From contig NZ_ALWB01000004.1 of the NCBI RefSeq assembly GCF_000332215.1, positions 1 to 54,532 of the forward strand: a stretch of DNA of 54,532 nt, read 5' to 3'. Shown in pieces: positions 1-54,532 of this stretch (position 1 is the stretch's first letter; the number at the start of each line of letters is the position of its first letter). The DNA is from Pseudanabaena biceps PCC 7429. GTDB lineage: Bacteria > Cyanobacteriota > Cyanobacteriia > Pseudanabaenales > Pseudanabaenaceae. Made by a program: the position numbers and the translations under genes. The notes under the pieces are model-generated. The model saw only the letters and a list, made by a program, of their open reading frames with translations. It had not been told where the DNA came from and ran no database searches.

Positions 1-344
1 AATTGGCAACTAGAGCGGTAGGTGGAGCGATCGCTGACAATATTTGGACAGTCTCGACTAGAGGAACAACTTCTGTATGAACAGGAGTTTCAACTAGTGT
101 AGTATTTGGAACATTTACAACATCAGTTGGATGTGAGAGATCGTGACTTGTATCTAAACTATTTCCAACATGATGGTCAGTCAACAAATCAGTCAAAACT
201 GGAACTTGCAAATCTCCCGAATCAAACAGACCACTGGGCGTGAGACGTGGTTCTAATATTCTTATCTTAATCTTTGATTTTCTAGACTTTCCAGAGTTAT
301 CAAGATTTTTTCCTAGAGTTTGACTGCAAATTATTAGAACTCAT
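1..344 (-). pseudogene. Truncated LEPR-motif surface/exported protein, N-terminal part, possible frameshift
   Basis: The minus strand has one frame open from the window edge to about position 340. It reads a Lys/Ser-rich segment, then KIRILEPRLTPSG, then a Thr/Val/His-rich low-complexity stretch. The LEPR core resembles the LEPR-XLL motif found near the N-terminus of very large bacterial adhesins and exported proteins. The only good start is ATG at 344-342, with AGG six bases upstream; its frame (MSSNNLQSNSRK) hits TGA after 14 codons, just past a run of six A. Removing one A joins the two frames. This may be a sequencing error, a slippage-controlled gene or a decayed gene. The rest lies outside the window. 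It is divergent from the M50-HlyD protein at 778, which could be its exporter (inference). Confidence 0.45.
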
Positions 345-777
345 GTGCCTAGGATTTTTATGCTTCGGGATAATTGCTGATAAATATAAAATGATTTCCA
401 AGAAGTTGGCAAGCATGAAAGCCAAAAAAAGTTATAAAAAGGTTATCATAAAGTTATAAAGAGTTGATAAATAGTATTTTTTTGGGTTTATATAAATTGT
501 AAGTTTTGAAAAAAAATTGAGTTAAAGAGTAGAATATTACATTGTTATTAATAGCTTTAATCTTTATTCAGAAAGCTTTTTAGGTAGTTTTAATTTTAAG
601 TTTGATCTTCAAAAAATGATTTAAGTCAACAATTAAAATCTTGATTCGCTACCTTAATATGCAAGATTTGCCGCTTTAAATTATCTGACTGATATTTCTT
701 AGCAATTTATTTAAGAACAAATTGGAAATAAATGGTGTAAACTTTAAAAAATTGATCTTTTAATATCTTTACTTCCT
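345..777. other. AT-rich divergent intergenic region
   Basis: This gap of 433 bases separates the LEPR-type gene (minus) from the M50-HlyD gene (plus). It is very AT-rich, with many A and T runs and no HIP1 site, and probably carries both promoters. I could not pick out a convincing -35/-10 pair, an RNA gene or a conserved repeat of the families seen elsewhere in the window. Confidence 0.4.
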
Positions 778-3249
778 ATGTCTTCAATATCCGAGACAAG
801 ATTGAAGTCGTCTGTGCATTGGGTTCAGCATCCTACTTTCTGGATTCTTCGCAATCCCGAAGATCTTACCTATATTGAAGTTGAAGATGATTTTAATAAA
901 TCAATTATTGATGATATAGATACTCTCAATTTGCCCTTGCCTTTAGTAGCGATTGTTCCCGCGATCGCCGAAAAATATGAGCTGACTCGAACAGAAGTTG
1001 CTAGTGTCATTCAACATTTACACCAAACAGGAATGTTGGTTGGGACAAAACCACCTAAGCCCCCTAAACGTAAATGGACACCCCTAGATCTACTTTACAT
1101 AAGATTTTCTTTAATCAATCCAGATACTTGGCTGAGTAATAATGTCAAATATTTAGAATGGATCTGGACGCGCACTACAGGCTATATTCTTCTATCTTTA
1201 CTGGTATTTGCGACAATTATTGCAATCGATCGCCATGCCAGCATCCTCAAAACAGGAAAATTAGTTTTGGCTCAGGGACATGGAGTCATTATTCCCTTTG
1301 CATTGCTCACATGCCTTGTTGTTTCTCTCCATGAACTCGCTCATGCTTTTACCCTCAAACATTACAAAGGCATTGTGCCAGAGATGGGTATTTTTCTCAT
1401 GTTGCTTATTCCTGCCTGTTATACCAATACTAGTGATTCATATCCGTTAAGAAGACATCAACAAGTCTTGGTCGTTGGTGCAGGTATAATCTGTCAAGTT
1501 TTCATGGCAGCGATCGGGCTGTTTGTATGGAACATTAGCGATCCAAGTGCAGAAATTAATACAATCGCATATTTGCTGATGGTCACAGGGCTAGTTACCC
1601 TTGCTATCAATTTAAATCCTTTATCTGGCGGCTTTGATGGTTACCACTTAGCAGTAGCAATCACAGGAATTAATAATCTCCGAAGCCGATCGCGTTTATT
1701 CTATCTACAATTGTTAAAACGCAAACCGATTGACGAAGAAGATAATTATGTACGTTGGGTATTAGCAATATATGCTCCCTTAAGTCTCGTATATATATTA
1801 TTCGTCTTCACCTTCCTAATTTGGACAATTGTAAGCTGGACAGGGCTCAATATACCTGCGATCGCGTTTACTCTTTTTATTCTCTGGCTAATCTACTTTT
1901 TTGTACCAACACCTAACTTTAAATTTATGAATAACTCTTCTAACTCGGCTGAATCACATTCTAATAAGCCTATGGTAACTTCGACTTCCCCTCCATCTAT
2001 TGATACTCCTCAATTTCTACCCACTAAAAAACGGAAGTTTCCTATTCTTTGTGTCTCATTAGCATTGCTTGGTGGGGCAATGTTTTTACCTGTCACTCAC
2101 CAAGTTGGCGGTAAAGTAGAACTAAAAACCCTACCAGAACTACGCCAGTTTGTTTATACCAATCAAGCAGTACCTTGCATTGTCAAAGACATACCTAAAA
2201 GAGTTAAACTTGGGAGTAAAGTGGCTAAGGGAGATAAATTAGTAGAATTATTTTGTAGTAATATTGAGGACAAAATATCTGCAACTAGAGAAAAGTTGTA
2301 TTTAGCTGAGAAGTCATTACTAAAAAATAACATTGACGTAGCCATTGCTAAGGCAAACTTAGAAAAAAAGAAAGCTGAAAGTCTCTCAGCAATAGATGAA
2401 GCGATCCGTCTGGATAGCCAATCAGGGAAAATAGCTCAGAGTGAACTTGATAAACTCTTAACAGAGAGAAATGGCTTACAACAAGAAATGGAGGTTGCGG
2501 AGAGAAAGCTAAATCAATTAAGATCTGTGGAAAAGGGAGTAATTCCACAAATATATTTATATGAAGCTGAAACTGCCTATACAAAACTAAAAAGTGCCTT
2601 TCTTAATAAAGAAGCAGAGATACTATATTCAAAAAATCGACTGAACGATCAAAGCCAAAGGGCTCAATCTAATTCTGAAATTAAGATGAGTGATGCTGAA
2701 GATGCACAATTGATCTACATTGCAAATCTAGAAGCTATTAGACTAACAGAGGATATTGATAGTTTCAAAGATCAATTAAAAAAACTTGAAGCTCAGCAGA
2801 AAGCCTTGATAATAAGGTCTGATCGAGATGGCATTGTATATTCTAAGGACAATATTGAACTTGATGTACTGATCGGTCAGGAGATTCCTTCTTCCAAGCT
2901 AATTATGGAAATTGCTAACACTGACAAGTTATTGGCAAAAGTCAAAGTCGATCATCGCGATCCTGAACTTGTCGAAATGAATGCAAAAGTTCAATTCCGC
3001 CCCGATCAAGCAAAGCATAGAATATACGAAGGAACTATTATTGACCGTGAACCATTGAATAATCAACCTGATAGTAATAACCCATCAAATTCAACAGAAT
3101 TTGAAATTGTAATTTATAATGATAATCCAGATAATCCCAAGCTTGCTCCTAATGCTATAGGATATGCCAAAATCTATTCAAAGGATATGCTTGTATTTCA
3201 GAGAATTCAGTTAGAGTTCATGCGACTTATTGATTCAAGATTCCTATAG
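778..3249 (+). CDS. M50-type metalloprotease/HlyD adaptor fusion membrane protein
   Basis: This 823-residue protein probably serves in the export or maturation of a peptide or protein. Residues 1-100 look like a PqqD-like winged-helix region. A multi-spanning region follows with the zinc motif HELAH (H185, E186, H189) and a second motif NPLSGGFDGYH (about 280-290) that supplies the third ligand, as in YydH/site-2-protease-like proteins. More membrane segments run to about 380, a hydrophobic segment lies near 425-440, and then comes an HlyD-like part: a lipoyl half-motif near 470, a long coiled coil (about 500-680), a second half-motif near 690, and a beta-barrel end. Fusions of this type occur beside bacteriocin and large-protein type I exporters. 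No ABC transporter partner is in the window. The ATG at 778 has no clear Shine-Dalgarno. Confidence 0.8.
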   Translation: MSSISETRLKSSVHWVQHPTFWILRNPEDLTYIEVEDDFNKSIIDDIDTLNLPLPLVAIVPAIAEKYELTRTEVASVIQHLHQTGMLVGTKPPKPPKRKWTPLDLLYIRFSLINPDTWLSNNVKYLEWIWTRTTGYILLSLLVFATIIAIDRHASILKTGKLVLAQGHGVIIPFALLTCLVVSLHELAHAFTLKHYKGIVPEMGIFLMLLIPACYTNTSDSYPLRRHQQVLVVGAGIICQVFMAAIGLFVWNISDPSAEINTIAYLLMVTGLVTLAINLNPLSGGFDGYHLAVAITGINNLRSRSRLFYLQLLKRKPIDEEDNYVRWVLAIYAPLSLVYILFVFTFLIWTIVSWTGLNIPAIAFTLFILWLIYFFVPTPNFKFMNNSSNSAESHSNKPMVTSTSPPSIDTPQFLPTKKRKFPILCVSLALLGGAMFLPVTHQVGGKVELKTLPELRQFVYTNQAVPCIVKDIPKRVKLGSKVAKGDKLVELFCSNIEDKISATREKLYLAEKSLLKNNIDVAIAKANLEKKKAESLSAIDEAIRLDSQSGKIAQSELDKLLTERNGLQQEMEVAERKLNQLRSVEKGVIPQIYLYEAETAYTKLKSAFLNKEAEILYSKNRLNDQSQRAQSNSEIKMSDAEDAQLIYIANLEAIRLTEDIDSFKDQLKKLEAQQKALIIRSDRDGIVYSKDNIELDVLIGQEIPSSKLIMEIANTDKLLAKVKVDHRDPELVEMNAKVQFRPDQAKHRIYEGTIIDREPLNNQPDSNNPSNSTEFEIVIYNDNPDNPKLAPNAIGYAKIYSKDMLVFQRIQLEFMRLIDSRFL

Positions 3250-3361
3250 CTTCGGGCATTAGTTAGCTAAGCGGTGATAGGTGCTGAAATGCCCATTTCA
3301 TGCCGACAAAAGAGACACAAATATGTCATGTCGATCGCGCTTTAACTATCCAGTGCCTGAT

Positions 3362-3685
3362 TTACACCAAATTAGATTTTGCCCAGAGCAAGTAATTCTG
3401 CTCAACAGCGATCGCTGGGATGGCAATAATTTCTGGTACTTCATAGGGATGTAGAGTGCTTAACCTAGCTGCCAGTGATTCATATTTGCTTGCTATGGTT
3501 TTGATTAAAACTAGATGCTCTGATTCTTGGCAGGTTTTGCCATCCCAAAGGTAGGTGGAAATCATACTAGGCACCACTTGAACGCAAGCAGCGAGTTTCT
3601 CTTCAACAAGAATCTGGGCAATGTTATGGCTAAGATTTAAATCGGGAAGGCTAGTCATGATAACGATAAGCTCTTGGTGGGACAT
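3362..3685 (-). CDS. cutA: Divalent-cation tolerance protein CutA
   Basis: CutA is a small trimeric cytosolic protein linked to copper tolerance; its exact role is unsettled. From ATG 3685 the protein has 107 residues, the usual family length, and opens MSHQELIVIMTSLPD. It shows the typical EEKLAACVQVVP, STYLWDGK, LVLIKT and HPYEVPEIIAI segments. An in-frame ATG 27 codons upstream (3766) falls inside a family-D hairpin repeat and would add a non-family extension, so I chose 3685, which has GAGG about 10 bases upstream. The gene is alone, convergent with the M50-HlyD gene. Confidence 0.93.
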   Translation of the reverse strand: MSHQELIVIMTSLPDLNLSHNIAQILVEEKLAACVQVVPSMISTYLWDGKTCQESEHLVLIKTIASKYESLAARLSTLHPYEVPEIIAIPAIAVEQNYLLWAKSNLV

Positions 3686-3736
3686 TATTTCTGATTCCTC
3701 ACTTTTACGAATAATGGAATTATCTGCATTATTGAA

Positions 3737-3842
3737 TAATAACAATTCCCAAAATGGCGTTGTCATTTTGGGAATCTCAAAATCTTACTGGGTTTGCTTT
3801 TTAATTCATTGAAGTGTTGGCTCACTTCAGTGAATTGGTATA
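3737..3842. repeat. Family D hairpin repeat (copy 1)
   Basis: The segment contains an inverted repeat CCCAAAATGGC/GTCATTTTGGG followed by an ACTGGGTTTG stretch and a second hairpin around AAGTG..CACTT ending in GTGAATTGGTAT. The same order of parts occurs near 42774-42928 and 44140-44243 and inverted at 43012-43120. Confidence 0.75.
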
Positions 3843-3914
3843 AGCGATCGCGGAACTGATTGCTGCTGCTAAGATTTAGAGTTTACAGCAGTATTTACTC
3901 CTGATATTAGATTT

Positions 3915-4017
3915 TATAGCAACGTAAGGTTTGCTTACCAGATATGAGTGGCGGCGCTTTGCGCCGCCACTCATATCTGGGGTTTTGATTTGTCCCAGCT
4001 ATCTCTTACGTTGCTAT
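3915..4017. repeat. Family B hairpin element (copy 1)
   Basis: Ends TATAGCAACGTAAG and CTTACGTTGCTAT are inverted to each other. The core at 3938-3980 is a perfect palindromic hairpin built on GAGTGGCGGCG. Related copies lie at 6859-6975, 18429-18455 and 50603-50774. Lying downstream of the photolyase gene, it may also act as a terminator. Confidence 0.8.
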
Positions 4018-4035
4018 TTAATTACACAAAAGGCT

Positions 4036-5622
4036 TTACTTTATTTCATTAATAAACTTGGTTGCAAATAGATGAATTTCTTGCTTTTCATTTTCTGTCT
4101 TTTTATCATAGGCGTTAACCATGAGTGAAACTCTTCCATTATCAGTAAAGCTTTCACGATGCTTATCGACAAAGTGCCAATATAAATAGTTAAATGGACA
4201 AGCAGTTTCGCCCGTTTTTTCCTTCACATTGTATTTGCACTGTGCGCAACAGTTGCTCATTTTATTGATATAGTTGCCAGCGGAGACATAGGGCTTAGAT
4301 GCTAATATGCCTCCATCCGCAAAGGTAGACATTCCTAGTACATTCGGTAGTTCAACCCATTCATAGGCATCCACATAGGCTAGCCAAAACCAGTGGTTTA
4401 GATGGCGAGGATCAGTGTTGACGAGATTGCTGAAATTGCTTAAAACCATTAAACGTTGAATGTGATGGGAATAGCCATAATTTAAAACTTGAGTGATCGC
4501 ATCTTTGAGACATAGCAGATCTGTATTTGCATCCCAATATAACTGGGGTAGATTGTTATCAAATCCAAAATAGTTACTCTCGCGGACATCTGGCATTTTT
4601 GCTTCATAATAAACGCGAATATACTCCCGCCATCCGAGGATCTGGCGGACAAATCCTTCAACGGAATTCAGAGGAGCCAATTCTTTTTCATAGGCAGCGA
4701 TCGCCATTTCACAAATCTCCCTTGGTAAGAGCAATCCATTATTTAGATATATCGATAACACCGAATGAAATAGAAATGGTTCGCCTACCTTGATTGCATC
4801 TTCGTAAGCCCCAAATCTGGATAAGCGGGTTTCGACAAATAATTGAGCTAGCTCTAGGGCGCGATCGCGGGTGACAGCATAAATAAATTTATCTAACTTC
4901 CCAAATGTATGGGGTAGATATTTTTGGACTAGTGCAATTACTTCCTGAGTAATGAGATCGGGTTTAATTTCTGGGATCTCTGGAACTATTATTTGTTTAG
5001 GTAATGCCTTGCGGTTCTCTTTGTCGTAGTTCCAATTACCGCCAATGGGTTTACCTTCTTGCATCAGATAGCCTGTCTGTTTTCGTAATTCTCGATAAAA
5101 AGTTTCTAAGCGATAACCTTTTTTGATTTTAGGTTTAAATTTCTCAATATCGGCAATGAAAAATTGATTGGGTAAAGCTTTAATGCGCTTGCCAAATATA
5201 TTTGCTAACTTTGCCATTTGCGATCGCGTATTCCATTCAGAAGGCTGCATATAGGTTAATTCTATATGGGGATAGCGGGTGAGGAATTCTTCTAAAGCAT
5301 CGGCATAAGCCCCTTCGGTAAATAGACTGACAATGGAAAAACCCTTCTGATGGCAACTAATTGCAAAGTGTCGCTGAGCGCTCAACATATAAACCAATTT
5401 CTGTTTGTGATGCGGGATGGCGATCGCATAGGCTAGAGATTCGACAAAGATTAGGATTGGCTTGCAATCAAGTAACTCTCTAGGAAAAACAGCAAGATTC
5501 AATTGGTCATGGAGAATAAACAAAGCGCGATTGCCATTTGCTATCTGTTTTTCTAGTCTTGATGCGATCGGATAATTCTCAATCTGAGAAAGAAACTCAC
5601 GAGCATTCTCGATCATAATCAT
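4036..5622 (-). CDS. Iron-sulfur bacterial cryptochrome/(6-4) photolyase
   Basis: This 528-residue protein belongs to the prokaryotic photolyase-related (FeS-BCP, CryPro) class. That class binds FAD, a lumazine-type antenna and a [4Fe-4S] cluster and repairs (6-4) photoproducts or acts as a photoreceptor. Cysteines C371, C459, C462 and C475 have spacing 88-3-13, which matches the cluster ligands of Agrobacterium PhrB as I remember them. The motif YSHHIQRLM places a His (H387) 16 residues after the first Cys, as expected for the (6-4) catalytic His. The N-terminal Rossmann-like half carries the antenna site. ATG 5622 is preceded by AGAGG at good spacing; an in-frame ATG two codons later is the alternative. 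It is monocistronic, between family B and family A hairpins. Repair versus signalling cannot be told from sequence. Confidence 0.9.
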   Translation of the reverse strand: MIMIENAREFLSQIENYPIASRLEKQIANGNRALFILHDQLNLAVFPRELLDCKPILIFVESLAYAIAIPHHKQKLVYMLSAQRHFAISCHQKGFSIVSLFTEGAYADALEEFLTRYPHIELTYMQPSEWNTRSQMAKLANIFGKRIKALPNQFFIADIEKFKPKIKKGYRLETFYRELRKQTGYLMQEGKPIGGNWNYDKENRKALPKQIIVPEIPEIKPDLITQEVIALVQKYLPHTFGKLDKFIYAVTRDRALELAQLFVETRLSRFGAYEDAIKVGEPFLFHSVLSIYLNNGLLLPREICEMAIAAYEKELAPLNSVEGFVRQILGWREYIRVYYEAKMPDVRESNYFGFDNNLPQLYWDANTDLLCLKDAITQVLNYGYSHHIQRLMVLSNFSNLVNTDPRHLNHWFWLAYVDAYEWVELPNVLGMSTFADGGILASKPYVSAGNYINKMSNCCAQCKYNVKEKTGETACPFNYLYWHFVDKHRESFTDNGRVSLMVNAYDKKTENEKQEIHLFATKFINEIK

Positions 5623-5683
5623 ATTAGACCTCTTATAAGTTAGAGTGGCAGTCTGGATGAAAGTGGCTTTGGGCGATTAAAGA

Positions 5684-5751
5684 GAGCGTACCGCTCGCAT
5701 AGCGGGCGGTACGCTCTTTGTTTTTGTTTTTTAATTATGCTGAAATACTTA
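5684..5751. repeat. Family A hairpin element (copy 1, left end missing)
   Basis: The hairpin GAGCGTACCGCTCGC..GGGCGGTACGCTC (5684-5716) is followed by the family right end TTAATTATGCTGAAATACTTA. The left terminus (TAAGTAGCT..AATTAAA) is not present. Confidence 0.8.
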
Positions 5752-5811
5752 CCAATTTTTTCCCGTACTTTTTCCCATGCTTGGGGATTTACAGTGCTTT
5801 GCGCTCAAATC

Positions 5812-5872
5812 CAAACCAAGGAAATTTTTGAAAGCGTTGCTTCGCAACGCTTTCAAAAATTTCCTTGGTTTG
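5812..5872. repeat. Family C perfect inverted repeat (copy 1)
   Basis: A 29-nt arm beginning CAAACCAAGGAAATTTTTG is repeated exactly in inverted order around the loop TTC. The same arm occurs in the 107-nt repeat at 35509-35615. Just upstream, CAGTGCTTTGCGCTCAAATC is a remnant of the outer arm kept in full in that second copy. It lies downstream of livH and could terminate transcription. Confidence 0.85.
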
Positions 5873-5899
5873 TTTGATCGGTAATTGCTGTAGGTTTGA

Positions 5900-6799
5900 T
5901 TAAATCGTGCCTTTGAATAAACCTTGGGGTTTAAAGAGCAATACCAAAATCATAATTACCAAACCTACACCTAGTTTATAGTCAGTCCCGATACAGTATT
6001 TTTGCAACTCTCCTAAAGCCGCAGGACAGGTAGTTGCCACCTCTTGGGAAATCCCCACAATTAAGGCTCCTGCGATCGCTCCGTAGGGATTCCCAATTCC
6101 TCCCAAAATTACGGCGGCAAACATGGGCAAAATTAGGAACCAACCCATATTGGGACGTAGGTTGGTAATCAATCCATACATACTGCCACCAAAAGCCGTC
6201 ATACCTCCTGCAATTACCCATGTCCAGATAATGACAGCGTTAACATCGATACCTGCAACCTTGGCAAGTTCAGGATTATCCGCTACGGCTCGCATCGCCT
6301 TCCCAATTTTGGTGTTTTGCAATAGGTAATACAGCCCCACAATTATGGCGATCGCTGCCACAATAACCACCATTTTATTGCGAGTCATCTCTAGCCCCAA
6401 TACATTAATCGCTGAAAAAGTTGGTAAATTGTATTTCTGAGGCTTTGCTCCCCAAATTAAAACGATCGCATTGCGAATCACAAGAGCTAAACCAATTGAC
6501 ACGATCATCATGGTGGTTGCGGTCGCTTTTTTGGCGCGTAGGGGCTGCCATAGGATTTTTTCCCATATAAGCACTAAGGCGATCGAGATAGCGCTACCAA
6601 AAGCGATCGATAACCAAATATCGAGCTTGAGGGTGGTATTGGCAAGAAAAGCTAGGTATGCACCTAGGGTGAGAATGTCGCCATGGGCAAAGTTAGCAAG
6701 ACGTAAGATGCCATAGGTAAGCGTTAAACCGACTGCCGCGAGTGCAATAATGCTTCCGACAGCGATACCATCAATGGTTGATTGCAGGACTTCCAGCAT
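5900..6799 (-). CDS. livH: Branched-chain/neutral amino-acid ABC transporter permease (LivH/NatD type)
   Basis: This integral membrane permease of a high-affinity amino-acid ABC importer has 299 residues, the normal LivH length, and about eight hydrophobic segments. Family signatures are GLTLTYGILRLANFAHGD near residue 25-42, MRAVADNPELAKVAGID near 190 (the cytoplasmic loop that contacts the ATPase), and GGIGNPYGAIAGALIVG near 235. In cyanobacteria the equivalent is NatD of the N-I neutral amino-acid system. The other subunits (binding protein, LivM, LivF, LivG) are not in the window, as is common for scattered cyanobacterial nat genes. ATG 6799 is the only sensible start. Confidence 0.92.
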   Translation of the reverse strand: MLEVLQSTIDGIAVGSIIALAAVGLTLTYGILRLANFAHGDILTLGAYLAFLANTTLKLDIWLSIAFGSAISIALVLIWEKILWQPLRAKKATATTMMIVSIGLALVIRNAIVLIWGAKPQKYNLPTFSAINVLGLEMTRNKMVVIVAAIAIIVGLYYLLQNTKIGKAMRAVADNPELAKVAGIDVNAVIIWTWVIAGGMTAFGGSMYGLITNLRPNMGWFLILPMFAAVILGGIGNPYGAIAGALIVGISQEVATTCPAALGELQKYCIGTDYKLGVGLVIMILVLLFKPQGLFKGTI

Positions 6800-6858
6800 T
6801 AAAAGAATTTATCAGAACTTTGTAGCTATCCATATTAACGCCATTTAAACAATTATTC

Positions 6859-6975
6859 CATAGCAACGTAAGAGATAGTGGGGACAAATCAAAACCCCAA
6901 AAATGAGTGGCGGAGCTACGCTCCGCCACTCATTTTTGGGGTTTTATGCCCTAATCAAACCTTGCGTTGCTATAG
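6859..6975. repeat. Family B hairpin element (copy 2)
   Basis: Termini CATAGCAACGTAAGAG and CCTTGCGTTGCTATAG bracket a perfect hairpin at 6891-6945 whose core reads GAGTGGCGGAGC/GCTCCGCCACTC. Confidence 0.8.
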
Positions 6976-7009
6976 GTTTTCAGTTTACTTATGCTTAGAT
7001 GCTTACTTT

Positions 7010-7048
7010 ATAATTCCTCTTCATAATTCCTCTTCATAATTCCTCTTC
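7010..7048. repeat. 13-bp tandem repeat, three copies
   Basis: The unit ATAATTCCTCTTC is repeated three times without mismatch in non-coding DNA. Confidence 0.9.
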
Positions 7049-7256
7049 TTTTTAAGGAAAGGAATATGCCGAATTAGTGCACCATGAAAATTACAAGCGA
7101 TTATTTTTGCCATCTGAGACTGTAAATGCTTTGTGTAACAAGGAATTTTAACTTCTATGTTAACTATTAATTCTATCTTTTTCTGTTAGCTATAGACGAT
7201 GGTTCTCATTAATAGATTTGCAAGGTTGTAAATCTGAACTAACTGTTATAAAACTG

Positions 7257-7347
7257 TAAGTAGTTAAGCATAATTAAAAACCAAAACCAGAGAGCGTACC
7301 GCCCGCGTAGCGAGCGGTACGCCCTTCTAGGTTTTCTTAGCTACTTA
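7257..7347. repeat. Family A hairpin element (copy 2, complete)
   Basis: Left end TAAGTAGTTAAGCATAATTA and right end TTAGCTACTTA are inverted; the core is the GAGCGTACCGCCCGC hairpin with a short loop. Confidence 0.85.
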
Positions 7348-7365
7348 AAGCTTAAATGATTTGAG

Positions 7366-7423
7366 AGAGGCTTCGACTTCGCTTAGCTATCAGGATCCGT
7401 TGGTTGAGTGAAGTCGAAGCTCT
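7366..7423. repeat. Family F palindrome (copy 1)
   Basis: Arms AGAGGCTTCGACTTCGCT and AGTGAAGTCGAAGCTCT form an imperfect inverted repeat. A related element lies at 49499-49543. Confidence 0.7.
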
Positions 7424-7497
7424 ATTTTTCTCATCGGTGAATCTCAAGGAAAGACATTCCCATTTTGTAAATATTCTCTAGCTGATTTCTAATTAAG

Positions 7498-8196
7498 ATG
7501 CAAAATAAGCCACACTATGAATATCACTTCTCGTCAAGTGAATTCATCCGAGATATTGTCATTGGCATGTCAGATGGCTTGACAGTTCCTTTTGCCCTAG
7601 CAGCGGGACTGTCAGGCTCAGTTGCATCAACAGCGATCGTGGTTACGGCAGGATTTGCCGAAATTGTTGCAGGCTCGATTGCAATGGGACTAGGTGGCTA
7701 TCTAGCGGCAAAAACCGATGCCGAACATTATCAAAGCGAACTAGAACGCGAATATTTAGAAGTGAGTGAAGTGCCTATGGTTGAAATGTTAGAAGTAATG
7801 GATATCTTCCAATCCTATGGTATTTCTGAACTAGAAAGCGAAGTTATTGCCAAGACACTCATCAAAAATCCCGACAGCTTTGTGAACTTTATGATGCGTT
7901 TTGAATTGGGTTTAGAAAAGCCCCATCCCAAACGTGCATTGACAAGTGCGATGACGATCGCTATTGCTTATATGGTTGGAGGTCTGATCCCCCTATCTCC
8001 TTACATATTTATGCGTAATTTGAATAGTGCTTTCCTAGTTTCTATTGTGGTCACCCATATTGCCCTTGCTGCTTTTGGCTATGTCAAGGGAAGATTTACA
8101 GGAACTACCCCTATCCGTAGTGCCGTTCAAACTGTGCTAATTGGTGGCATTGCGGCGGCGGCGGCTTTCTTTATTGCAAAAGCTATTTCTCACTAA
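7498..8196 (+). CDS. VIT1/CCC1-family iron/manganese transporter
   Basis: This 232-residue membrane protein of the vacuolar iron transporter (DUF125) family moves Fe2+ or Mn2+ across the membrane. Visible family parts are IRDIVIGMSDGLTVPFALAAGLSG in the first membrane segment, GFAEIVAGSIAMGLGGYLAAKT in the second, a hydrophilic acidic loop of about 90 residues (the metal-binding helical domain, rich in Glu), then three C-terminal membrane segments ending in GGIAAAAAFFIAKAISH. There is no N-terminal ferritin-like domain, unlike some bacterial members. It is in the same direction as the P-type ATPase at 8354 but separated by a family A hairpin, so cotranscription is uncertain. Confidence 0.88.
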   Translation: MQNKPHYEYHFSSSEFIRDIVIGMSDGLTVPFALAAGLSGSVASTAIVVTAGFAEIVAGSIAMGLGGYLAAKTDAEHYQSELEREYLEVSEVPMVEMLEVMDIFQSYGISELESEVIAKTLIKNPDSFVNFMMRFELGLEKPHPKRALTSAMTIAIAYMVGGLIPLSPYIFMRNLNSAFLVSIVVTHIALAAFGYVKGRFTGTTPIRSAVQTVLIGGIAAAAAFFIAKAISH

Positions 8197-8203
8197 CGCC
8201 AGC

Positions 8204-8307
8204 TAAGTAGTTCGGCATAATTAAAAACCAAAAACAGAGAGCATACCGCCCGTTGCGCGGGCGGTATGCTCTTCTCGGTTTTAAGTTTATTTATGCCTAG
8301 CTACTTA
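8204..8307. repeat. Family A hairpin element (copy 3, complete)
   Basis: Termini TAAGTAGTTCGGCATAATTA and TTTATGCCTAGCTACTTA flank the core GAGCATACCGCCCG..CGGGCGGTATGCTC. Paired base changes (GCATACC/GGTATGC instead of GCGTACC/GGTACGC) keep the hairpin. Confidence 0.85.
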
Positions 8308-8353
8308 CTAAGCAACTCGATTGAAATTATTAATTTTCAACAATAGGATCTAT

Positions 8354-11020
8354 ATGAAGTCTGTACTGAACCCCCAAGAATTAACAGGTCTATCAGAACA
8401 GGAAGTTATCCAACGCCTGCAAGCTGAGGGATATAACGAGTTACCATCAAGCGATCGCCGCAATATTTTGGGAATCATTCTTGAAATTACTAGTGAACCC
8501 ATCTTTTTACTATTACTTGGTTGTGGTGGTATTTATCTTTTTTTGGGGGATGTGCAAGAAGCATTGATATTACTAGGTTTCGTCTTCTTTATTGTGGTAA
8601 TTAATCTCTACCAAGAGCAGAAAACCGAGAAATCCCTCGAAGCTTTACGCGACCTCTCTAGTCCTCGTGCTCTGGTAATTCGCGATGGAGTGCGGAAAAG
8701 AATTGCAGGTCGAGAAGTAGTACGTAGCGATCTGATTGTAATTGCGGAAGGCGATCGCATACCTGCGGATGGCGTATTGCTGTGGTCAACGCATCTCACC
8801 GTTGACGAATCTCTTCTCACAGGTGAATCAGTACCCGTGAGAAAAACTGCTCTTGAGGATGGCGAGCCCGTACCGATTAATCGCGCTGGTGGTGATGATT
8901 TGCCCTACGTTTATTCGGGGACTTTAGCCGTCCAAGGACAGGCGATCGTCGAAGTGCAAGCCACGGGCTCGAAGACCGAAATGGGTAAAATTGGCAAGGC
9001 TTTACAAACGATCAAACAAGAAGACTCGAAACTCCAAAAGGAAACAAGGCGGATGGTCAAGCAACTGACCGTCATTGCGATCGCTATTTGTGTTGTCGCA
9101 GTGGTGATTTATGGAATTACACGGGGCGATTGGTTGCATGGAGTGTTAGCAGGCTTAGCTTTAGGAATGGCAATTTTGCCCAACGAAATTCCCGTGGTTT
9201 TAGCGATCTTTTTAGCCTTAGGCGCATGGCGCTTTTCGCAACAAAATGTTTTGACTCGGCGTATTCCCGTCGTGGAAACCCTCGGATCGGCTACAGTTCT
9301 TTGCGTCGATAAAACAGGGACGCTTACGATCAATCAAATGACCGTGCAGCAGTTATTTGTCTATCAAAAGGAATCTCAATGTCCCGCCTTTTACGATCTA
9401 ACTTTGCACGAACGGGAAGTTCTGCCCGAAGACTTCCATCGCTTGATCGAATATGGAATTCTCGCCAGTCGCAAAGATCCCTTCGATCCCATGGAAAAGG
9501 CTCTCAAATTGGTGGGTGTAGAATTACTTACGGGCACAGAACACCTTCATGATGATTGGGATATTTTACGTGAATATCCCTTGTCGGGAGAATTGCGGGC
9601 TATGTCTTGTGTCTGGGAACCCAGTCAAGATGGCGAAAGTCAAGGTGGCGAAAGTCAAGGTGGCGAAAGTCAAGGTGGTGAAAAAGAAATCGCAGCTAAA
9701 GGCGCACCCGAAGCGATCGCGGATCTCTGTCACTTTAGTTCGGAAGCGATCGCCGATCTAGCAACTCAAGTTAACATCATGGCATCGGTAGGACTGCGCG
9801 TACTAGGTGTGGCTAAGGGAACGCTTTCAGCAAACAGTTTGCGCCATATCCATCCTGTCGATGGTTCTTTACCAAGCGATCAGCATGACTTTGATTTTGA
9901 ATTTATTGGGTTAGTTGGTTTAGCCGATCCAGTGCGTTCTAACGTTGCCCCCGCGATCGCGGAATGCTATCAAGCAGGAATTCGCGTGGTGATGATTACA
10001 GGTGACTATCCCTCTACGGCGCAAAATATTGCTAAGCAAATTGGGCTATCAGGTGGTGAAGTCATCACGGGTTCTGAATTAGAACAAATGTCCGCAGAAC
10101 AATTACAATCCCGCATTCGTAGCACGAATATCTTTGCCCGTGTTGTACCCGAACAAAAGCTGTTGATCGTGAATGCGCTCAAACAAAGCGGCGAAATTGT
10201 TGCCATGACAGGTGATGGTGTCAATGATGCCCCTGCCCTCAAAGCCGCGCATATTGGGATCGCTATGGGCGAAAGAGGTACTGATGTCGCTAGAGAATCG
10301 GCTGATCTAGTTCTGCTTAATGACGACTTTAACTCAATTGTCGGATCGGTCAAGCTCGGTCGGCGTATCTTCGATAATCTCAAGAAAGGTATGGCCTATA
10401 CCCTCGCTGTTCATATTCCGATCGCAGGCATTTCTCTAGTACCAATTTTTATGCAATGGCCCCTAGTACTTCTGCCCATTCACATTGCCTTTTTGCATCT
10501 GATCATCGATCCCGCCTGTACGATCGCCTTTGAAGCTGAACCCGCCGAAGCCAATATCATGCAGCGATCGCCCCGCAACCCGAAGGAACCGCTCTTCGAT
10601 AAGCGCACTTTACAAATAGCTTTTTTCCAAGGCTTAAGTGTCTTAGTTGTATTAGTGATGGTTTATGCGATCGCCTACTATCAAGGTAACTATGCCCCCA
10701 ATGTCAAACTTTGTAGTGCAGGAGCATGTGATGCGAGGGGTTTAGTCTTTACGACATTGATCGTTTCTAACCTTGCGATGATTCTTACCAATCGTTCATG
10801 GACTAAAACGATCATCAGTACGATGCGAGTCCCTAATCCCGCGATCTGGTGGATTATCGACGGTGGTGTATTATTTCTTGGACTAATTCTCTATATTCCA
10901 TTTTTGAGGCAACTCTTCCAGTTTGACTATCTCCATTTTGAGGATTTAGCGATCGCCTTATTGTCTGGTATTGCCAGTGTCATCTGGTTTGAGTTATTTA
11001 AATGGAAAACTGCCAAGTAG
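8354..11020 (+). CDS. Cation-transporting P-type ATPase (P2/Ca2+-type)
   Basis: This ATP-driven cation pump of the inner or thylakoid membrane has 888 residues. Seen in order: an N-terminal cation-ATPase domain (LTGLSEQEVIQRL), the actuator motif LTGESVPV, the ion-site helix ILPNEIPVVLAI, phosphorylation site D319 in DKTGTLT, a nucleotide-binding domain, the TGDYPSTA and MTGDGVNDAPAL hinge motifs, and C-terminal membrane helices. Subfamily is Ca2+/P2-like, but PNEIP differs from the classical PEGLP, so the ion is not certain. The nucleotide-binding domain carries an in-frame 15-bp repeat (QGGES). ATG 8354 has AGGA upstream and opens MKSVLNPQELTG; a TTG at 8321 just after a family A repeat is a weaker alternative. 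Confidence 0.88.
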   Translation: MKSVLNPQELTGLSEQEVIQRLQAEGYNELPSSDRRNILGIILEITSEPIFLLLLGCGGIYLFLGDVQEALILLGFVFFIVVINLYQEQKTEKSLEALRDLSSPRALVIRDGVRKRIAGREVVRSDLIVIAEGDRIPADGVLLWSTHLTVDESLLTGESVPVRKTALEDGEPVPINRAGGDDLPYVYSGTLAVQGQAIVEVQATGSKTEMGKIGKALQTIKQEDSKLQKETRRMVKQLTVIAIAICVVAVVIYGITRGDWLHGVLAGLALGMAILPNEIPVVLAIFLALGAWRFSQQNVLTRRIPVVETLGSATVLCVDKTGTLTINQMTVQQLFVYQKESQCPAFYDLTLHEREVLPEDFHRLIEYGILASRKDPFDPMEKALKLVGVELLTGTEHLHDDWDILREYPLSGELRAMSCVWEPSQDGESQGGESQGGESQGGEKEIAAKGAPEAIADLCHFSSEAIADLATQVNIMASVGLRVLGVAKGTLSANSLRHIHPVDGSLPSDQHDFDFEFIGLVGLADPVRSNVAPAIAECYQAGIRVVMITGDYPSTAQNIAKQIGLSGGEVITGSELEQMSAEQLQSRIRSTNIFARVVPEQKLLIVNALKQSGEIVAMTGDGVNDAPALKAAHIGIAMGERGTDVARESADLVLLNDDFNSIVGSVKLGRRIFDNLKKGMAYTLAVHIPIAGISLVPIFMQWPLVLLPIHIAFLHLIIDPACTIAFEAEPAEANIMQRSPRNPKEPLFDKRTLQIAFFQGLSVLVVLVMVYAIAYYQGNYAPNVKLCSAGACDARGLVFTTLIVSNLAMILTNRSWTKTIISTMRVPNPAIWWIIDGGVLFLGLILYIPFLRQLFQFDYLHFEDLAIALLSGIASVIWFELFKWKTAK
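9623..9682 (+). repeat. 15-bp in-frame tandem repeat coding for SQGGE units
   Basis: Four units of AGTCAAGGTGGCGAA (first and last with one difference each) encode SQDGE-SQGGE-SQGGE-SQGGE inside the nucleotide-binding domain of the P-type ATPase. It looks like a loop expansion. Confidence 0.95.
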
Positions 11021-11053
11021 TTCAGTATAGAGTGAGTAATGTAAGGGTTTTCA

Positions 11054-11194
11054 ATTTAAGAAATGGCGTAGCCATTTCTTAAATTGGTATTAAGTAGTTC
11101 AGCATAATTAAAAACCGAAACAAGAGAGCATACCGCCCGCGCAGCGGGCAGTATGCTCTTCTAGGTTTTAATTTTACTTATGTTTATCTACTTA
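11054..11194. repeat. Family D-type hairpin followed by family A element (copy 4)
   Basis: Positions 11054-11092 hold CAATTTAAGAAATGGC/GCCATTTCTTAAATTG. Directly next, 11091-11194, comes a complete family A element with core GAGCATACCGCCCGCGCAGCGGGC. The two elements abut without spacer. Confidence 0.75.
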
Positions 11195-11285
11195 GATCGT
11201 TAATTAGATCGTTAAAAAGATAAGTGATTCTGACGATTTTTTTGCAAATCAACTGCGATAATCTTACTAAAAATCTCACTAATTT

Positions 11286-13280
11286 ATGAGTATCGTTAAA
11301 TTGTCTATTCCCAAATTTCGATTGCGGACAACCATTGTAATTCCCTTTGTCCTGCAAATCATTGCAGCCGTAAGTATAGTAGGCTACTTATCATTTCGGA
11401 ATGGACAGCACGCTGTGAACGTTCTTGCCGACCGATTAAATGGAGAAATTAGCGCCAGAATTGAACAGCATGTGATCGGTTATCTTAATAAATCTCAGAA
11501 CACCCTATGGTTAACCAAGGCAAATGTTTTAAGCGGAAATCTTAACCTGAAAGACTTTGAAGGAATGCAACGCTATTTTTGGCAGATAGTGCATAAAGGA
11601 AACTTTGAGGGGTATCTATCCTATGGTAATGAAAAAGGAGAGTTTGTCGGTGTTGAATATCAGGAAGATGGTACTGTCCAACTAAAAACGGTTACTAGTG
11701 AAACTATTCCTCAAAGAGAAACCTATGCTTTAAATAGTGTTGGCGATCGCCAAAAGTTCTTAAAATCGGCTAAATACGATCCGCGCGATCGCCCTTGGTA
11801 CAAAGCAGCGAAGCAGGCGGGAAAAACAACTTGGAGCGAGATCTACCCATTTTTTTCCAGTAAAAATACAGTTATGGGGATTTCCCCCGTATCGCCAATC
11901 TTCGATTCCCAAGGAAATCTCCAAGGCGTTTTATGTATTAATGTCCGCTTGACTCAGGTTACAGACTTCCTCAGCCATTTGCAGATTAGTGCCAATGCGC
12001 AAAGCTTTATTATCGAGCGAACGGGGAATTTGGTAGCAAGTTCGGCGATCGCTCAGCCTTTTAAGGTGATTGGTGAAGGCGATAATCGGACAATTGAGAG
12101 GCTTTTAGTAACTCAAAGTGATAATCCCATGCTCAAAGCAACTGCGCGACATTTACTCGAAAAATTTGGCAGTTTTGCTGCAATTAGCGGGAGCCAAAAT
12201 CTCAAGTTTCAAAGCAGTGATGGTGGTTGGTATTACGTTCAGGTATTGCCCATTAAAGATGAAATGGGTATCGATTGGCTGACGGTGGTGGTCGTGCCTG
12301 AGAATGACTTCATGGGTCAAATTAATCAAAATAATCGGGATACTCTCTTCTTGTGTTTGGGGGCTTTAATTATTTCGATTCTCCTCGGTATTCGGGCGGC
12401 ACATTTGATCGCTCGTCCATTATTACAGTTGGCTAAAGCCTCCGAACAGGTTGCCGAGGGCAATTTAGAACAGCAGATTCATAGTAGTGCGATCGTGGAA
12501 ATTGCAACCTTGAGTCATTCCTTTAATCACATGACCGCTCAATTAAAGGAATCCTTTGCGGCGCTCTATCAAAGTCAAGAATCTCTTCGTTTAGCGAATG
12601 AGGAATTAGAAGCGCGAGTGGAAAGACGCACGGCTGAACTCCGAAAGGAAAAGGAACGCTCCGAGCAGTTGCTATTAAACGTCCTACCAGCCTCGATCGC
12701 CGATCGCCTCAAACAAACGAATGAATCGCCTGCCGAGCATTTTGAGGATGCCACAATCCTATTTGCGGATATAGTCGGCTTTACGAGCTTGTCAGCGCGT
12801 ATGGAACCCCTAGAACTGGTTTCGGGGCTAAATCAGATCTTCTCAGCCTTCGATCAATTGACCGAAAAGTATGGGCTAGAAAAAATCAAAACGATTGGCG
12901 ATGCCTATATGGTGGTGGGTGGTTTGCCGATTTCACGCCCAGATCATGCTAAAGCGATCGCGGATATGGCTCTGGATATGCAAGCCTATATCCAAAACTC
13001 ATCTAGTCTTCTGAGTGAATCCATAGAACTGCGCATTGGCATTAATACGGGAGCGGTCATTGCGGGAGTAATTGGCATCAAGAAATTTATCTACGATCTG
13101 TGGGGCGATGCCGTTAATGTTGCCTCTCGGATGGAGTCCCACGGTAAACCAGGATATATTCAGGTGACCGAAGCGACCTATCAGCGTCTCAAAGGGGATT
13201 ACTTACTGGAATCACGAGGTCCTATCACCGTCAAAGGGCGAGGGGAAATGGTGACCTATTGGCTGATCGGCAAAAAATAA
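11286..13280 (+). CDS. Cache-HAMP class III adenylate cyclase
   Basis: This 664-residue membrane receptor makes cAMP. It has a membrane segment (about 18-38), an extracytoplasmic double-Cache sensor (about 40-345; DPRDRPWYKAAKQ is a typical Cache motif), a second membrane segment (about 350-372), a HAMP linker (373-428), a coiled coil and a class III cyclase domain (about 480-664). Metal-binding aspartates are D495 (LFADIVGF) and D539 (IGDAYM). Base-selecting residues K535 and D604 (YDLWGD) fit adenylate, not guanylate, cyclase. The N-terminal segment RTTIVIPFVLQIIAAVSIVGY closely resembles that of the hybrid kinase at 28584, so both probably use related sensors. The gene is monocistronic; ATG 11286 is supported by context. 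Confidence 0.93.
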   Translation: MSIVKLSIPKFRLRTTIVIPFVLQIIAAVSIVGYLSFRNGQHAVNVLADRLNGEISARIEQHVIGYLNKSQNTLWLTKANVLSGNLNLKDFEGMQRYFWQIVHKGNFEGYLSYGNEKGEFVGVEYQEDGTVQLKTVTSETIPQRETYALNSVGDRQKFLKSAKYDPRDRPWYKAAKQAGKTTWSEIYPFFSSKNTVMGISPVSPIFDSQGNLQGVLCINVRLTQVTDFLSHLQISANAQSFIIERTGNLVASSAIAQPFKVIGEGDNRTIERLLVTQSDNPMLKATARHLLEKFGSFAAISGSQNLKFQSSDGGWYYVQVLPIKDEMGIDWLTVVVVPENDFMGQINQNNRDTLFLCLGALIISILLGIRAAHLIARPLLQLAKASEQVAEGNLEQQIHSSAIVEIATLSHSFNHMTAQLKESFAALYQSQESLRLANEELEARVERRTAELRKEKERSEQLLLNVLPASIADRLKQTNESPAEHFEDATILFADIVGFTSLSARMEPLELVSGLNQIFSAFDQLTEKYGLEKIKTIGDAYMVVGGLPISRPDHAKAIADMALDMQAYIQNSSSLLSESIELRIGINTGAVIAGVIGIKKFIYDLWGDAVNVASRMESHGKPGYIQVTEATYQRLKGDYLLESRGPITVKGRGEMVTYWLIGKK

Positions 13281-13299
13281 CTAAGCGATCAAAGCGATC

Positions 13300-13322
13300 A
13301 AAAAGAGCGCGTAGAACGCGCC
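13300..13322 (-). terminator. Rho-independent terminator of gltA
   Basis: Hairpin GCGCGT-AGA-ACGCGC followed, on the minus strand, by a T run. It lies 25 bases past the gltA stop and also just after the convergent cyclase gene. Confidence 0.75.
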
Positions 13323-13346
13323 CTGTCTGATTTTATCGTTCGTTTT

Positions 13347-14483
13347 TTATCGTTCGTTTATGGGTTTATAGGTTACATCATGCAAACCTGTATAGACCTG
13401 TGTTGGACGGAAGAGACGGTTATCAGAGAGTTGTTCCTTCCAATGGGCTAGCCATCCTGGGACACGGGCGATCGCAAAAATAGTTGTAAACAAATTACTA
13501 GGAATACCAAGCTTTTTGTATACCAATCCCGAATAGAAATCGACATTTGGATGAATCCCTTTGTTGGCAAGCTTTTCATAAGCCTGCTTTTCCAGTTCTA
13601 GGGCAATATCATAATAAGGATCATGCCCGAACTCGTCGAACATTTTGTGCACTAAGTCCTGTAGTACGATCGCGCGCGGATCTTTGACTTTATAAATGCG
13701 ATGACCAAAACCCATGAGTTTTTCTTTGCGTTCGATCTTGCGCTCCAAGTAAGCGGTCACATTGTCAACGGAGCCAATTTCCTCAAGCATCATCATTACC
13801 TGCTCGTTAGCACCTCCATGGAGTGGTCCTGCCAAAGTACCGATCGCCGAAGTCATCACCGCATAGGGATCGGTCAAGGTCGAAGCCGTTACCAAGGCTG
13901 CAAAGGTGGAAGCGTTAACCGTATGTTCGGCATGAAGGGTCAAGCATACATCAAAAATTCTTGCCGCTAGAGGATCGGGAACTTTCTCATTTAACATGTA
14001 AAGAAAATTGGAAGCATAATCGAGATCGTCGCGGGGCATTACGGGATCATTGCCTTGGCGCATCATATGAAAAGCTGCCACCATCGTGGGCACTTTAGCA
14101 AGCAGCCTGACCGTAGCCTGATAAATGTATTCTGCATCATGAAAATTTCCCAGAGGATAGAACATCCCTAAAGCCGCCACACTCGTTTGCAAAGCATCCA
14201 TGGGATGGGCATTATCTGGGAAAGACTTAATCATGTCGCGAATGCGATATTTAATCCTTCTTCTATGCGTAAGATCATGTTCAAATTCTTCTAATTGAGT
14301 AGCTTTTGGCAATTCACCAAAGATTAGTAAGTAGCTGGTTTCAAGGAAATTACTATGCTTGCAGAGATCCTCAATACGGATGCCTCGATATTCGAGCAAT
14401 CCTACTTGACCATCAACATAACTTATATTGGACTGGGTGGCAGGAACTCCTTCTAAACCAGGCTTATATTCTCCGATCGCCAT
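13347..14483 (-). CDS. gltA: Citrate synthase
   Basis: Citrate synthase condenses acetyl-CoA and oxaloacetate into citrate, the entry to the TCA cycle and to 2-oxoglutarate for nitrogen assimilation. The protein has 378 residues, matching the short bacterial type II-like citrate/2-methylcitrate synthases. Visible motifs are GLEGVPATQSNISYVDG at the N-terminus, the catalytic-His regions HAEHTVNASTF and GPLHGGANEQV, GFGHRIYK(V)KDPRA, and the catalytic-Asp motif HPNVDFYSG near residue 312. ATG 14483 gives a family-like start. Its terminator is at 13300-13322. The upstream neighbour is psbY on the same strand, separated by a strong hairpin, so gltA is likely transcribed alone. Confidence 0.95.
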   Translation of the reverse strand: MAIGEYKPGLEGVPATQSNISYVDGQVGLLEYRGIRIEDLCKHSNFLETSYLLIFGELPKATQLEEFEHDLTHRRRIKYRIRDMIKSFPDNAHPMDALQTSVAALGMFYPLGNFHDAEYIYQATVRLLAKVPTMVAAFHMMRQGNDPVMPRDDLDYASNFLYMLNEKVPDPLAARIFDVCLTLHAEHTVNASTFAALVTASTLTDPYAVMTSAIGTLAGPLHGGANEQVMMMLEEIGSVDNVTAYLERKIERKEKLMGFGHRIYKVKDPRAIVLQDLVHKMFDEFGHDPYYDIALELEKQAYEKLANKGIHPNVDFYSGLVYKKLGIPSNLFTTIFAIARVPGWLAHWKEQLSDNRLFRPTQVYTGLHDVTYKPINER

Positions 14484-14580
14484 ATCTTAGCTACCTTACA
14501 AGATTAATTTTGTTTATTTCTTGGTTTATTTTATCGCTATGTATGCTTATGACTGTGCATCCCTAACAATAAACCCAAAG

Positions 14581-14633
14581 AAAGCCAAAGATTAAGAGAG
14601 GACGCATTGCGTCCTCTCTTAATCTTTGGCTTT
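14581..14633 (-). terminator. 53-nt perfect inverted repeat downstream of psbY
   Basis: Two 26-nt arms (AAAGCCAAAGATTAAGAGAG and on) around a single central T give a very stable hairpin, with flanking T-rich DNA, 11 bases after the psbY stop. It may be a repeat element reused as a terminator. Confidence 0.7.
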
Positions 14634-14643
14634 TACGCGGAAA

Positions 14644-14778
14644 TTATTGAAAAGGGTTATTGCCCTGTTTGCCAAATAGGGAAGCTTCGCCCTTGATCAC
14701 CGCTTTTCCGAGATTAAAAGCTGCCCAAGCAACAACTAAAGCAATGGGACCCAATACGACTAATACTCTTAAATCCAT
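14644..14778 (-). CDS. psbY: Photosystem II protein PsbY
   Basis: This 44-residue single-span thylakoid protein is a peripheral small subunit of photosystem II near cytochrome b559. The translation begins MDLRVLVVLGPIALVVAWAA and continues FNLGKAVIKGEASLFGKQGNNPFQ. The pattern MD-x-R-x-x-VVL-x-P near the start, the W-A-x-F/x-N-x-G junction at the end of the membrane helix, and the basic tail fit PsbY. The Phe-Gly-Lys C-terminal extension is slightly longer than in most PsbY I recall. It sits between gltA and uppP, with a perfect hairpin right downstream. The gene is easy to miss because of its length. Another small Psb subunit is possible but less likely. Confidence 0.75.
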   Translation of the reverse strand: MDLRVLVVLGPIALVVAWAAFNLGKAVIKGEASLFGKQGNNPFQ

Positions 14779-15021
14779 ATATTTATACCGAGTTAAATAG
14801 AAATTGATTTTATTACTCATTATGACAGCAAAGCCGAGAATTAAAAAGCTAGAAACCTTGGTGTGGGGGCTTTAATTTTTCTGGTTTTTTAATGGCGACA
14901 GCTATAATTACGCTGAACTACTTATTTCTCTTGCGCTGCGGATTTTTTGGGGAGTATATTTAGTTGCGCCCAGCTACGTACGTCATTTGTGGCAGCTTGA
15001 ATTTTTATGGAATAAATTTTT

Positions 15022-15864
15022 ATGGAATATTGGCAAGCATTTGTTTTGGGAATCGTACAAGGACTAACTGAGTTTTTGCCGATTAGTAGTACGGCTCATC
15101 TGAAGGTATTGCCCGCAATTTTGGGGTGGAAAGACGCAGGCTTATCCTTTGATGCTGTCATTCAGCTTGGCAGTATTGTGGCGGTAGTTGGCTATTTCTG
15201 GAACGATCTTAGCAATATTACATTGGGGAGTATTCAAGCTGCGCGATCGCAAAATTACAAATCCCAAGAATTTAAGCTAGCCACAGCGATCGTTTTAGGT
15301 ACTTTCCCGATTTTGTTTGTGGGATTGCTAATTAAGATATTTGTCCCAGACTATGACAAGTCGCCCTTGCGCAGTTTAACGGCGATCGCGATTGCTTCAA
15401 TTGTGATGTCTAGCTTACTTGCTCTAGCGGAAATATTGGGAAGACGCGAAGACAAAGACAAGCGTCATTTTCAGAGAGTAAGGGTAATTGATGGCATCTT
15501 AATGGGCTTGGCACAGGCGATGGCAATCATTCCTGGCGTATCTAGATCTGGTTCTACTCTAACCGCAGGATTGTTTCTTGGTTTAGATCGGGTGGCAGCA
15601 ACCCGATTTTCCTTCCTATTAGGTATTCCTGCGATTACGATTGGTGGTTTGGTCGAATTAATTAGCATTGTCAAAAAAGGGTTTGGTGATGTCAGTATAG
15701 GTGCGCTAGCGATCGGGCTATTGTCATCGGTGATTTTTTCGTATTTGGCGATCGCATGGCTATTGAAGTTTTTCCAAACCCATACAACTTGGATCTTTGT
15801 GGGCTATCGATTAATATTTGGTGCTTTATTGCTAACGGGTGTAGGACTGGGTTGGCTGAAATAA
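15022..15864 (+). CDS. uppP: Undecaprenyl-diphosphatase UppP (BacA)
   Basis: UppP dephosphorylates undecaprenyl diphosphate to recycle the lipid carrier for peptidoglycan and O-antigen synthesis; overexpression gives bacitracin resistance. The 280-residue membrane protein shows the first active-site motif GLTEFLPISSTAHL (residues about 15-28) and the second, PGVSRSGSTLTAGLFLG (about 170-186), plus some seven membrane helices. Start ATG 15022 lies in a local direct duplication (ATTTTTATGGAATAAATTTTTATGGAAT); the first ATG of the duplication is followed at once by a stop, so 15022 is right. The gene is alone, followed by a family A hairpin. Confidence 0.95.
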   Translation: MEYWQAFVLGIVQGLTEFLPISSTAHLKVLPAILGWKDAGLSFDAVIQLGSIVAVVGYFWNDLSNITLGSIQAARSQNYKSQEFKLATAIVLGTFPILFVGLLIKIFVPDYDKSPLRSLTAIAIASIVMSSLLALAEILGRREDKDKRHFQRVRVIDGILMGLAQAMAIIPGVSRSGSTLTAGLFLGLDRVAATRFSFLLGIPAITIGGLVELISIVKKGFGDVSIGALAIGLLSSVIFSYLAIAWLLKFFQTHTTWIFVGYRLIFGALLLTGVGLGWLK

Positions 15865-15867
15865 GAG

Positions 15868-15931
15868 TAAGTAGCAAAAGCAGAGAGCGTACCGCCCGCG
15901 TAGCGGGCGGTACGCTCTCCCTAGATACTTA
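15868..15931. repeat. Family A hairpin element (copy 5, short form)
   Basis: TAAGTAGC and TACTTA ends flank a perfect GAGCGTACCGCCCGC hairpin; the usual AATTAAAAACC inner arms are missing. Confidence 0.8.
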
Positions 15932-16226
15932 CCTAAGGAATAGACGTAATAAAGTGAATAATTAGGGCGTGGCTTTGCCGCGCACGCCATTAATTAAGTG
16001 CTTGTGCAAAATAAATTACCCAAACCCGTAAAGTTGCGCCCCGTAGGTGCGCAACTTTACGGGTTTGGGTTTGTAATTAATTATGCCCAGCTACTTATTC
16101 ACTGGTGAAAAGAGTGTTTAACACAAAAAGCTAAATTCTGGTTCAGATAGCACACTCTAGGAATTCGGAAGCGGCTACAATCTCTAGATGCATATTTAGT
16201 CCAATTCGCAAGTAAGTAAGGTTCGG
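15932..16226. repeat. Intergenic stretch with a family A right end and a different core
   Basis: A hairpin at 16018-16070 with arms ACCCAAACCCGTAAAGTTGC is followed by the family A right end TTAATTATGCCCAGCTACTTA (to 16097). At 15963-15989 GGCGTGGCTTTGCCGCGCACGCC is another small hairpin. The last 130 bases carry no obvious feature beyond the presumed promoter of the kinase at 16227. Confidence 0.7.
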
Positions 16227-18392
16227 ATGGCAAAAGCCAACCCAAAAGCCCAGTGGGGAACAATTTTAACCCGTGCTAACCACGCAGAAAAGTATCTGCG
16301 ATGGTTTGTGGAATTTTGTCCCGTGCCGATCGCAATGTTTGATCGCGATATGAACTATATACTGGTGAGCCAGCCTTGGGTCAAAATGCTTGGTATCCCA
16401 CGCCTCAAACTAATTGGTACCAATCTTTACGATTCCTTACCTAGGGCGATCGCCCATAAAAATGGTTTGGAGCGCTGCTTAAGCGGTGGTCAGATGCATT
16501 ATGTAGGGGAAATTGAGATTATGACTCGTGGTGAGTCGGCTCATACCTTTCAGTGGAATGTGCAGACTTGGTATGGAGATGACGGCTCCGCCGGTGGCAT
16601 AATTATTGCTAGTCAGGCTTTGACCGATCCCCTGAGTTCTTCCTTAAAACAGCAGCTAGCAGAAGAAATTGAGGAACGTCGATATCTAGAAGATGCTTTT
16701 ACCAAGATTGGTACGGCGATTGAGAGTGCTAATGATGCGATCTGTATTACTGATGAGACGGGGAAGCCGATCTACATTAATCTGGCTTTCAGCGATCTAT
16801 TTGCCTATGATTTATCAGCATTGCAGGAAGATCAAAACTTCGCCTGCTTATTTGCCGATATAGAAACTTCTCAAATAATTCATAAGGCAGTCATGCGTGG
16901 TGGTAATTGGTCGAGCGAACTGCATATGCGCGATCGCCATCGCCAAGATGTGCCCATGGCGCTTCGGGTCAATCCTGTTAAAAATCCATCGGGTCAAGTA
17001 ATCGGTACGACCTATGTCTGTACAAATATTAGCGATCGCCAAGTTGCAGAAGCTGAAATTAACAAAAGTTTTGCAGCCCTCGGCGCAACTCTCGAGGCAA
17101 CTGCCGATGGCATTTTGGTCTTAGATGAATGCAGCAATATTACTATTTGCAATCAAAAATTTGTCGAACTATGGCGTATTCCCGATCGCATTTTTACATC
17201 TCATAACGATACCCAAATCCTTGAATATGTGACCCAAAGGATTACCTCATCTCAGTATCTACATAACTTTGGTAAAGAGCTACGCGGCGACCAAAATAGT
17301 TTCGAGGTCGTAGAGCTTGATGATGGTCGCACTCTGGAATGTTATTCGCAACCCCAACATGTTTTAGATGGTCGTGCGGGGCGAGTGTGGAGTTTGCGCG
17401 ATATTACCGAACGTCTTGCTGCTGAAGCTCTCGTCCGTGCCTCTGAAGAAAAGTATCGCCTACAAGCTGAAAAGCTCGAATATGCGTTACAAGAGCTAAA
17501 AAGTACTCAATCGCAATTGATTCAAGCGGAAAAAATGTCTGGGCTCGGACAATTGGTGGCAGGAATTGCCCATGAAATTAATAATCCTGTGAACTTTATT
17601 TATGGCAATCTCTCCTATGCCGATACCTATACAGCCGATCTCTTGAGTCTTGTGGAGGCATATCGCGTAAATTATCCAACGCCAGTCGAACCAGTTCAAG
17701 CGAAGTTGCAGGAGATCGACATTGATTTTCTTGCTCAAGACTTTACAAAATTAATTGGTTCCATTCGCCTTGGCGCAGAACGGATTCATAGAATTGTCCT
17801 GTCCCTCAATAAGTTCTCTCGCAGCGATGAGGCGGGGGCTAAGTATGTGGATATTCATGAGGGAATTGATAGCACTTTGATGATTTTACAAAGTCGGATT
17901 AAATCTACACCTAGTCGTCCTGAGATTCTCATTAAAAGAGACTATGGCGATCTTCCTGAAGTCGAATGCTATGCAGGACAGCTAAACCAAGTGTTTATGA
18001 ATTTGCTGACCAATGCGATCGATGCGCTTGAGTCGGATGCCGAGCATAATGGTATGTGGCAAATGGTGAACGATAAACCACAATGGACGAGAAAAGATGG
18101 CAAAGTATCCACAATCTTGATTAGGACGGAAATTCTTAACAATCAATCCCATGGCGATCGCTTAGTCGTTACAATTGCCGATAATGGTAGTGGTATCCCT
18201 GAAGATATTCGTAACCGTTTGTTTGACCTGTTTTTTACGACTAAGCCCGTTGGAAAAGGGACGGGTTTGGGACTATCGATCGCTTACCAGATCGTTACTG
18301 AAAATCATGGCGGCAAGCTTTCTTTTCGGTCTGAAGTAGGGATTGGTACTGAGTTCACCATTGAAATCCCCTTAAAACAATTGCAAAATTAA
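16227..18392 (+). CDS. Multi-PAS sensor histidine kinase
   Basis: This 721-residue cytoplasmic two-component sensor has no membrane segment. Three PAS domains are visible at about 28-140 ([18 protein letters not shown]), 155-280 ([19 protein letters not shown], with a PAC end [14 protein letters not shown]) and 285-400 ([20 protein letters not shown]). A coiled linker leads to the HisKA box with phospho-acceptor H449 in [12 protein letters not shown], followed by an N box ([10 protein letters not shown]), G1 (DNGSGIP), F box and G2 ([15 protein letters not shown]). This H-box type is common in cyanobacterial kinases. No response regulator is adjacent, so the partner is unknown. It is followed by a family B hairpin. 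Confidence 0.92.
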
Positions 18393-18428
18393 GATCTTGC
18401 CTGAAGATATAGTTGCCGCTATAAAGAT

Positions 18429-18455
18429 GAGTGGCGGCGCGAAGCGCCGCCACTC
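18429..18455. repeat. Family B core hairpin (copy 3, termini reduced)
   Basis: GAGTGGCGGCG-CGAAG-CGCCGCCACTC, a perfect hairpin. Shortened flanks CTATAAA and CTATAG remain; the full TAGCAACGTAAG ends do not. Confidence 0.75.
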
Positions 18456-18502
18456 TATAGTCCTGATACACTAGACAAAAGTTGGTTTGGAAATAAAAAA
18501 TT

Positions 18503-19399
18503 ATGCGATCGCAATGGGAATGTTTGCTCCAGAATCTTGGCTGTTGGCAAGGTTCCTTTACGCGCATATCCAAAAGTGGCGAAATCTTAGAAGACATTCC
18601 TAGCGAAACCAGTCTGGAACTGCAAGCCGACCATCAAACCATGCGTCAGGTAGTGCGACGCTTTTATGGGGGACAGCCACAGGACTTAGTTCTGGAATAT
18701 CGCACCCTCAACCGCAGTACCAGCTTTTTTGAGAACGGGGCTTTTTCGCAGGGATCGTTGCAATTTGCTCCCCATAGTGAATTTGGAGCAGAGTTAGGCT
18801 TGATTTATGGCGATCGCCGTTTGCGGTTAGTTGCTCTCTACGATAAAGCCAGTTACCTGAATTACTTTACGCTCATTCGTGAGCATTTACCCCAGATCAA
18901 TAGCCCCGAACGTCCTACTTTAACGGTAAAGGACTTAATCGGTAAATGGGAAGGTTCTGCGATTGTAATTGCTGCCGATTGGTTCGAGCCTGAGAGTATA
19001 TCAACCACGACGGAATGGCAATATGATGGCGATCGCGCGATCATGTCCCTGCAAATGCAGACAAATAGGGGATTGCAAACGATTACTTCAACTGGTAGGC
19101 GAGATGCTCATAATCCCCGCATCCTTAACTTTGAGCGAGATATGCCCAATTTCCTATCGACCGATCAAATGACGGATCAAATGACGGATCAAATGACGGA
19201 TCAAATGACGAGCCAGACCTTATTTTTACCCGATGGCGCATCGATAACCTGTCCGATCGCGATCGTTAACCGTCAGCCATTTCAATTATCCCTGTCATGG
19301 CTCATCGAGCCAGATCTACACCAACGGATGATCCGTGCCTACGATCACAAGGGCGAATGGACTAGCCTCACCCTAGTGACCGAGCGCAAAGTGGGGTAG
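18503..19399 (+). CDS. DUF3598 family protein
   Basis: This 298-residue soluble protein of the cyanobacterial and plastid DUF3598 family consists of two lipocalin-like beta-barrel halves related in fold to CpcS/CpeS chromophore lyases; function is unproven. Typical features are the opening MRSQWECLLQNLGCWQGSFTR, a first barrel to about residue 140, then KDLIGKWEGSAIVIAADWFEP starting the second, and a C-terminal TLVTERKVG. An in-frame 12-bp repeat (DQMT units, 19163-19210) sits in a loop of the second barrel. It lies 63 bases upstream of the DUF4436 gene and could be cotranscribed with it. The ATG at 18503 is embedded in a HIP1-like GCGATCGC sequence. Confidence 0.8.
   Translation: MRSQWECLLQNLGCWQGSFTRISKSGEILEDIPSETSLELQADHQTMRQVVRRFYGGQPQDLVLEYRTLNRSTSFFENGAFSQGSLQFAPHSEFGAELGLIYGDRRLRLVALYDKASYLNYFTLIREHLPQINSPERPTLTVKDLIGKWEGSAIVIAADWFEPESISTTTEWQYDGDRAIMSLQMQTNRGLQTITSTGRRDAHNPRILNFERDMPNFLSTDQMTDQMTDQMTDQMTSQTLFLPDGASITCPIAIVNRQPFQLSLSWLIEPDLHQRMIRAYDHKGEWTSLTLVTERKVG
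19163..19210 (+). repeat. 12-bp in-frame tandem repeat, four copies
   Basis: Four exact copies of GATCAAATGACG encode DQMT repeats in the DUF3598 protein. Confidence 0.95.
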
Positions 19400-19462
19400 T
19401 CTGAGTAGTGATTTGTTAGTAAATCACCAATCCCATAATTCATAATTACTGATTCAAACTCT

Positions 19463-20350
19463 ATGGAAGGTACTGCTCGTAAGCTTCTAGGGAAACGCAT
19501 CATTCTTATCCTGCTATTCTTAGCCCTCTTTATCGGTGCATTCTCTAGCGCTCTCTATTTCTATCAAAACGATCGCACTCAGCGATCGGCTGATCTGGTC
19601 TTTGGCGATGATAAAATACCAAATCGTCTTGATGTTGATGTTAGTCTATTGGCGATCGACCCCATTAAAGGCGAACTGACTCTTCGATTTGCGCCTAAAC
19701 CAGAAGGAACTTATTCAACGAAAGAATTCTACCTCACCAAAGATCTAAAGTTTTTTACGGGCATTGAAAGCGGTAAATCTGAAGTTACCCTTGAAAAAAA
19801 CCACATTATCGACTCCGTAACGGGGACAATCTCTATAGTTAAGGGTAGGGTTAGCGATTATCCCTTTGATTCGCATGTCTCTGACCTCTACATCTTTTTT
19901 ACCAATCCTAAAGATGAGAAGGAAGAAATTCCCATACTAGTAAATTTCTATGGAGCAGTATCAGGCTATAACGTTGATGCAGACTATATTCCGAAGAATG
20001 AGTTTCAGTCTACCGATGAAGTCAAGGCTCTGCGGATAAATATATCTCGCTCGATCATTACTAAATCCTTTTCTATCTTTTTGATGCTTGCCATGTGGCT
20101 GATTGGCTTGGTGATATTCACCATGTCTATGGTCGTGCTTTGGCAACCCCGTCCCATTGAGTTTGGTATGTTTACCCTCATTGCTGGTATGTTATTTGCT
20201 TTGCCAGCGGTGCGAAATCTCCAGCCTGGAGTTCCACCCCTAGGAGGATTGTCGGATTTCCTATCCTTTTTCTGGGCTGAAAGTCTAGTCGCTCTTTCCC
20301 TACCTATTCTCTTTTTCACTTGGCTAGTCCGCTATAAACCACCTAGCTAA
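19463..20350 (+). CDS. DUF4436 family membrane protein
   Basis: This 295-residue membrane protein resembles the DUF4436 family (known also from mycobacteria), without assigned function. An N-terminal hydrophobic segment (about 12-33) is followed by an extracytoplasmic domain of about 175 residues beginning NRLDVDVSLLAIDPIKGELTLRF, with YPFDSHVSDLYIFF typical of the family (a conserved YPFD). Three or four membrane helices close the protein (about 200-290), with RPIEFGMFTLIAGMLFALPAVRNLQPGVPPLG between them, another conserved piece. It lies 63 bases after the DUF3598 gene. The stop codon overlaps the left end of a family A element, so the element was inserted at, or forms, the gene end. Confidence 0.75.
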   Translation: MEGTARKLLGKRIILILLFLALFIGAFSSALYFYQNDRTQRSADLVFGDDKIPNRLDVDVSLLAIDPIKGELTLRFAPKPEGTYSTKEFYLTKDLKFFTGIESGKSEVTLEKNHIIDSVTGTISIVKGRVSDYPFDSHVSDLYIFFTNPKDEKEEIPILVNFYGAVSGYNVDADYIPKNEFQSTDEVKALRINISRSIITKSFSIFLMLAMWLIGLVIFTMSMVVLWQPRPIEFGMFTLIAGMLFALPAVRNLQPGVPPLGGLSDFLSFFWAESLVALSLPILFFTWLVRYKPPS

Positions 20351-20451
20351 GTAGCTAGGCGCAATTAAATATAAAATTCCAAAAGCTGTAGCGCAAGCTG
20401 CGCTTGCGCTACAGCTTTTGATTCTGTTCTTTAATTATGCCCAGTTACTTA
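20348..20451. repeat. Family A termini with a different core (copy 7)
   Basis: TAAGTAGCTAGGCGCAATTA and TTAATTATGCCCAGTTACTTA are inverted ends. The core at 20381-20419 is AAAAGCTGTAGCGCAAGC/GCTTGCGCTACAGCTTTT instead of the GTACCGCCCGC hairpin. The right end contains an in-frame ATG upstream of the next gene. Confidence 0.85.
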
Positions 20452-20517
20452 ATAGCCATTAACTATTGGCTATTAATCAATTGCCAAATACTAACTCCAC
20501 CAATTACCAATTCCCCT

Positions 20518-22038
20518 ATGTCCTTACCGCCAATTATCGAGCAAATGCTCGCGCCCGAATTTTACGATCATCCCGTTACTGAGCCGATCCAACTCCTGCA
20601 AACGCATATTTCCTTTGTGCTACTGACAGGAGACTATGCCTATAAAGTCAAGAAACCCATGAATTTTGGCTTTCTCGATTTTTCGACCTTGGCAAAGCGC
20701 AAATATTTCTGTGAAGAGGAACTCCGCCTCAATCGCCGCCTTGCTCCCGATCTGTATCTCTCGGTTTTGCCAATTGCTGAAACAGATGGGCAATATCATT
20801 TTGATCGCTCTGGCGAAAAAACGGCAGTCGAATATGCGATCGCTATGCCAGAGTTTTCGCAAGAGGATTTGTTAATTGAGATGTTTGCTTCAGGTCGGTT
20901 GACTGCCGATCATGTCAAACAAATTGGCGAACAATTGGCGGTATTCCATCAAAAGGCTCTAACTAACGAGCATATCAATACTTTTGGGACAGCCGAAGCA
21001 GTAAGAGCCGTAGCCAATGATAACTACGCTTCTACGGAGAAATATATTGGCATTGCACAAACAGCCGAATATTTTGAGCAAACTCGCGCCTATACCGAAA
21101 AATTCTTTGCTGAAAATACTGACCTATTTAGCGATCGCATTGCTAAGGGCAAAGTGCGGGAATGTCATGGTGATGTGCATTTAAAAAATATTTGTCTCTA
21201 TCAAGATAAAATTCAAATTTTTGATTGCATCGAGTTTAATGAACCATTCCGAAATAGCGATGTACTGTACGATGCTGCTTTCCTATTAATGGATTTGCAA
21301 TTTCGCGGTCGCAGAGATCTCGCCAATATCTTCCTCAATACCTACCTAGAACGTACTGGCGATTATGAGGGAGCCGTGCTGTTACCTCTGCATTGTAGTA
21401 TGCGCGCCTATGTGCGGGCTAAGGTGACATCATTTCTGCTCGACGACCCCAATATTCCTGCGGATGTGAAAGCGAATGCTCAAACGGAAGCTGCCGCCTA
21501 TTACAAATTGGCTTGGGAATATACGCAACCCAAACAGGGCAAATTGATCATCATGTCGGGCGTATCTGGCTCTGGCAAAAGTACGACAGCTAAGGCGATC
21601 GCCTCTGAACAGGATGCGATTTATCTGCGATCGGATGCTATCCGCAAGCAAATTGCGGGAATCGATCTGATGGAACGCGGTAGTGATGATATCTATACGC
21701 CAGAGATGACGGCGCAAACCTATGCCAGATTGGCGGAATTAGGTTCGCTATTAGCTAGCAAAGGCTTTACGGTCATTCTCGATGCGAAGTACGATCGTAT
21801 TAGTTTACGTAGTCAAGCGATCGCTGCCGCGCAAGCTCAAAATATCCCCGTAGTAATCCGTCACTGCACTGCGCCTGTGGAAGTTTTGCAGCAACGTTTA
21901 CGCGATCGCGCTGCGGCGAATAATGATATTGCTGATGCGACCGTTGAGCTGTTAGCCAGTCAGCAGGCTGCCTTTGAAGACTTCACGACTGAGGAATTAG
22001 TTTTAGTCAAAAAAGGTGAAAGAATCATAGCTATTTAG
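20518..22038 (+). CDS. Fused phosphotransferase-like/P-loop kinase protein
   Basis: This 506-residue protein joins two kinase folds. The N-terminal half resembles aminoglycoside/choline-type phosphotransferases: HGDVHLKNI with H217, followed by IFDCIEF, the catalytic loop and metal-binding Asp pattern. The C-terminal half is a zeta-toxin/gluconate-kinase-like AAA_33 P-loop domain with Walker A GVSGSGKS (348-355) and LRSDAIRKQIAG downstream. Such fusions (COG2187 plus COG0645) are widespread, with substrate unknown. The ATG at 20437 lies inside the right end of a family A repeat and would add 27 residues unlike the family, so ATG 20518 is preferred. It probably is not an antibiotic-resistance gene. 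Confidence 0.85.
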   Translation: MSLPPIIEQMLAPEFYDHPVTEPIQLLQTHISFVLLTGDYAYKVKKPMNFGFLDFSTLAKRKYFCEEELRLNRRLAPDLYLSVLPIAETDGQYHFDRSGEKTAVEYAIAMPEFSQEDLLIEMFASGRLTADHVKQIGEQLAVFHQKALTNEHINTFGTAEAVRAVANDNYASTEKYIGIAQTAEYFEQTRAYTEKFFAENTDLFSDRIAKGKVRECHGDVHLKNICLYQDKIQIFDCIEFNEPFRNSDVLYDAAFLLMDLQFRGRRDLANIFLNTYLERTGDYEGAVLLPLHCSMRAYVRAKVTSFLLDDPNIPADVKANAQTEAAAYYKLAWEYTQPKQGKLIIMSGVSGSGKSTTAKAIASEQDAIYLRSDAIRKQIAGIDLMERGSDDIYTPEMTAQTYARLAELGSLLASKGFTVILDAKYDRISLRSQAIAAAQAQNIPVVIRHCTAPVEVLQQRLRDRAAANNDIADATVELLASQQAAFEDFTTEELVLVKKGERIIAI

Positions 22039-22148
22039 CTATTCACGATTTATGCTGTGGTCTACGCAGCATAAATCGTGAGCAAATGCATAATTTTCAG
22101 TTCATCAATTAATCCGTTAATATATAAACACTAACCTTTCATTAAAAA

Positions 22149-22167
22149 TGTTATGTCCGATCGCCTG
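22149..22167. repeat. Left copy of the 19-bp direct repeat flanking the ATPase operon
   Basis: TGTTATGTCCGATCGCCTG. It contains the ATG (22153) and the first five codons (MSDRL) of the ATPase gene. The identical sequence recurs at 24553-24571, four bases after the last stop codon of the operon. Confidence 0.9.
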
Positions 22168-23394
22168 AAATTTTTCCGCAGGCTGATGTCAGCTTTTGAA
22201 GGTACTTCTAATCCTCAACGCGCTGTCGAGCGAGGATTTTATATCAACTTGCCAAATAATCCTGTAGGAGTTATTACTGGTAAAATTGCTCTCCGACCTT
22301 CTTCAGCACATTTGTTATTTGGTGGTATTGGATCGGGTAAAACTACACAATTACTATTAACTCAACAAGCTTTAAATGAGTTGGAAGATATTAAGGCTAT
22401 TTATATTGATATTAGTCTTTTTACTGATATTTCTGAACTGCAATCTGGTGCTTTAATTGCGATCGCGGGTCTTGAATTAATAAAGACATTGCAAGGCTAC
22501 AATACCTCTGAAATAAGTGATTCCAAGAGAATATTTGAGAGATTACTATATGGAAATAGTGAAATTGTTACGTACCATCAACCAAGACCAAATCAAAGTA
22601 TAGGGGGCATAGGTATAGGGGGAATGCTAAATGTGGGAAGCTCTCAAGCATTTACCACTACTGAGAAGCGAGAAAATCGAAGTTCAGTTTTACAAGCTTT
22701 TGCCAAGGTAAGCAAGTTCGTTAATGAGAAATCAGTAAAACAGGTTGTATTTCTTTTTGATAGTCTAGATAGACTAAGAGAATCTCAAATGTTTGTAAAA
22801 CCTGTTCTTGACGATGCAATTGAAATTAATAAATATGGATTTGGAGCAATTATTGTAGGCTCTATTGTAACTCTATACACAGAGAGAGTAAATATTGTAA
22901 AAAATACAGAAAATTTCTATTTCTTACCATATTTAGATGTTTTGAAAAATGCTGAAGCGCAACAACTTTTTACAGACATTTTTAAGGTTCGAGATCCTGA
23001 AAAGCTTATTAACCAAAGGGCAAGAGAGATGATCATATTTAATTCTGGAGGAGTTTTACGAGATTTGATGTCTCTTACCCAAGCGGCAATTGAGGAAGCT
23101 TATATGGACGGCTCGTCTCTAGTTATGGAGCAACATGCAGAGCAAGCAATTATATTTATGCAACGTTCCAAGACAATTGGTTTAACTGATTTGAATATAG
23201 ATACTCTTATTAAAGTTGCAACTGAGAAATCATTTTTCCCTAGAACTTCTGAAGATTTTGAACTAATGCTTACAGGACATATCTTAGAATATGAATATCC
23301 TCGCCAGCGTTTTGCTATTCATCCAACTTTAGTTCTATTTATTCAAAATAAAATTAATACGAGAGAATTTACTAATGGATTTGCTAGTGGATAA
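22153..23394 (+). CDS. P-loop ATPase, first gene of a three-gene module
   Basis: This 413-residue protein has Walker A GGIGSGKTT (57-65) and Walker B VVFLFDSLDRL with D203 and a DR pair at 206-207, the pattern seen in KAP/STAND-like NTPases. A Gly-rich insert (SIGGIGIGGMLNVGSS) lies near 155-172. The C-terminal third is helical, with SGGVLRDLMSLTQAAIEEA resembling the AAA sensor/lid region, and ends in a winged-helix-like part. It has no membrane segment. The N-terminal MSDRLKFFRRL is encoded within a 19-bp direct repeat. Base composition is more AT-rich than the flanks and only one HIP1 octamer was seen in the three genes. It overlaps the next gene by 20 bases. Such ATPases often power defence or regulatory complexes (inference); I do not recognise a named family. 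Confidence 0.8.
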   Translation: MSDRLKFFRRLMSAFEGTSNPQRAVERGFYINLPNNPVGVITGKIALRPSSAHLLFGGIGSGKTTQLLLTQQALNELEDIKAIYIDISLFTDISELQSGALIAIAGLELIKTLQGYNTSEISDSKRIFERLLYGNSEIVTYHQPRPNQSIGGIGIGGMLNVGSSQAFTTTEKRENRSSVLQAFAKVSKFVNEKSVKQVVFLFDSLDRLRESQMFVKPVLDDAIEINKYGFGAIIVGSIVTLYTERVNIVKNTENFYFLPYLDVLKNAEAQQLFTDIFKVRDPEKLINQRAREMIIFNSGGVLRDLMSLTQAAIEEAYMDGSSLVMEQHAEQAIIFMQRSKTIGLTDLNIDTLIKVATEKSFFPRTSEDFELMLTGHILEYEYPRQRFAIHPTLVLFIQNKINTREFTNGFASG

Positions 23395-23986
23395 ACTTTC
23401 TTCTATAGATGAGTTATTGCAAAAAATTGAATTGCGCCCGCCAGATAGTAATAGTTGGATGGTTCTGGTTGCTGTGCCTGATGACATACAATCAACAATT
23501 GATGAGTTACAAGATAGTGTTGAGATTTTTAGCGAATGTGAAGCAGTAACTATTTCAGGAGAATATGGGTCAAGAAATCTAGTTAAATGTATTAAAGAAT
23601 CACCTCAAGAATACTTCTTACTACATCAATTTGACTCATGGGATAATAACGAATGGGAGATTTTTGATACTTTTAGAACTCAATTAGACAAAAATAAAAA
23701 TGGTGGCTTAGTTGTACTTTCCGAGCAATCAAGTCGTTTAATGTTTAGTAATGCTCCTCATTTTGTTAGTTTTGTCGGCTCACGAATATATTATTTAGAT
23801 CAAGATGCAGATATACTTACTTCTGAAGAATGCGAACAACGCTTGTCTGCATTACAAGAATGGTCTGGTCAAACCAATGAAGAGATAATAGCTTTGGCTG
23901 AGAATCGTCAACTACCAACCGACCCAGAATATGGGGAATGGCTAATTTTACTCGATCGAGGTGACTTGCTTGAAAGGCAAAAATAG
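23375..23986 (+). CDS. Second protein of the ATPase module (unknown)
   Basis: This 203-residue acidic protein has no signal peptide or membrane segment. It starts inside the ATPase gene (20-base overlap, +1 frame), implying translational coupling. A Rossmann-like pattern is suggested: WMVLVAVPDD, a central YFLLHQFDSWDNNEWEIFDTFRTQL and GGLVVLSEQSSRLMFSNAPHFVSFVG, which looks like a P-loop-less relative of an ATPase core (D-x-W region in place of Walker B). The tail LPTDPEYGEWLILLDRGDLL appears strongly constrained and I believe it recurs in homologues, but I cannot name the family. A regulator or scaffold for the ATPase is the simplest idea. Confidence 0.7.
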   Translation: MDLLVDKLSSIDELLQKIELRPPDSNSWMVLVAVPDDIQSTIDELQDSVEIFSECEAVTISGEYGSRNLVKCIKESPQEYFLLHQFDSWDNNEWEIFDTFRTQLDKNKNGGLVVLSEQSSRLMFSNAPHFVSFVGSRIYYLDQDADILTSEECEQRLSALQEWSGQTNEEIIALAENRQLPTDPEYGEWLILLDRGDLLERQK

Positions 23987-24548
23987 TTGGGAAAAGATCT
24001 GTAAAGAAATCCAAGAGCGTTCTTTAAACCAGACACTACTGGAAATAGAAAGCGCAGAGAAATTAAGGAAACAAATTTTTAAATGTTTGAATGATGCCAG
24101 CAATGAAAAGATATTGAGTACGAATCTAAGTGAGCTTCATCAGTTGCTGAAGATAAGCAATGGTAAACAAGGATATTACGAAATTACAGGTGGTGGTAAA
24201 GATTCTAAACGCAATTTTAAACGAAATCCAGACATTCCACATTTCAAACTTAACAATGGTCGCTGGTTTGATTTTGCTATTACTATCGACGAAACAATTA
24301 GACCTGCTCAAATCATAGGATTTGATTTTGAAATAAGATTCCCTAAAAGAGAAGGAGAGATTGTAGCCTCTTTTTTAAGAATTGATCTCAATCTACCAGA
24401 TCATAGAAATGATGAACGAGATTTACGGTTTCATCTTCATCCCAACAATGGTGACATCATGATTCATAGTCCACCTATGTCACCTCTCGAAATTCTGCAT
24501 ATGTTTTTGTATGGCATGAATATTCGTGAAAAGCCTCGTACATATTGA
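23961..24548 (+). CDS. Third protein of the ATPase module (unknown)
   Basis: This 195-residue protein begins at GTG 23961, overlapping the previous gene by 26 bases; TTG 23970 is an alternative start. The first 70 residues are helical and Glu/Lys-rich. The rest appears to be a compact beta-rich domain: HFKLNNGRWFDFAITIDE, IIGFDFEIRFP, FLRIDLNLPDHRNDERDLRFHLHP, DIMIHSPPMSPLEILHMFLYG. The HLHP and D-H-R-x-D-E-R clusters are reminiscent of metal-binding or nuclease-type sites and could mark an effector, but no known motif is complete. The stop is followed after four bases by the right copy of the 19-bp direct repeat. Confidence 0.7.
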   Translation: MTCLKGKNSWEKICKEIQERSLNQTLLEIESAEKLRKQIFKCLNDASNEKILSTNLSELHQLLKISNGKQGYYEITGGGKDSKRNFKRNPDIPHFKLNNGRWFDFAITIDETIRPAQIIGFDFEIRFPKREGEIVASFLRIDLNLPDHRNDERDLRFHLHPNNGDIMIHSPPMSPLEILHMFLYGMNIREKPRTY

Positions 24549-24552
24549 AATT

Positions 24553-24571
24553 TGTTATGTCCGATCGCCTG
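24553..24571. repeat. Right copy of the 19-bp direct repeat
   Basis: Identical to 22149-22167. Followed in frame by a short remnant (MSDRL then LYLSNFLN and stop), which may be what is left of the sequence that preceded the insertion. Confidence 0.85.
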
Positions 24572-24581
24572 TTATATTTAT

Positions 24582-25106
24582 CTAATTTTCTGAATTAGTT
24601 GGGTGATAGCGAGAGCGGAAAGCATTGCCGATTGCAGGAGTCAACAAAATAGCGAGAGCGATCGCACTGCCAAAAGCAATATAGGGATTTAAAACCATCA
24701 ATCGCGAGATTGGTTCCTTTGTATCGATACTGAGCGCATCATCAAAAACATTGGGGATTTGTAAAAGCTTGGTTGCTGAAGGCGGTGAAATCCAATGTAA
24801 AGAAGCAGCAGTTGCAGGGAACATTACGGAACTGTAGAGACAAATGCTGAGAAACCTAGCCCAAGACTTTAAATTCCATAGTCCGATCGCTAAAAAAATT
24901 GGGACTATGCCAAACCCTAAAAAGGCAATTCCTGAAACTACTTGTAAATTAATGGAATTACTATCGACTAGAGGTGTGTCACCTTCTAGAATGCGATAAA
25001 TATAGAAGTTTAATAGGCGATCAAGGATTAGCACAATGCTCGTGCCGATCATTGTGGTGGCGAGAATCGTAATCGCGATCGGACGTTTGTGGACTTTAGA
25101 TTTCAT
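24582..25106 (-). CDS. Four-helix membrane protein of unknown function
   Basis: From ATG 25106 the protein has 174 residues and four hydrophobic segments (about 10-30, 55-80, 88-112 and 148-165), separated by one soluble loop of about 35 residues. I do not recognise a family. A TTG start at 25187 would begin directly at the stop codon of the P-type ATPase upstream and add 27 basic residues; I prefer ATG 25106 (MKSKVHKRPIAITIL), which places positive charges just before the first helix. It lies downstream of the ATPase on the same strand, 81 bases away, so it probably is cotranscribed and could be an accessory subunit (inference). Confidence 0.65.
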   Translation of the reverse strand: MKSKVHKRPIAITILATTMIGTSIVLILDRLLNFYIYRILEGDTPLVDSNSINLQVVSGIAFLGFGIVPIFLAIGLWNLKSWARFLSICLYSSVMFPATAASLHWISPPSATKLLQIPNVFDDALSIDTKEPISRLMVLNPYIAFGSAIALAILLTPAIGNAFRSRYHPTNSEN

Positions 25107-25187
25107 GGTTTTTAGGTTCTCAAAAGATATAGCATTTGCACAATTTCTTAGAAATCGTTTTAAAGATAGTTTCCATCTTCTAGTCAA

Positions 25188-27716
25188 CTAAGGCTGACTG
25201 AGATAGCGAGGTAAATTACGCAATAGCTTGCTTGAATGCAGCATTCTTAAGAGGTAATAGCTAGAGGTCGGTAAGAAAATTACCATTGTCCAGCCAAATT
25301 GATCGGGAATTTCCACTTGAAAGAAAGAAGGAAATATCAACATTAAGGCAACAGATAACCCCACTGCGACGATGCCTAGAATTGTGGCAGTAGGGTTTTT
25401 GAAGAGCGTGCGGACTTTCCAGATGGAGATATCTGTTAGCGTCCAGAACACCAATAGCACAAAGAAGATGCCAATAAAAGTGCTGACGCATTGTGCTTGC
25501 CCCTTAGCAATATCTTGGAAAGTATCGGAATTGAGCATAGCAGAGCTGTAGGGAACCTTGAGGAGTGCCCACCCACTGATGTAATAGGACAAAACATACC
25601 CCGTCGTCATGGCGATCGCGCCAAAAATTCCAGCCATACAGCTATAGCCCAATACATCCCGCAGAAAGTTCTCAAGACGTTTGGGTTTTAACCATCCAAA
25701 CGAGATCCAAATCGTCGGCAAACCTACTACTGCCATCGTTAACACAGTCATATGGCGAGGCTCTACAGGAAAGGGAAGTTGTACAAACCCCGCAAAAGCA
25801 ATGGTCAGAATCACCATAATATTTTTGGTGAGATAGAGGAGCGATGAAGCCAGAATCTTTTGTTTAATCGAATCCCCTGCGGCAAAAGCCTGAGGTAAGG
25901 CAGATAGATTGTTATCAAGTAGAACAATATCTGCAACGTCTTTACTAATCTGTGCTCCGTCATTCATGGCGATCGCTAGTTGAGCTTCCTTAAATGCGGG
26001 GACATCATTGACTCCATCACCGACCATTCCTACATAGCCGCCCCGTTTTACCATGGCGGAAATCAAACGCCGTTTCATATCGGGGGTGATTCTTCCAAAG
26101 ACAGCCCCAGAGGCAGCCACTCGACTAAAGGTTTGGTTGTCCATAGCCTCTAGGGTCTTTTGGGTAAATACGGCATCATCGGGAACGGCGATTCCTGCTT
26201 GGCGGGCGATCGAGGCGACGGTTTCGACACTATCCCCTGAAATGACTTTCAGCCTGACATTGAGAGCTTGTAACTGGGCGATCGTATCGACTACATCGGG
26301 ACGCAGGCTGTCCTCCAGCAAAACCAATCCCCGCTCGCGACAATTGTCGGGTAGTTGGGGATTCTTCTCGGCATCAATGCTGTTTTCACTTGTAACTACA
26401 GCGATCGCTCGTAAACCCTGACGTGCATATTGTTTGGCTTGCTCCTGCATTTCGACATTGGTGAACAAGATCTCTGGCGCACCGACCATAATGGTTGTGC
26501 CAATATCAATGGCGATCGCTCCCCATTTACGACTAGAGCTAAAGGGAATTTCGCTAACGAGTTGAGATGGCGATCGCGGCTTATCCGTAAATGATGCCAT
26601 CGCCTTGGCACTGCTATTTTGAGTTCCCATTAAATTTGTGTAGAGGGCGATTAACTCTCGCAATGAATCCTCATCCGTATCGCCTAAGGGCACAATTGCC
26701 TTGACTAAGAGTTTGTTTTGAGTGAGGGTTCCCGTTTTATCAGTACATAAAATCCTCACACTATTCATCGAATCAACGGCATTGATTTTTTGAATTAAAG
26801 TGCGACGCTTGCTGATCTCGACCGCGCCGATCGCAAAAGCAACGCTAATAGAGAGAATCAATCCCGCAGGAACAAAACTATTAATAATTACCGAAGCATA
26901 GCGAATGATATCTACCATCGTTCGCCCTGAATTGAGACTAGACGATAGATATAAAAAGGCTGCAACAATCAGGACGAGAATAAAAATTTCGACTAACGTA
27001 TCAATCTTTTTCTGTAATGGCGTAAATACTCGCTTATAAACCCTTGAAGACTGGGATAATTTGACCGCATAGCTTTCATTGCCAATCTTGTCAGCTCGAA
27101 ATACACAACTTCCCGCCAAGCAGAACGAACCCGACAGCACAATATCATCGATCTGTTTGGCAACGGGATCGGATTCTCCTGTCAGAAGCGATTCGTCCAT
27201 TTCCACATTTTGCGAAACTAGGACTGGTCCATCGACGGGAGCGCGATCGCCAGGATTAAGCTCGATGAGATCGTCACGGACTAACTCGCCCACGGGAATC
27301 TCCTGTGATTCCCCATTGCGTCTTACCTTGACCTTTTGTACCGATAGCAAAGCCAGCTTATCAAGAGTCAATTTTGCTTGGATTTCCTGTGCTACCCCTA
27401 CCAGAATATTCATAAATACTGAAAATCCTGAAAATAAAGCATCGGTGATCTGTCCGAGCACCATCATCAGAACTAAAATTACGCCAAAGGTAACGTTAAA
27501 TAGGGTAAAAACGTTTTCCTTGAAGATATCTTGATAGGTACGGCTGGAACGCAAGACAATAGTATTAATATCACCACGCCGCTTGCGATCTCTAACTTCA
27601 TTGTCGCTAAGTCCGATTTCAGGATTAATTTCAGGATTAATTTCAGGATTAACTGGGACATTTAGAGAATTGCTCGTTGGTAATTCTGGCGTATTTGCTG
27701 AGTTAGGTTGGGGCAT
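25188..27716 (-). CDS. P-type ATPase, CtpE-like cation pump
   Basis: This 842-residue membrane pump shows the actuator motif LLTGESDPV, the transmembrane FVPAGLILSISVAFA (PAGL in place of PEGL), the phosphorylation site D326 in DKTGTLT, VISGDSVETV, and the MVGDGVNDVPAF hinge. The architecture with six C-terminal helices and the short nucleotide-binding domain resembles mycobacterial CtpE and its many Gram-positive and cyanobacterial relatives, implicated in Ca2+ uptake; substrate here is inferred. An N-terminal low-complexity region contains a threefold PEIN repeat. ATG 27716 (MPQPNSANTPELP) is chosen over TTG 27758, since the latter adds 14 unlike residues. The gene ends where the TTG frame of the small membrane protein begins. 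Confidence 0.85.
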   Translation of the reverse strand: MPQPNSANTPELPTSNSLNVPVNPEINPEINPEIGLSDNEVRDRKRRGDINTIVLRSSRTYQDIFKENVFTLFNVTFGVILVLMMVLGQITDALFSGFSVFMNILVGVAQEIQAKLTLDKLALLSVQKVKVRRNGESQEIPVGELVRDDLIELNPGDRAPVDGPVLVSQNVEMDESLLTGESDPVAKQIDDIVLSGSFCLAGSCVFRADKIGNESYAVKLSQSSRVYKRVFTPLQKKIDTLVEIFILVLIVAAFLYLSSSLNSGRTMVDIIRYASVIINSFVPAGLILSISVAFAIGAVEISKRRTLIQKINAVDSMNSVRILCTDKTGTLTQNKLLVKAIVPLGDTDEDSLRELIALYTNLMGTQNSSAKAMASFTDKPRSPSQLVSEIPFSSSRKWGAIAIDIGTTIMVGAPEILFTNVEMQEQAKQYARQGLRAIAVVTSENSIDAEKNPQLPDNCRERGLVLLEDSLRPDVVDTIAQLQALNVRLKVISGDSVETVASIARQAGIAVPDDAVFTQKTLEAMDNQTFSRVAASGAVFGRITPDMKRRLISAMVKRGGYVGMVGDGVNDVPAFKEAQLAIAMNDGAQISKDVADIVLLDNNLSALPQAFAAGDSIKQKILASSLLYLTKNIMVILTIAFAGFVQLPFPVEPRHMTVLTMAVVGLPTIWISFGWLKPKRLENFLRDVLGYSCMAGIFGAIAMTTGYVLSYYISGWALLKVPYSSAMLNSDTFQDIAKGQAQCVSTFIGIFFVLLVFWTLTDISIWKVRTLFKNPTATILGIVAVGLSVALMLIFPSFFQVEIPDQFGWTMVIFLPTSSYYLLRMLHSSKLLRNLPRYLSQP
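27616..27651 (-). repeat. 12-bp in-frame tandem repeat, three copies
   Basis: Three exact copies of ATTTCAGGATTA (plus strand) encode NPEI units near the N-terminus of the CtpE-like ATPase. Confidence 0.95.
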
Positions 27717-27836
27717 AGACACACAGATATTATTTTTAGTAAGAAGTATAGCAACCAATCTTTCTAATTTTGTTTTTGGACTTGAGGGGACTGAAAACTT
27801 TAGAATCAGTAGGAAAACTTAACCAAAAACGAAAGA

Positions 27837-28040
27837 ATGATTACTGTGCAAGTCAATGGTGATAATCGCATATGCGAGCCAAACCTCACGATGATCGAAT
27901 TGCTGAAATACTTAGGATTAAATCCTCGCCTTGTTGCTGTGGAATACAATGGTGAAATTTTACATCGCCAACTATGGGAAGAGACAATTATCCAAAATAG
28001 CGATCGCTTAGAAATTGTCACTATTGTTGGTGGTGGCTAA
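27837..28040 (+). CDS. thiS: Sulfur carrier protein ThiS
   Basis: This 67-residue ubiquitin-like protein carries sulfur as a C-terminal thiocarboxylate for thiazole synthesis in thiamine biosynthesis. Evidence: length, the opening MITVQVNG, the middle LLKYLGLNPRLVAVEYNGEILHR, and the obligatory C-terminal diglycine in IVTIVGGG. No thiG or thiE lies beside it here (in many cyanobacteria thiE and thiS are neighbours). It is divergent from the CtpE-like ATPase, with 120 bases between the two starts. I saw no clear TPP riboswitch upstream. Confidence 0.92.
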   Translation: MITVQVNGDNRICEPNLTMIELLKYLGLNPRLVAVEYNGEILHRQLWEETIIQNSDRLEIVTIVGGG

Positions 28041-28583
28041 ATATTTACTAAATATTTAAATATAGCGATCTTCTAACGAGAAAGCACTGAAAAGTGAAGA
28101 AGGCAAAAAATGCATTTGCCTTGGCGATCTATCCCAGTTTCTCAAAAAGTAAATAGGATTTTAGGGGGTAAAAATTCACTAGTTTAGGGCTTAGTTAAAA
28201 GAACGAGATGTAGTGGCGATTTGCGAACTTTAACCAGCTTAGAGAATGATTTTAACAATGACTTGAACAATGACTGTAACAATGATTTTAATAGTGATTT
28301 TAAGATGATTTTTGTAGGCTTTACACTAAACTTTACACTGAGACTTATACTAGACTTGACATTAAACCTAACTCCTTCCTTATCTGCAAAGTCCATGGAA
28401 GAGTCTGCCCTTTAGGTGTATTCTTCCATAAGATTGAGCAGTTTTCAAATTATGAAATTGGTCTATTATTTAAGTATCAAAGATAACTAAAGATAACTTA
28501 TGGATCTTAATAAGTTAAGCCAAAGTTAAAAGTGTTTGACCATAGGTTTGACTATAAAGGGTTGCCATTTCATCAGATTAAAA
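28041..28583. repeat. Intergenic region with two adjoining 12-bp-period repeat arrays
   Basis: Positions 28245-28304 hold five degenerate units of AATGATTTTAAC. Right after, 28319-28366 hold four degenerate units of CTTTACACTAAA. Both keep a strict 12-base period, so frames through them read as four-residue repeats (NDFN on the plus strand, KSLL on the minus strand). I do not call a gene here. The rest (28041-28244 and 28380-28583) shows nothing beyond the presumed promoter of the hybrid kinase. Confidence 0.7.
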
Positions 28584-31500
28584 ATGACTGAAGATATAGA
28601 TAGTCAAAAAAAACTGAGGTTTAGAAGGATTTCGATTCGCTCGCTGATGACTTTTCCTTTTATTTTTCAGGTCATTGTGGCTTTGGGGATTGTTGGTTAT
28701 TTCTCATTTCAAAATTTGCAAAAGATCGTTAATGAGAATAGTAACAAAAGTAGAATAAAAGCCATACTGTCCCTAAAACACAGCATCTCTGACTATTTAC
28801 TCCCACCAATGCAAGTTGTGCAGATGAGTGCTAAGGTTCCAACTGATCGTTCTCTTAATACTAAAAACTCTACTGAAACCATTCAAAAATTTAAGATTCT
28901 ACTCACTGTATTTCCACAAGTGCAGGAAATATTTTTAGGAGATAGTGCGGGAGATTTTGTTGGTGTCGTAAGTCAAGAAGAGCAGCAGTTAGCCGTCAAA
29001 GTTACTGAGAAATTTTCCACTCAAAATTGGTATCGGTTTGATGCTCAAGGCAATTTAGGTGATTTATTTAAAACTGAAAAATCTGACGATCTGCGATCGC
29101 ATCCTTGGTATCAGCCAGAGCTGGACAATAAACAGGCTATCTGGAGCGAAGTTTATCCTCTAGACCGTAATAATTTAGGCATTGCTGCAACTCAAGCTAT
29201 TTTTGACGCTCAAGGCAAGCCCCTTTATACCATCAACGCTAGTCTAAATCTGGGAAGAATTAATGAGCTTATCGAAAACAATCGTGTAAGTGCCAAAAGC
29301 CAAATTTTCATCGTGGAGCGATCGGGACTATTGGTAGCTACATCCAGTAAAGAATTGCTATTTACAATTGATCCCCAAGGTAATATCCAAAGACTAAAAG
29401 CTGATGCTAGCAAAAACCCTTTTATTCAGACCACGATTATTGAATCGTCTAGACGTTTTGGGGAAATAGGGAATATTCATGACATTGAAAATTTTGATAT
29501 GGATATCAACCGCGAGTCTAACGGTAAGATAGAGCGCGAAAGGCAATTTATTGAAATATCTCCCTATCAGGACGAAGCGGGTATCGATTGGTACGTTTTT
29601 ATTGTTACCCCAGAGTCTGATATTTTGGCACAAAGCCATCAAGATGTTATTGCGCTCATTGGGCTATGTGTTCTTGTGGGGATATGCTTGAGTTTGCTAG
29701 GGATGCTAACGACCCGATGGATCGTCAGCCCAATTTTTCGATTGCGCGATGCCAGTGTGGAGATCGCTAAACAAAACTTTTCCCAACCTGCACCTGATAC
29801 TTGGATTGAGGAAATAGGGGTTCTGACCTCAGCCTTTAATCAAATACAGTATCAACTCCTACAATCTCAAGCCAAGTTGCAGGATTATTCGCGATCGCTC
29901 GAACTCAAAGTCGAAGAAAGAACGAGTGAATTGGCAAAGGAAATTAGCGATCGCATTGCCATTCAGAACGAACTGCAAGAAAAGGCTGCGACCTTAAGTC
30001 AGCACTATCAAATTTTAAACGATCTTGCCAAGGACGAATCGCTGCGCCAAGGCAATCTGATGGCTAGCGTCCAGAAGCTAACTGAAGTCGTTGCCCAAAC
30101 CTTAAAAGTTGCTCGCAGTAGCGTCTGGTTGGCTACCACAGACCGTATTAGTTGGAGTTGCCTAGATTTGTTTTTGCTAAGTTCAGGAATCCATGCGGTA
30201 GAAAGCGATGTGTCGTCAAACTCTTTCCCAAAGTATCTTGGCAAGTTACATACAGAATCGGCAGTTTCCGTTGAGGATGCCATTAACGATAATCGTACCT
30301 CCGAATTAACTGAGCCCTATCTTCTGCAATTGGGGATTGCTTCTATCTTAGAGATTCCTCTCAGGCAGAATAACGAGATTGTGGGGATGCTCAGTCTGGA
30401 GCATACGGGGCAACCGAGAGTTTGGACTCTCCTAGAGCAGAGTTTTGCGCGATCTATTGGCGATCTTGTAGCGCTGTCGATTGAGTCCTATAGTCGCAAG
30501 CTGGTCGAGCAGCAGTTAAAAGATAGTGAAGAGCGTTGGCATCTTGCCTTGGAAGGCAGTAATGATGGGATCTGGGATTGGAATTGCAAAACTAATGAGG
30601 TCTTTTTTTCCGCAAGGTACAAATCGATGTTGGGCTACAGAGAGGATGAACTTCCTCCCAATATTGACTCTTGGCTTAATCTCATTCATCCCGATGATAG
30701 TAATCAGGTCATGACTATTGTTGAGAAGTATTGGGCAAAGGAGATTCCCCAATATATTGCGGAGCATCGAATTCGATGTAAAGACGGCTCCTATCGTTGG
30801 ATGCTGGCTAGAGGGATCGCTCTTTTCGATCTAGATGGAACGCCTAACCGAATGATTGGCTCTCATACGGATATTACCGAACGCAAACAGTCTGAGATCG
30901 AGCTGTCTCAAGCAAAAGAAGAAGCCGATTCCGCCAATAAGGCGAAAAGCGAATTTTTGGCAAATATGAGCCACGAACTAAGAACGCCGTTGAATGGCAT
31001 TCTCGGCTATGTCCAAATTCTGCAACGCGATCGCAATTTAACGCCAAAGCAAATCGAGGGCATCAATGTTATCAAACAATGCAGCAATCATCTCCTAAAT
31101 TTAATTGCCGATATTCTTGATCTGTCCAAGATTGAGGCTCAAAAAATGGAGTTGATCGAAACTGACTTTCATTTCCAAAATTTTCTACAGGGGGTGGTTG
31201 AGGTCTGTGCAGTGAGATCCATGCAAAAAGGCATTACTTTTACCTATTTGCCCTCAGCGAATTTACCAATCGGGATTTTTGCTGATGATAAGCGACTGCG
31301 CCAAGTTTTGCTCAACCTGCTAGGAAATGCAATCAAATTTACTCAAGATGGGGGAGTTACTTTTAAAGTTGATGCGATCTCCTTAAATATTCCTTACTCA
31401 GAGCTTACACCCGACGGCAATAGCGATGATCGAGAGCGCCCCAGTTTCTCGATTATGCACCAAATTAGATTCCAGATCGAAGATACAGGTATCGGTATTA

Positions 31501-32417
31501 GCCCAGAGCAGATAGAGAAAATCTTTTTCCCCTTCGAGCAGGCGGGTGGGGCTTTAGTCAATGCTGAAGGCACTGGTTTGGGATTGGCAATCAGCCAAAA
31601 GATTGTCGAAATCATGGGTAGTACCATTCAGGTCAAGAGTGAGAGGGGAAAAGGTAGCATCTTCTGGATCGATTTAAATTTAAAAGCAGCCACGGAAATG
31701 ATTGATTGGGCTCAAGTTAATGAAAACTTCATCCAACGGAAAACGGTTGGATTTGCTGGGGAAAATAAAACAATTCTTGTAGTTGATGATAAATGGGAAA
31801 ATAGAACCGTATTGGTGAAACTGCTCGAAGAAATCGGGTTTAATATCCTAGAGGCTGCCAATGGTAGAGATGCCATAGCATTAGCTCTGGGGCAAAAGGT
31901 AGATCTGGTGATTACCGATTTAGTTATGCCTGTAATGGATGGCTTTGAGATGATCAGACAATTTCGGCGATCGCCAGATTTACAAAATATCGTGATTATC
32001 GTTACTTCTGCGAGTGCTTTTAGCAAAAATGAAGCAGAAAGCTTAGAAACTGGAGGTAATGATTTCTTGTCTAAGCCAATTTGTTTTGATACTTTACTCG
32101 CGAAAATTGCTAAGCACCTTAAAATTCAATGGATTTACGAAGAAATCTGCGCGTCTCCCCCTTCTATGTACGCTGAGGAAAACACTAAAGTTTCCCATCA
32201 CACTGCTATGCTTGCACCACCCCAAGAAGAAATTGAATCTCTTTGGGAATTAGTAATGCAAGGCAATATTAATATTATTAATGAGCGAGCCAATCAGCTT
32301 GAGCAGCAGGATCTTGACCTAGTTCCCTTTGCTAAAGAATTACAAAGATTAGCTGGTGAATTTCAGATTAAAAAAATCAAAGAATTGATTAAATTCTATC
32401 GAGATAACTCTAGCTAA
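28584..32417 (+). CDS. Cache-HAMP-GAF-PAS hybrid sensor histidine kinase
   Basis: This 1277-residue membrane hybrid kinase has a membrane helix (about 20-42), a double-Cache extracytoplasmic sensor (to about 345), a second helix (350-372), HAMP, a coiled coil, a GAF domain (about 490-635), a PAS/PAC domain (about 650-765; GIWDWNCKTNEVFFS), HisKA with H797 in NMSHELRTPLNG, HATPase (DTGIGISPEQ, GTGLGLAISQKIVE), a receiver domain with D1112 (ITDLVMPVMDGFEM) and a C-terminal helical HPt-like tail. The first membrane segment resembles that of the adenylate cyclase at 11286. The REC-GGDEF-EAL gene starts 130 bases downstream and is the obvious output partner. ATG 28584 (MTEDIDSQKK) is preferred over the in-frame non-ATG codon at 28536. 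Confidence 0.93.
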   Translation: MTEDIDSQKKLRFRRISIRSLMTFPFIFQVIVALGIVGYFSFQNLQKIVNENSNKSRIKAILSLKHSISDYLLPPMQVVQMSAKVPTDRSLNTKNSTETIQKFKILLTVFPQVQEIFLGDSAGDFVGVVSQEEQQLAVKVTEKFSTQNWYRFDAQGNLGDLFKTEKSDDLRSHPWYQPELDNKQAIWSEVYPLDRNNLGIAATQAIFDAQGKPLYTINASLNLGRINELIENNRVSAKSQIFIVERSGLLVATSSKELLFTIDPQGNIQRLKADASKNPFIQTTIIESSRRFGEIGNIHDIENFDMDINRESNGKIERERQFIEISPYQDEAGIDWYVFIVTPESDILAQSHQDVIALIGLCVLVGICLSLLGMLTTRWIVSPIFRLRDASVEIAKQNFSQPAPDTWIEEIGVLTSAFNQIQYQLLQSQAKLQDYSRSLELKVEERTSELAKEISDRIAIQNELQEKAATLSQHYQILNDLAKDESLRQGNLMASVQKLTEVVAQTLKVARSSVWLATTDRISWSCLDLFLLSSGIHAVESDVSSNSFPKYLGKLHTESAVSVEDAINDNRTSELTEPYLLQLGIASILEIPLRQNNEIVGMLSLEHTGQPRVWTLLEQSFARSIGDLVALSIESYSRKLVEQQLKDSEERWHLALEGSNDGIWDWNCKTNEVFFSARYKSMLGYREDELPPNIDSWLNLIHPDDSNQVMTIVEKYWAKEIPQYIAEHRIRCKDGSYRWMLARGIALFDLDGTPNRMIGSHTDITERKQSEIELSQAKEEADSANKAKSEFLANMSHELRTPLNGILGYVQILQRDRNLTPKQIEGINVIKQCSNHLLNLIADILDLSKIEAQKMELIETDFHFQNFLQGVVEVCAVRSMQKGITFTYLPSANLPIGIFADDKRLRQVLLNLLGNAIKFTQDGGVTFKVDAISLNIPYSELTPDGNSDDRERPSFSIMHQIRFQIEDTGIGISPEQIEKIFFPFEQAGGALVNAEGTGLGLAISQKIVEIMGSTIQVKSERGKGSIFWIDLNLKAATEMIDWAQVNENFIQRKTVGFAGENKTILVVDDKWENRTVLVKLLEEIGFNILEAANGRDAIALALGQKVDLVITDLVMPVMDGFEMIRQFRRSPDLQNIVIIVTSASAFSKNEAESLETGGNDFLSKPICFDTLLAKIAKHLKIQWIYEEICASPPSMYAEENTKVSHHTAMLAPPQEEIESLWELVMQGNINIINERANQLEQQDLDLVPFAKELQRLAGEFQIKKIKELIKFYRDNSS

Positions 32418-32426
32418 TTAGTAATC

Positions 32427-32483
32427 ATCAAACCCAATAGAGAGTTGTGGCGCTTCGCGCCGCAACTCTCTATTGGGTTTGAT
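32427..32483. repeat. Family E hairpin (copy 1)
   Basis: ATCAAACCCAATAGAGAGTT arms around a GGCGCTTCGCGCC centre, followed by GTGCTGACTTAAGTGAATATAGCTATA. It stands between the hybrid kinase and its putative partner and could attenuate read-through. Other copies: 48124-48238 and a half copy at 52709-52738. Confidence 0.85.
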
Positions 32484-32547
32484 GTGCTGACTTAAGTGAA
32501 TATAGCTATATTTGTGAAATCTTGTTAATTTAAGTTAATTTAAGGTC

Positions 32548-34395
32548 ATGATTGCAGAAGTTTACCCTAAAAGTAAGATCTTAATAGTTGATGATAATCC
32601 GAACAATCTCAAGGTTTTATCTGGGACTTTAGATGATTGTAATTGGGAGGTCTTAGTTGCAATTGATGGGGAAAGTGCGATCGAGCAGGCGATCTACGTG
32701 AAACCCGATTTAATCTTTTTAGATGTGATGATGCCCATCATGGATGGATTTACAGCTTGTCAAATCCTGAAGAATACTATAGAAACCTGCGACATCCCGA
32801 TCATTTTCATGACTTCGCTTTCAGATACGTTAGATAAAGTCAAGGGATTTGAGTTAGGTGCTGTGGACTATATCACTAAGCCCTTTGATCGGGATGAAGT
32901 CATCGCTAGAGTCAAAACTCATCTGCAAATTAGTAGCTTGACTAAACAAATACAAGAAAAAAATGCTCAATTGGAGGATTTTACGCAAGAATTAGAAAAT
33001 CGCGTGCGAGCTCGTACCGCAGAATTGTCAGAAGCTCTAGCTGATTTACAAAAGGTACAAATGCAGCTATTACAAAGAGAGCAGCGCCTTGCCTACGAAG
33101 CTTGTCATGATGCGCTTACAGATCTGCCTAATCGGGCATGGCTGATGCAAAGATTGCAATACTTAACCACCGCAAAATCCCGTTATGCAGTTTTATTTGC
33201 CGATCTCGATCGCTTTAAAGTAATTAACGATAGCCTCGGACATTTGGTCGGAGACGAACTGCTCAAACAGGCTACTCACAGGCTGAGATCGATTCTGCGC
33301 GATCGCGCCACCGTAGCTAGATTTGGCGGTGATGAATTTGTGATTCTCTTTGAAGATATTGAAAGTATTGATGAAGTCATCGATCTTGCCGATCGAATTC
33401 AATTGGAATTAGAACTTCCTTTTAAACTGGAAGATTACGAATTATTTGTCAGTATCAGCATTGGGATCGCTCTTAATACCGAGGATTATCTATTGCCTGA
33501 GGATATTCTTCGGGATGCGGATATTGCCATGTATCAGGCAAAGCACAAAGGACGAGGTCGATACGATATCTTTAATCCGCTTACCCGTGAAGCTGCGATC
33601 ACTAGATTGGAAATGGAAAACGATCTGCGGAAAGCGATCGAACGCGAAGAATTTTGCATGTACTATCAGCCGATTTATAGTCTCCAAACCGATCGCATCT
33701 GTGGATTTGAATCCCTCGTCCGCTGGAATCATTATTCGGGGAAATTGATATCTCCGATTCACTTTATTCCGATTGCCGAGGAAATTGGTTTAATTAATGC
33801 TTTGGGTTTGTGGATCTTGAAGCAGTCTCTACACCAAATGAAAATTTGGCATCAACAATTTAGCGATCGCCTTAGCGATCGCAGTCTATGGATGAATGTC
33901 AATATCTCACCGATCCAGCTCAAACAAATTGATTTCGCTCAAAATGTCCAAAAGGCTTTAGAGGAATCAGGCTTGCCGAGTAATTGTCTGAAACTAGAAA
34001 TTACGGAAAGTTGCCTTTTAGATTTTGCTGATTCGGAAATATCTGTTTTGGAACAATTAAAGAATTTAGATATTAAGCTTTGTATTGATGATTTCGGCAC
34101 GGGATATTCGTCGCTTAGCCGATTGCATGAATTACCCATCCATACCTTGAAAATCGATCGCTCATTCGTCCAAAAGTTGGCAACCAGTAATAAAAATAGT
34201 ATGGTATCCACGATTATTAACTTAGCCCACGGACTGAGTATGGATGTTGTGGCGGAAGGAGTGGAAACAGAATCACAAAAACAAATCTTGCGATCTCTGA
34301 ATTGCAACTATGGGCAAGGTTACTTCCTGTCTCTTCCATTAGATTCCAAAGCCGCAACTTCTTTAATTGAGTATAATGATTTGCATTACAGGTAA
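32548..34395 (+). CDS. REC-GGDEF-EAL response regulator (c-di-GMP turnover)
   Basis: This 615-residue cytoplasmic response regulator has a receiver domain (about 10-125, phospho-acceptor in LIFLDVMMPIMDGF, Lys in DYITKPFD), a coiled coil (130-175), a GGDEF domain (about 180-340) with intact active site RFGGDEFV, and an EAL domain (about 355-610). The EAL signature itself reads ESL (FESLVRWNH), but the other catalytic segments NISPIQL, EITES, IDDFGTGYSSL, KIDRSF and AEGVET are present, so both synthesis and hydrolysis of c-di-GMP are possible. It most likely receives phosphate from the hybrid kinase upstream. ATG 32548 follows an AAGGTC-like weak ribosome-binding site. Confidence 0.93.
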   Translation: MIAEVYPKSKILIVDDNPNNLKVLSGTLDDCNWEVLVAIDGESAIEQAIYVKPDLIFLDVMMPIMDGFTACQILKNTIETCDIPIIFMTSLSDTLDKVKGFELGAVDYITKPFDRDEVIARVKTHLQISSLTKQIQEKNAQLEDFTQELENRVRARTAELSEALADLQKVQMQLLQREQRLAYEACHDALTDLPNRAWLMQRLQYLTTAKSRYAVLFADLDRFKVINDSLGHLVGDELLKQATHRLRSILRDRATVARFGGDEFVILFEDIESIDEVIDLADRIQLELELPFKLEDYELFVSISIGIALNTEDYLLPEDILRDADIAMYQAKHKGRGRYDIFNPLTREAAITRLEMENDLRKAIEREEFCMYYQPIYSLQTDRICGFESLVRWNHYSGKLISPIHFIPIAEEIGLINALGLWILKQSLHQMKIWHQQFSDRLSDRSLWMNVNISPIQLKQIDFAQNVQKALEESGLPSNCLKLEITESCLLDFADSEISVLEQLKNLDIKLCIDDFGTGYSSLSRLHELPIHTLKIDRSFVQKLATSNKNSMVSTIINLAHGLSMDVVAEGVETESQKQILRSLNCNYGQGYFLSLPLDSKAATSLIEYNDLHYR

Positions 34396-34416
34396 TACAG
34401 GTAATTGATATAGGCT

Positions 34417-35493
34417 ATGATCGCAACTGAAAAAATTCCCGCTACCGTCCTCACAGGCTTTCTTGGTGCAGGAAAAACGACATTACTCAATCACATACTC
34501 ACCGCAGAGCATGGCAAAAAAGTTGCCGTCATAGTCAATGAGTTCGGCGAAATCGGTATCGATCAACAACTAGTGATCGGTGCTGATGAAGAAATTTTTG
34601 AAATGAATAATGGCTGTATTTGTTGCACAGTGCGCGGCGATCTCATTCGGATTATTGGCAACCTCATGCGCCGCCGTCATAAGTTCGATCATCTCTTGAT
34701 CGAAACTACTGGTCTCGCCGATCCTGGTCCTGTGATTCAGACTTTCTTTATGGATGAAGACATTTATCGTCAGGTCGATCTGGATGCGGTGGTGACTGTA
34801 GTTGATGCTAAGCATGTCCAACAGCATTGGGGCGATCGCGAAGTTCTTGAACAGATTGGCTTTGCTGATGTGATTCTCTTGAATAAAACCGATCTCGTAA
34901 CTAAGGCTGAACTGGATGAACTGGAAGCGAAAATCAAGCATCTCAACGTTCTGGCAAAGGTCTCTCGCGTTCAACTCAATCAAGATAAGGTTGAAGATAG
35001 CGTTAACAAAGTGATTAACGTTGGCGGTTTTGATTTAACTCGTATTCTCGAAAAAAATCCTGAGTTTGTTACCCCTAAAGGAGAAGCATCTCACGATCAT
35101 CATGACCACGAGCATGGCGATCACGATCATCACGACGGGCATGATCACGATCATCACGACGGGCATGATCACGATCATCATCACCATATCCATGATGAAG
35201 AGGTCGGCTCTGTGAGTATTGTAGAGACAGGATCCGTAAATCCATACAAATTTCAAGAATGGATTAACGAACTGTTAAAAACCCAAGGTCAAGATATCTT
35301 CCGTTCCAAGGGAATTATTAATCTTTCGGGTGCAGAGGAGCGACTGGTATTTCAAGGCGTACATATGCAGTTTGACGCAACTCGCGATCGCCCTTGGAAA
35401 AAAGACGAACTTCGGAAAAACCAATTGGTGTTTATCGGCAGGCACCTTGAGGCAGATAAACTGCGCAACAGTTTCCGTCTTTGTTTGGTATAG
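34417..35493 (+). CDS. CobW/COG0523 G3E-family GTPase with His-rich loop
   Basis: This 358-residue metallochaperone-type GTPase has the P-loop GFLGAGKTTLLNH near the N-terminus, Walker B-like EFGEIGIDQ, the metal-binding CxCC motif (GCICC, about residues 67-71), NKTD, and a C-terminal CobW_C domain ending in RNSFRLCLV. Between the domains lies a loop of about 35 residues almost wholly His, Asp and Gly, encoded partly by an exact 24-bp tandem repeat. Such loops bind zinc, cobalt or nickel. Members deliver metals to target enzymes, often under zinc limitation; which metal is open. It starts 22 bases after the REC-GGDEF-EAL stop, so cotranscription is possible though function seems unrelated. 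Confidence 0.92.
   Translation: MIATEKIPATVLTGFLGAGKTTLLNHILTAEHGKKVAVIVNEFGEIGIDQQLVIGADEEIFEMNNGCICCTVRGDLIRIIGNLMRRRHKFDHLLIETTGLADPGPVIQTFFMDEDIYRQVDLDAVVTVVDAKHVQQHWGDREVLEQIGFADVILLNKTDLVTKAELDELEAKIKHLNVLAKVSRVQLNQDKVEDSVNKVINVGGFDLTRILEKNPEFVTPKGEASHDHHDHEHGDHDHHDGHDHDHHDGHDHDHHHHIHDEEVGSVSIVETGSVNPYKFQEWINELLKTQGQDIFRSKGIINLSGAEERLVFQGVHMQFDATRDRPWKKDELRKNQLVFIGRHLEADKLRNSFRLCLV
35119..35180 (+). repeat. 24-bp in-frame tandem repeat coding for the His-rich loop
   Basis: The unit GATCACGATCATCACGACGG plus GCAT occurs twice exactly and a third time in part, encoding DHDHHDGH. Confidence 0.95.
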
Positions 35494-35508
35494 CTTTCGC
35501 CAATTATA

Positions 35509-35615
35509 TTACAGCGCTTTGCGCTCAAACCCAAACCAAGGAAATTTTTGAAAGCGTTGCGAAGCAACGCTTTCAAAAATTTCCTTGGTTTGGGTTTGAG
35601 CGCAAAGCGCTGTAA
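35509..35615. repeat. Family C 107-nt perfect inverted repeat (copy 2)
   Basis: Two arms of 52 nt, identical in inverted order, flank a GAA loop. The outer part reads TTACAGCGCTTTGCGCTCAA, the inner part is the arm also found at 5812-5872. Perfect arms of this size suggest recent insertion or gene conversion. Confidence 0.9.
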
Positions 35616-35703
35616 TTCACGAAAGTGTCACAATACTTTTGTGAATTAAAAACTAAGCCTAATACCAAAACTAAAAATGGCGTAGCCATTTTTAGTTTTG
35701 GTA
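35616..35703. repeat. Family D hairpins between the COG0523 gene and atpC
   Basis: A hairpin of TTCACGAAAGTGT/ACTTTTGTGAA type is followed at 35663-35703 by TACCAAAACTAAAAATGGC and its exact inverse. The second hairpin abuts the stop codon of atpC and probably terminates the atp operon. Confidence 0.75.
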
Positions 35704-36108
35704 TTAGAGCGGAGTAGTTGCTTGCACTCTAGCGCGAGCATTTCTCACATTTTGTTCGGCTTGGATTTTACCTTGCTTATCTTCAGTCTTAATGCCAGCT
35801 AAAGCCTGCTCGGCTTCTTCCAACTTTTTGCGAGCTTCGTCAGAATTAATTTCACTACCTAATTCGCCACTACGAACTAGCACAGTTACTTCATTTTCTT
35901 CAACTTCAGCAAAACCACCCGTAAGAGCGATCGCCGACCAAGCTTTGTCTTTACGTAGACGTAACACACCTACTTCAAGCGCCGAAATCAGAGGGGCGTG
36001 ATCGGTCAAAATACCCAATTGCCCTGTGGAACTAGGTAAAATCACTTCCTCTGCGACAGTATCCAGAATCGTCCGATCTGGGGAAATTACTTTTACAGTT
36101 AGGGTCAT
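35704..36108 (-). CDS. atpC: ATP synthase F1 subunit epsilon
   Basis: Epsilon is a central-stalk subunit of the thylakoid/plasma-membrane F1Fo ATP synthase that couples rotation and limits ATP hydrolysis. The protein has 134 residues, starting MTLTVKVISPDRTILDTVAEEVILPSSTGQLGILTDHAPLISALEVG, which is the conserved N-terminal beta-sandwich. The C-terminal helical hairpin (DEARKKLEEAEQAL to RARVQATTPL) follows. It lies 118 bases downstream of atpD, the usual cyanobacterial beta-epsilon arrangement apart from the main atp cluster. The spacer contains an inverted array of TTAGCTATTAGCCG repeats. Confidence 0.97.
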   Translation of the reverse strand: MTLTVKVISPDRTILDTVAEEVILPSSTGQLGILTDHAPLISALEVGVLRLRKDKAWSAIALTGGFAEVEENEVTVLVRSGELGSEINSDEARKKLEEAEQALAGIKTEDKQGKIQAEQNVRNARARVQATTPL

Positions 36109-36133
36109 TTTTTAAAATATTTGGTTATTTTTT

Positions 36134-36219
36134 TAGCTATTAGCCGTTAGCTATTAGCCGTTAGCTATTAGCTGTTAGCTTTTCATGAGCTAAACGCTAA
36201 CAGCTAAATGCTAATAGCC
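36134..36219. repeat. Tandem/inverted repeat in the atpD-atpC spacer
   Basis: Three 14-bp units AGCTATTAGCCGTT are followed by inverted relatives (AGCTAAACGCTAACAGCTAAA, TGCTAATAGCC), so the transcript can form a long imperfect hairpin between the beta and epsilon genes. Confidence 0.8.
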
Positions 36220-36226
36220 AAAATGC

Positions 36227-37669
<1,443 letters not shown>

Positions 37670-37855
37670 TTACTCCAGCCTCTTAACTTAGAATCTAAAA
37701 AATTTGCAATGAAATGACGTGCAAGAAAATGCAGTAGGTCAAACTATAAGAGTTTAACTTTTTTTGCGATCGCATATAAAGCTAACTGCTTCTCAAAATA
37801 TCATTTAATGGGGATCAAGCGATCGCGGGTTTGTGCAAAAGTTTGCTCAAATAAC

Positions 37856-39274
37856 CTACGGGCTGAGATATTTGGCAATTTCGGCGACGGTGATGGGGGT
37901 ATTGGTGGTGCTAGGCATATCGACAACTACTAAATAGCCATCTACCTTGCCTTTCCCAACGGTATTTAAGGCATCCAGAATCTTCGGCATATCTGCCTCG
38001 AGCAAGATTCCACGCTTATCATAAATTTCTAAGGCGGAAAGACATCCCAATGAGGCATTCCAATCAAAATTTTGGGGATTGACCAGCATCGCCTTACTTT
38101 GGAAGAAATCGATCGCTGCGCCACTGCCATGAATCCGAAACTCCGATCGCCCGACATTACCTGCCCAAAAGGTCTGCTGGATCGGGGTATATTTACGCCA
38201 CGAAGGAGGTAAGAGGGCTTGATAGGCTTGGAGATTGCCTGCGAATTTACCCTTTTGATTGGGTAAGAATGCGTTAACACCATCCTCAAAAGGGACAAAT
38301 AGATTCACCAGCGAAAACTGTCCGTAGGCGTGAAACACCTCGTCATCGGGCTGTAATGAGACCCCTTCCATACGGTAAATCCCTTGCGGAGTCCGCCCAT
38401 TGGTGAAGTACCAGTCAAGATTGCGCAGGGATTGCAGTAGCAAGGGGGTTGACCATAGTTGCTTGCCCTGCATGACAAATTTACCATTGCGATCTTTAAG
38501 AATCGCCACACACAATACATCGCGATTGGGGCGACAGAGCACGTACATATGAGCCTGTTGCGGCGCAATTTGCCATTTTAATAGGTCAGAGAGATTGGGA
38601 AGGGTTGTGTTTTCATTGAGTTGGCGATCGCCTAAAACTGCTTGTAATGTATTTCTCAGGTATAAATCTTGTGACCAATTGGGAAAGCGTTGTTGCACCC
38701 TCAGACTTAGTTTTGCTATTGAAGAAGAATTGGGGCTATCTTGCCCTGTCTTGGCTAGGGCTACTAGGGATAGGGCAACCCATTGGGGGTCATTGCTTGA
38801 GTTTACGGTGTTTAAAAAAGACTGTTGCAGTCTGCCATAGACCGCAGGCTTAATTCGATATAATTCCATGCCTACCTGCATCGCCGTATCGATAATCCCT
38901 TTTTGCGGATCGCTGAGATTCGGTGCTGTCGTCATTTGTAGGATGTTTTCTAAGGCTTGCACGGCATAATCTTTTTCGGGTGCTAATACGCCGATCGCCC
39001 ATAGAGAATCTTGCCAATGGGGGGCATTGCTTTCGGTAAGAGGATATTTCTGGAGATCGAATCGGCTGGGATTCGCCTTTTGCACTTGATCTTGGATTTG
39101 GGATTTTCTTGCCGTCTCAGTAGCTTTGGGTTGATAAGCGCGAATTGCTGGGGTCTGAGCCTTTACGGTGGGTGGGGTAGTTGCCGAAACAACAAAAAAA
39201 GCGATCGCCGCTAAAGCACTGGACGTTAGTTGATACATAGAAATTCTTGTCACAAGAAAATAGGGAAAACGCAA
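37856..39274 (-). CDS. Exported L,D-transpeptidase-like (YkuD-type) protein
   Basis: This 472-residue protein has an N-terminal signal peptide ending near VKAQTP. The middle (about 60-230) is helical and uncharacterised. The C-terminal half looks like a YkuD domain: TPQGIYRMEG near 308, RIHGSGAAIDF near 378, and SLGCLSALEIYD near 408, matching the H-x14-17-S-x-G-C-x pattern of L,D-transpeptidases, with Ser instead of the usual Arg after the Cys region. It may therefore cross-link peptidoglycan or be a divergent relative. Start is ambiguous: TTG 39274 supplies arginines expected of a signal peptide n-region (MRFPYFLVTRIS), while ATG 39238 gives a charge-free one. tRNA-Ala is 21 bases upstream on the same strand. 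Confidence 0.7.
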   Translation of the reverse strand: MRFPYFLVTRISMYQLTSSALAAIAFFVVSATTPPTVKAQTPAIRAYQPKATETARKSQIQDQVQKANPSRFDLQKYPLTESNAPHWQDSLWAIGVLAPEKDYAVQALENILQMTTAPNLSDPQKGIIDTAMQVGMELYRIKPAVYGRLQQSFLNTVNSSNDPQWVALSLVALAKTGQDSPNSSSIAKLSLRVQQRFPNWSQDLYLRNTLQAVLGDRQLNENTTLPNLSDLLKWQIAPQQAHMYVLCRPNRDVLCVAILKDRNGKFVMQGKQLWSTPLLLQSLRNLDWYFTNGRTPQGIYRMEGVSLQPDDEVFHAYGQFSLVNLFVPFEDGVNAFLPNQKGKFAGNLQAYQALLPPSWRKYTPIQQTFWAGNVGRSEFRIHGSGAAIDFFQSKAMLVNPQNFDWNASLGCLSALEIYDKRGILLEADMPKILDALNTVGKGKVDGYLVVVDMPSTTNTPITVAEIAKYLSP

Positions 39275-39295
39275 TGCGCTCTCCCTATTTTAGTA

Positions 39296-39368
39296 TGGAG
39301 CTAAGCGGATTCGAACCGCTGGCCCTCTCAATGCCATTGAGATGCGCTACCAACTGCGCTATAGCCCC
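39296..39368 (-). tRNA. tRNA-Ala (GGC)
   Basis: A 73-nt cloverleaf: acceptor GGGGCTA/TAGCTCC with the alanine identity pair G3-U70, D stem GCGC/GCGC, anticodon loop ATGGCAT (anticodon GGC), T loop TTCGAAT, discriminator A. CCA is not encoded. Confidence 0.96.
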
Positions 39369-39554
39369 TAACCACTGAAAAAATTTAAATAATTTATCAG
39401 CTTGTCTATAATCGCTCAAATTGAGTTGTATGTCAAATGCGATCGCAAAATTTTTTTTATGGACTGGAAATCGGCATAACCAGTTGCATCTCGATCAAAA
39501 AATTAAATTTCTCCAGAGCTTGACTCTCCATCTGACTAGAGATTGTATAAGTAA

Positions 39555-39673
39555 TAAGTAGCTAAGCCAAACCTAGAAGAGCGTACCGCCCGCGTAGCGG
39601 GCGGTACGCTCTTCTAGGTTTTAAGATGGTGTAGCCATTTTTAGTTTTGGTATTAATTATGCCCAGCTAGTTA
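39555..39673. repeat. Composite family A element with a family D piece inside (copy 8)
   Basis: Ends TAAGTAGCTAAGCC and TTAATTATGCCCAGCTAGTTA bracket the standard GAGCGTACCGCCCGC hairpin and, in the right arm, a segment (TAGCCATTTTTAGTTTTGGT) identical to part of the family D hairpin at 35663-35703. Confidence 0.8.
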
Positions 39674-39784
39674 GCGAAGTTGAAGCTGCTCTCAACTCAT
39701 TTAGGATGGCTATAGATTTAATTGAGTTTTTGCTTGAATTTTTACTTGAATTTTGAGTGGGTTTTAGGAGGTCAAGCCCTAACT

Positions 39785-40198
39785 ATGGTGATTACATCAT
39801 CTCAGGAGCTATTACTCCAAATCGGTCAAGTTGCGGCTAAGAGTCAAGTTCCAATCAAAACAATTCGCTATTACGAAGAACTGGGCTTAGTAAAGTCTGC
39901 GGGACGTACCGAGGGAAAGTTTCGGTTGTTTGCCCCTGAGACGATCGCACGCATTGCTTTTATCAAGAGATTACAAAAATTAGGATTGAGCCTGCAAGAA
40001 ATTGCTGAGATCTTGGCGGTTTATGATCGTGGCTTGACTCCTTGTGCGGAGATTAAGCAGCAACTAGAGCGTCAGATCCTAGAGATAGATCGGCGTATTA
40101 CAGAATTAATGACTTTACGTAGTGAGATTAGTGAATTGCTAGAAGACTGGACACCCCACCCCAAAGCGATCGCTGGAGAGATTTGCCCAATTTTATAG
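39785..40198 (+). CDS. MerR-family metal-responsive regulator
   Basis: This 137-residue activator has the MerR winged helix ([45 protein letters not shown]) and a long dimerisation helix. Metal-site cysteines: one in [12 protein letters not shown] (equivalent to Cys79 of ZntR/Cys82 of MerR) and one in the C-terminal GEICPIL. This pair resembles CueR/ZntR-like sensors but lacks the second Cys of the CueR loop, so the metal is unclear; the downstream copper pump argues for Cu+. ATG 39785 with AGGAGG 12 bases upstream is preferred over 39722. It is the first gene of an operon with the P1B-ATPase, 56 bases away. Confidence 0.9.
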
Positions 40199-40254
40199 CG
40201 ATTTTTATAGCGGTTTTTATAGCCCCAGTTAACAATTTAGGGATCAAGAAAAAA

Positions 40255-42489
40255 ATGGAAAAGATGACCATGCAACTGCGAGGGATGCATTGCGCCTCTT
40301 GCGCCACTAGCATCGAATCCATGACCAGTGCGATGGATGGCGTAATCAGCAGCAATGTTAATTTTGCGATCGCGCAAATAGCGATCGCCTACAACCCCAA
40401 AAAGACTAGCATCGATACAATTCAAAAAGCGATCGCTAATCTCGGTTACGAAGCACTCTTGCCAGATCATTCGGTTGATGCCTTGGAGATAGACAAGAAA
40501 TTACGCTTAAGGGAATCTCAAGCCCTCATGCGTAAAGTTTGCCTAGGGGGTGTAGTTAGTGCGACTTTGGTAATTGGCTCGCTTCCAATGATGACAGGAT
40601 TAAATATGCCGATTATTCCTGATTGGATGTCACAACCTTGGTTCCAACTTTGTCTCACTTTACCCGTGCAGATTTGGTGTGGTAGTTCTTTTTACATCGG
40701 AGCTTGGAAGGCTTTTAAAAATCACACCGCTACGATGGATACCCTAATTGCTTTAGGAACATTGTCAGCTTTTTCCTACTCTCTCACGGTCACTTTCAAC
40801 CCTAACTTCTTCATTGTCCAAGGGCTACAACCTGAGGTTTACTACGAAGTTTCGGTGGTGGTAATTACACTCATTTTATTGGGCAAGTTATTTGAAAATC
40901 ATGCCAAAAGTGAAACCTCCGAGGCTATTCGGAGGTTAATCGGGTTGCAGCCCAAAACAGCTAGAGTTGTTAAGGATGGAACCGAAGTCGATATTCCCAT
41001 TGAGAATGTCCAGATCGGCGACATCATTCTCATCCGTCCTGGCGAGAAAATCCCCGTCGATGGGGAAGTGATCGCAGGGAGTTCCACGGTAGATGAATCC
41101 ATAATTACGGGTGAAAGTATACCCATCGAAAAGCAAATTGGCGATCGCTTGATCGGGGCAACTATTAATAAAAACGGTAGCCTCCAGATGAGAGCCAGTC
41201 ATGTGGGAAAAGATACCGTGTTAGCCCAGATTGTCAGCCTCGTCCAACAAGCTCAAGGCTCTAAAGCGCCAATTCAACGATTAGCCGATCTGGTAACGGG
41301 CTGGTTTGTACCTGTGGTGATTTCCATTGCGATCGTTACCTTCGTGATTTGGTTCGATGTGATGGGAAATTTAACATTGGCAACTATTTCCGCGATTGGC
41401 GTACTAATTATTGCCTGTCCTTGTGCCTTGGGGCTAGCCGCACCAACTTCGATTATGGTGGGTACTGGCAAAGGAGCCGAGCATGGCATCTTGATTAAAG
41501 ATGCAGGTAGTTTAGAACTTGCCCATAAAATTCAGACGATTTTAGTCGATAAGACTGGCACAATCACCGAGGGTAAACCGACAGTGACGGATGTTTGGAC
41601 GATCGATGGAGATAATAGTGAATTATTGAGACTGGTCGCAGCGGTCGAGCGCAACTCCGAACATCCTCTAGCGGAAGCAGTGGTGGCGCACGCGAAACAG
41701 CAGGGGCTAGATGTGCCTGATGTGGTTGATTTTAAGGCGATCGCTGGTAGTGGAGTGCAAGGCAAAGTTGGAAATGTCACCGTTCAAGTTGGCACGAGGC
41801 TGTGGATGGATGAACTGCAAATTGATACTGAGGTGCTCCATCAATATCAAAATGCTTGGGAAATGGGTGGTAAAACGGTGATTTTAATTGTGATCGATCG
41901 CGTAGCACGGGGATTAATTGGCATCGCCGATAGGGTTAAGCCCTCTTCTCATGCGGCAATCCATAGCTTACAGCGGATGAACATTGAAGTAGTTATGCTC
42001 ACGGGGGATCATCTCCTCACGGCCGAAGCGATCGCCCGCGAAGTTGGGATCGAACGGATATTTGCCCAAGTGCGTCCAGACCAAAAAGCGGCAAAAATCC
42101 ATGAATTGCAGTCCACTGGAAAAGTTGTGGCGATGGTTGGCGATGGCATCAATGACGCTCCCGCCTTAGCTCAAGCCGATGTCGGTATCGCCATTGGTAC
42201 GGGCACTGATGTGGCGATCGCCGCTAGCGATATCACCCTAATTTCTGGCAATCTACAGGGAATCGTGACTGCGATTCAACTCAGCTGCGCCACTATGCGC
42301 AATATCCAGCAGAATCTCTTTTTTGCTTTTATTTATAACGTTGCAGGCATCCCCATTGCCGCAGGGATTCTCTTCCCTTGGTTTGGATGGTTACTGAGTC
42401 CCATTATTGCAGGTGGAGCTATGGCATTTAGTTCCGTTTCCGTAGTCTCCAACGCTTTGCGCTTAAACCGCTTTCGACCAAAATTTTAA
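40255..42489 (+). CDS. copA: Copper-transporting P1B-type ATPase
   Basis: This 744-residue Cu+ exporter, or thylakoid/plasma membrane importer of the CtaA/PacS kind, has one N-terminal heavy-metal-associated domain with MHCASC (C13, C16). The ion-path motif CPC is at 388-390, phosphorylation site D432 lies in [15 protein letters not shown] carries the P1B His-Pro pair, [12 protein letters not shown] is the hinge, and [13 protein letters not shown] plus [16 protein letters not shown] provide the YN and M-x-x-SS motifs of Cu+ pumps. ATG 40255 has AGGGA upstream and starts just before the HMA domain; an in-frame ATG at 40183 inside the merR gene would add 24 hydrophobic residues and is unlikely. 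It is cotranscribed with the MerR gene. Confidence 0.95.
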
Positions 42490-42515
42490 AAGATCTGATA
42501 CCCAAACTAAAAATC

Positions 42516-42773
42516 ATGCTCAACATAAAATTGATCGGGATGCTCATTAGCCTCTGTCTCTTAACAGCCAACGCATTCCCAGCATTTGGGGCAATGATGG
42601 CAGAAAATTCAGCGCGATCGCCTAAATTCCAAAAAATTGAACAGCCTCTTCTGCTTAAAATTGGTCTCAGCGCTGGAGGAATTGCCCTCATTAGCGCTCA
42701 GCTATGGTGGTTTCTCGGTTACAAAAAGCAGTCAGTCCAAAAACTTGAAGTCCCTTCTTCTCAATCCAAGTAA
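42516..42773 (+). CDS. Small membrane protein at the end of the copper operon
   Basis: This 85-residue protein has a signal-like hydrophobic N-terminus (MLNIKLIGMLISLCLLTANAF) and a second membrane segment (LLLKIGLSAGGIALISAQLWWFL) followed by a short basic tail. It starts 26 bases after copA, so it belongs to the operon. The second helix resembles the membrane anchor of cupredoxin-domain proteins found in cyanobacterial copper operons, but no cupredoxin domain is present; it might be a truncated or stand-alone anchor. No known domain was recognised. Confidence 0.6.
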   Translation: MLNIKLIGMLISLCLLTANAFPAFGAMMAENSARSPKFQKIEQPLLLKIGLSAGGIALISAQLWWFLGYKKQSVQKLEVPSSQSK

Positions 42774-43212
42774 TGCCAATTCCCAAAATGGCATTGCCAT
42801 TTTGGGAATTTCAAAACCTTATACCAAAGCTCAAAATGGCTATGCCATTTTGAGCTTTGAAAACCCTTACTGGGTTTGGTTTTTAATTCACAAAAGTGTT
42901 GTCACACTTTCGTGAATTGGCATAGCTGAGGATGGGAGAATCTTTACGCCACTGGTCTTTGATGAGAAGAGAATGGCGGCGCAAAGCGCTGCCATTCTCT
43001 TCTTGAGTTCTAATACCAATTCACGAAAGTGTAACGACACTTTCGTGAATTAAAAAACAACCCCAGTAAGGTTTTGAGATTCCCAAAATGGTATTGCCAT
43101 TTTGGGAATTAGCATAATTTTCGCTACAGCTATAAGATAAGCCAGAGAGCGTACCGCCCGCGTAACGGACGGTACGCTCTCTGGCTTTGGGTTTTAATTA
43201 TGCTTAGCTACT
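42774..43212. repeat. Array of family D and family A elements
   Basis: In order: a double family D element (42774-42928; CCCAAAATGGC, then CTCAAAATGGC hairpins and a GTGTTGTCACACTTTCGTGAA end), a hairpin with GAATGGCGGCGCAAAGCGCT near 42970-43003, an inverted family D element (43012-43120) and a family A element (43140-43212) with core GAGCGTACCGCCCGC. No gene. Confidence 0.75.
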
Positions 43213-43570
43213 GAGATATCACTCAACCGCAAGAGAAGAACATCATTAAATTCTTTTTCTCACTTTCATGATTTTTCAAGTCAATGAATTAAGAGCTTCT
43301 ACTATTATATTTTGTTATATTTTGCAAAAACACAAGCCCCTAATCTACTAATTTTAAAAGAACTATGTAGCTAGTCCAAAGCAACAATAAAACCACAAAA
43401 GCCTTAGCGCAACCGTAATTGCACTAAGGCTTTTTCTTTGTTTTTAATTATACATAATTATACAATTTACAAATTAACCGACTTGACAAGCAGAATATTA
43501 TATAGTTTAGATCTGAGATAAATTATGACTTCAAAAAAGCATCCCCCCATTCCCAACATTATTTATCGAC
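43213..43570. other. AT-rich non-coding stretch with a terminator-like hairpin
   Basis: It contains AAAAGCCTTAG/CTAAGGCTTTT (43397-43435) with a long loop and a T run, of the form of a Rho-independent terminator, but no gene ends near it on either strand. The remainder is AT-rich, with a probable promoter for the gene at 43571. Confidence 0.5.
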
Positions 43571-44020
43571 ATGATCAATCCACGCAATATTTCCTATGGT
43601 TCGATTATTTATCTCATAATTCTATTCCTAGGATATACAGTTGTAGGATATATACTAGCCGCCTATAATGTTAATCTGCTTATTTTAATTGGAACTTATC
43701 TAATTACTTTAAGATTAGCGCAAACGGGAAGTTCTTCAATCAGTTTGGCGATCGCATGGATCTCTTTATGGCTGTGGGGTGGAGTATTTGTATGGGCAAA
43801 ACCGCTTGTTTTAGGAGAGATTAACCCTCAAACTATCGCTTTATTATTACTATCATGTTGGATACATATCACCAGCATGATTTTCTTATTAGCATTTGCT
43901 CAGCCCAGAATGTATAGAATTGGATTAAACAAACAAAACTCTATTTATGGCTTAATCATTCTTGTTTGGTCGGCAATGAGCATCGGCTGGCATATTTACC
44001 AACGAATTTCACCATTATAA
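43571..44020 (+). CDS. Small polytopic membrane protein, unknown
   Basis: This 149-residue protein has about four hydrophobic segments (roughly 9-45, 50-75, 87-112 and 122-140) and almost no soluble parts. I do not recognise a family; the Trp/Gly pattern WISLWLWGGVFVWAKPLV suggests a conserved small membrane protein. It is an isolated gene in a repeat-dense island, with low GC and few HIP1 sites. Start ATG 43571 is the first in frame. Confidence 0.55.
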   Translation: MINPRNISYGSIIYLIILFLGYTVVGYILAAYNVNLLILIGTYLITLRLAQTGSSSISLAIAWISLWLWGGVFVWAKPLVLGEINPQTIALLLLSCWIHITSMIFLLAFAQPRMYRIGLNKQNSIYGLIILVWSAMSIGWHIYQRISPL

Positions 44021-44033
44021 CTAACCATAATTA

Positions 44034-44243
44034 TAAGTAGCTAGATACAGTTAAATACAAAATCTCAAAAGCTACAGCACAATCTGTGCTTGTACTACAG
44101 CTTTTAATTCTGGGTTTTAATTATGCCCAGCTACTTATCCCAAATCCCAACATGGCTACGCCATTTTGAGCCTTGAAAACTCTTGCTGGGTCTTGTTTTT
44201 AATTCACAAAAGTGTTGTCAAATTTTTATGAATTGGCATTAAA
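44034..44243. repeat. Family A termini with TACAGC core, followed by family D
   Basis: At 44034-44137, TAAGTAGCTAGATACAGTTA and TTAATTATGCCCAGCTACTTA surround a degenerate AAAAGCTACAGCAC hairpin. At 44140-44243 there is a degenerate family D element. These copies carry more mismatches than others, so they are probably older. Confidence 0.75.
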
Positions 44244-44265
44244 TAACTATTAGCAAATAAATATT

Positions 44266-44688
44266 ATGAGCCAGATGCAAAGAAACTACAATTCAAGGGA
44301 TGCTGATTATTATATGGATCAGATTCCTTTGCCAATTCTTGAAAAATTAGATGAAGAAGAAAAAGCTAATCTAAAATCAGTAATTAATACGGCAATCCCC
44401 CAGCCATCACCCAAGTTGATCGATCTACGCTTTGCGATCGATGTAATATTTACCCGCTACTTTGTTGTGTTAATGATTGGTAAAGATCGACGCAAACAAC
44501 AAAGATCCTATGAAGTCAATGGTATTACCAAATTTGCTAATGTAGTCGCGGCAATCTTATTGATTATTGCCATGAGTTTACTCATCAGTACCGTTACAAT
44601 TCTCATTCTATATCTAATTAAATCTGCCTTAGGAATAGATTTATTTAAAGGGCATATTACAAATGTTTTACTTAATAACCAAAAGTAA
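44266..44688 (+). CDS. Small protein with one or two C-terminal membrane helices, unknown
   Basis: This 140-residue protein has an N-terminal soluble part of about 75 residues (DADYYMDQIPLPILEKLDEEEKANLKSVINTAIPQP, acidic), then IDVIFTRYFVVLMIGKDRRKQQRS and a strong membrane helix VVAAILLIIAMSLLISTVTILILYLIKSALGI. No recognised domain. Its stop codon lies two bases before a family A element. It may be transcribed alone. Confidence 0.55.
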   Translation: MSQMQRNYNSRDADYYMDQIPLPILEKLDEEEKANLKSVINTAIPQPSPKLIDLRFAIDVIFTRYFVVLMIGKDRRKQQRSYEVNGITKFANVVAAILLIIAMSLLISTVTILILYLIKSALGIDLFKGHITNVLLNNQK

Positions 44689-44689
44689 T

Positions 44690-44775
44690 TAAGCTTAAAA
44701 CCTAGAAGAGCGTACCGCCCGCGTAGCGGGCGGTACGCTCTCTGGTTTTGGTTTTTAATTATGCTGAACTACTTA
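44690..44775. repeat. Family A hairpin element (copy 11)
   Basis: Perfect GAGCGTACCGCCCGC hairpin at 44708-44740 with right end TTAATTATGCTGAACTACTTA. Nearly identical to 52607-52710 over its right two thirds. Confidence 0.85.
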
Positions 44776-44825
44776 ACCAAGAAAAAAAGGAATTGAGAAA
44801 TCCAGAAGATACCCAAATATTCTAT

Positions 44826-44856
44826 AAAAAAGCGCACCCTTTGGGTACGCTTTTTT
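44826..44856 (-). terminator. Terminator of pilT
   Basis: AAAAAAGCG(C)ACC-CTTT-GGGTACGCTTTTTT: hairpin with T run in the minus direction, 67 bases past the pilT stop. Confidence 0.8.
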
Positions 44857-44922
44857 ATGGATTTAAGAGATTCCCAATCATTGGAAACCGCTATATTTTG
44901 AAGTTAACAAAAAGCACCAAAT

Positions 44923-46359
44923 CTACATGCGACCGCGCAGCATTTGTGCCATTTCGTTGGGCTTTGGAGAATTCTCAACGGCAGTTTCTTCCGTAATCCG
45001 ACCATCTTCATACAGTTTATAAAGGGATTGATTCATATTCACCATTCCTTCGTAGGTACATTTAGGAATGATCGCTTCAATCTCATCCACCTCACCACGC
45101 TTGATATAGTCACGTACAGCATCGGTATTGATCATGATTTCATGAACCGCCGCCCGCTTCCCATCCGTAGTGCGAACCAATGACTGGGCAATAACTCCCA
45201 CCAATGACTCTGCAACCTGAATTCGCATTGGGCTCTGTTGCTCTGGTTCGTAGAGATTCAGAATCCGTTCGATGGTTTTTACAGCACTATTCGTGTGCAG
45301 GGTTCCAAATACTAAGTGACCTGTTTGAGCGGCTTTAAGGGCTGTATTTACAGTTTCTTTATCGCGCATTTCCCCAATCAGAATGATGTCGGGATCTTCA
45401 CGTAAAGCTGCCTTTAGCGCATTATCAAACTTGAGAGTATGAATACCTACTTCCCGCTGCTTGATCAGTGCTTTTTTACTTTGATGTACAAATTCGATCG
45501 GATCTTCGATAGAAATTAAATGCTTCTGCATTTCGGTATTGATGAAGTCCACCATCGCCGCCAAAGTAGTAGATTTACCCGACCCCGTTGGTCCCGTTAC
45601 AAGGATTAAACCTTTGTGCGTATAGCAAAGTTCACGGAATACTTCTGGTAAGCCAAGCTGATCGATTGACAAAATCTTTAAGGGAATTAATCGCAATACC
45701 ATCGCTGGTCCTCGCAACGAATCAAAGATATTGATCCGACAGCGAGCAAATTCGTACTGGGTTGCACCATCAAACTCTAAAGTGTCTCGAAATTGCTGGA
45801 TTTGCTTATCATCCATAATTTCGGTCAGCCAAGTGTCAAACGTCTGTTTGTCGGGAACAGGATATTGCTCCTGAGTCACCATTAACCCCCGACTCCGAAA
45901 TCGCACTGGTTCGTTAACTCCAGCATGAATATCCGAACATCCTTGCTCGTGGGCATCTTTGACAATTTGAGCTAGGGTCGGCTGTCCCGAACTGCGCTGC
46001 AAAATCGACGGAACACCTAGTCCTGGCAAATTTGGAGGTGGACCTGGACGAATTGGTGGACGTGGGTTAGGAGGAGGTGGCACACTCGTCACTTGTGTAT
46101 CTGTCGGAATCGCCATCTGGGCTTGACGGGCTGCTGCTGCTGCACGAGCCTGTTGAGCAGCTTGAGCCTGCTGTAGTTGCGCAGGAGTTAGCGCTGCGCG
46201 AGCTTGTTGTGCAGCCTGGGCCTGAGGATTGGGAGGTGCTTGAGGGTTGTTTGGAGGGGCGACACGCTGCTGGGCGGGTGCGGCAGGGTTAGTACGTGGC
46301 TGTGGCACACCGCCGCCAGAAGAAGGGGGCGGTACGGGAGGCATCCCAGATTGCGTCAT
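44923..46359 (-). CDS. pilT: Type IV pilus retraction ATPase PilT-like
   Basis: This 478-residue hexameric ATPase disassembles pilins for twitching motility, phototaxis and DNA uptake. The C-terminal 345 residues are typical PilT: LAQIVKDAHEQGCSDIHAGVNEPVRFRSRG, Walker A GPTGSGKST, Asp box ISIEDPIEFVH, Walker B LREDPDIILIGEMRDKET, His box GTLHTNSAVKTIERIL, and the retraction signature region near ESLVGVIAQSLVRTTDGKR. The first 130 residues are an unusual Pro/Ala/Gln-rich low-complexity extension. It is not next to pilB or pilC, so it may be a PilT2-type paralogue. ATG 46359 follows GAACGAGG-like sequence about 10 bases away. Confidence 0.92.
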   Translation of the reverse strand: MTQSGMPPVPPPSSGGGVPQPRTNPAAPAQQRVAPPNNPQAPPNPQAQAAQQARAALTPAQLQQAQAAQQARAAAAARQAQMAIPTDTQVTSVPPPPNPRPPIRPGPPPNLPGLGVPSILQRSSGQPTLAQIVKDAHEQGCSDIHAGVNEPVRFRSRGLMVTQEQYPVPDKQTFDTWLTEIMDDKQIQQFRDTLEFDGATQYEFARCRINIFDSLRGPAMVLRLIPLKILSIDQLGLPEVFRELCYTHKGLILVTGPTGSGKSTTLAAMVDFINTEMQKHLISIEDPIEFVHQSKKALIKQREVGIHTLKFDNALKAALREDPDIILIGEMRDKETVNTALKAAQTGHLVFGTLHTNSAVKTIERILNLYEPEQQSPMRIQVAESLVGVIAQSLVRTTDGKRAAVHEIMINTDAVRDYIKRGEVDEIEAIIPKCTYEGMVNMNQSLYKLYEDGRITEETAVENSPKPNEMAQMLRGRM

Positions 46360-46472
46360 AGTTGAACCTCGTTCTTAGTCAGTTTCTGCTATTTGACCTA
46401 GAAATAACCAATCCTGTTACTTAATAGGCTAAAAATATATTAGCCCTTGTAAATACTATCCTCAAATAATTA

Positions 46473-47318
46473 ATGAATATTCTCAGTGCACTTCGATCTA
46501 AACCGAGTGCAGATAATCCTAAAGCTTCTAAGCAATCTACCCCCAAGCAAACTAAAGGCATTGAAATTAAGTCTCAACGTGAGTTGGACTATATGCGTGA
46601 ATCATCTCGGATTGTGGCTACAGTCCTCAAGGAAATTTCGGAAATTATTGCCCCTGGTCTGACCACAATGGATCTTGATGCCCATGCTGAGAAGCGCATT
46701 CGCGAGATGGGTGCAGTTCCTAGCTTTAAAGGATATAGCGGCTTTCCTGCTAGCATTTGTTCCAGTATTAATAATGAAGTCGTCCATGGTATACCCAGTG
46801 CGAAAAAAGTAATCAAGCTGGGCGATCTTGTCAAAATTGATACTGGTGCTTTTAAGAATGGCTTTCATGGTGACTCTTGTATCACCATAGCAGTTGGTAA
46901 TGTCAGCGAGAAGGCTGCTAAGTTGATGAGAGTTGCGGAAGAGGCTCTGTATAAGGGGATCGAACAGGTGAAGCCTGGCAATTGTATGCTCGATTTAGCG
47001 GGAGCAATTGAAGATCATGTGAAGGCTAATGGGTTTGCGATCGTTGAAGATTTTACAGGACATGGTGTAGGTCGCAATCTCCATGAAGAACCTTCAGTGT
47101 TCAATTTCCGCACGCACCAGTTGCCTAATGTCCGATTTCGTCCTGGAATGACTTTGGCGATCGAACCAATTTTGAATGCTGGCTCTAAGCGAGTGCGGAT
47201 TTTGGCGGATAAGTGGACGGCAGTGACAGTTGATAACCAACTTTCGGCCCAGTTTGAACATACAGTTTTAGTAACCGAGACTGGTTATGAAATTTTCACC
47301 GATCGCACTAAAGTCTAA
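46473..47318 (+). CDS. map: Methionine aminopeptidase
   Basis: Methionine aminopeptidase removes the initiator Met from nascent proteins. It is type I, 281 residues, with metal ligands D123, D134, H197, E231 and E262 all present ([38 protein letters not shown]). The first 28 residues are a Ser/Lys/Pro-rich extension longer than in Escherichia coli Map; its role is unknown. GAFKNGF replaces the usual V-G-V-x-x-x-G-Y beside the metal site, still compatible. It is divergent from pilT, 113 bases between starts, and followed by a clear terminator. Confidence 0.94.
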
Positions 47319-47371
47319 AATCTAATCGCGGCTAATCGTGGCTGAATCGCGTCCAATCGAGGTTAAAACCA

Positions 47372-47404
47372 ATCAAAAAGCTTTGCGATGCAGAGCTTTT
47401 TGAT
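47372..47404 (+). terminator. Terminator of map
   Basis: Perfect 11-bp stem ATCAAAAAGCT/AGCTTTTTGAT around TTGCGATGCAG, 53 bases past the map stop. Confidence 0.8.
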
Positions 47405-47422
47405 AGAAAACTACGGGAATCT

Positions 47423-48100
47423 ATGCAAAATATCTTTCTAGCTGGGTCTAGTCGTGGTGTTGGTCGAGAAATTGCCAAACTACTGCTAGAAAATGAGCCC
47501 CCACTGGTACGCTTAGTGGCACTACTCCGCAACCCAACCTATGCAGTGGAGTTGGAGGCTTTGGGAGCCAAGGTCATGTTGGGCGATGCCTTAGACAATC
47601 TGACCCTCGAAGCAGCGATGTCGAATTGTGGCGAGATTGATGTAGTCATTACGACTATGGGTGGCTTGCCCAGCGATCGCGGCGAACGTGCCGACTGTGA
47701 AGGCAATAAAAATTTGATTGACCTTGCGGTTAAGCGAGGAGTCAAAAAGTTTATTTTGGTTTCATCGATCGGCAGCGGCAATAGTGTGGTGGCGATCGCA
47801 CCACAGGTTTTACAAGCGTTAGGGGCAATTCTCAAGGAAAAAGAAAAGGCAGAACAACATCTAGTTAACAGTGGATTAACCTATACGATTATTCGTCCTG
47901 GGGGACTGAAATCAGAAGCGGCAACGGGGAATGCGGTACTTACGGAAGATCCGACAATTTCAGGTATTATTCATCGTGCTGATGTCGCCCGCCTAGTTTG
48001 TGATTGCTTGAATTCTGACAGGGCAAATAATAAAGTTTTCTCAGCGATCGATCGCCATATGCTCTTTAAGCCAGTAAAGTTTGAAATATTCGATCTGTAA
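47423..48100 (+). CDS. NAD(P)-binding atypical short-chain dehydrogenase (NmrA-like)
   Basis: This 225-residue Rossmann protein has the glycine motif LAGSSRGVGREIAKLL at residues 6-21, the conserved Asp at the end of the third strand (VMLGDAL), VITTMGGLPSD, a KKFILVSSIG strand that lacks the YxxxK catalytic pair, and a C-terminal YTIIRPGGLKSEAATG segment. It belongs with NAD(P)H-binding, NmrA-like or atypical-5 SDR proteins, whose relatives in cyanobacteria include Ycf39. The substrate is unknown; it may act as a redox-sensing or assembly factor. It is monocistronic, with its start 105 bases after map. Confidence 0.8.
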   Translation: MQNIFLAGSSRGVGREIAKLLLENEPPLVRLVALLRNPTYAVELEALGAKVMLGDALDNLTLEAAMSNCGEIDVVITTMGGLPSDRGERADCEGNKNLIDLAVKRGVKKFILVSSIGSGNSVVAIAPQVLQALGAILKEKEKAEQHLVNSGLTYTIIRPGGLKSEAATGNAVLTEDPTISGIIHRADVARLVCDCLNSDRANNKVFSAIDRHMLFKPVKFEIFDL

Positions 48101-48289
48101 TTTCAATCTGTAATTTCAATCTGTATAGCTATAGTCAGTAATGTTAGAACAAAAATCAAACCCAATAGATAGTTGCGGCGCTTTGCGCCGCAACTATCTA
48201 TTGGGTTTGATGTCCTGACTTAAGTGAATATAGCTATAATTTCAATCTGTAATTTCAATCTGTAATTCCAATCTGTAATTCCAATCTGT
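48093..48289. repeat. 13-bp tandem array interrupted by a family E element
   Basis: Units of AATTTCAATCTGT occur twice before 48123 and four times after 48238. The interruption (48124-48238) is a complete family E element with hairpin at 48155-48211 and the palindrome TATAGCTATA at both ends. The array lies between the SDR and LysM genes. Confidence 0.85.
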
Positions 48290-48298
48290 GATGAGGTT

Positions 48299-49459
48299 AT
48301 GCAGGAATATATTGTTAAAGCTGGGGATACTCTATCGGCGATCGCCAAACGCTTTTTAGGTGTCAATGGTGATTGGCGAGAAATTGCTCGCATCAATAAC
48401 ATTACCAATCCTGCAAGTTTGCAAATAGGGCAGCGATTGACGATCCCCACCACCTCAAGCCCTCCAATTACCCAAAGTCCTGAAGTTGCCATGGTCAGGA
48501 ATACTCTACAGGCAGTCTATCCACCCAATAAAATTGCTATTTCTTTTACGACCGTTGGCAGTGATGTAATTGCCAAATTGCTAAATACGGGGCAACAAGA
48601 AGTTTTTGCTAAAACAAAAGATTTGGGGCTTTACCGCTTAGGGATCTTTAAACTGCGTGACTTTATTACCTACGGCTCTGGCTTACTCCAACAAGTACAG
48701 ATGAGTCCATCGGAAATTAATGTCATGTTGGTCACTGCCGCTAATGAGGGCAGTCTTGATGCGATTAATACTTGGGACAATCAATACTTGAGCTTTGGCA
48801 TATTTCAATGGACATTGGGAGCGGCTGGGCAACAGGGAGAACTACCTGCTTTTTTGAGCAATTTAAAAAGGCGCTATCCTTCCGAATTTCAATATTACTT
48901 TGGGCAGTTTGGAGTTGATACTGGCTCTTTAGACGGTAATACAGGTTGGCTCTCTCTCAATGGGACGCGTTTGGTAACTGAATCCGACAAAAATTTGATG
49001 CGACAACCAATTTGGGCTTTACGATTTGCGATCGCGGGTATGGATGCTCTCGTGCAATCAGTACAGGTAGTCCACGCTATTTCCAGACTCGATCGCTTTT
49101 ATTTTACGCCTACCCAAACCTTGCAGGGATTTTCGCTATCCCAACTTTTAAGCTCAGAGTTTGGTGTTGCCCTTCTCCTCGATCATCATGTCAATCGCCC
49201 CAGTCATGTCATTCCCTGCGTTGCTGATGCGCTTTCGCGATCGGGGCTAACGCCCGCTCAAGTGGCTCAAGGCTCAGCCGATAACGAGGCGCTCATCATT
49301 CAGAATTATTTAACCCTACGCGAAACCTTTGGTGGTGCAAATGCCATGACTAAATCTCGTGAAAGGGCTGAACTAATCAGAAAAGAGATTACTACGGGTA
49401 ATTTGTCCACCCAAAGGTTTTCCTTCCGCTCAAACCGCCAAGCAAGATCCTCCGCTTAG
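48299..49459 (+). CDS. LysM protein with lysozyme-like domain
   Basis: This 386-residue protein has an N-terminal LysM domain (YIVKAGDTLSAIAKRFLG to IGQRLTIP, residues 4-50) that binds peptidoglycan or related polysaccharide. A domain of about 290 residues follows in which VTAANEGSLDAINTWDNQYLSFGIFQWT looks like the catalytic Glu and SFG-FQ motif of lysozyme-like muramidases and transglycosylases. No signal peptide is visible, so it may leave the cell by lysis or a contractile or phage-derived device, or act inside. The Ser/Arg-rich C-terminus lacks a domain. Start ATG 48299 is nine bases beyond the tandem array, with GAGG only five bases before it. Confidence 0.7.
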   Translation: MQEYIVKAGDTLSAIAKRFLGVNGDWREIARINNITNPASLQIGQRLTIPTTSSPPITQSPEVAMVRNTLQAVYPPNKIAISFTTVGSDVIAKLLNTGQQEVFAKTKDLGLYRLGIFKLRDFITYGSGLLQQVQMSPSEINVMLVTAANEGSLDAINTWDNQYLSFGIFQWTLGAAGQQGELPAFLSNLKRRYPSEFQYYFGQFGVDTGSLDGNTGWLSLNGTRLVTESDKNLMRQPIWALRFAIAGMDALVQSVQVVHAISRLDRFYFTPTQTLQGFSLSQLLSSEFGVALLLDHHVNRPSHVIPCVADALSRSGLTPAQVAQGSADNEALIIQNYLTLRETFGGANAMTKSRERAELIRKEITTGNLSTQRFSFRSNRQARSSA

Positions 49460-49498
49460 CTTTTTGCCGCTTGATGCATTGCCTTGCCAGGTACCTGT

Positions 49499-49543
49499 GG
49501 CTTCGGCTTCGCTCAGCCAACTTTAGTTGAGCGGAGTCGAAGC
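49499..49543. repeat. Family F palindrome (copy 2)
   Basis: GGCTTCGGCTTCGCTCAGCC and its imperfect inverse GAGCGGAGTCGAAGCT around AACTTTAGTT, related to 7366-7423. Confidence 0.7.
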
Positions 49544-49640
49544 TAGATAACTTGGTGGGACATTTTTTATCTGCAAGAGCCAAAATACACTTAACGGCAA
49601 CTTTAGCGACAACTTGAGATCTCAAAAACTCTCAAAGATA

Positions 49641-50381
49641 TCAAGGTCTTATCTCAAACTGACTAGGTACTCTGCGCTCAGGAATAGAAAATTGCCCTGC
49701 TGTCTGGGGCAATATTTGCCCTCCCACAGCCTTAGGATACTTTGAGTCAAGTAGGCGTGAATCTCGGTCTTCCCATCGGCTCCGAATAGGACTTAGCTCT
49801 AATGGTGTCGATAATAGTGACAAACTACTCGCGTTATTTGCCAGAGGGCGATCAAAATTAGAATCGTAAGCGCGACTACTGATATAAACCTTTTGTCGCA
49901 ACGCCGCAATTCTTAAAGCAATCCGCTCGTCAGCATCAGCGGAAACCATTAAAGGATCGCGCATTGAGTTATAAACGCGATCTACTCTTGTATATAGGCG
50001 TTTGCGATCGCTAACATTTGCCTTAGCGACATAAGCGGGTCTTCTTAAGTCACCGATCTCTTGCTTTACTTTTGCTTTCACCGTAGCGATCGCTTCTTCC
50101 TCATCAAGCAAGAATGAAGTTTTAGCATCGCTTGAACTTTGAGGAGAGGATTTTGTTGAATCACTTGGCTTAGATGCGGGGCTAACCTTTGGCAGTTTTA
50201 TGCCCGCAGGCGAAGGATTGACCCCCTCTAAGGCTTGCTTACCAAATTTGTATGACACTAATCCGGCTACTGTACCTACGACTATCATGGCAAATAGCAA
50301 TAGTAGACTGTAACTTAGTCTAAATTTCTTAGGTGACTTTTTTTTCTTGCGTAAGCGTTTTTCGGGTTGGGGTGTTGCCAT
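49641..50381 (-). CDS. Single-span membrane-anchored protein, unknown
   Basis: This 246-residue protein has a strongly basic N-terminus (RLRKKKKSPKKF), one membrane helix (LSYSLLLLFAMIVVGTVAGLVSY, about 22-44), a Ser/Pro/Lys-rich linker (55-95) and a helical extracytoplasmic part (95-170) with a disordered tail. The topology is N-in, C-out. No family recognised. GTG 50384 lies one codon upstream; ATG 50381 is preferred. It is convergent with the LysM gene. Confidence 0.65.
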   Translation of the reverse strand: MATPQPEKRLRKKKKSPKKFRLSYSLLLLFAMIVVGTVAGLVSYKFGKQALEGVNPSPAGIKLPKVSPASKPSDSTKSSPQSSSDAKTSFLLDEEEAIATVKAKVKQEIGDLRRPAYVAKANVSDRKRLYTRVDRVYNSMRDPLMVSADADERIALRIAALRQKVYISSRAYDSNFDRPLANNASSLSLLSTPLELSPIRSRWEDRDSRLLDSKYPKAVGGQILPQTAGQFSIPERRVPSQFEIRP

Positions 50382-50473
50382 CACAAACTTTTTTAGCTAA
50401 TAATTGCTATCAGGCAACCTGCAAGGTGCTTCCTTGATAGCATATAATACTTACGGCTATAATCACAATATAC

Positions 50474-50545
50474 CCAAGGTTGGCTGACTGGTAAAGCAAA
50501 CGACTCATAATCGTTGATATGTCGGTTCGATTCCGACACCTTGGA
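50474..50545 (+). tRNA. tRNA with CAU anticodon (elongator Met or Ile2)
   Basis: A 72-nt cloverleaf: acceptor CCAAGGT/ACCTTGG, a D stem of only three good pairs (GCT/AGC, then a G-A mismatch), anticodon arm AACGA-CTCATAA-TCGTT, T arm GTCGG-TTCGATT-CCGAC, discriminator A. The C1-G72 pair and anticodon stem do not fit an initiator. Met versus lysidine-modified Ile cannot be settled by eye. Confidence 0.88.
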
Positions 50546-50602
50546 TAACTAAAACAGCTCAATATCGTAACGCACCTAAGCGGGTAGCCTACATTTATAT
50601 AA

Positions 50603-50774
50603 CCAAAGATAAGTAGCGGCGCGAAGCGCCGCCACTCATCTTTGGGATTTTGATTTCTAGCTAGGCGCAATTAAATATAAAACCCCAAAACCTGTAGCGC
50701 ACGCGCAGCGTGCGCTACAGGTTTTGGGGTTTTATATTTAATTGCGCCTAGCTACTTATCTCTTGTGTTGCTAT
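50603..50774. repeat. Family B element (copy 4) interrupted by a 97-nt perfect palindrome with family A ends
   Basis: The B hairpin at 50603-50645 and the B right end TATCTCTTGTGTTGCTATA are separated by 50658-50754, two identical inverted 47-nt arms (TAGCTAGGCGCAATTAAATA and on) around GCA, with TAGCGCACGC as inner core. Confidence 0.9.
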
Positions 50775-50921
50775 AGAAGAAAGAATCGGACAAGTGTTAA
50801 CTTCCTTGCTTTTAAGCAAAGTAGCTGATTACAAAACTTTTCAGCATTGTTACGCTATTGGTTAAGTCGCGAGACATCTCTGTAATGGCAAAAGGTAATG
50901 GCAAAAGTATGAGGTTAAGAG
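50775..50921. other. Promoter region of the secreted protein
   Basis: Short non-coding stretch with no repeat. AGGTAATGG and AGGTTAAGAG lie just before the ATG at 50922. Confidence 0.4.
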
Positions 50922-51422
50922 ATGCGTTCAATTCAATCTTTTTTTTCAGCTATTTTTAAACAGTCTTTAACATCTGCACTGATAGGTTTGTCTTTGATCC
51001 TTGGTGCTGGAGTAAGTGGTGGGAATGCTTCATCAGAAAATTTAACGATTGGATCAACGAGTGAGTTGGTCAATGATAAAACCTGTGATGGTACGGGGGG
51101 GATTTTGGCATATGCGGAGACAAAAGATTATGCTCTCTACATCTGTTCCGATCCTAAGGATATTTCCCAACCCCGTTATTATCGTAGCGTGAATAAAAAT
51201 GGTACGCCTGGAGTGAAACTCAATGCGAGGACTTACAATCCCAATCAAGGTAGCTATTTTGAATTTCGCAACGGCGATTATGTATATCTACTCCAGATTC
51301 CTTCTGAAAATATTAAAAATCCCCAACTGGTAGTTGAGTTTCCTGATGGTTCGGGATATGAGCAAAAAATATCGCGGTTTTTAATGAATGGTGAAGCGCG
51401 ATCGCCTATATCCAATAAATGA
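50922..51422 (+). CDS. Secreted small protein, unknown
   Basis: This 166-residue protein has a classical signal peptide (SIFKQSLT-like basic start, hydrophobic ALIGLSLILGAGV, cleavage near GNASS), leaving a beta-rich domain of about 130 residues with two Cys (C59 in NDKTCDGTG, C80 in YICSDP) that could form a disulfide. KDYALYICSDPKDISQPRYYRS suggests a small exported beta-barrel of the kind often found in cyanobacterial genomes. No domain name can be given. It lies downstream of the CAU tRNA and palindromes and upstream of a terminator. Confidence 0.7.
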   Translation: MRSIQSFFSAIFKQSLTSALIGLSLILGAGVSGGNASSENLTIGSTSELVNDKTCDGTGGILAYAETKDYALYICSDPKDISQPRYYRSVNKNGTPGVKLNARTYNPNQGSYFEFRNGDYVYLLQIPSENIKNPQLVVEFPDGSGYEQKISRFLMNGEARSPISNK

Positions 51423-51452
51423 AAACAAATAAAAACAAATAAAAAAGTAAAT

Positions 51453-51482
51453 AAAAAGGCGGTGCAATGGGCTGCCTTTTTT
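51453..51482 (+). terminator. Terminator after the secreted-protein gene
   Basis: AAAAAGGCGG-TGCAAT-GGGCTGCCTTTTTT, imperfect stem with a T run, 31 bases past the stop codon. Confidence 0.7.
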
Positions 51483-51511
51483 GCTAAATATGCTAGTATG
51501 TATACCCTGTC

Positions 51512-51584
51512 GGGGAATTAGCTCAGTTGGTAGAGTGCTGCGATCGCACCGCAGAGGTCAGGGGTTCGAGCCTCCTATTCTCCA
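51512..51584 (+). tRNA. tRNA-Ala (CGC)
   Basis: A 73-nt cloverleaf: GGGGAAT/ATTCTCC with the alanine identity pair G3-U70, anticodon stem CTGCG/CGCAG around loop ATCGCAC (anticodon CGC), T loop TTCGAGC, discriminator A. The HIP1-like GCGATCGC falls across the anticodon arm. Confidence 0.95.
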
Positions 51585-51813
51585 TTTTTCTTAATAGCAA
51601 GGGTAATCCTATGGCTATTTTTCCTAAACTTCCGCCAAAAGAAATTTTCACATTGCTTGCTAGTAATAAAAATTTATACTTTGCAAGACGGCGATTATGC
51701 TGAAGCAATAATATAGTGTCACTTTCCCGATTATTTCTAGTAATATTTTAGGCCAAAACACAAAGTAGAGGCTACAGATGGTATAAAAGAAGAGAAGCAA
51801 AAGAGGAGGCAAA
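51585..51813. pseudogene. Gene remnants between tRNA-Ala and the IS630 fragment
   Basis: A 30-codon frame (51611-51703; MAIFPKLPPKEIFTLLASNK) overlaps another frame reading LQDGDYAEAII and stop, of the sort seen near the C-terminus of Uma2-type proteins. Neither is a whole gene. The last 60 bases carry AGGAGG in front of the transposase fragment. Confidence 0.35.
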
Positions 51814-52293
51814 ATGGCAGGAGTATATAAGCTAGAGATCAGCGAAAGTGAAGAAGAGCTAAAAGAGATGCTAGGAAAACAAAAAACAGCATCAGATAAA
51901 GAAAGGGTACAGGTATTGTATTTGCTGAAAAGTAAGCAAGCAGGGACAGTCCAAATCGCCGCTCAACTAGTCGGTAGAAATCGAGTAACAGTGCAAGAGT
52001 GGTTGAAAGAATACAGGAAGGGAGGAATTAGCGGCTTACTAAGGCACAAGCCGAGAGTAGGGAGAAAGTCAAAAATCCCAGACTGGGCCCAAAAAGCATT
52101 AGACAAGGAATTGCAAAAGGAGCAGGGATTTAATAGCTACGGAGAGATACGAGAATGGTTACAAGAAAAACTGGAAATCGAAATCTCATATAAAAATGTG
52201 CATGACTTGGTGCATTCCCGCATGAAGGCAAAACTGAAAGTCGCACGCCCTTATAGCGCCAGCCACAACCAAGAGCAAGAGAGTGTAAAGTGA
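51814..52293 (+). CDS. IS630-type transposase, N-terminal HTH part only
   Basis: This 159-residue protein carries two helix-turn-helix units typical of IS630/Tc1 elements: QIAAQLVGRNRVTVQEWLKEYRKGGISGLLRHKPRVGRKSKIP and the second winged part SYGEIREWLQEKLEIEISYKNVHDLVHSRMKAKLKVARP. The DDE domain that should follow is missing; the frame stops 15 codons after KVARP at SVK. A programmed frameshift to a second frame was considered, but no DDE-like sequence follows in any frame. The ribosome-binding site AGGAGG is strong. It may be transcribed but cannot transpose. Confidence 0.85.
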   Translation: MAGVYKLEISESEEELKEMLGKQKTASDKERVQVLYLLKSKQAGTVQIAAQLVGRNRVTVQEWLKEYRKGGISGLLRHKPRVGRKSKIPDWAQKALDKELQKEQGFNSYGEIREWLQEKLEIEISYKNVHDLVHSRMKAKLKVARPYSASHNQEQESVK

Positions 52294-52319
52294 GATGTGT
52301 AAAGTCTGGGATATATGTA

Positions 52320-52623
52320 GAGAGATAATCAAGACACCCAATTACTAACACTAAAACTGATAAATATATGCAAAGAATTGCTAGATGAATTGCTGCAAGA
52401 ATGCAAAACACCACCCGACCTATTCGGAGAAGGAGGAATCCTAAAACAACTAACCACCGCGTTGGTGGAACGAGCATTGGAAGCAGAATTATCCACCCAT
52501 CTAGGGTACAAGAAGCATGAATCCAGACCAGAAGGACAAAGCAACAGTCGTAACGGCTATAGCCAGAAAAAAGTCCAATGTGACTTTGGTGTAGCTGAAA
52601 TTGCAGTAAGTAGCCAAGCATAA
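52320..52623 (+). pseudogene. IS256/Mutator-type transposase N-terminal fragment
   Basis: From 52320 (no ATG; a TAG stands immediately before) the frame reads LLDELLQEC, KTPPDLFGEGGILKQLT, ALVERALEAELSTHLGYKKHE and NSRNGYSQKKVQCDFGVAEIAVS, the invariant N-terminal part of IS256-family transposases. It is cut after about 95 codons where a family A element begins (52607). The DDE part is absent. Confidence 0.85.
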
Positions 52624-52738
52624 GTAAACTTAAAACCTAGACGAGCGTACCGCCCGCGTAGCGGGCGGTACGCTCTCTGGTTTTGGTTTTTAATTATGCC
52701 GAACTACTTAATGTTAGGACAAAAATCAAACCCAATAA
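52607..52738. repeat. Family A element (copy 12) joined to half of a family E element
   Basis: A complete family A element (52607-52710) sits in the IS256 remnant. It is followed directly by AATGTTAGGACAAAAATCAA and ACCCAATA (52711-52738), the left half of a family E element, which is broken at the start of the toxin pseudogene. Confidence 0.85.
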
Positions 52739-52739
52739 G

Positions 52740-53012
52740 GTTACTTTTAAAAACGTAAAACTGTGTAAGTTTTGCGAATCAAAGTCAAGTTCCCAAAAAC
52801 TACGCGCCCGATTAGCTGACCTCATTGCAGCCTAATCTGTGCGGTATCTAGTTTATGGAAAGCCTCATTCTTTAAAAGGCGATCGCTTAGGTCAGTTTGC
52901 TGTATTTCTAGAAGGTGCTGAACGGCTTGTATTTGAACCAAGCAATGCTCAAATTCTATATAAGGAAGATGGCAGTATTGACTGGGTAAAAGTAACTGAA
53001 GTCTGCAAATAA
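52740..53012 (+). pseudogene. HigB/RelE-like toxin gene, interrupted by a stop and truncated at its end
   Basis: One frame reads VTFKNVKLCKFCESKSSSQ, KLRARLADLIAA, stop TAA at 52833, then SVRYLVYGKPHSLKGDRLGQ, FAVFLEGAERLVFEPSNAQ and KEDGSIDWVKVTEVCK. LKGDRLGQFAV, RLVFEPSN and DGSIDWVKVTEV are hallmarks of the HigB-like killer-protein family that pairs with HigA/ImmA antitoxins. The in-frame TAA splits the gene, its start codon is lost at the family E break, and the normal end (about 10 residues) is missing because the sequence runs directly into the next gene. So the toxin is dead. Confidence 0.8.
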
Positions 53013-53022
53013 GCCTGAGATT

Positions 53023-53628
53023 GTGAAGGAGTTACTACAACTTTTTGGGGTGGTTTCTCCTGATAATTGGGGAACTTGTTATGAACAAAAGCAGGTAGCC
53101 TTTCGCCGCACTCGCAAGGAGCAAAGTAATGTGGGTGCGATTTCAGCTTGGTTGCGTTTGGGTGAGATTGAGGCGGAAAAGGCTGATGTTCCTAAATATA
53201 ATAAAGCCAAATTTGAGAAGGCGGTTCAAGAGATACGGAAACTGACGGTTTTATCTCAAGTGGAATTTATGCCGCCGATGCAGCGCTTATGTAATGAGGT
53301 AGGTGTAATTTTGGCGATTGTTCCTGCGATTCCCTGTGCTTATACGAGCGGAGTAGCGCGTTGGCTAAATCCTCACAGAGCTTTGATTCAGCTTTCGTTA
53401 TATGGGAAACAGAACGATCGCTTTTGGTTTACTTTTTTCCATGAGGCAGCGCATATTTTGCTGCACGACAAGAAGGATATTTTTCTTGATGATTCTGGTC
53501 ATGGCGATCGCCTTGAGTCGGAGCAGGAGGATGAGGCAAATGCTTGGGCAAGGGAGTTTTTAATTCCATCGGAGTATGATGCGGAGTTATCTAAACTGCG
53601 ATCGCTTTTGATGGAGAGCGTCTTTTAA
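53023..53628 (+). CDS. ImmA/IrrE-type metallopeptidase fragment (HigA-like antitoxin lacking its HTH)
   Basis: This 201-residue protein from GTG 53023 has the zinc motif HEAAH (H140, E141, H144) in FTFFHEAAHILLHDKK and the third-ligand region SEQEDEANAWAREFLIP. Full-length relatives are XRE-family antitoxins with an N-terminal helix-turn-helix, then KPDIVKELL-like sequence, then ImmA. Here the frame enters at KPEIVKELLQLFGV directly from the toxin end, so the whole DNA-binding part is missing. The C-terminus is also cut: after AELSKLRS the frame leaves the family at a HIP1 octamer (53598-53605) and ends LLMESVF. Any protein made would lack operator binding. Confidence 0.8.
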   Translation: MKELLQLFGVVSPDNWGTCYEQKQVAFRRTRKEQSNVGAISAWLRLGEIEAEKADVPKYNKAKFEKAVQEIRKLTVLSQVEFMPPMQRLCNEVGVILAIVPAIPCAYTSGVARWLNPHRALIQLSLYGKQNDRFWFTFFHEAAHILLHDKKDIFLDDSGHGDRLESEQEDEANAWAREFLIPSEYDAELSKLRSLLMESVF

Positions 53629-53749
53629 TTGGGGTGGTTTTATTTTCTTCGGCAATTACAATAATGGCGCGGGTTGTCTGCAAGTTTGGCTTTTCGCCTA
53701 GCCATGTAATGCGATCGCCTTCAATGGCAACTTCATCACTTTTGAGCAT
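53591..53749 (-). pseudogene. Truncated VapB-like antitoxin gene
   Basis: A 52-residue frame starts at ATG 53749: MLKSDEVAIEGDRITWLGE, then KPNLQTTRAIIVIAEE, then KRRSPSKAIAV. The N-terminal beta strands and the RRSPSKAIA tail are typical of small antitoxins, where I would expect the tail to continue GKGKTLGD or similar. The frame instead stops two codons after the HIP1 octamer shared with the end of the ImmA gene. A short functional protein cannot be excluded. Confidence 0.5.
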
Positions 53750-53786
53750 GGTTGTTTATCTCCTTAGATTTATGCTTATTTTCTGT

Positions 53787-54140
53787 TTATTGATGAACTA
53801 TGACTGAATCTCGTGACATTTCTATCAAAGAATGCTGCTCTAGCAAATCTACTACTTGACCTAAGTTTTTAATGAATAATGATTCCAGTTCTTTGTTGCT
53901 AATATTTCCTGTTGTCACTAGCAAAAGTTTGTAAGGTTCTTGATTAACATAAAAAGAATCCCAAAAATCGGAATCTTTGGTAATGACAATTCTCTGTTCA
54001 CGAATTGAAATGGCATTGATTTCTGTGTCTGGCGTTGCGTTCTTGAGAGCTAATTCTTTTGTATGGATTGCATCATGTCCCATTGATTTTAAAAGATAGG
54101 ATAATCGCACGGGTAATTGAGCATCAATGAGAAATTTCAT
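53787..54140 (-). CDS. DUF5615 PIN-like toxin
   Basis: This 117-residue protein belongs to the DUF5615/Mut7-C-like PIN-fold group that acts as the toxin of DUF433 systems, presumably a ribonuclease. MKFLIDAQLPVRLSYLLKSMGHDAIHT carries the first acidic residue (D6), and RIVITKDSDFWD (D57, D59 region) the others. It overlaps the upstream DUF433 gene by four bases (ATGA), so translation is coupled. Length and motifs are normal, so the pair seems intact, in contrast to the decayed modules beside it. Confidence 0.88.
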   Translation of the reverse strand: MKFLIDAQLPVRLSYLLKSMGHDAIHTKELALKNATPDTEINAISIREQRIVITKDSDFWDSFYVNQEPYKLLLVTTGNISNKELESLFIKNLGQVVDLLEQHSLIEMSRDSVIVHQ

Positions 54141-54364
54141 GCGAGAACCTTGTGGATGCTCTTTACTTGGCTAAGTTTTGTGGCATAGGCGAGGACTGCA
54201 AAAATATCATCTCGCTCTAGATCGTCATAGTCTTCTAGGATTTCTTCGGTGGTCATGCCTGAACTGAGGAGTTCTAAGATCATCTCGACGGGATAGCGCA
54301 AACCTCTGATGCAGGGCTTGCCATGACAGATATTCCAGTCTATGGTGATGCGTTGTAATAGCAT
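54137..54364 (-). CDS. DUF433 antitoxin (VapB45-like)
   Basis: This 75-residue protein with a helix-turn-helix-like fold has LLQRITIDWNICHGKPCIRGLRYPVEMILELLSSGMTTEEILEDYDDLERDDIFAVLAYA, which is the complete DUF433 signature (GKPCIRG, LLxxGxTxEEIL, YPxLxxxDI-like). It pairs with the DUF5615 toxin directly downstream and should bind its own promoter, which lies in the AT-rich 54365-54532 segment. Mycobacterial VapBC45 is the closest characterised relative known to me. Confidence 0.9.
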   Translation of the reverse strand: MLLQRITIDWNICHGKPCIRGLRYPVEMILELLSSGMTTEEILEDYDDLERDDIFAVLAYATKLSQVKSIHKVLA

Positions 54365-54532
54365 ATCTAGATATTTCTTGTTGAATTGGTTAAAACGATT
54401 TTACTCTGGTTACATAGAAAGAGATTTTTCAAATTCTTGTTTTTTGCTAGAGATTAAAGGTAAGAATTCAGGTAAGAATAGGAATGAGAGAAATAGAAGA
54501 AGGATCAATTAAAGCTTGACGGAAAAAATCAA
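54365..54532. other. AT-rich end of window
   Basis: Presumed promoter region of the DUF433/DUF5615 pair. GGTAAGAATTCA and AGGTAAGAATAGG form a short direct repeat (54461-54481 area). No gene visible. Confidence 0.4.

Follow-up and report, generated by a model that had tools for sequence, protein, structure and literature searches.

Why does the start of a giant-protein gene stand back to back with a gene encoding a membrane protease fused to an HlyD-type adaptor, and do the two products work together? The question is raised by the left edge of the window, the stretch of 54,532 nucleotides analysed here, which is the entire contig C4 of the Pseudanabaena biceps PCC 7429 genome (G000). The original prediction saw in this arrangement a LEPR-XLL-type exported protein and its dedicated exporter. 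In our reading, to which we give a probability of about 0.6, the pair belongs to a system of RiPP recognition element (RRE) and site-2 protease, in many cases accompanied by HlyD, by which giant proteins resembling polymorphic toxins are recognised, cut and helped out of the cell. The window would then hold the enzyme of this leader-dependent processing and export system along with a single, broken copy of a substrate.

The M50 protein and its partners

The divergent gene is indeed an M50 metalloprotease fused to an HlyD adaptor, as was originally proposed, and its domains are listed together with the neighbouring features in Table 1. The HlyD half matches Pfam HlyD_3 (1.3e-6) and TIGR01843, the type I HlyD model (2.7e-7). 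An AlphaFold2 model of residues 1–391, based on an 18-sequence alignment (mean pLDDT 85), places strands at residues 14–17, 22–26 and 31–35 and helices at 38–49, 56–67 and 71–83, followed by the membrane domain. Residues 1–90 are thus predicted to adopt the RRE (PqqD-like) fold, a three-stranded sheet and then a three-helix winged bundle. RRE domains bind leader peptides, and the modelled part matches RRE structures, some of them determined together with a leader: ThcOx (5lq4, Z 9.2), lasso B1 with its leader (6jx3, Z 8.9), TbiB1 with its leader (5v1u, Z 8.1), the PbtF RRE (8t19, Z 7.6) and PqqD (5sxy, Z 6.0); Z scores of 8–9 are moderate for so small a domain, and Foldseek alone gave zero matches at E <= 0.001. 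Most M50 homologs carry, by sequence, an extra N-terminal segment of RRE type besides the first. Residues ~108–356 match the site-2 protease folds of MjS2P (3b4r), SpoIVFB (8vjl/8vjm) and RseP, and the zinc-ligand residues H185, E186, H189, N280, P281 and D287 are invariant in alignment A3. With HExxH, a downstream N-P...D and a multi-helix membrane domain, the M50 domain is a site-2 protease. The model of the full-length fusion is of low confidence (mean pLDDT 59.5, pTM 0.32) and was used for its outline only.

Table 1. Features at the left end of the window (positions of the forward strand).
Feature	Position	Strand	Details
Tagged giant-protein gene, 5' end	2..344	-	ATG at 342-344; cut by contig end; basis: 97% DNA identity to C175 gene
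N-terminal leader/tag, K/R-rich then RILEPRLTPSGLFDSGD	185..307	-	Profile A2 and motif alignment A2
Divergent intergenic region, tagged gene to M50-HlyD gene	345..777		
RRE-M50-HlyD fusion protein P0001, 823 aa	778..3249	+	
RRE-like (PqqD-fold) domain, residues 4-90, predicted three strands and three helices	787..1047	+	AF2 model, fold matches
Site-2-protease (M50) domain	1099..1845	+	HELAH 1330-1344; NLNPL...D region ~1609-1638
HlyD-like periplasmic adaptor half	2035..3249	+	Predicted transmembrane helix, long helical hairpin, beta domains

Searching the genomes of 85,000 species with the M50 alignment yielded 80 loci, cyanobacterial without exception. An HlyD-like gene follows the M50 gene or is fused to it in about 44 of them, the fused cases being the window, L128, L139 and L168. 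At E <= 1e-15 no HlyD was found in M50 genomes of the Microcoleus/Tychonema or Nostoc type, nor in six M50-negative genomes. The HlyD partner is therefore not obligatory, and the constant core of the system is the M50 protein with its RRE. In HlyD-less loci the gene after M50 encodes a small signal-peptide-like protein (L165–L201, 16 loci; Okeania L180–L185), of ~230 aa in Microcoleus/Tychonema and of ~108 aa with a PEP-CTERM-like tail in Okeania.

The left-edge gene copy and its paralogs

The minus strand of the window encodes the peptide KIRILEPRLTPSG at ~231–272, with K/R-rich sequence before it; the frame exits through the left edge, where it reads KSRKSKIKIRILEPRLTPSGLFDSGD, and continues off the contig. 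Its leader matches profile A2 with E 1.1e-15, this genome's own paralogs being among the seeds of the profile. The first 445 bases of the window match part of contig C175 at 97% identity, and residues 9–114 of the window copy align at 96% with the product of the C175 gene. That paralog is intact, with a 2416-aa frame from its ATG (L005:3133-10383, minus strand), and contains DUF4114, subtilase, SBBP, PPC, SH3 and M23 domains; the catalytic D, H and S of the subtilase are all present. A second paralog of 3615 aa, on contig C75, ends in an HExxH segment with a weak match to reprolysin-type peptidases, and a third copy, N-terminally truncated (residue 132 onward, 1707-aa frame), lies at the right end of the same contig.

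Relative to the intact paralog, the window copy has one extra base, a plus-strand T at ~314 (minus strand CTAGG vs CTGG), so that the natural ATG runs out of frame after ~11 codons; the frame with the LEPR-like motif is without a usable start. Either decay or a sequence error at the contig end may account for this base, and the copy appears to be broken or mis-assembled. The large exported protein foreseen at this edge is thus borne out in the motif peptide after a K/R-rich stretch and in the size of the paralogs, but the window copy itself is frameshifted, and export is a matter of the mechanism proposed below.

Contigs of this genome break at the tagged-gene repeat. The truncated copy at the right end of C75 may continue the window gene, but might equally well join the left end of C175; in exact-overlap joining the ends of C75 overlap neither the window nor C175, which leaves two candidate partners. 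Window positions 354–445 are repeated at both ends of C175. These ends are near-identical (L005:1-192 and L005:10400-10583), so the sequence upstream of the tagged gene is present twice, which suggests that tagged genes form a tandem array or that the contig is circular or collapsed. Farther into the window, an intergenic inverted repeat lies at 3936–4015, with the palindrome core GGCGGCGC..GCGCCGCC.

The N-terminal tag

Comparison of giant ORFs beside M50 homologs across other cyanobacteria revealed a shared N-terminal tag, a K/R-rich segment followed by [TS]F[IV]L[ED]x[IL][LIV][TS]P[SG][AG] and usually by an acidic tail such as DGGDD. Its core, in short form [T/S]-F-I-L-E-x-I-[L/I/V]-T-P-S, lies at a median of 32 residues after the first Met. 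Tagged proteins have no early Sec-like hydrophobic stretch, the maximal 15-residue hydropathy being mostly ~1, and further rounds of the motif profile added no loci. The LEPR-XLL label originally attached to the motif has been given up. NF012209 (LEPR-8K, a model of LEPR-XLL type with a curated cut-off of 17 bits) matched neither the N-termini nor the full proteins, and also found nothing in the P. biceps genome (no control genome matched either); what is conserved is FILEPI-x-TPS. Proteins of the LEPR-XLL kind are likewise giant, and they too carry near the N-terminus a short LEPR-like motif behind a basic stretch, but the conserved continuation here is TPS and not xLL. No NCBIfam model describes this tag.

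Architecture of the tagged proteins

Complete tagged proteins range from ~600 to 4400 aa. Subtilase domains were found in 21 and DUF4114 in 17 of 24 tagged proteins. A subtilase-like region is present in 45 of 52 complete proteins, with the full D/H/S triad in 32 by profile alignment (used in place of a simple regular expression, which was too strict), and absent from the other seven. Most tagged proteins are thus one family (leader, DUF4114, subtilase), and the conservation of the leader is partly shared ancestry. Across 1326 pairs, the front 650 aa are alike in 887 and the last 350 aa in 79, so that constant N-terminal parts are combined with variable C-terminal parts, as in the cargo of polymorphic toxin systems. 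The C-terminal parts (n=51) include M23 (12), SH3_3 (10), CHAP (8), SLT (2) and LysM (2), and among the others are lectins, one lipase, GH19 and one Cytotoxic (colicin-type RNase) domain. The protein with the latter (L187:2274-5269) is followed 24 bp downstream by a DUF6980 gene, a candidate immunity gene. This is the only clear pair of toxin and candidate immunity gene; the remaining C-terminal parts are mostly wall hydrolases or unassigned, and wall remodelling is therefore an alternative use. No match to the RTX nonapeptide (GGxGxDxL) was found in tagged ORFs.

Co-occurrence and linkage of the tag and the M50 gene

In an order-level sample of 38 genomes, the M50-HlyD gene occurs in P. biceps only. 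In a phylum sample of 386 genomes the M50 gene is present in 23, and strong tag matches (E ~1e-5 or better) occur in 19, all of them within these 23 (four M50-only genomes, no tag-only genome; Fisher exact 1.2e-28, a P value that ignores relatedness). When the genomes that seeded the profile are held out, the tag is present in 8/12 M50-positive genomes vs 0/363 (5.5e-14, relatedness again ignored); at genus level the figures are 12/16 vs 0/126 (2e-14), and 3/7 vs 0/126 (9e-5) in the hold-out. Of the four genomes with M50 but no tag, G099 has an M50 frame of just ~230 aa and G053 a distant homolog. Only one genome without M50, G064, shows any trace of the tag, a decayed 68-aa remnant (L115, G064:C1 ~2383502) that fuses the leader to the end of a subtilase domain.

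A tagged ORF lies within 10 kb of the M50 gene in 39 of the 80 loci, and 27 of these pairs are divergent with a spacing of 9–1470 bp; a control with reversed proteins gave 0 matches. At roughly two tagged genes per genome that has the tag, we estimate the chance of such proximity at ~1% or less. Up to seven tagged genes are found per genome, many unlinked to M50 (seven in G153, five in G249, four in G243, three in G333), which points to one enzyme serving many substrates. In one genus (G039, G333, G103, G243) the unlinked tagged genes lie near HlyD-like genes rather than near M50. As an evolutionary association, in co-occurrence and linkage, the proposed pairing of a substrate with its exporter is strongly upheld, while the export half of that proposal rests on the mechanism set out below. 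No ABC exporter, for which a search nearby had been proposed together with TolC, is linked to M50 across the 80 loci; HlyB-like ABC genes (best on C170, an 885-aa frame) and an OEP/TolC-type gene are present elsewhere in the P. biceps genome.

Two further families were seen in the neighbourhood. A ~350-aa family to which no role is assigned lies beside tagged genes or M50 at L006:15436-16524 and nine further loci (L090, L091, L143, L193, L194, L198, L207, L089, L192), with seven members long or near full length and two short fragments. Acetyltransferase-like (GNAT-looking) proteins of ~310–345 aa are encoded near tagged genes (L006:263-2256, L074:7606-8673, L075:11584-12651, L216:323-1432).

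Proposed mechanism and alternative explanations

From the tag, its co-occurrence and linkage with M50, the RRE and site-2-protease folds and the constant-front, variable-back layout, all of them computed, we infer leader binding, cleavage, an export route and toxicity as follows. By analogy with leader-reading enzymes, the RRE domain or domains of the M50 protein would bind the substrate leader (K/R-rich, ~FILEPILTPS) in the cytoplasm, with the FILEPI strand probably taken up as an extra beta strand. The protease domain, embedded in the membrane, would cut close by, in or around the TPSG(L/A)..DGGDD region, whereupon the freed giant protein would leave the cell. Where an HlyD partner is adjacent or fused, it may connect the step at the inner membrane with a channel of TolC type. 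The cargo's own subtilase in the constant front could release the remainder, whose variable back end is mostly a cell-wall hydrolase and sometimes nuclease-like or pore-like; its likely use would be antagonism toward other cells, or remodelling of their walls. Epipeptide and pearlin pathways use M50 proteases to cleave leader or scaffold peptides, and the M50 protein EpeP is thought to carry out both cleavage and export of its epipeptide (PMC10885120). A bolder version, in which an undescribed sorting and export system selects and exports giant polymorphic effectors by RiPP-type leader recognition (RRE) and intramembrane proteolysis rather than by Sec or an ABC exporter, with M50 joining in translocation, is tentative, and we consider it possible though doubtful. 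It counts against the export reading that proteins of 1000–4000 aa would have to cross the inner membrane with no linked ATPase.

One alternative is classical type 1 secretion, in which an unlinked HlyB/PrtD-type ABC exporter would move the cargo with the HlyD half as adaptor, while M50 would only trim the leader in a C39-like manner. The ABC and OEP/TolC-type genes noted above and the TIGR01843 match agree with this, but ABC genes are found so widely that their presence is barely informative, and the lack of ABC exporters at the M50 loci, the lack of RTX nonapeptide matches in tagged ORFs and the lineages that keep M50 and tag without HlyD make this explanation rather improbable. The same HlyD-less lineages favour a system of anchored proteolysis, where the RRE holds the giant protein at the membrane protease for release or activation, and the membrane is crossed by another route. 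Release of substrates is the usual role of site-2 proteases. Nevertheless, the M23, CHAP, SLT, LysM and SH3_3 domains of the cargo work extracellularly and HlyD accompanies M50 in more than half of the loci, and we regard proteolysis without export as unlikely. The tag might also be nothing but the conserved start of one protein family whose genes travel with M50 and bear no functional relation to it; the prevalence of subtilase-like domains and the frequent neighbourhood of the two genes fit such a view. It is hard to reconcile with the confinement of M50-unlinked tagged genes to M50 genomes, with the seven subtilase-less proteins that retain both tag and M50 linkage, and with DUF4114 proteins from same-genus genomes without M50, which align only from beyond the tag; a fused RRE in addition predicts a leader. 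Mere co-travel is accordingly quite unlikely, and recognition, cleavage and assisted export by the RRE/site-2-protease system remains the preferred reading.

Comparison with known systems

In the open-access literature searched, no description of this pairing of tag and M50 was found, and the system appears undescribed there. It looks like a tag-reading route by which filamentous cyanobacteria process and export enzymes and toxins of very large size. If so, leader-peptide recognition, so far a matter of small natural products, would extend to proteins thousands of residues long; the giant proteins that a cyanobacterium processes and exports could be predicted from a short tag and a single enzyme; and bloom- and mat-forming cyanobacteria would have an extra delivery route for antibacterial effectors.

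An RRE-fold domain with a membrane M50 protease recalls RiPP leader recognition and its M50 leader proteases (daptide NF041824, epipeptide YydH/EpeP), and NF041824 (4.4e-36) and NF058609 match the M50 protein, both below cut-off. The substrates here are multidomain proteins of 1000–4400 aa and not peptides, HlyD is adjacent or fused, and while RiPP loci combine a short precursor with a modifying enzyme, no recurrent modifying enzyme was seen among the locus neighbour clusters. With type 1 secretion the system shares the HlyD-like adaptor; it differs in its N-terminal tag, its cargo without detected RTX repeats and its lack of a linked ABC exporter, whereas a type 1 locus unites ABC exporter, HlyD and outer-membrane factor. 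Polymorphic toxin systems (PMC3482391) offer a constant front, a releasing-type peptidase, a variable C-terminal effector and, in one case here, a Cytotoxic domain followed by a small gene. The trafficking routes named in the part of the survey of Zhang et al. (2012) considered here are T2SS/Sec, T5SS, T6SS, PVC, T7SS, TcdB/TcaC, PrsW and MuF, and the terms M50 and HlyD are absent from that part (PMC3482391).

Sorting of the sortase or exosortase type is built on an unrelated enzyme, and the tag here differs in being N-terminal and non-hydrophobic; what the two have in common is one processing enzyme, many short-tag substrates and strict co-occurrence.
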